Virus record (IMG/VR): IMGVR_UViG_3300004774_000021
Location: 1 to 22,193 of that record
Strand: one strand, 5' to 3'
Length of the DNA stretch: 22,193 nucleotides
Source of the DNA: a virus
In this document: in pieces, positions 1 through 22,193 of the stretch
How positions within the stretch are numbered: position 1 is the first letter of the stretch
Layout: each line of letters begins with the position of its first letter
Notes under the pieces: model-generated
Seen by the model: the letters and a program-made list of their open reading frames with translations, nothing else
Told to the model about the DNA's origin: nothing
Databases searched by the model: none
Made by a program: the position numbers and the translations under genes

Positions 1-349
1 CAAGAAATTTCTTTAAATCACCATATAAATTGGCCAACATAGCCTCTTTGCTGTCAAATAATACTAGATCAACATTATGTTTATACAGATGAAGATAATA
101 TGGATGTTTTAATTTATGATCCAACGCTAGCAACATTGTAATACTAACAGAAGGTACATTTAAGTCAACAGTATAATGCTCTAACTCTAGATATTTACTG
201 AATAATTCATATCCTTTGCTAGTTAATCTAAATCCACCATCTTGCCTAAAATTTCGCCAGATATCAGTATACAAATTGTCTATGTTTAATTCATTCTCAA
301 TAGATAATATTTTGACTAGTTCTTTGGTGAGATCAAGTTTAGTAGACAT
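1..349 (-). CDS. Conserved hypothetical phage protein, 3' end cut by window edge
   Basis: An open frame starts at the ATG at 349-347 and runs off the left edge after about 116 codons without a stop. The protein begins MSTKLDLTKELVKIL and contains the stretch WRNFRQDGGFRLTSKGYELF, then a hydrophobic, leucine- and tyrosine-rich part (YYLHLYKHNVDLVLF). The look is that of a small soluble alpha/beta protein. The ATG lies 6 bases after the stop of the preceding gene, so the two are probably co-transcribed. Only a weak purine-rich ribosome site (AGAGA) is visible. I recognise the general type from T4-like aquatic phages but cannot give a function. The C-terminus is missing. Confidence 0.75.
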   Translation of the reverse strand, partial: MSTKLDLTKELVKILSIENELNIDNLYTDIWRNFRQDGGFRLTSKGYELFSKYLELEHYTVDLNVPSVSITMLLALDHKLKHPYYLHLYKHNVDLVLFDSKEAMLANLYGDLKKFL

Positions 350-355
350 AGATCT

Positions 356-643
356 CTATGGATATACTTTATTGCCTTCTTTTAACAACACAACAGAAAA
401 CTTATCTGTTTTAAATTGAGCGTTAAGTTTTTTTGCAAGATTTATTGCATGTCCGGGATTACTGAAACTTACTTTTTTATACTTGGGTCCTGGATACTGA
501 ATCAACATATTAGAAGTTTTGATATTGATAGGATTGTTCTCATAATAAACAGCCCATATGCCGTCTGACGCCAAAATTTGTTCAGTCTTGTAGGTCTGTT
601 TATTAGTTAATTCAGCAAGGATTTGGGGCTTGGGTCTAGACAT
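356..643 (-). CDS. Small conserved hypothetical protein, 95 aa
   Basis: The 95-residue product starts MSRPKPQILAELTNKQTYKT. It is basic at the start and has several predicted beta strands (IWAVYYENNPINIK, FSVVLLKEGNKVY). The second half has a helix-turn segment (PGHAINLAKKLNAQF). No domain or catalytic motif is recognisable. The gene follows the 674-883 gene after a 30-base gap, the largest in this part of the window. No Shine-Dalgarno sequence precedes the ATG, but an ACTAAATA element ends 8 bases upstream, so it could be read from a late-type promoter with almost no leader. It is accepted as a gene because it fills the tight minus-strand series with no overlap. Confidence 0.75.
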   Translation of the reverse strand: MSRPKPQILAELTNKQTYKTEQILASDGIWAVYYENNPINIKTSNMLIQYPGPKYKKVSFSNPGHAINLAKKLNAQFKTDKFSVVLLKEGNKVYP

Positions 644-650
644 AGTATAT

Positions 651-658
651 TATTTAGT
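651..658 (-). promoter_or_regulatory. Possible late-type promoter element ACTAAATA
   Basis: The minus strand reads ACTAAATA, 6 of 8 matches to the T4 late promoter element TATAAATA, ending 8 bases before the ATG of the 95-residue gene. Initiation at the usual distance would fall almost on the start codon. The match is short in an AT-rich genome, so chance is a real possibility. Confidence 0.25.
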
Positions 659-673
659 GGTAATATACAGAGA

Positions 674-883
674 TTAAAATTTCCCACCTGAAATTTTAAC
701 TTCAATAATCTCTTCTTTTTGTGGTTGAAGTGCTGCTTCCTTTAGAGTCCTAAGCTCTAGTAATAGCTCTGTTAAGTCAGCGGCCATTCCCTTTGCATCT
801 TTCATTGGCATGACAAAATCTTTGCCACCCCTGGCATCGTTCCCACGAACTCGTTCAATGAACTTTTGTAGGTGTATGCTCAA
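674..883 (-). CDS. Small conserved hypothetical protein, 69 aa, TTG start
   Basis: The product begins (M)SIHLQKFIERVRGND and carries KDFVMPMKDAKGMAADL followed by a leucine-rich helix (TELLLELRTLKEAAL). It is a small, mostly helical protein of a type I associate with T4-like aquatic phages, with no known role. The only start that keeps the conserved N-terminus is TTG at 883-881. It overlaps the TGA stop of the MazG-like gene as TTGA, which points to translation by re-initiation. The next in-frame methionines lie well inside the protein. The gene is the distal partner of the MazG-like gene. Confidence 0.75.
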   Translation of the reverse strand: MSIHLQKFIERVRGNDARGGKDFVMPMKDAKGMAADLTELLLELRTLKEAALQPQKEEIIEVKISGGKF

Positions 884-1254
884 TGTTCTCTCGTTAAAAA
901 TTTTGCCAAATTAGGTGGTGTCCATCCATCAGGTTTTAAAATTTTCCCGTCATCTCTGCGCCGTACCTTGCCTAATTGTCTGTCAATTTTGGCAAAGTTT
1001 GTGGCCATTACCTCACGCCATGCACCTTCGCCATCTGCTCCCATACTATTGATAGCACCGGCAACAACAACCATAATGTCTATTAGGGCATCAAGTGTTT
1101 CAACTTTATCACCAGCAGCAATAGCTTCTTGTAATTCTGTGTATTCTTCAGTAATCAGTGTAGAATACATTCTAAACTGGTCGTCATTCATGCCTGTGAT
1201 TGTTTGTTCACATGCTGTCATGAATTTGTCGCTGTCGCGGAATGGATTTGTCAT
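880..1254 (-). CDS. MazG-like nucleotide pyrophosphohydrolase, 124 aa
   Basis: The protein has the all-alpha NTP pyrophosphohydrolase signature. ITEEYTELQEAI supplies Glu36, Glu37 and Glu40, and VETLDALIDIM supplies Glu52 and Asp55, giving the EExxE...ExxD metal-binding pattern of the MazG/dUTPase/HisE superfamily. Length suits the single-domain phage forms. Known members hydrolyse nucleoside triphosphates to monophosphates and pyrophosphate with magnesium; the substrate cannot be told from sequence. In phages such enzymes are proposed to clean nucleotide pools or alter alarmone-linked responses. The start ATG overlaps the previous stop by 4 bases (ATGA), and the TTG-start gene overlaps its own stop, so three genes are coupled. 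Confidence 0.82.
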   Translation of the reverse strand: MTNPFRDSDKFMTACEQTITGMNDDQFRMYSTLITEEYTELQEAIAAGDKVETLDALIDIMVVVAGAINSMGADGEGAWREVMATNFAKIDRQLGKVRRRDDGKILKPDGWTPPNLAKFLTREH

Positions 1255-1697
1255 TTAAGTTCTGCCTCTTGTTTAGTATGAAATGGTCCCTTATAAGGGT
1301 ATCGTTTTAGTACGATTAGTTTAGGATCTTGTTCAGTAGTCCAGTGTTTACTTTTATTGACGGTATACCATCCGGCAGCGTACCAAGATTTACTCTTTCT
1401 AGTTTTGGTATAAACAGGTAACTTATGTGGAACATCCCATACAGGATTATATACACGCCCTGCTGCTTGATAACCATGCACTATGTTTGAAGTTTTCTTT
1501 TCTGGTTTGGGAATAGTTTCAAAAGTAACATTGATGTTACGCTCAACAAGTTTAATCGTCTTGTATTGTGCTACAACTTGATTATTGATTTTAACTTGAT
1601 ATCCACCATCACATGCTTCGATATTGCCGATCTTGTTGTTATCTTGTTGTAAGATCCAAAACTGTTTGTCTATTACAGGCTTTGCTATTAATGTCAT
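1251..1697 (-). CDS. Conserved hypothetical phage protein, 148 aa
   Basis: The product begins MTLIAKPVIDKQFWILQQDN. An N-terminal beta-rich part (IGNIEACDGGYQVKINNQVVAQY) resembles a small barrel. A basic, aromatic-rich C-terminal half follows (SWYAAGWYTVNKSKHWTTEQDPKLIVLKRYPYKG). The alternating hydrophobic pattern and many Trp, Tyr and Lys residues suggest a compact domain that may bind nucleic acid or protein, but I recognise no family with a known role. A good ribosome site (AGAGGA) stands 8 bases before the ATG. That start lies inside the preceding membrane-protein gene, giving a 59-base overlap in different frames. Its stop overlaps the MazG-like start by 4 bases. Confidence 0.78.
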   Translation of the reverse strand: MTLIAKPVIDKQFWILQQDNNKIGNIEACDGGYQVKINNQVVAQYKTIKLVERNINVTFETIPKPEKKTSNIVHGYQAAGRVYNPVWDVPHKLPVYTKTRKSKSWYAAGWYTVNKSKHWTTEQDPKLIVLKRYPYKGPFHTKQEAELK

Positions 1698-1884
1698 TCT
1701 TTAATCCTCTTTTACATTCTTCTATTACCACTTTCGGGACATCTGGATGCCAGTTTCCCATTAGCATACGGCAATCATATGTTACCGTAACACGATCTTT
1801 GTCTTGCTGTACTAGTATAAAAGTTAATACTACTACAAATGATACTACTACAAAGATTACAGCACCAAACAGAAAATTAAGCAT
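1639..1884 (-). CDS. Small single-pass membrane protein, 81 aa
   Basis: The first 25 residues are strongly hydrophobic (FLFGAVIFVVVSFVVVLTFILV) with no cleavage site, so this is probably an N-terminal membrane anchor. A short soluble tail follows (TVTYDCRMLMGNWHPDVPKV) with two further cysteines near the end. The polar tail would face cytoplasm or periplasm; the sequence does not decide. The last 20 codons overlap the start of the next gene in another frame, which suggests that an earlier stop was lost and the tail extended. The ATG lies within the end of the RNase H gene (8-base overlap). No function is recognised. Confidence 0.72.
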   Translation of the reverse strand: MLNFLFGAVIFVVVSFVVVLTFILVQQDKDRVTVTYDCRMLMGNWHPDVPKVVIEECKRGLKNDINSKACNRQTVLDLTTR

Positions 1885-2878
1885 CTAATACCCCGCTATA
1901 AGTTTTATTCAGCCAACTACCAAATGCTTCAGCATTTTCACTTAGCTTAGCAAGATCATATTTTCCGCAAAACTGTAAGAATCTAATGCCAACTTGACCT
2001 ACATCTTTGTGACTAATTTGCTCTTTAATGCTAGTATCAATGATCAATTTAATATCTTCAGGTTGTGCAGTTAAATCCACTAGAGTTACATTACGATGAT
2101 AGTCATCAAGTACACGATGTTCAACCTCATCCGGATCAGTCCACCGCTGTAACATCATGTTGTTCCAGGCGTATCCTTTTTTATCTCTGTCGTCGAACGC
2201 TTCCGTAAGGCCAATCTTCTTTTTAGTACTATTGACTCTAACTCCCGGGTAGGCCGAAAAGATGTTATCCGACGAATCGCCGCGCATACACTTCTCGAAG
2301 AGAAGCCACTGCGGGTTAACTGGCGGCTTAGGCTCTTTAGTTTTCTTATCGATAACAATTTTTCCCTTATCATTAAAAGTTCCTTCTAATGTGATTAATT
2401 CGTCGGTTATACCGTTATATTGTTTGACATTGGGTGCTACTAATTGAACGATGTCGGTATCACTACTAACAACAACATGTTCATCATGAGGATGTAATGC
2501 GATCCAACGAGCCATAACATCATCACCTTCTGCTATCGGACAGCGAATGACGCTACAGTTTGTTTTCTCAGACAAATATTTAGTCAAGGATTCATATGCC
2601 TCCCAAAACATTTTGTCTTCTTCTGCCTGTTGATCTGTCAAAGCTTTTTTAGCTTCTGCTCGGTTGGCTTTATATGGCTTGTAAAAGTTTTTACGCCATG
2701 ATCGCCCTTCAAGAGCAAACACTACATGGTCAGCTCCTACCATTCGGGTTACTTTATTAGCAGAGGAAAGTATGATATGAAGACAAAATGCTGCTTTTTC
2801 TTCTGCTGAAGAAGCACGACCAGCAATATGTCTAGCACGAAAGAAAAGATTTGCTGTATCAATTAAAATATATTTCAT
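1877..2878 (-). CDS. rnh: RNase H / 5'-3' exonuclease (T4 Rnh-like, FEN family)
   Basis: The 333-residue protein matches the PIN/FEN 5' nuclease family, which in T4 removes RNA primers and flaps during lagging-strand synthesis. Visible metal ligands in order: Asp7 (ILIDTANL), Glu57 followed by the basic block WRKNFYKPYKANR (62-73), Glu117/Asp119/Asp120 (AEGDDVMA), Asp140 and Asp142 (SSDTDIVQL), and Asp201/Asp204 in RGDSSDNI, the helix-turn-helix region that grips DNA. It is slightly longer than T4 Rnh (about 305 residues), with an insert near 165-187 (KGKIVIDKKTKEPKPP). It has its own promoter. No Shine-Dalgarno sequence precedes the ATG, and transcription should begin at or beside the start codon. 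It should act with the polymerase and clamp found elsewhere in the window. Confidence 0.9.
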   Translation of the reverse strand: MKYILIDTANLFFRARHIAGRASSAEEKAAFCLHIILSSANKVTRMVGADHVVFALEGRSWRKNFYKPYKANRAEAKKALTDQQAEEDKMFWEAYESLTKYLSEKTNCSVIRCPIAEGDDVMARWIALHPHDEHVVVSSDTDIVQLVAPNVKQYNGITDELITLEGTFNDKGKIVIDKKTKEPKPPVNPQWLLFEKCMRGDSSDNIFSAYPGVRVNSTKKKIGLTEAFDDRDKKGYAWNNMMLQRWTDPDEVEHRVLDDYHRNVTLVDLTAQPEDIKLIIDTSIKEQISHKDVGQVGIRFLQFCGKYDLAKLSENAEAFGSWLNKTYSGVLDA

Positions 2879-2884
2879 GTATTA

Positions 2885-2913
2885 AGTATAACAGTTATAA
2901 TGTTGGAGGTCAA
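2885..2913 (-). promoter_or_regulatory. Sigma70-like promoter for the RNase H gene
   Basis: On the minus strand, TTGACC (2913-2908) is followed after exactly 17 bases by TATACT (2890-2885), 5 of 6 matches at both elements. The -35 box overlaps the TGA stop of the upstream 187-residue gene (ATTTGACC). Only 6 bases separate the -10 box from the ATG of RNase H, so the transcript would start at or very near the initiation codon. Confidence 0.65.
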
Positions 2914-3473
2914 ATAAAATCATGTGTAATGATGTAATTTAGTAAAAATCTATTCCAAAATACATGACCATCTTTGCCAAAGTGCTTTGAAGTGGGTGAA
3001 ACAGTCTCAATATTGGCAAGTTGTAATCTACGTTCATATGTTCCATCCGCATCAGTGGGAGAAATGTAGGCATAATTCCAATCATATGAGTAATCAGTAC
3101 ATGGAGTATTGCTATTGAAGAATATATGTTTGATATTTTGATTATCTAACTTTTTATGAAATTGCCATATCTTATCTTCATCATCTGGTGTAATATCAGA
3201 CCATTCAATTATTACAATGCTATTCTGATTCTGGGAATCTGCCCATGCCACTGTATCATCTATAATTTTATCAACCGTATTATCTACAATTGCACCACAT
3301 TGAAATCCTGACCTAAGTGCGACACTTAACATTTTTCCCCAGCCAGCAGATAAATTAACAGGATGTGGTAGTTTACCCAAATGAATTAATGCAGGATCAT
3401 CACTAGCTACAGTATACGTAGTAGCAGCTTCAGCCGCCATGGTATGCGTACTGCCATTGACATATATCATCAT
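2910..3473 (-). CDS. Conserved phage protein, DUF6071-like, possibly SGNH-hydrolase fold
   Basis: The 187-residue protein starts MMIYVNGSTHTMAAEA and has conserved-looking blocks PALIHLGKLPHPVNLSAGWG, NSIVIIEWSD, KIWQFHKKL, IKHIFFNSNTP and SKHFGKDGHVFWNRFLLNYI. From memory, relatives in cyanophages (DUF6071) read GDSH where this one reads GSTH, and end in a similar DxxH-like block. That layout (N-terminal GDS, central strand, C-terminal Asp-x-His) is reminiscent of SGNH hydrolases. This copy has lost the Asp next to the would-be nucleophile and lacks a long central insert I recall in relatives. Activity is therefore doubtful. Its start overlaps the previous stop (TGATG). Confidence 0.7.
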   Translation of the reverse strand: MMIYVNGSTHTMAAEAATTYTVASDDPALIHLGKLPHPVNLSAGWGKMLSVALRSGFQCGAIVDNTVDKIIDDTVAWADSQNQNSIVIIEWSDITPDDEDKIWQFHKKLDNQNIKHIFFNSNTPCTDYSYDWNYAYISPTDADGTYERRLQLANIETVSPTSKHFGKDGHVFWNRFLLNYIITHDFI

Positions 3474-3856
3474 CAGCTAACCTCACTGCGACCATCACCC
3501 ATATCTCGTGTCTTAACAACACGATTGCTCATAGCTTCATATTGTTCATATGTTTCTAATACTACATTGCGACATACATTGGTAAACCAACGATCCACGA
3601 TGTCAGCATCAGTATCATTTTGATCCATCATGTAACCATGCCTGACTAGATCAGCAATAAACTTTGCGTTCCAGTCTAGCTCAAACGATCCCATTCCCAT
3701 ACCATTTGGGTCAATATCCATGCTAATAATATTAACATAGGCTTCTCCCTTGTCAGTGGCTAATTCCTTGGCTGACTTAACTGGCGGTGGAGTTACTGTT
3801 TGCGCTACCTGCTCCACTGGTTTCTTTGTAAACCATCTTTTAATCATTTTAAACAT
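3473..3856 (-). CDS. Conserved hypothetical phage protein, 127 aa
   Basis: The chosen start is the ATG at 3856-3854 (MFKMIKRWFTKKPVEQ), which has AGGA 9 bases upstream. The longer frame from 3916 would only add residues overlapping the preceding gene. After a basic, proline-rich linker, the conserved part reads SAKELATDKGEAYVNIISM, then GSFELDWNAKFIADLVRHGY, DTDADIVDRWFTNVCRNVVL, and ends MGDGRSEVS. I recognise this domain from T4-like cyanophages and related phages, where it is annotated only as hypothetical. It is soluble and alpha/beta with no catalytic motif. The stop shares bases with the start of the next gene. Confidence 0.78.
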   Translation of the reverse strand: MFKMIKRWFTKKPVEQVAQTVTPPPVKSAKELATDKGEAYVNIISMDIDPNGMGMGSFELDWNAKFIADLVRHGYMMDQNDTDADIVDRWFTNVCRNVVLETYEQYEAMSNRVVKTRDMGDGRSEVS

Positions 3857-3893
3857 ATCTATTATTCCTAATGCTGCGTCTGGTGTTAACATT

Positions 3894-4199
3894 TTACCTG
3901 CCACGCCGAAAGGCATCTGCCCCTATGCGACTGTATCCAAGATGTCTATTTAGTTCACGACGATCTTCTCGCTTTGCTATTCTTTCTTCTTTTGTTAGAC
4001 GAGGTCTAACAAACTTCATATGCGGAGCAATATCATTGTCAAATATCTGTGCCATTTGTTTCCATAGAAACTCACGCTCAGCTTGTGTTGTACCTGATGA
4101 CAATTTACTAGCAAAGTCTTCACCCTCCGGTTTATCTAGCCCGTAATCATGCCGCCATGTATAGCACATACTAGTAATGATTTGTTCTCTTGTTTTCAT
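3894..4199 (-). CDS. Small charged hypothetical protein, 101 aa
   Basis: The start is taken as the ATG at 4199-4197 (MKTREQIITSMCYTWRHDYG), because GAAAGG stands a few bases upstream. A TTG 12 bases earlier also keeps the frame. The protein is mainly helical, with KPEGEDFASKLSSGTTQAE in the middle and a very basic C-terminus (LTKEERIAKREDRRELNRH, then FRRGR). The basic tail could contact nucleic acid, but no family is recognised. It overlaps the end of the upstream 121-residue gene by 29 bases. Its last codons lie upstream of the chosen start of the next gene. Confidence 0.7.
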   Translation of the reverse strand: MKTREQIITSMCYTWRHDYGLDKPEGEDFASKLSSGTTQAEREFLWKQMAQIFDNDIAPHMKFVRPRLTKEERIAKREDRRELNRHLGYSRIGADAFRRGR

Positions 4200-4536
4200 A
4201 TTCCCTTTCAAATTGTAAATGATGTTTCATTGCTCCACCACAGCAGAACTTATCATTTACTTTAAATTTAACTCCATTTAAAGTAAATGGTCTTATTACA
4301 CGGTCACCATTCCACCAGTTACGCTGACATTCAATATAACCCTCTGCTTCCAGTGTATTTCGTAATGATTTAAACTCGGGACTATCATCATTAGACATGG
4401 TAGTAAACTGATGCGTATCTTTTAGAATCTTAATCAAATCATCTGCTGTAGGATTCTCTGGATTCTCTAGGCAACGATGAACGGAACGAATGTGTACATC
4501 AAATGGCTTTCCTTCGTCAATTACAAAATTCTTCAT
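4171..4536 (-). CDS. Conserved hypothetical phage protein, 121 aa
   Basis: The protein begins MKNFVIDEGKPFDVHIRSVH and continues ENPTADDLIKILKDTHQFTT, FKSLRNTLEAEGYIECQRNW, WNGDRVIRPFTLNGVKFKVN and a Cys-Cys-Gly-Gly segment (FCCGGAMKHH). The arrangement of helices followed by a small beta unit recalls winged-helix DNA-binding proteins, with LRNTLEAEGYI like a recognition helix entering the wing. This is inference from pattern only. Its ATG overlaps the stop of the BI-1 gene, so it belongs to that transcript. Confidence 0.72.
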   Translation of the reverse strand: MKNFVIDEGKPFDVHIRSVHRCLENPENPTADDLIKILKDTHQFTTMSNDDSPEFKSLRNTLEAEGYIECQRNWWNGDRVIRPFTLNGVKFKVNDKFCCGGAMKHHLQFEREYENKRTNHY

Positions 4537-5240
4537 CAGTCGTTTTTATCGCCAAACAATTGTAACAAATTGAGGAAGATGTTGATAAAGTCAAGATATA
4601 GTGTCAACGCACCTGTTACTTCAACTGCTGAACTAGAGTCAACGCTAACCATTTCACGAATTTGTTGTGTGTCGTATGCTGTCAATCCAAGAAAGATAAT
4701 AATAGCAAGGGCACTAATTACCATTTGCATTACAGTACTGCCGATAAAGATATTAACAATACTGGCAATGACAATTGCGATTAGACCAATAAACATAAAC
4801 TTGCCCATACTGTCTAAGCTACGCTTGGTAAAGTATCCATAAAAACTCATTACTCCAAACAAAATTGCTGCGCCCATGAAAGCACTAACAATACTTCCCA
4901 TAGTAAACACAGCAAAGATTGTAGCAAAGCTCAATCCCATTAGTGCCGCGAATCCATATAAACATAATAGAGCAGTACTTTTGCCTGGACTGCGTGCCAG
5001 TATCATCGCAACACCAAATACTGCTGCTAGGGGAGCAAAAATTACGATCCACTTTAAAATACCTGTGAAAAAGAATTTTAACAACTCTGGACTAGTTCCA
5101 ACAAAGTAACTAACCAACATTGATACAATAACTGCTAAACTCATATATCCATAGACGCGACTCATTGCGCTATTAACTTCTTCTGCTGCCCGATAGCTTA
5201 ATGCTATGGTATTGGTATCGATCTGATTTGTATTAAACAT
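4536..5240 (-). CDS. Bax inhibitor-1 / YccA-family membrane protein (TMBIM)
   Basis: The 234-residue protein has about seven hydrophobic segments, the usual size and topology for bacterial BI-1/YccA proteins. Family hallmarks are FGVMSFYGYFTKRSLDSMGK in the middle, FLGLTAYDTQQIRE (Asp190) and LTLYLDFINIFLNLL (Asp217) near the end. The two aspartates correspond to the pair that forms the pH and calcium sensor in the Bacillus homologue YetJ. Known relatives are leak channels or, like E. coli YccA and YbhL, inner-membrane proteins; YccA inhibits the FtsH protease. In a phage it could guard the host membrane or FtsH-dependent proteolysis; that is inference. A strong ribosome site (AGGAG) precedes the ATG. 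The gene follows the phosphoribosyltransferase by 21 bases and is probably read from the same promoter. Confidence 0.9.
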   Translation of the reverse strand: MFNTNQIDTNTIALSYRAAEEVNSAMSRVYGYMSLAVIVSMLVSYFVGTSPELLKFFFTGILKWIVIFAPLAAVFGVAMILARSPGKSTALLCLYGFAALMGLSFATIFAVFTMGSIVSAFMGAAILFGVMSFYGYFTKRSLDSMGKFMFIGLIAIVIASIVNIFIGSTVMQMVISALAIIIFLGLTAYDTQQIREMVSVDSSSAVEVTGALTLYLDFINIFLNLLQLFGDKND

Positions 5241-5261
5241 AATAATCTCCTATTGTAAAAA

Positions 5262-5771
5262 TCATTTATTCCACCAGTTTTCCCATGGGAATTCAATCTG
5301 GCAATCTTCTGTAAACTTGTTAATTGTAACCGAACTATAGTTAATAGCAAGCTCTGATTTACTCACTTCATTATCGTACAGCGTAGCTACACGAGTACTC
5401 TTATTCCATACATGATCCCAACGTTCATCGTGTCCTAAACAGTTACTTTCCCAGTCACGTTTGATCCAATTTAAAGTAGCTCCTGTATCGTTGATATCGT
5501 TAAAAATAAGAATTTGCTTTGGAGAATCCTCGTATCCATATGCATCTTCAGACATCCATAAATTGCTTTCAGATTCTTTGCCATTGTGTACATGAACCTG
5601 TAACGTTTCCATTGGAATATTCAAATATTGACTAATCAGATTAGCAGGAACAAGCCCACCACGAGTAAGTCCAACTACATAGTCAGGCTTCCAGTTATCT
5701 AATTGAATTTGTCGTAGAATGTCATGGCACATACCTTCTATTCCCTGCCAAGTTACTGTTACTTTTTTCAT
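5262..5771 (-). CDS. Phosphoribosyltransferase domain protein, 169 aa
   Basis: The protein has the type I phosphoribosyltransferase layout: a central VVGLTRGGLVPANLISQYLN (Arg37-Gly-Gly) and the PRPP-binding loop ILIFNDINDTGATLN (87-101). In the usual loop the first two acidic residues are Asp-Asp; here they are Asn91-Asp92. Length and the RGG segment are most like xanthine/hypoxanthine phosphoribosyltransferases, which salvage purine bases to nucleotides using PRPP. An aromatic hood region (MSEDAYGYED) could shape substrate choice. The gene starts a transcription unit with the BI-1 gene. Its ribosome site AGGA lies inside an inverted repeat that surrounds the promoter, so expression is probably restricted to transcripts started locally. 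Confidence 0.83.
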   Translation of the reverse strand: MKKVTVTWQGIEGMCHDILRQIQLDNWKPDYVVGLTRGGLVPANLISQYLNIPMETLQVHVHNGKESESNLWMSEDAYGYEDSPKQILIFNDINDTGATLNWIKRDWESNCLGHDERWDHVWNKSTRVATLYDNEVSKSELAINYSSVTINKFTEDCQIEFPWENWWNK

Positions 5772-5777
5772 TGTAAA

Positions 5778-5820
5778 TCCTATAGATTGAGTAAAGTTAT
5801 ATTGTACACGATCTATAGGA
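5778..5820 (-). promoter_or_regulatory. Ten-base inverted repeat hiding the ribosome site of the phosphoribosyltransferase gene
   Basis: TCCTATAGAT (5820-5811 on the minus strand) and ATCTATAGGA (5787-5778) are perfect complements separated by 23 bases. The downstream arm contains AGGA, the ribosome site for the ATG at 5771. A read-through transcript from the sugar cassette would contain both arms and mask this site. A transcript from the promoter whose -10 box is in the loop would lack the first arm and stay translatable. This is the arrangement known for T4 genes e, soc and 49. An operator role for a protein dimer is the alternative. Confidence 0.65.
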
Positions 5821-5829
5821 ATTTGTCAA
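5801..5829 (-). promoter_or_regulatory. Near-consensus sigma70 promoter for the phosphoribosyltransferase and BI-1 genes
   Basis: The minus strand has TTGACA (5829-5824, perfect -35), a 17-base spacer and TACAAT (5806-5801, 5 of 6). The -35 box contains the TGA stop of the epimerase gene. The expected start point near 5794 lies in the loop of the inverted repeat at 5778-5820. Confidence 0.82.
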
Positions 5830-6728
5830 CTTAAAATTTGCCGAATACCTTCTTCAAAACTTAAAGGATTATAGTCAAGCATAATTTCACGCAGCTTAGT
5901 AAGATCAGGCCGACGATTAGCAACAGATCCAGCCATGCTTGGCAATTCTTCAAATACAGCATCTGGATGTCCAAGTTCTGTTGCGATAATACGAACAGCG
6001 TCACCGATTGATATTTCACGGTCATTGCCTACGTTTACTAACACTCGGTTAGCATTTTCAGCAACATATATACTGGCACGAATAGCATCGCTTACGTGAC
6101 AAAATGATCGTGTTTCATGCGAGCCAATGACTGAGAACACCCCATTTTTGATCTTATCAATTTGGTCACCTAAAAAGTGTCCTTTCTTTGAGTTCTCACC
6201 ATATACATTAAAGTAACGTAGCATAACATATGGTAACTCAGAATTTGCTAAAAAGTTCTCGCTAGTGATTTTGGCTAAGCGATAACTCCAACGAGCGTTG
6301 TGTATATCCTTGATGAATACATCTGAGTTTTCAGTAACAGGACTAACGGGGTCATCGGCAACAACTTCTGAGCTAGATGCGTATATCAATCGTTTTAAGT
6401 TTTTACATTTGGCTGCAAAGTTGAATACATTGATATCACTGACAAAGTTATTTTCCAATACCTTGTTTGGAATTTTATAAAAATTGGTTGTACCATTAAT
6501 AGCACCATAGTGATAAATGTAATCAAAATCACGAGGTAGTGATGATAGGCCAATAAATCTATCATTGGCTAACAGATCCATTTTATGCCATTCATCACAC
6601 GGAGGAATAGTTTCGCTGCGACTATGGTTATCTACTGCCCAAACTTCATGCCCTGCTTCTTTAAGTTGGTGACAAAATTCTGTGCCTAATAGACCACTGG
6701 CTCCTGTTACTAAGATTTTACTCATCAT
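5826..6728 (-). CDS. NAD-dependent sugar epimerase/dehydratase, 300 aa
   Basis: This is an extended short-chain dehydrogenase of the nucleotide-sugar epimerase class. It shows the Rossmann motif TGASGLLG (8-15), the strand-end IYASSSEV (115-122) with the catalytic Ser, the YxxxK pair Tyr149/Lys153 (YRLAK), RYFNVYG (171-177), and the substrate-side RSFCHVSDAI. Length is typical (about 300-340). Members convert UDP-, GDP- or dTDP-linked sugars (4-epimerisation, dehydration or reduction); which one is not visible. Two adjacent ATGs (6728 and 6725) follow AAGGTGA; either could be used. It overlaps the dehydrogenase gene by 11 bases and closes the six-gene sugar cassette. Confidence 0.88.
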   Translation of the reverse strand: MMSKILVTGASGLLGTEFCHQLKEAGHEVWAVDNHSRSETIPPCDEWHKMDLLANDRFIGLSSLPRDFDYIYHYGAINGTTNFYKIPNKVLENNFVSDINVFNFAAKCKNLKRLIYASSSEVVADDPVSPVTENSDVFIKDIHNARWSYRLAKITSENFLANSELPYVMLRYFNVYGENSKKGHFLGDQIDKIKNGVFSVIGSHETRSFCHVSDAIRASIYVAENANRVLVNVGNDREISIGDAVRIIATELGHPDAVFEELPSMAGSVANRRPDLTKLREIMLDYNPLSFEEGIRQILS

Positions 6729-7494
6729 TCACCTTTGCGTTGTCATCAATAAGAGCTTGAATCATTGAAAACTTTAGGCCCAAACTTTTAACCAAATTGT
6801 TCCATGCGCTAGTATCCTTGGGCAAACAATGTCCGCCAAATCCACGAAGATTTTCATTGCACATTAGATAAGCTGGATTAATACTATCACGTTGAATGAT
6901 AGCGTTGTATACATTGTTGTAATCTACCCCTAGCTTTTTGCATACTTCATATGCAATATTGGCAAATATAATTTGTGTAGCATGATTGACGTTGTTAAAG
7001 TATTTTACAACTTCTGCCTCAGCAGGCTTAACACAAGCAACGTTCTTTGGTAGGTTACCATGTATTGCCTTCATCATGACATAATCTTCTTCACGAGTAC
7101 TGCCAATAATTAACAGATCGTGATTATACATAAAGTCAGCTAGTGCTGTCTTGGCACGAAGAAATTCTGGAACTGAACAAATGCGTAGATTAGGATGAGA
7201 GGCTGATAAGAGATCACTTGTGCCTGGAACTACTGTACTTTTAATACCCACTAGTCCTTTGTAACCAGCAGAGTCTAATTCTGATACTACACTTTCTACG
7301 ATACTGGTATCGCAATCACCATTTGCAGCTTGGTTAGTTGGTACGCTAATAAACACACAATCAGTATCTAATACATCACTAAGAGTTGATCCATCATATG
7401 CAGGATCAAAGAAACTCATTTGATGTCCTAGGTGATTAAGTCCTTCATAAACTGCTTTGCCTACTGTTCCTTTGCCTATAATTCCGATTTTCAT
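6718..7494 (-). CDS. Shortened UDP-glucose/GDP-mannose dehydrogenase-family protein, 258 aa
   Basis: The N-terminal Rossmann domain has GIIGKGTVGKAVYEGL (4-19), then VFISVPTNQ, KSTVVPGTS and CSVPEFLRAKTALADF. The central helical domain has EAEVVKYFNNV with Lys164 and FANIAYEVCKKLGVDY, then the active-site segment GFGGHCLPKD with Cys223. Family enzymes oxidise the C6 hydroxyl of a UDP- or GDP-sugar twice using two NAD+. They normally have about 390-450 residues with a third, C-terminal domain that helps bind the nucleotide. Here the protein ends about 30 residues after the catalytic Cys, and the next gene overlaps its stop. It may be a reduced enzyme with a different substrate or partner, or inactive. 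Confidence 0.85.
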   Translation of the reverse strand: MKIGIIGKGTVGKAVYEGLNHLGHQMSFFDPAYDGSTLSDVLDTDCVFISVPTNQAANGDCDTSIVESVVSELDSAGYKGLVGIKSTVVPGTSDLLSASHPNLRICSVPEFLRAKTALADFMYNHDLLIIGSTREEDYVMMKAIHGNLPKNVACVKPAEAEVVKYFNNVNHATQIIFANIAYEVCKKLGVDYNNVYNAIIQRDSINPAYLMCNENLRGFGGHCLPKDTSAWNNLVKSLGLKFSMIQALIDDNAKVNDE

Positions 7495-8087
7495 TTTGTT
7501 TCCTCTGGATACTTCATATCAACTAAATTGCTGCTATTAGTTGATGTCATAGTTAAAATTGCTTGTGCTACATCTTCAGGCTCTAGACAAATATCTTTAG
7601 TTGACATATCTATCATTGGTGTACGAGTTTTTACTGGATTAATTAAACTTATTGATACATTAGATCCTTCAAAATACTCGCTGGCACCTTGCCATACATT
7701 ATATAGTGCGGATTTACTGGCGGCGTATAAAATGTAGCTCTTGCGACCAGATTTATAGGCACTAGATCCGACCATAATAATTTTAACTGGTTTGGTACTA
7801 ATATTGTCTATATAATGTTTGATAATGCTCCAATTTGAGCCAACATTAATATTCATTGTTTTGAAATGAGATTCTTTATTGGTAACGTCAAAATGCCCGA
7901 CGCAGTTAACAACCACGTCAGGCATAATTTTTCTCAATAACTCATCTACGTGAGCTTGACTTTCGGCCAGCTCAAAATTAACTATTTTACTACCAAAAGA
8001 ATGTACAACATATCCGGAGGCACTGAAGGCATCGCAGGTAGCTTTACCTATTCCACCAGTTCCTCCAAATACAACTACTGTTTTCAT
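7491..8087 (-). CDS. Short-chain dehydrogenase/reductase, 198 aa
   Basis: The protein shows a classical SDR fold: GGTGGIG at 8-14 for the dinucleotide, NCVG (61-64) in place of the common NNAG, VGSSAYKSG with the catalytic Ser (108 or 109), and Tyr121/Lys125 in YAASKSALYN. It is shorter than most SDRs (about 250), mainly through a short C-terminal substrate lid. Such enzymes reduce or oxidise keto/hydroxyl groups with NAD(P)H. In this setting it most likely reduces a keto-sugar intermediate made by neighbouring enzymes. Both ends overlap neighbouring genes by 4 bases (ATGA), so translation is coupled. Start ATG at 8087. Confidence 0.87.
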   Translation of the reverse strand: MKTVVVFGGTGGIGKATCDAFSASGYVVHSFGSKIVNFELAESQAHVDELLRKIMPDVVVNCVGHFDVTNKESHFKTMNINVGSNWSIIKHYIDNISTKPVKIIMVGSSAYKSGRKSYILYAASKSALYNVWQGASEYFEGSNVSISLINPVKTRTPMIDMSTKDICLEPEDVAQAILTMTSTNSSNLVDMKYPEETK

Positions 8088-8491
8088 GCAGGAATAATAG
8101 AATCAACTCTTACTGTATCTTTTTCGTAATCTTCGCCGCCACGAGGGCCTTCAGCAAAGGCTATAAAAACACATCCATTTGCCCCGGCTTTCATGGCGTG
8201 TATTTCTGTTGGATCACTAATAATAAAATCTCCGGGAACAGCATCATATGCTGAAACTGATTCAGATTTATCCATGGGTTGCGAATAGTAAGTTAAATTA
8301 CCGGCAAGAATATACGTATACTGAATTGTATGATTGTGGTAGTGATTTCCACGGACAGCACCAGGGGTATTACTAATTACACAGCCATGATTGATAGATT
8401 TCTTATAAAAGATATCTGTAATAGAACCACGATCATCTTTGAATGATCCTAGCCCTGATTCAGAATTCTCTACGATATTATAATGCTTCAT
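8084..8491 (-). CDS. Cupin sugar isomerase/epimerase-like protein (RmlC / WxcM / FdtA type), 135 aa
   Basis: The single-domain cupin shows RGNHYHNHTIQYTYILAG (47-64) as the first motif, with His50 and His52, and GDFIISDPTEIHAM as the second. An N-terminal FKDDRGSITDIF resembles the opening strand of RmlC-like sugar 3,5-epimerases and 3,4-ketoisomerases. Length fits the compact WxcM/FdtA group. Such proteins act on dTDP-4-keto-6-deoxyhexoses or related nucleotide sugars. Gln57 stands where many metal cupins have Glu, which fits sugar epimerase-type cupins better than dioxygenases. It overlaps both neighbours by 4 bases. Confidence 0.82.
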   Translation of the reverse strand: MKHYNIVENSESGLGSFKDDRGSITDIFYKKSINHGCVISNTPGAVRGNHYHNHTIQYTYILAGNLTYYSQPMDKSESVSAYDAVPGDFIISDPTEIHAMKAGANGCVFIAFAEGPRGGEDYEKDTVRVDSIIPA

Positions 8492-9717
8492 TGTGATAGG
8501 AACCTTGTATTAGGATTAATTTTTAACAACGCCTGTTTAAGAGGCTCACCGATGTTCCATGACAGAACTAGGGCATAGGGTTTTTCATGTAGAGCAAATT
8601 CTTCATCACCCTTAATAGGAATTCGTGATAGAGGAGTATATTTACCCTGTTTAAACTCACTGGCATCAGTTATGCAATGTAGAAGAGTTTTATCTAGCTT
8701 GTGCCAGTTAAGCCAGGTGTTTGCCTTAGCAGCAGCACCTACTCCAATAATAACAGCATCAGGTTCGTCAGCTAAAATTTGATAAAATTTACGGAGCCAT
8801 TCATTGCGTTGTTGTTCAAATTTTGTTTGCAGTTTGTTATAAAATTTATAACTAAACAAACCCATTGCGGTTTCTTTTTCAATGGCGCTTTGAATTAACG
8901 CTGGCATTCCATTGCCTATATCCATTTTAGCAATAACACGAAGACTACCACCGTGGTAATCAACCACATCATAATCTACAATTGTCATTCCAACTTGTTG
9001 TAGTAAATTCCATACACTCTTAACTGTAAAATAAGAAATATGTTCGTGATATACCATGTCTACAAAGCGATCACTTTCAATCATACTGGCCCAATACGGC
9101 ACTTCAAATACAAACATACCTTCATTGTCTAGCAAATGTGTTACACCAACCGCAAAATCAATTGGATCATTTGCATGATTGAATACATTGTTTGCCATAA
9201 TCAAACTGGCTCGTCCATGTATATGTTCTAGTTTATCAGCTAAATCAATATTAAACAATCCCTTAACTGTGTTAACACCAGCTGCCTTGGCAATCTTGCA
9301 CATATCTTTAGATGAATCAACACCCAGTGCTGTAACACCTGATTCTTGAAATTGTTTAATTAAGTAGCCATCATTGCTGCCAATTTCTACTACTAATCCT
9401 TGCGGGTTAAATCTACTCTTGATAGTAGTTGCATATTCATCCCAATGATCTCTTGCCGTTTTGGAGTTGGAACTTGTATAACTATAACTGTATAAGTTAT
9501 AGCGATCCTTGGCATCACTAGCATAACCTAGCTGAATACCACCTGACTCTGAACTTAAGTATAACTGAAGTGGGAATACAGGCTCGGATAAGTTTAGTTG
9601 ATTTTCAGCAATGAATGTATCAGCGTATGCGTGTTGACCAAAATCTAAAATTTTGGTTACAGGAGCATTGCTGATTACGCATTGCCATAAATGTTTACTT
9701 TCTGTAATTTTGCTCAT
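8488..9717 (-). CDS. SAM-dependent C-methyltransferase-like protein (NovU/TylC3 type), 409 aa
   Basis: Three parts are visible: an N-terminal section (1-60) that in relatives holds a zinc site, a Rossmann SAM-binding domain with VVEIGSNDGYLIKQF (109-123) and GVDSS (132-136), and a C-terminal domain with GVGAAAKANTWLNW. This order matches sugar C-methyltransferases such as NovU and TylC3, which methylate C3 or C5 of dTDP-4-keto sugars. The N-terminal part has only Cys13 of the usual CxxC pairs (QCVISNAPVTKILDFG), so the zinc site looks lost. It overlaps the glycosyltransferase and cupin genes by 4 bases. The context supports methylation of an unusual deoxysugar. Confidence 0.87.
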   Translation of the reverse strand: MSKITESKHLWQCVISNAPVTKILDFGQHAYADTFIAENQLNLSEPVFPLQLYLSSESGGIQLGYASDAKDRYNLYSYSYTSSNSKTARDHWDEYATTIKSRFNPQGLVVEIGSNDGYLIKQFQESGVTALGVDSSKDMCKIAKAAGVNTVKGLFNIDLADKLEHIHGRASLIMANNVFNHANDPIDFAVGVTHLLDNEGMFVFEVPYWASMIESDRFVDMVYHEHISYFTVKSVWNLLQQVGMTIVDYDVVDYHGGSLRVIAKMDIGNGMPALIQSAIEKETAMGLFSYKFYNKLQTKFEQQRNEWLRKFYQILADEPDAVIIGVGAAAKANTWLNWHKLDKTLLHCITDASEFKQGKYTPLSRIPIKGDEEFALHEKPYALVLSWNIGEPLKQALLKINPNTRFLSQ

Positions 9718-10544
9718 TGTTTTTGTACCGAAGTTTGTGCCATTTGTTTGTTGATATCATTGGCCCTGAGTTTTTCCCAGGGGTCTTGTTTTCCCATTTT
9801 AACATTATGCCAGAAAGTAAGATCTACTCCCCTAGTGGCTAAATGTTTTGAGATAAATTCAGCATCCATTAGCCTACCATTGCCATACGATGTATGATGA
9901 AAGTCCAGCGGATTGCTGGGATTACCTTCTAGTATATCACGTTTTTGGTAAGTATGATCATTATTATTACCAGTTAAATCGTGTCTATCATGTGTAGCAT
10001 AGATTTCTACAATCTCCATAATGTCTAACATATAAGCAATTTGGCTAAGTTCTGCATCTGTCATTTGATGCCTAGTTACAAATCCAAATAAATCATACCA
10101 TTCTTTTGGATAGATAGGAAAAATAGAATATGGATGTTCACGATGAACGTGGATTTTAAGCAACTTGAATTCTCCTGTGTGACTAGTTACAACTTTGTCC
10201 CAGCCAGTAGTTTCCATTAGAGCGTCATCATTCCACACAAACAACCAATCAGCAGTTGCTTGAGTTGCTAATCCATTATAGTATCGGTTTAGCCCATTGT
10301 AACCCATGGGTTCAAATATCATTACACTATAATGTATACCTTTGTCTTCTAACCAAGGTTGTATTTCTCTGGAAAAGTATCCCAATCCTATTTCGTCATC
10401 TTTATCAAATCCCAATAATAATTGTACTGTTTCTAATTCAAGTACACGATTGAAAATACTAATGATACTGAGTTTTAATGCGGTGGTTCTACCTCTAGTG
10501 GGTAGTAATACTGCTATCTTATATTCGTTTGTGATGCTAGCCAT
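9714..10544 (-). CDS. Glycosyltransferase-like protein (GT-A / family 2 type), 276 aa
   Basis: The N-terminus has the nucleotide-binding opening VLLPTRGRTTALKLSI (12-27), followed by LLLGFDKDDE (42-51). An acidic metal motif comes after a strand: WLFVWNDDALM (100-110) with Asp106 and Asp107. This is the GT-A arrangement. The C-terminal half (HDRHDLTGNNNDHTY, FHHTSYGNGRLMDAEFI, VDLTFWHNVKMGKQDPW) is unlike standard GT2 enzymes and may hold the acceptor site. It heads the sugar cassette and could place the finished sugar on a phage or host acceptor; donor and acceptor are unknown. The ribosome site AAAGGA precedes ATG 10544. Confidence 0.8.
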   Translation of the reverse strand: MASITNEYKIAVLLPTRGRTTALKLSIISIFNRVLELETVQLLLGFDKDDEIGLGYFSREIQPWLEDKGIHYSVMIFEPMGYNGLNRYYNGLATQATADWLFVWNDDALMETTGWDKVVTSHTGEFKLLKIHVHREHPYSIFPIYPKEWYDLFGFVTRHQMTDAELSQIAYMLDIMEIVEIYATHDRHDLTGNNNDHTYQKRDILEGNPSNPLDFHHTSYGNGRLMDAEFISKHLATRGVDLTFWHNVKMGKQDPWEKLRANDINKQMAQTSVQKQ

Positions 10545-10566
10545 TGTTGTCCTTTTACAGTTAAAT

Positions 10567-10574
10567 TATTTACT
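10567..10574 (-). promoter_or_regulatory. Possible late-type promoter element AGTAAATA before the sugar cassette
   Basis: The 51-base gap ahead of the glycosyltransferase gene holds AGTAAATA on the minus strand (6 of 8 to the T4 late element). It lies inside a short inverted repeat, TACAGT (10575-10570) and ACTGTA (10559-10554), which ends just before the ribosome site. No convincing -35/-10 pair is present, so this is the only candidate initiation signal I see for the six-gene cassette. Weak evidence. Confidence 0.25.
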
Positions 10575-10595
10575 GTATAATACTAGTAGTTAATT

Positions 10596-10919
10596 TTATT
10601 TGCTCTGTTCAGCAAGTGTTGTGATAACCTTAAATTTATCACACGCCTCTAGCCATTCAGCAAGGGCATCTTGAATGGTTACATTATTAGGGGCACGGAC
10701 TTTCACATATTCTGTAACCTCACTTACAGATTTTTCTATATGGTGTCTTATAGAACTTAATTCAACGTCCATGGAAATAGTGATCCATGTCAAGCCATTC
10801 CAAGTTTCCATCTGGCCTGTGATATTATTCATACGCAAAGTGCCGGCTGCTAGGGTAACATTGGGAGTGTTATACCCACTGCCACTATTTGTTACTATGA
10901 TGGAAGTTACTAAACTCAT
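10596..10919 (-). CDS. Small phage protein with GSGY motif, paralogue of the 11747-12106 gene, 107 aa
   Basis: The N-terminus, TSIIVTNSGSGYNTPNVTL, resembles the beta-strand motif common in phage tail and fibre proteins. Next comes GTLRMNNITGQMETWNGLTWITI, then a helical C-terminal half ending TIQDALAEWLEACDKFKVI. The central and C-terminal parts line up with the 119-residue protein at 11747-12106 (VLRMVNGTYQVYDGSSWMPF, TVADALASVKEAEEKLKLV), so the two are paralogues. A related family of small proteins is familiar in T4-like aquatic phages, with no proven role; the Gly-Trp beta unit suggests a virion or decoration part. It overlaps the previous gene by 4 bases. Confidence 0.78.
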   Translation of the reverse strand: MSLVTSIIVTNSGSGYNTPNVTLAAGTLRMNNITGQMETWNGLTWITISMDVELSSIRHHIEKSVSEVTEYVKVRAPNNVTIQDALAEWLEACDKFKVITTLAEQSK

Positions 10920-11227
10920 CTACGCAGCATTTCCATTGATACTAACTGCCCCACTGTATGAGCAACATCTTGTCCCTCTGGAATAACATGTGTAACAGTT
11001 TCCCATTCATGTTCTTTCTTATCCCATGATTTAATTTCTAAAACGCATCCACCACGAGCAGGAAGAACAGAGAATTTAATAGACTTGCTCATGTTGATTT
11101 CATGCTCATCTACCTCACGACTTGACATTAACTTCATATCTGTTTCTTCCACAACGTGTGGTTCATTGAACTGATCACGTTGTGCGTCTGCTACCCATTT
11201 AAGTAGTAATTTTTTAGCCCATTTCAT
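10916..11227 (-). CDS. Conserved hypothetical phage protein, 103 aa
   Basis: The protein starts MKWAKKLLLKWVADAQRDQF, a basic amphipathic helix, and then has a beta-rich part: SIKFSVLPARGGCVLEIKSW and WETVTHVIPEGQDVAHTVGQ. It closes with LVSMEMLRR. The segment INFSV/IKFSVxxxxGGxVxE is one I associate with a recurrent small protein of T4-like aquatic phages. No catalytic or binding motif is visible. Start ATG 11227 and stop overlap neighbours by 4 bases each, placing it in the same coupled unit as the CDGSH-like protein. Confidence 0.77.
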   Translation of the reverse strand: MKWAKKLLLKWVADAQRDQFNEPHVVEETDMKLMSSREVDEHEINMSKSIKFSVLPARGGCVLEIKSWDKKEHEWETVTHVIPEGQDVAHTVGQLVSMEMLRR

Positions 11228-11598
11228 TGTAATTTCCTTTCATTATTCATACTCATTATTTGTTGAGCAAATTCTGGATCATCCTTCATCAAATCTTCTA
11301 GATTGACTACATCAGCCATATTCTCAATTTCATCCCGCGTTTTTCCCGCAAACTCTGATTGGATTGCCGACATAAGTTCAGCTAGTTCTTCTTGTGTTCC
11401 TTCAAAATTATCAAAGCAGCCTGGCTCAAAAATAACTTTCATTGGTTTAACTTCTTCATCTCCCCAATCAATTTCTTGTGGATCCTGTAATGCTGCGTAT
11501 TCTGCTTCTGATAGAGCATGGCTGCTATCGCAATAGCCTTCAAGGTCTCTAGTACGACCACATCCACACTTGGCAAAGTTTTTAACCATTGGTGTCAT
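11224..11598 (-). CDS. CDGSH-like iron-sulphur motif fused to a conserved phage domain, 124 aa
   Basis: Residues 11-27 read CGCGRTRDLEGYCDSSH, giving Cys11, Cys13, Cys23 and His27. This is the 3-Cys/1-His ligand set of CDGSH (mitoNEET-like) [2Fe-2S] domains. Two departures are seen: CDSSH instead of CDGSH, and one extra residue between the second and third Cys. Residues 53-75 begin MKVIFEPGCFDNFEGTQEEL, which I recall as the start of a separate conserved protein in related phages, followed by an acidic helical tail. So this looks like a fusion of an Fe-S module to that domain. Family members bind a redox-active, acid-labile cluster. Both ends overlap neighbouring genes by 4 bases. Confidence 0.78.
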   Translation of the reverse strand: MTPMVKNFAKCGCGRTRDLEGYCDSSHALSEAEYAALQDPQEIDWGDEEVKPMKVIFEPGCFDNFEGTQEELAELMSAIQSEFAGKTRDEIENMADVVNLEDLMKDDPEFAQQIMSMNNERKLQ

Positions 11599-11750
11599 TT
11601 ACCTTCTCCGTTAATAATAATTCCAGACAACCGCCAGATTTCATTCCAAATTGGGTCATTCTGTTCAAGCGACATTTTACTTGGCTTTTCTTTCCAAACC
11701 TTATCAGCATATTGCTTGATAGCTTCGTTCAATAGTTCTTGAGTGCTCAT
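11595..11750 (-). CDS. Small hypothetical protein, 51 aa
   Basis: A 51-codon frame fills the gap between two genes. It begins MSTQELLNEAIKQYADKVWK at ATG 11750, continues SLEQNDPIWNEIWRLSGIII and ends NGEGK-TGA. Both its start and stop overlap neighbours by 4 bases (ATGA), exactly like the rest of this unit, and AAAGG stands just before its ATG, which strongly supports translation. It is helical with conserved-looking Trp residues and no known domain. Confidence 0.75.
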   Translation of the reverse strand: MSTQELLNEAIKQYADKVWKEKPSKMSLEQNDPIWNEIWRLSGIIINGEGK

Positions 11751-12106
11751 TTACCTTTTCCTGTTAAAATTAATACTAGTTTAAGTTTTTCTTCAGCTTC
11801 TTTAACCGAAGCCAACGCATCTGCCACGGTGGGATTCTCCTTGGCCAATTTTTCAGCAAGTTCCTCGCGCATCATTTTATTTTCTGCCCAGTCTAATATC
11901 TTGTGCGCTTGAGGTGTCAATGCAACAGAAGCGGTTGTTCCGTTAAACGGCATCCATGATGATCCATCGTACACTTGGTATGTGCCATTCACCATACGCA
12001 ACACGCCCTGCATGGGTTTATCATTTTGGGCAACATATGGTTTATTAGGATTTCCGGATATTACTACCCAAGGTGACGACGAGGCAATATAATCAATCAC
12101 TTTCAT
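11747..12106 (-). CDS. Small phage protein, paralogue of the 10596-10919 gene, 119 aa
   Basis: The start is taken at ATG 12106 (MKVIDYIASSSPWVVISGNP), which has AGGG directly upstream. The frame stays open 28 codons further back, but those would lie inside the previous gene. A beta-rich part contains YVAQNDKPMQGVLRMVNGTY and QVYDGSSWMPFNGTTASV. A helical tail follows: HKILDWAENKMMREELAEKL and TVADALASVKEAEEKLKLV. This is the RxxNGxxxVYDGSxW type of small protein found in T4-like aquatic phages. Its shared pattern with the gene at 10596-10919 indicates an old duplication. Probably a structural or scaffold-linked part, but unproven. It overlaps the preceding gene by 14 bases. Confidence 0.8.
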   Translation of the reverse strand: MKVIDYIASSSPWVVISGNPNKPYVAQNDKPMQGVLRMVNGTYQVYDGSSWMPFNGTTASVALTPQAHKILDWAENKMMREELAEKLAKENPTVADALASVKEAEEKLKLVLILTGKGK

Positions 12107-12497
12107 CTTCCCTGCTAAGCGCATCCAGCATTGCTTGCTTTTCTTTATCTTTAAGATCATTGACATCATATTTTTCAAAACGATATCCATACTTCATAGA
12201 AGGCATTAGAGCTACTTTCTCAAATAGATCCATTTGCTTTGATGTGACACTAAAGACATGTCCCTGCAATGTTCCACTGGTATCGGCATTCTTAAGTTTA
12301 GATATACTCTTAGCCTCTCCCACTAGCGGACTAGCCCAATCATAGTATTCTGCATCAATTGCACTGATAAACTCACTTAATTTATCATCATCTCTTTTTT
12401 TTATCCATGCAATGTATAGATTGTCAGAGTTATATAGTCTATCGTATTCTTCTGGAGTTGAAGTTCGTTTTTCAAAAATTTCATGCAACATTGGCAT
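12093..12497 (-). CDS. Hypothetical protein, 134 aa
   Basis: The protein begins MPMLHEIFEKRTSTPEEYDR and contains LYIAWIKKRDDDKLSEFISA, GTLQGHVFSVTSKQMDLFEK and a charged helical C-terminus. The stretch LVGEAKSISKLKNADTSGTL, leading to strands, suggests a small alpha/beta fold. I recognise no family. It is the first gene after a terminator and promoter, with ribosome site AGGAAA 9 bases before the ATG. It therefore opens the transcription unit that runs to the CDGSH-like and paralogue genes. Confidence 0.72.
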   Translation of the reverse strand: MPMLHEIFEKRTSTPEEYDRLYNSDNLYIAWIKKRDDDKLSEFISAIDAEYYDWASPLVGEAKSISKLKNADTSGTLQGHVFSVTSKQMDLFEKVALMPSMKYGYRFEKYDVNDLKDKEKQAMLDALSREDESD

Positions 12498-12544
12498 ATT
12501 ATTGTTTCCTGATACTACTATGTTAATGGGATTAATTATAGAGC

Positions 12545-12573
12545 ATTATACTATAATAAAAATATAAAAGCAA
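12545..12573 (-). promoter_or_regulatory. Sigma70-like promoter for the small-gene unit
   Basis: On the minus strand TTGCTT (12573-12568) and TATAAT (12550-12545, perfect) are separated by 17 bases. The -35 box begins right at the foot of the terminator hairpin, and the spacer is the terminator's T-rich tract, so one short stretch would both stop and restart transcription. The ATG of the 134-residue gene lies 47 bases past the -10 box. Confidence 0.6.
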
Positions 12574-12600
12574 GCTGGGAAACAGCAACTATTTCCCAGC
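12556..12600 (-). terminator. Rho-independent-type terminator after the clamp unit
   Basis: GCTGGGAAA (12600-12592, minus strand) pairs perfectly with TTTCCCAGC (12582-12574) across a 9-base loop. It is followed by TTGCTTTTATATTTTTA. The hairpin lies directly downstream of the 73-residue gene's stop, as expected for the end of the polymerase-clamp transcript. Confidence 0.8.
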
Positions 12601-12607
12601 CCTATAG

Positions 12608-12829
12608 TTAACTTGATTTACCAAATCTGCGAGCATCTTCAACCCACATGTTCTTGACATTTTTGCCCTGAACAAATTTGTTGTATTGCTGCCATGCGTA
12701 ACTTCTGAAGTTATATAGATCATTTTCGTTAAACCGATATCCATACTCCCTACAAAATTCTAGAAAGTTACTAAGATCCTCTAGAGTTTGATTAGCACGT
12801 TCGCTAGATTTATAAGACAATTTAGCCAT
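12608..12829 (-). CDS. Small conserved hypothetical protein, 73 aa
   Basis: The protein begins MAKLSYKSSERANQTLEDLS and continues NFLEFCREYGYRFNENDLYN, then FRSYAWQQYNKFVQGKNVKN and MWVEDARRFGKSS. It is basic, aromatic and helical; a nucleic-acid or clamp-binding role would fit but is not shown. I associate it with T4-like aquatic phages, where it lies near replication genes. A good ribosome site (AAAGGA) precedes ATG 12829. It follows the clamp gene after a 70-base gap and is the last gene before the terminator. Confidence 0.75.
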   Translation of the reverse strand: MAKLSYKSSERANQTLEDLSNFLEFCREYGYRFNENDLYNFRSYAWQQYNKFVQGKNVKNMWVEDARRFGKSS

Positions 12830-12899
12830 TTTAATTCCTTTTAATTACTATTGTTAAAGTTATATAGATGAAACTGCATCTAAAACAGTACTGCATTTA

Positions 12900-13619
12900 T
12901 TAAGATTTTGCTGGAATAATATAAGTGTAAACTGCTAATCCTGAATTAACAATAATTTGAGCAGCGCCTTCATCACTGATGCGCATAATCTTGTCACCGG
13001 CTAAATCTAAAATAGAAATAACAGTTTTAACAGGCCAGGGCCAAGGACGCTTGATATCACCGACAACAGCAGGCTGAAAAACAAAACTACCGTCATGAGT
13101 ACTATGATTACCAAAGAAAAACTTTAAGTCACCATTTTCAACTTTAGCTTGGAATGTAGGCTCTTCTGCATTGGCAGCGGCTTGCATTTTTAATCGCATA
13201 ATAGCAGACGCACTTGGCTGAAATTCAACATTCCACTTAACGCCTTTAAACTTAGGTGATTTAATTTTGTCATTGGCCTGAGCTCCTTCCATAAACCGAT
13301 AATTATTTCTAAAGTCACCTGTTTTATTTTCAAATGTTATTTGATCAGGCTCGCCCGTTGTTTTGTACCCGATAGACAACTTAGCATCTTCTTTGTATTC
13401 TTGTAAGTTTAAAAGAATCTTAAGTTTTTCTAAATTTGGCATACCAAACGTTCCGGCAAATTCTGGAACAGGATTAATTAATCCACCTTCTAGCACAACT
13501 GAGCGATCTACAGCTATGCCATTGAAATTTGTTTCTGTATCAGTACCTACTACTCGGATCTGTTCAATACAACCTAACCCATTGGTGTGACTGACTAAAT
13601 CTAAAAGATGATCTCTCAT
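12900..13619 (-). CDS. 45: Sliding clamp, T4 gp45-like DNA polymerase processivity factor
   Basis: The 239-residue protein is close in length to T4 gp45 (228). It has the long strand-rich pattern of a two-domain clamp subunit. Recognisable T4-type stretches are GIAVDRSVVLEG, AGTFGMPNLEKLKILLNLQE and a DNA-facing, lysine-rich middle (NDKIKSPKFKGVKWNVEF). The C-terminal half repeats the fold: NGDLKFFFGNHSTHDGSFVF and GDKIMRISDEGAAQIIV. Three copies should form a ring that holds gp43 polymerase on DNA and, in T4, also activates late transcription. Position just downstream of the polymerase, with a methyltransferase-like gene between, supports the call. No clamp-loader genes (44/62) are in the window. 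Ribosome site AAAGGA. Confidence 0.85.
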   Translation of the reverse strand: MRDHLLDLVSHTNGLGCIEQIRVVGTDTETNFNGIAVDRSVVLEGGLINPVPEFAGTFGMPNLEKLKILLNLQEYKEDAKLSIGYKTTGEPDQITFENKTGDFRNNYRFMEGAQANDKIKSPKFKGVKWNVEFQPSASAIMRLKMQAAANAEEPTFQAKVENGDLKFFFGNHSTHDGSFVFQPAVVGDIKRPWPWPVKTVISILDLAGDKIMRISDEGAAQIIVNSGLAVYTYIIPAKS

Positions 13620-13642
13620 TTATATTTCCTTTGTATTGTATT

Positions 13643-13671
13643 AGTATAGCAATTTTACTTAGCAGGTACAA
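13643..13671 (-). promoter_or_regulatory. Possible promoter for the sliding clamp gene
   Basis: TTGTAC (13671-13666) and TATACT (13648-13643) on the minus strand are separated by 17 bases in the gap before the clamp gene. The -10 box is good, the -35 box matches at only three positions. It begins immediately after the TAG stop of the upstream gene. A separate clamp promoter would raise clamp supply relative to polymerase. Confidence 0.4.
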
Positions 13672-14607
13672 CTATTTTGGAACTATTCGAGCTAAAGATT
13701 GCCCGCCGCGTAAAGATGTTAATATACCTGGTTTTCTTAATTCTATCCAGGTACTTGCCTGTCTAGTATCGTCAGTAAAGACAATTTCGTATCCCGTATT
13801 AACCGCTGATTCTTTAACTAAAAATCCAGGAGTATAGGGACGTTGCTTTTTTAAAACTAATTCCACTGCACTTGCTTTATCACAATCGTTAAATGTAAAA
13901 ATAAAAGTACCACCTGGTTTAAGTTTTTCATATACTTCCTGTAAATATTTTTGTATTATCTCTAATGGTCGATAATTCAAATAATCGTAGGCTAAACAAA
14001 ACCCAAACTGATTATGAGGCATTTTAGATAATATATCATCATCAAAATTCTCAGTAATAACATAGGTCCGTAATCTACTTTGGTATTGCTGATTAAATTT
14101 ATCAAGCGCAGGTTGCAATAAGCTATGTTTTATGTCTAAAATATACAACGGATCAAACCCCACCATATCTTCTATGAATGAATTAGTTCCTGGACGAACT
14201 ATAATAGCCGGATATTTCCAATTCACATATAATCTTAATCTACTAAGATGTAATTCTTTATTTGGTTCATACCCATTGCGCATGTTAAATAAATTATCAG
14301 TATCAGTATTACTTTCCCAGGTAATCATATCTCTGTAAATATTATAACTTTCTTTGAATAATTGATTACCTACATTTGTAATTTTTTCTTTCAGTTTTTC
14401 TTTAAGTATGATAATTTCATTATCAAAAGACGTAAACGCATTCGTTATGTTACTTAACTGAGTTTCAAATTTGATATTATCAGATGGTGAATATTGATTA
14501 ATCAAATATAGAAATTCAGATAATGAAGAACGTGCTTGGTCATGTATAGGATATACTGATAAACGATCAATTAAATTTTTAAATAATACTAAATCTGCTG
14601 CTGTCAT
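13672..14607 (-). CDS. SAM-dependent methyltransferase-like protein, 311 aa
   Basis: The N-terminal third is helical and probably coiled coil (about 45-90, FDNEIIILKEKLKEKITNVG). The rest looks like a class I methyltransferase. A modified glycine loop after a strand, AIIVRPGTNSFIEDM (134-148), is followed by an acidic strand end (YILDIKHSLL, Asp158), LAYDYLNYRPLEII, and then EKLKPGGTFIFTFNDCDKAS (227-246), the typical strand 5 region of methyltransferases. The SAM loop is not the canonical GxGxG, so activity is uncertain. The ATG abuts the polymerase stop with no gap, so the two genes are made together. Substrate unknown; DNA-, RNA- or small-molecule methylation are all possible. Confidence 0.72.
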   Translation of the reverse strand: MTAADLVLFKNLIDRLSVYPIHDQARSSLSEFLYLINQYSPSDNIKFETQLSNITNAFTSFDNEIIILKEKLKEKITNVGNQLFKESYNIYRDMITWESNTDTDNLFNMRNGYEPNKELHLSRLRLYVNWKYPAIIVRPGTNSFIEDMVGFDPLYILDIKHSLLQPALDKFNQQYQSRLRTYVITENFDDDILSKMPHNQFGFCLAYDYLNYRPLEIIQKYLQEVYEKLKPGGTFIFTFNDCDKASAVELVLKKQRPYTPGFLVKESAVNTGYEIVFTDDTRQASTWIELRKPGILTSLRGGQSLARIVPK

Positions 14608-17265
14608 TTAAAACTCAAATAGTGATTGGAATGTATTCTCTGTATTGGTAGCACTTGCGATATCCCACTCTAGCACACTTAAAAGATTATCAATTTTTTG
14701 ATCAACAATAGTTGATTCCATTAAACTGTCATCAAATGGTAATTCTTTAAACCATTGTGGCAATCGTTGTTCATCGGTAGGATAACCAATACTAGACCAT
14801 CCTAGTGGATTCGACTTCAATTTACATACAATAGTTTTCATGCCATCAACAACTGCCATACTGTAATTATCGCCATTCATTCTGCGCAAATTATTCCAGT
14901 TCAATGCGGCACGAACATGCCCCGGAAGATTAGCTTTACCTGCCGCTTCTTCTTTCTTAGTATACGTTGTTAGATTATTAACACGTTTGGGTGTACCTTT
15001 TTCCCATGATGGACGATCCTTAAATTCTAGTTTGAATTCTAGTATACGTTCAATAATCTCGGCTCGTTCAGTACCGGTAAGAACTTTTTGCAATATTTCG
15101 TACAAAAACTCTTGTACAACCTTGGGAGTATCACTACGTTTTAAGTCTAACCCCATTGCTTTCAATTTGCCAGACTTGCCATCTACATCTAATCGTTGGC
15201 CTTCTAGATCATAAATTAACACTGCATAGCGTTTCTTAGTAATGAACAAACTATTTGATGCAACTAATTCACGACCTGCCTTGATCAATTCGCCTGCTTC
15301 GCGAGGACAATGAAATGCCTGTTCCATAAATGATGGGAATGAATTATTGACTTGTTCGGCAATGCTATCATATAATTGAATACAGATTTCTCTGTTCCAT
15401 TCCATATTGCCTTTAGCTACTTCATTCTTAATAGCTGGCCATGCTGTAAAATAGCATGAGTCAGTATCACCATATATAATTGCATCACCTGCATGATCCT
15501 TAACACCCATAATACATTCATTAATATATGATGCCATATGTTTGGCAATAGTCCTGCCAGCTAGAGTGGTTGATTGTCCTATGCGCTTGTCAAAGAATCG
15601 ACAATGTGGATTTAAAATTGCACCATATAAACTGTTTAGATTAATTTTCTTAACTAACTGGCGTTTATCCCAAAATGCAATTTCTTTTGGATCTGTAGCT
15701 TCTTTTTTCTTGGACTGGAGTTCTTTACGCTCAGAGTACCAACGTTCAAGCAATCCTGGTACTACACCCTTACGTTCATATGTGACAATGGTACCGTTTG
15801 CAGTCAACATCCAAGGTTGATTACTATTGAAAATCATGTTCCATATTTCTGATCCTGAATGTATAGAGTTTTCTCCATTTTGCCAGTCTATGGTGATTTC
15901 TGTGCCACGATTTTGTTCCATGACCGCATTGTACTCTAATGAAGCAAATAATCCTTCCCATGCTGCAGTAGAGGATTTGCCCTGACTTATAATGTCATTA
16001 ATATACTTGTCAGTCATTATAGGACGCAATTGCCCGACAACGGTTTCCATCCCCATATTTAATGCTCTAATCGCAGAAGGATACAGTGAATTAATATCAA
16101 CAGCTCCAATCCATGGATGCATACCTTTCTTAGGGAACGCCACATACGCACCTGCTGCTGCAGTATCATCTTTGTCGGATCTTTGTTTACGATTAGGCAC
16201 GACAAGTCCACGCTCATGTGCTTCATTAATAATTGCCTGTTCAGTTACAGCAACAGCACCCATAGTAGTTGGCAGTAATACTGTATTAGCATGCCCCAGT
16301 TCATTTGACAAATCTAAAAACTTTAACTTAGTGTCAAGTTTATGAAGAATCATTGTATCTTGTCTATTATACTCAATGAACTTTTTAAAGTTTTGATTAT
16401 ACAATTGATCAAGAGTGCCTTCATATTGCGTCTTGTGTTCACCTAATTCATGCTCAGCAATAGCATCTAGACTATAGCTATGCCGTTCTTCATAGGTATA
16501 TTTGCGATATAACTGCATGTAGTCCATGTGAATACGGCCAACTAAATCATATGTTGTACTAGTAGCGCCGTATCGTTCAAAATCACGTGCCTTAGGATAT
16601 TGCCCCCATAGACAAAATCTACGAGTATCATCCTTACTCAAAATACGAATGATACGATTCACAGTATATGGAATATCATAGCCTTCACTATTCCATCCTG
16701 ACAATACATCGGCATCTTCGATCAAGTCTAAGAATGTCTTAAGCATTGACGCTTCATTATCGAACACAATTGTATTTTCAAAATCAGCGGCAATTTCTAA
16801 AGCTGTTTCCATACTCATGTGTTTTGGTGGAATTACCAATGTGACCAATTGTTCAATCCACTGCAGATATACAGAAATTGCTGTTATTGCATTGAATGGA
16901 TCTGATGTAGGCGAGAAACCTTTTTCTTTATGAAAGTCTACTTCAATATCAAAAAAGGCAGTATGTAGGATAGGAGCATCTTTGCCTTTATAATTTTCTT
17001 CTAAACAACGAAATATTGGATTAATATCCGATTCATATAGTTGTTTACCCTGATGCATAGAAACTTCTCTGCGAAACTCTTTTGAGTTACGTGTAGAAAA
17101 CCTGGCCACAGGAGTTCCATATATTGATTGAAACTTACCTCTAGGATCGTCATAATAGTAAATGTAATTGGCAGGATATTCTTTATACACTCTCTTGCCG
17201 TCTACTCGTTCTACTACATGGATACGATCTGACTCTTTGGAATATAATGCGTCTACATAACTCAC
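14608..17265 (-). CDS. 43: DNA polymerase, family B, T4 gp43-like
   Basis: The 885-residue protein is similar in length to T4 gp43 (898). Proofreading motifs: Exo I FFDIEVDF (Asp106, Glu108), Exo II LSGWNSEGYDIPYTVNRI (188-205, Asp197) and Exo III YNRQDTMIL (Tyr299, Asp303). Polymerase motifs: A DINSLYPSAIRALNMG (Asp390), B KKINLNSLYGAIL (Lys540, Tyr547) and C YGDTDSCYF (Asp600, Asp602). All catalytic acids are present, so it should be active. The start is GTG at 17265-17263, giving MSYVDALYSKESDRIHVV. It directly follows the stop of the DsbA-like gene and has no close Shine-Dalgarno sequence, so re-initiation is likely. A tiny CACT-GTA-AGTG hairpin overlaps the start. T4 gp43 represses its own message at such a place, but this one is too weak to claim. 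Confidence 0.96.
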   Translation of the reverse strand: MSYVDALYSKESDRIHVVERVDGKRVYKEYPANYIYYYDDPRGKFQSIYGTPVARFSTRNSKEFRREVSMHQGKQLYESDINPIFRCLEENYKGKDAPILHTAFFDIEVDFHKEKGFSPTSDPFNAITAISVYLQWIEQLVTLVIPPKHMSMETALEIAADFENTIVFDNEASMLKTFLDLIEDADVLSGWNSEGYDIPYTVNRIIRILSKDDTRRFCLWGQYPKARDFERYGATSTTYDLVGRIHMDYMQLYRKYTYEERHSYSLDAIAEHELGEHKTQYEGTLDQLYNQNFKKFIEYNRQDTMILHKLDTKLKFLDLSNELGHANTVLLPTTMGAVAVTEQAIINEAHERGLVVPNRKQRSDKDDTAAAGAYVAFPKKGMHPWIGAVDINSLYPSAIRALNMGMETVVGQLRPIMTDKYINDIISQGKSSTAAWEGLFASLEYNAVMEQNRGTEITIDWQNGENSIHSGSEIWNMIFNSNQPWMLTANGTIVTYERKGVVPGLLERWYSERKELQSKKKEATDPKEIAFWDKRQLVKKINLNSLYGAILNPHCRFFDKRIGQSTTLAGRTIAKHMASYINECIMGVKDHAGDAIIYGDTDSCYFTAWPAIKNEVAKGNMEWNREICIQLYDSIAEQVNNSFPSFMEQAFHCPREAGELIKAGRELVASNSLFITKKRYAVLIYDLEGQRLDVDGKSGKLKAMGLDLKRSDTPKVVQEFLYEILQKVLTGTERAEIIERILEFKLEFKDRPSWEKGTPKRVNNLTTYTKKEEAAGKANLPGHVRAALNWNNLRRMNGDNYSMAVVDGMKTIVCKLKSNPLGWSSIGYPTDEQRLPQWFKELPFDDSLMESTIVDQKIDNLLSVLEWDIASATNTENTFQSLFEF

Positions 17266-17526
17266 TTACAGTGTTTTTCCCACTTGTGTTAGAATAGTTT
17301 CTAACAAACTATGATCCTGTTGTTCTTTGCCAAATTCGGCTTTATGTGCCAGCCGGATTGCTTTCTTAAGAATGCCTGGTTTGATTTCTAATTCTTCTGC
17401 TACTGCTTTTACCGTATCGTTTAATCCACCTGTAAGGGTTTCAATTTCCATCATAACCTGCATACCTTCGTTAATCATGGATTCTAGTTTTTTGGTTTGT
17501 TCGCCTGAAAATGTTCTGTCTGACAT
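17266..17526 (-). CDS. dsbA: DsbA-like double-stranded DNA-binding late transcription protein, 86 aa
   Basis: The product is helical: FSGEQTKKLESMINEGMQVM, then a central LTGGLNDTVKAVAEELEIKP and GILKKAIRLAHKAEFGKEQ. The segment KxVAEELxIKPxxLxKAIRLAxKA lines up in style and position with T4 DsbA (89 residues), a small DNA-binding protein that binds at late promoters. The middle reads like a helix-turn-helix that starts or ends at EIKPGILKKA. Length matches. Ribosome site AGGAG lies close to the ATG, and a good promoter precedes it. The polymerase start follows its stop directly. The alternative is another small helix-turn-helix regulator. Confidence 0.65.
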   Translation of the reverse strand: MSDRTFSGEQTKKLESMINEGMQVMMEIETLTGGLNDTVKAVAEELEIKPGILKKAIRLAHKAEFGKEQQDHSLLETILTQVGKTL

Positions 17527-17549
17527 GTAATTCTCCTGTTAATGTAACT

Positions 17550-17577
17550 ATTATAAACTAATTATTACTTTGTGCAA
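17550..17577 (-). promoter_or_regulatory. Sigma70-like promoter for the DsbA-like/polymerase unit
   Basis: TTGCAC (17577-17572) and TATAAT (17555-17550, perfect) on the minus strand are separated by 16 bases. The expected transcript begins about 20 bases before the DsbA-like ATG and would carry the DsbA-like, polymerase and methyltransferase-like genes. Confidence 0.65.
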
Positions 17578-17605
17578 CAGAAATTGGTGAAATGAGGGTT
17601 ACTTT

Positions 17606-17706
17606 ATCCCCCGGCTCACTACGCGGAGCAGTTCAATTGCGCGGACGCCTATACCGTTTCGTCAAACGGATCCTAAGGTGGATTCTTTAGGTAGGCGCAT
17701 AGGGAT
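17606..17706. ncRNA. Multi-branched structured RNA candidate, unclassified
   Basis: The gap 17527-17762 holds a stretch visibly richer in G+C than its surroundings. In the plus-strand sense the following stems can form: ATCCC 17606-17610 with GGGAT 17702-17706; GCTC 17614-17617 with GAGC 17626-17629; CGCCTA 17646-17651 with TAGGCG 17692-17697; CCGTTT 17654-17659 with AAACGG 17664-17669; CCTAAGG 17672-17678 with CTTTAGG 17685-17691. The last three make a compact three-way junction with only two-base linkers. Pairing is slightly better for a plus-strand RNA (a G-U pair in the fifth stem) than for the minus strand (an A-C mismatch there), so the transcribed strand is undecided. It does not fit a canonical tRNA or any riboswitch I can recall. 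Confidence 0.45.
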
Positions 17707-17761
17707 TACGTTTGTGATCACTATCATCGCCTTCTTCTTGTTCAGGATATACTGGATACAT
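17687..17761 (-). CDS. Possible 24-codon reading frame after the secreted-protein gene
   Basis: ATG 17761 opens a short frame (MYPVYPEQEEGDD, then SDHKRNPYAPT) just after the stop of the 186-residue gene, ending at TAA 17687. Its polar composition looks protein-like, but there is no ribosome site. Its end lies within the structured stretch. It could be a leader peptide, the remnant of a longer gene, or chance. Confidence 0.2.
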   Translation of the reverse strand: MYPVYPEQEEGDDSDHKRNPYAPT

Positions 17762-17762
17762 A

Positions 17763-18323
17763 TTATGGTTTTTGTGGAGCATTGCCACCGACAGGATATA
17801 TAGCACCCTCAGCAGCTTGTGTAAATCCAGTTTGGCCTTGTTTAACATGGTCATTAGTCCATGGACTTTCCATTATAGGACCATAACATGATGCCAATTT
17901 TACGCCATTAACCTTAACTTCCTGTATAAAACATGGAAAACTCCACATATTGGACATGCCAGTATCTTGCGTGTCACCAATGGTAAAACTTCTGAATGCG
18001 GCTGGAGCAATATCCCAAGTAGGTGCCTGTGGATATTCAGTTTCTGGTGGAATACCAAATAATGACCATACCTTGCCGGTTTCAATATTGCATGAACCTT
18101 TCATTAGATCCAGATTTGCAATACTTGTGCCATTTAATACAGGGCATACTGCCATTCCTTCCCTAAATACCTTACCATCAACTAGCATGGTTTTGCCAGT
18201 TGGTGTTGTTGCTGATGCTGCACATAAAGCATACTCACCCTGGCAAATTCCCAGAGCGTGCGCTGCCACTGCGCCTGTAAATATTGTTAATAATAATGTT
18301 ACTACAATTTTTTCAATTTTCAT
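17763..18323 (-). CDS. Secreted protein with signal peptide, unknown function, 186 aa
   Basis: The first 23 or so residues form a clear Sec signal: KIEK, the hydrophobic IVVTLLLTIFTGAV, then AHA as a likely cleavage site. The mature part begins near GICQGEYALCAASATTPTGK and has paired cysteines (EYALC, MAVCPVLNG, KGSCNIE, WSFPCFI, ASCYGPIMESPW). These could form disulphides in the periplasm or outside the cell. I have a memory of similar bacterial secreted proteins with ALCAAS, MSNMWSFPC and CYGPxxES blocks, but no function. The ATG directly follows the TAA of the giant gene. A phage-made exported protein beside a virion gene could act in host-surface modification, exclusion or lysis. Acquisition from a bacterium is plausible. 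Confidence 0.78.
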   Translation of the reverse strand: MKIEKIVVTLLLTIFTGAVAAHALGICQGEYALCAASATTPTGKTMLVDGKVFREGMAVCPVLNGTSIANLDLMKGSCNIETGKVWSLFGIPPETEYPQAPTWDIAPAAFRSFTIGDTQDTGMSNMWSFPCFIQEVKVNGVKLASCYGPIMESPWTNDHVKQGQTGFTQAAEGAIYPVGGNAPQKP

Positions 18324-21300
18324 TTAGTTTCCTTTAGGTTCCCAATTATAATCAATATTTACGACTACTTGATTTTTATCGGCATAATATTTAGCCACAT
18401 CAAATTTTTCATCTTTAATTTTTACTTGTTTACTGCTGCCATCATCAAAATGAACAGTCCAAATGAAGTATTGTCCTGGTTTTAAATCAGTTTTCTCTTC
18501 AGTTAGTAAACGATTGTATATGCGTTTTGCATTCTCATACACAGCAGGATTGCCAATAACATTATATCCAGCTGATATTGCCCAGGTCAAGAAATTAGGT
18601 GATTCTGAAAAATCAAATTTACCTTTATGCTTTAGTGAACGTGTCAACCCTTTTTTAACATCAAGTGCTTTATTTTTATGGGCGCCTGTACCTGGTCCAG
18701 CGGTTTGTGCACCTTTTGCCACAAGATTTCGTGCTTGCGCCGCTGCTAGATTATTATGATTAGACATACCTTTAAACCGGTCTGGCTTTTTCATTTTCAA
18801 ATCTTCTGGTTCTTTTAATTTAGTTAACGGATCAGAGCGTACTTTCGTCATGTTACCTAAGGCACCTTCTTCCATAGGTGGAGCAATTTTGCGTTTTTGC
18901 AATTCGTGTTGAAGTGCTTGTAATTTATTAGGAGCACGAACAATAGCATTACGAATATCGCCTGCCACCTTTGATGGCAGTTTTCGTAGTACATCATTAA
19001 CTATTTCTTCTGCATGATTGCGTTGCTTTCCTAATAAGGCATCTTTACTAGGAGCATCTACCGTAGCTGAAGCGCCGTAGCCATCACCCTCATCATCGTC
19101 ACCTTTGCCATTAAGTAACTTATTAATGAAATCTTCGTAATCGTGTTTATTATAAACCCACGCCTTGGCATTCTTTGCTAGTGCTTCAGCACCCATTTTG
19201 GTACCCATCCTAGCAAGAATTTCAGGAAGATCCTTATTGAGTTCGCTAAAACTCTTAGGCATTACAAGATTATCTTTTATCATTTTGCCACGCAGAAACT
19301 GTTTCAGTTCAGCTGCATGTGATGGGCTTTGTCTAGTTAAATCATACAAGTCTGTTTGCATTTTATTAACATAGTATTGTTGAAACCAACGACTTCCGAC
19401 CCCAGCAGCTACTAACCCAAAACGCTTTAGGTCACCATTGTTGTCATAGTATTGCTTAGCCATTTTTTTTAATGTAGCATACAAACTAGTAATTGGTTCA
19501 CCGATGTCATTCGCAATAGCTTTTACAGTAGTGTTTAAGCTAATAGACTCTTCCATAGAACCAAAACCTTGTCCTGCCCGCGGTGCACCTTTTTGTGTAC
19601 TTTTGTAATATCCACCAAACTTAGGACCAAGACTTTCTTTAGTAGTCGTTGGTGTTGCTTTTGCTGCTGCTCTAGCATTACGTTTTCTCACGGCATTTGG
19701 ACTTTGACTTACTTGCCCGGAAACCCTACCACCAGTGCGTTGTTTTGCAGGTGCAGTCGGTGGCACTGTTGTCTGTGCTGTTGTTGGTGCTGTTGTCGGT
19801 ACAGCATTCGGTTTTGCCGCAGTTAAATTTCCCAATTGGTTTACTGCATGACTAAATGGATCTGCATTAGTTGCGGCCGGCTGTTTAGCTTGGGATGGTG
19901 CTCTCGCATTTGTATTATTAGGATTATTTGGATTCGCGGTATGTACTAATCCATTGGGTTTTTGTTGAATAGTACCACCAGTGGACGAAGTCGTCGGTGT
20001 TGTTGGTGCTGCGCCAACTGTTGAGGGTTGTTTGCTCAATTGATTTGCCATTTGCCCAAATGCGTTTGCACCAGCTGACGCAGATGGAGAAGATTGTGTT
20101 GTTGCAGCCGTTGTTGATTGGTTGCCCAATTGATTTGCCATTTGCCCAAATGCACCTGCTCCACCTGTTGTTGGGGCGGCATCTGCATTAGCTGGCGCAG
20201 GTATTTTCATAGAAGTATAAATCTGAGTAATAATCTCTGAATCAACACCAGCATTCTGTAATATTTTAGCAATCTCATCACTATCTGTTGGACTGCCGGC
20301 TTTTTTCCATGCTGTCTGCAGCTTGTCTGCTGTAACTTTAGTAGTTAAGTTTTGCCCTTTAGTCTGTGCCCATTTTCCAACCTTACCGGCGGCAGACTTA
20401 AACATATCGCCAATGCCTTCATTGGTTAAATGAACACCACCTCGTGGCAATCCAATACTTTCATTCAATGACCATGCGTAAACTGTTAAATTTCGATCAA
20501 TCGATTCTGCAGTAGTTGCTACTGGTTTTTCTGGCGGTTGATCTGAATTTCCGGTGGCAGCTTGTACTGCGCCTTGTGCCCCAGCTGCTATAGCTTTTGT
20601 CAGCTTAACAGTATTCTGATACAGATTATTGTTGGCTATTGCTAAAGCGCGATCTAAATTGTCGGCAATCTCAGCACGTTCAAAATATTCAGGTTCTGCG
20701 CACTTTGCTAACAGTTCTCTAAATTCTTCAAATGTCTGCATTTTAGTCGCAGGATTACCAGTACTGTTGAAAGTTTCAACCAATTGTGATAAACGATCTG
20801 CATCAGCATTTAGAAAGTATCCGCTATCTAAAGATTTAGATAAAGTTTGCGATCCGCCATTTTGTGCATCACCCCACGAAATTGTTTTGCTCCATTTAAA
20901 TTTGGCTTGTCTGATATCTGGTGTATATTGCACCATATCTAATGTCCACGTGCGCAACCAGCTACCAATGCTGTCTAATACTGAACCTGTCAGATAACCA
21001 AATGCGGCAGTCTTTACGCCTTTGCCAATCGCAGTTGAAAGTTTTTCTCCTTTCATCAATTCAGTAGTGCCGCGTAATATTTGCCCAGCAATAGCACCAC
21101 CAGCTGGTCCAGTTGTTAATGCAGCAATAGTGGTTAGTACACCAATAATAGCAGCAGTTTTTCCTGGATTTTCTTTTGCCCAAGTACCGATTGATGTAAG
21201 TTTGCTGTCTAGTTCTGGAAACTTTTTGCCAATTTTGCCTTTAAGTTCTTCAAATTTTCTGTCAAAAAATTGAACTGGCGTTGTATCTTGTAGCCATTTG

Positions 21301-22193
21301 CCTACTTTGTTAATTGTATCATTAACTTTAACTGCAACATCTTTGCCTTGCCCTATTGCGGTACGATTGCCACCTGCCGCGGTAGAATCTTGTTGTGCAG
21401 TTTGAAATATCTGTTTAACTTGATCAGGATTTAATTCCATTTCAGTTAATGGACGTAGTTCTTGTACAATACCTTCAACAATTCGTCTTTGCTCACTAGT
21501 CATTGAATGACACATACTTTCTAGCAATACGTTATTGTTGTAACTACTTTCTTTCATAGTTTCTGGTTGTGATTTTTTAACTTTTTTATGACCATGCGCG
21601 TATGCGCCATACGCATTGTCAAGTTTATCTACCGCACGTCTTGCTGATTTTAAATTTTTGTATATAGTTTTGTTTACTCGCATCCCTTTTTTTGGATGAT
21701 TGCCGTTGTAATAAAGATGATATTCATGATCATCATTATCTTCCTCGGTTACATGTTTCTTTTTATTTTTGTTATCTAACATGCCCCGTTTGTTGGCTGT
21801 TGCCCAGGCAATATTTTCGGCATCTTTGGCAGATTTACCAGCTTTTTTCTCGTTAGATTTAATGTGGCTGACCATGCGGTCAACTTTGGCACCTTCTGAT
21901 ATTGTGTTGTTTCTAATAGCATCATAAAAAAGATTTGGATCAATGCCATAGTCTTCGGCTCTACCTACAAAAGAACTTTTTTGACTTCCAAGCATTCTTT
22001 CCCAATAGCCTTCATCACGCTCGTTACCGCCAGCATTTTGGGAATCTACCCCATCATTTGCTAACGCTCCACTAGCTCGGGGGTATTTTTTTTCTAGTGC
22101 CTGCAACCATTCATACCGTTTGTAATACGTCTCTTCATTTTTTTTATTATCATCGTTAATTTTATCTTGAATGTGATCGTTCATCAATTCATC
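18324..22193 (-). CDS. Very large modular, probably virion-associated protein (about 1287 aa or more)
   Basis: The frame is open to the right edge; the first visible ATG is at 22184, but no ribosome site is visible and the true start may lie outside. Numbering here starts at 22187. Parts: a charged N-terminal region (1-215) with KKAGKSAKDAENIAWATANK and HLYYNGNHPKKGMRVNKTIY, both typical of large phage proteins; a glycine-zipper-like hydrophobic stretch (341-405, AAIIGVLTTIAALTTGPAGG then AIAGQILRGTTE); a low-complexity Ala/Thr/Pro/Gln linker (about 664-850) with repeats; a helical region 880-1100; and a C-terminal beta domain (1236-1283, YFIWTVHFDDGSSKQVKIKD) I recall from other phage proteins. 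Glu-Ser/Gly sites such as LNESIG, MEESIS and MEEGAL resemble prohead-protease cleavage sites. Likely an internal capsid or injected protein; this is inference. Confidence 0.72.
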   Translation of the reverse strand, partial: DELMNDHIQDKINDDNKKNEETYYKRYEWLQALEKKYPRASGALANDGVDSQNAGGNERDEGYWERMLGSQKSSFVGRAEDYGIDPNLFYDAIRNNTISEGAKVDRMVSHIKSNEKKAGKSAKDAENIAWATANKRGMLDNKNKKKHVTEEDNDDHEYHLYYNGNHPKKGMRVNKTIYKNLKSARRAVDKLDNAYGAYAHGHKKVKKSQPETMKESSYNNNVLLESMCHSMTSEQRRIVEGIVQELRPLTEMELNPDQVKQIFQTAQQDSTAAGGNRTAIGQGKDVAVKVNDTINKVGKWLQDTTPVQFFDRKFEELKGKIGKKFPELDSKLTSIGTWAKENPGKTAAIIGVLTTIAALTTGPAGGAIAGQILRGTTELMKGEKLSTAIGKGVKTAAFGYLTGSVLDSIGSWLRTWTLDMVQYTPDIRQAKFKWSKTISWGDAQNGGSQTLSKSLDSGYFLNADADRLSQLVETFNSTGNPATKMQTFEEFRELLAKCAEPEYFERAEIADNLDRALAIANNNLYQNTVKLTKAIAAGAQGAVQAATGNSDQPPEKPVATTAESIDRNLTVYAWSLNESIGLPRGGVHLTNEGIGDMFKSAAGKVGKWAQTKGQNLTTKVTADKLQTAWKKAGSPTDSDEIAKILQNAGVDSEIITQIYTSMKIPAPANADAAPTTGGAGAFGQMANQLGNQSTTAATTQSSPSASAGANAFGQMANQLSKQPSTVGAAPTTPTTSSTGGTIQQKPNGLVHTANPNNPNNTNARAPSQAKQPAATNADPFSHAVNQLGNLTAAKPNAVPTTAPTTAQTTVPPTAPAKQRTGGRVSGQVSQSPNAVRKRNARAAAKATPTTTKESLGPKFGGYYKSTQKGAPRAGQGFGSMEESISLNTTVKAIANDIGEPITSLYATLKKMAKQYYDNNGDLKRFGLVAAGVGSRWFQQYYVNKMQTDLYDLTRQSPSHAAELKQFLRGKMIKDNLVMPKSFSELNKDLPEILARMGTKMGAEALAKNAKAWVYNKHDYEDFINKLLNGKGDDDEGDGYGASATVDAPSKDALLGKQRNHAEEIVNDVLRKLPSKVAGDIRNAIVRAPNKLQALQHELQKRKIAPPMEEGALGNMTKVRSDPLTKLKEPEDLKMKKPDRFKGMSNHNNLAAAQARNLVAKGAQTAGPGTGAHKNKALDVKKGLTRSLKHKGKFDFSESPNFLTWAISAGYNVIGNPAVYENAKRIYNRLLTEEKTDLKPGQYFIWTVHFDDGSSKQVKIKDEKFDVAKYYADKNQVVVNIDYNWEPKGN
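20037..20153 (-). repeat. Direct repeat of 27 bases at 90-base spacing within the giant gene
   Basis: The same 27-base sequence (beginning CAATTGATTTGCCATTTGCC on the plus strand) occurs at 20037-20063 and 20127-20153. A weaker third copy lies at 19833-19859. In the protein this gives AFGQMANQL at residues 679-687 and 709-717, and PFSHAVNQL at 777-785. Two copies are identical in DNA, which indicates recent duplication of a 30-residue unit in the linker. Confidence 0.8.

Follow-up and report, generated by a model that had tools for sequence, protein, structure and literature searches.

The window analysed here (the whole 22,193-nucleotide [nt] stretch of IMG/VR virus record IMGVR_UViG_3300004774_000021) carries a minus-strand phosphoribosyltransferase gene that directly follows a six-gene sugar cassette and is itself followed by a gene for a Bax1-I/YccA-like membrane protein. 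The genes and the promoter box upstream of them are as follows:

4536..5240, minus strand: Bax1-I/YccA-like membrane protein gene, downstream of the phosphoribosyltransferase gene and with its own Shine-Dalgarno (SD) sequence
5262..5771, minus strand: purine-salvage-type phosphoribosyltransferase gene (169 amino acids [aa], PF00156), the nearest solved relatives of which are purine/xanthine phosphoribosyltransferases
5826..6728, minus strand: NAD-dependent sugar epimerase gene, the last of the cassette, ending 54 nt before the phosphoribosyltransferase start
5826..10544, minus strand: six-gene sugar cassette (GT-like, C-methyltransferase, cupin, SDR, UDP-sugar dehydrogenase and epimerase), the proposed source of read-through RNA
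10567..10573, minus strand: putative late promoter box GTAAATA of the T4 type, 22 nt upstream of the first cassette gene

The cassette genes overlap or abut one another, and no terminator is predicted between the cassette and the phosphoribosyltransferase gene. The junction between epimerase and phosphoribosyltransferase (5829-5769, minus strand) was read directly as TTGACAAATTCCTATAGATCGTGTACAATATAACTTTACTCAATCTATAGGATTTACAATG and contains a putative promoter nested in an inverted repeat; no transposase adjoins this element among the window genes scanned. Its parts are:

5824..5829, minus strand: -35 box TTGACA, overlapping the epimerase UGA stop codon (5828-5826) and present in 12/12 of the sequences described below
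5811..5820, minus strand: 5' arm of the hairpin, TCCTATAGAT, lying entirely within the promoter's 17-nt spacer, with an imperfect extension over 5805-5823
5801..5806, minus strand: -10 box TACAAT, in the loop or inner stem of the hairpin
5793..5795, minus strand: probable transcription start, placed from the box positions approximately 7 nt past the -10 box, in the loop and 3' of the 5' arm
5778..5787, minus strand: 3' arm of the hairpin, ATCTATAGGA, with an imperfect extension over 5775-5793
5778..5781, minus strand: SD sequence AGGA, entirely within the 3' arm and six bases 5' of the ATG at 5771

Arms TCCTATAGAT and ATCTATAGGA are exactly complementary. The claim of an earlier, sequence-only reading that a perfect 10-base repeat encloses TACAAT, with TTGACA 17 bases upstream and AGGA in the downstream arm, was confirmed. 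Extended without gaps, the arms form a 19-nt repeat that is 84% complementary, the longest inverted repeat in the window under an 80-nt limit. The folding comparison proposed in the same reading also came out in its favour: RNA from 5835 to 5760 has a folding energy of -14.9 kcal/mol, whereas shuffled sequences give -7.8 ± 2.4 (z = -2.9; 2 of 200 shuffles as good). The promoter matches the consensus at 11 of 12 positions, level with the best of the 43 promoter-like sites in the first 12 kb; by itself this score is unremarkable, because the DNA is AT-rich and 46.6 such sites are expected. What lifts the element above chance is its conservation in 12 distinct sequences and the rank of its leader among the genes of its relatives. 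No Rfam family scored above its gathering threshold in window positions 5000-11000, and a nucleotide search of annotated phages with the region returned no match. Elsewhere in the window, a perfect 14-bp inverted repeat with an 8-nt loop lies at 4254-4289, within a 121-aa open reading frame (4171-4536).

A scan of viral contigs for the phosphoribosyltransferase yielded 80 loci, and pattern scans were added; together they recovered the element in twelve distinct viral sequences, the window included. The DNA polymerase of these uncultured T4-like phages is closest to those of jumbo-like phages of Sinorhizobium and Agrobacterium. Promoter, both arms and SD position are kept in all twelve, and each leader folds into a long stem (-11.3 to -20.8 kcal/mol). 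The -10 box is TATAAT or TACAAT in 11 of the 12 and TAGAAT in L010, and the boxes are 17 or 18 nt apart; with TTGACA and a TATAAT-like box 16-18 nt apart and conserved in relatives, the element has the makings of a sigma70-type promoter. The epimerase and sugar cassette lie directly upstream in every element-bearing sequence, and phosphoribosyltransferase relatives that have no upstream epimerase do not have the element. A second candidate for a hairpin-nested sigma70 promoter (G001:56981) was rejected, because L175, a contig bearing the window's gene itself, does not preserve the stem.

The loop itself differs among the twelve. Seven sequences (L005, L011, L012, L014, L018, L152 and L194) carry a late box, NTAAATA, in the loop, where it reads CTAAATA or TTAAATA and lies 20-21 nt before the ATG, the arrangement of T4 gene e. 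The same motif was looked for in the loops of the window and its four near relatives and was not found; only the sigma70-type promoter is present there. L005 has the loop late box yet groups with the window by protein (moderate support), so that loss of the box in the window's group is one reading of its absence; recombination is another.

The pairing of the arms was counted in a register set by hand for all 12 sequences, since a MAFFT alignment of all 12 places a one-base gap off the bulge, and also in the seven rows that align without gaps. In the hand register the outer ten pairs hardly vary: pair 3 shows C-G or, in three sequences, U-G, and pair 6 shows A-U or G-U. Further in, pair 13 is G-C or G-U, and pair 15 is G-C, A-U or G-U, with two sequences changed on both sides (the sole compensatory pair); in the window's group, mismatches occur at pairs 12 and 14. 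L011 has lost one base from its 5' arm, a deletion that the stem accommodates as a bulge. Among the seven ungapped sequences, 95% of cells are paired, compared to 27–59% when the arms are slid against one another, and 68 of 500 shuffles attain the covariation score. Conservation of pairing is strong, while covariation proper is weak and thin because few changes have occurred; the bulk of the support comes from invariance and from one-sided changes that keep a wobble pair. The sequence-only reading had proposed related phages as a check on the arms, and the outcome is in keeping with a hairpin: both arms are kept in 12/12, with wobble-keeping changes, one compensatory pair and one bulged 1-nt deletion.

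These arm changes also bear on the idea that the repeat is a DNA operator, in which a phage regulator would bind both arms and repress or loop the promoter, the RNA hairpin being incidental. The arms do lie in the spacer and just past the start, where a block of the promoter would be expected, and in the window each contains the self-complementary hexamer CTATAG, the arm centres being 33 bp (about three helical turns) apart. Against this, the changes are of the kind that RNA tolerates (U-G for C-G in three sequences, G-U for A-U, and A-U for G-C with a G-U intermediate), and L018 and L011 have lost the CTATAG core of the 5' arm but retain most of the pairing. Moreover, the SD sequence is always in the 3' arm, and further copies of the arm sequence in the window are no more frequent than chance predicts. 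The wobble-keeping changes favour RNA rather than a DNA operator as the conserved signal, and we regard the operator as improbable.

The reading that we prefer, at a probability of roughly 0.7, is that the element is a cis-acting translation switch set by the position at which the RNA starts. Partition-function folding gives the behaviour that such a switch would need: the probability that the SD sequence is unpaired is 0.002–0.032 on read-through RNA and 0.39–0.94 on RNA from the presumed local start in all 12 sequences. The T4 gene e leader, taken from its sequence record as a control and put through the same computation, gave 0.001 (long) and 0.85 (local), so that the comparison with gene e drawn in the sequence-only reading gains computational support. 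Across 326 gene starts in four relatives and the window, the median accessibility on long RNA is 0.50, and the element leaders fall in the lowest 2.5–5%. They also hold ranks 1, 2, 5 and 6 for gain in SD accessibility among the 44 promoter-proximal genes of these genomes (those with a promoter-like site at a suitable distance), and their duplexes between promoter region and SD sequence are outliers relative to the promoters of relatives (z = -5.2, -4.4 and -3.2).

Two further readings accept the hairpin and give it a different role. By translational coupling, ribosomes finishing the epimerase would open the stem, and read-through RNA would be translated in step with the cassette. The epimerase stop codon is 5 nt from the stem, a distance that falls inside the footprint of a terminating ribosome, and the upstream ribosome could open the stem transiently. 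However, read in the same way, the stop codon of T4 nudE is approximately 7 nt from the gene e stem, a similar distance, yet gene e is reported to be repressed approximately 100-fold on long RNA (PMC3014915), and a coupling device would need no separate promoter in the loop. Coupling as the main function is about as doubtful as the operator.

Alternatively, the hairpin may serve the cassette message, as a 3'-end stabiliser or an RNase processing site, with masking of the SD sequence a side effect. It does lie directly 3' of the last cassette gene, it is found only with the cassette, and stems of 10-18 bp are able to protect RNA ends. The stem is followed by TTTACAATG and not by a U-run, however, and no intrinsic terminator (GC-rich stem plus U-run) is predicted at this point; a stabiliser would also require neither an SD sequence in the arm nor a promoter in the loop, yet both are kept in 12/12. 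We consider this role slightly less probable still. On the sequence evidence, translation of the phosphoribosyltransferase is most likely confined to RNA that begins in the loop, as the translation switch would have it.

The timing of such a switch depends on the promoter classes of these phages, of which two are apparent. CTAAATA is the most enriched 7-mer before genes in the relatives, and 43 of 347 starts have NTAAATA 14-28 nt upstream (against 8.2 expected; shuffle maximum 15), a count restricted to this distance class and leaving out boxes far from starts. The first base of the boxes is A in 18, C in 14, G in 6 and T in 5, and the genes that they precede include those for endolysin, baseplate wedge, tail fibre and virion proteins. 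GTAAATA before the first sugar-cassette gene is conserved in all nine of the cassettes that include that end. Late promoters of the T4 type read TATAAATA, with CTAAATA in phage Aeh1 (PMC1524935). As in T4 and Aeh1, NTAAATA stands close before late genes and a gp55 homologue is present in the genome: that of G001 matches the PHROG 'sigma factor for late transcription' at E = 4.5e-72, and G002 has a weaker match to T4 gp55. Boxes and homologue together match what would be expected of a T4-type late system, with the difference that here the first base of the box may be A, C, G or T. No general sigma70 region 2 protein was found in the relatives, and T4 Mot-box middle promoters are represented by isolated matches only.

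Boxes of the second, sigma70 type are biased to the coding strand (18 versus 0 in G001, the largest; reversed-pattern controls gave 2 and 4). They precede genes for the clamp loader, late sigma factor, protease and QueD, and it is from the kinds of genes preceded that we infer early use of this class. The late sigma factor homologue itself (L395 2142-3062; G001:140742) has a sigma70-type promoter and lies in a divergent region opposite a virion protein gene with a late box of its own. The spacer of the nested promoter was also considered as an extended promoter consensus, a possibility rejected because the spacers of the other sigma70-type promoters in these phages are unrelated, also to one another. 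Another promoter-like site in the window, TTGACC-17-TATACT (2885-2913, minus strand), ends 6 nt before the first ATG of an exonuclease gene, the true start of which may lie further in, or the message may be leaderless.

With a late box before the cassette, abutting genes and no predicted terminator, late RNA should run into the hairpin. Such RNA, started at the late promoter, would have both arms and form a hairpin of 10-17 bp that hides the SD sequence of the phosphoribosyltransferase gene, whereas RNA from the sigma70-type promoter would start in the loop, lack the 5' arm and be translated. Expression of the phosphoribosyltransferase in the window's group would accordingly depend on its own promoter, early in infection, with late read-through RNA left untranslated for this gene; for the sister group, the loop late box would provide a second, late and translatable start. 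Promoter use, its timing and the degree of translational silence are all matters of prediction. Two claims of the sequence-only reading are narrowed by this comparison. Timing reversed relative to T4 is consistent with the window's group, which has the cassette late box and, in these phages, sigma70-type boxes before early functions, but it is not universal, as a late box in the loop rules out the silencing of late RNA as a general purpose in the sister group. Silencing of a gene pair holds for the phosphoribosyltransferase but is too wide: the Bax1-I/YccA-like gene, which has its own SD sequence, occurs only in the window's group and is missing from approximately half of the hairpin-bearing relatives. 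The product of this gene (4536-5240) has a Pfam E value of 4e-54 and a weak match to the FtsH modulator YccA; carriage of such a protein by a phage makes modulation of FtsH by the phage possible.

The mechanism class is known. In the leaders of T4 e, soc, 49 and I-TevI and of Aeh1 mobE, the SD sequence is masked on read-through RNA, and a promoter in the upstream arm or loop yields RNA that has no 5' arm (PMC3014915, PMC2988022). The window's leader is predicted to resemble these in that its SD sequence falls within the 3' arm of a hairpin that is stable and requires upstream sequence to form, and in that a promoter transcript without the 5' arm would, by sequence and folding, expose it; with gene e it shares the same contrast in computed accessibility. 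The difference is in the promoters. In T4 it is a late promoter that occupies the loop and early RNA that is silenced; the window's loop appears to have a sigma70-type promoter instead, and the read-through RNA seems to come from a late-box operon, while the sister group carries both promoter types in the loop. Because a T4-type late promoter seems to be present in the loops of the other seven sequences and not in those of the window and its four near relatives, the window's group is not a strict gene e-type member; it represents a variant of the class, in which the nested promoter is an early one placed behind a late operon.

A promoter of the host sigma70 type lies within an inverted repeat in the transposase leaders of IS10/Tn10 and IS50, where read-through RNA hides the ribosome binding site, local RNA does not, and the mobile element is protected from outside transcription. 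By this analogy, a sigma70-type promoter in a hairpin that masks a ribosome binding site is not without precedent. The likeness is one of described mechanism, and here the gene is a phage gene behind a late operon of the same genome. We give about even odds to the more specific reading that the window's element is the T4 lysozyme switch in mirror image, with a hairpin keeping an early, host-sigma70-promoted gene silent on late-operon RNA, and that the sister group nests early and late promoters in one loop, the two time classes being served by a single hairpin. The element would place a T4 lysozyme-type leader in phages whose polymerase is nearest that of the Sinorhizobium/Agrobacterium jumbo-like phages, and would give such leaders a second time logic, in which an early gene is shielded from late read-through. 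This suggests that late-operon read-through in these phages is common enough to need insulation, and the natural variants with and without the loop late box make the purpose of such leaders testable.

Leaders with late boxes in SD-masking stems occur elsewhere in the same phage group. At L390 ~14438 (G001:54038), a leader of the T4 gene e type, its stem containing a TATAAATA late box, precedes a gene for a 265-aa nuclease-like protein (SD accessibility 0.00 on long and 0.67 on short RNA). At L406 ~8438 (G005:48038), the 5' arm of the stem holds TTAAATA, and the leader precedes a gene for a 319-aa protein (0.01 long, 0.65 short).
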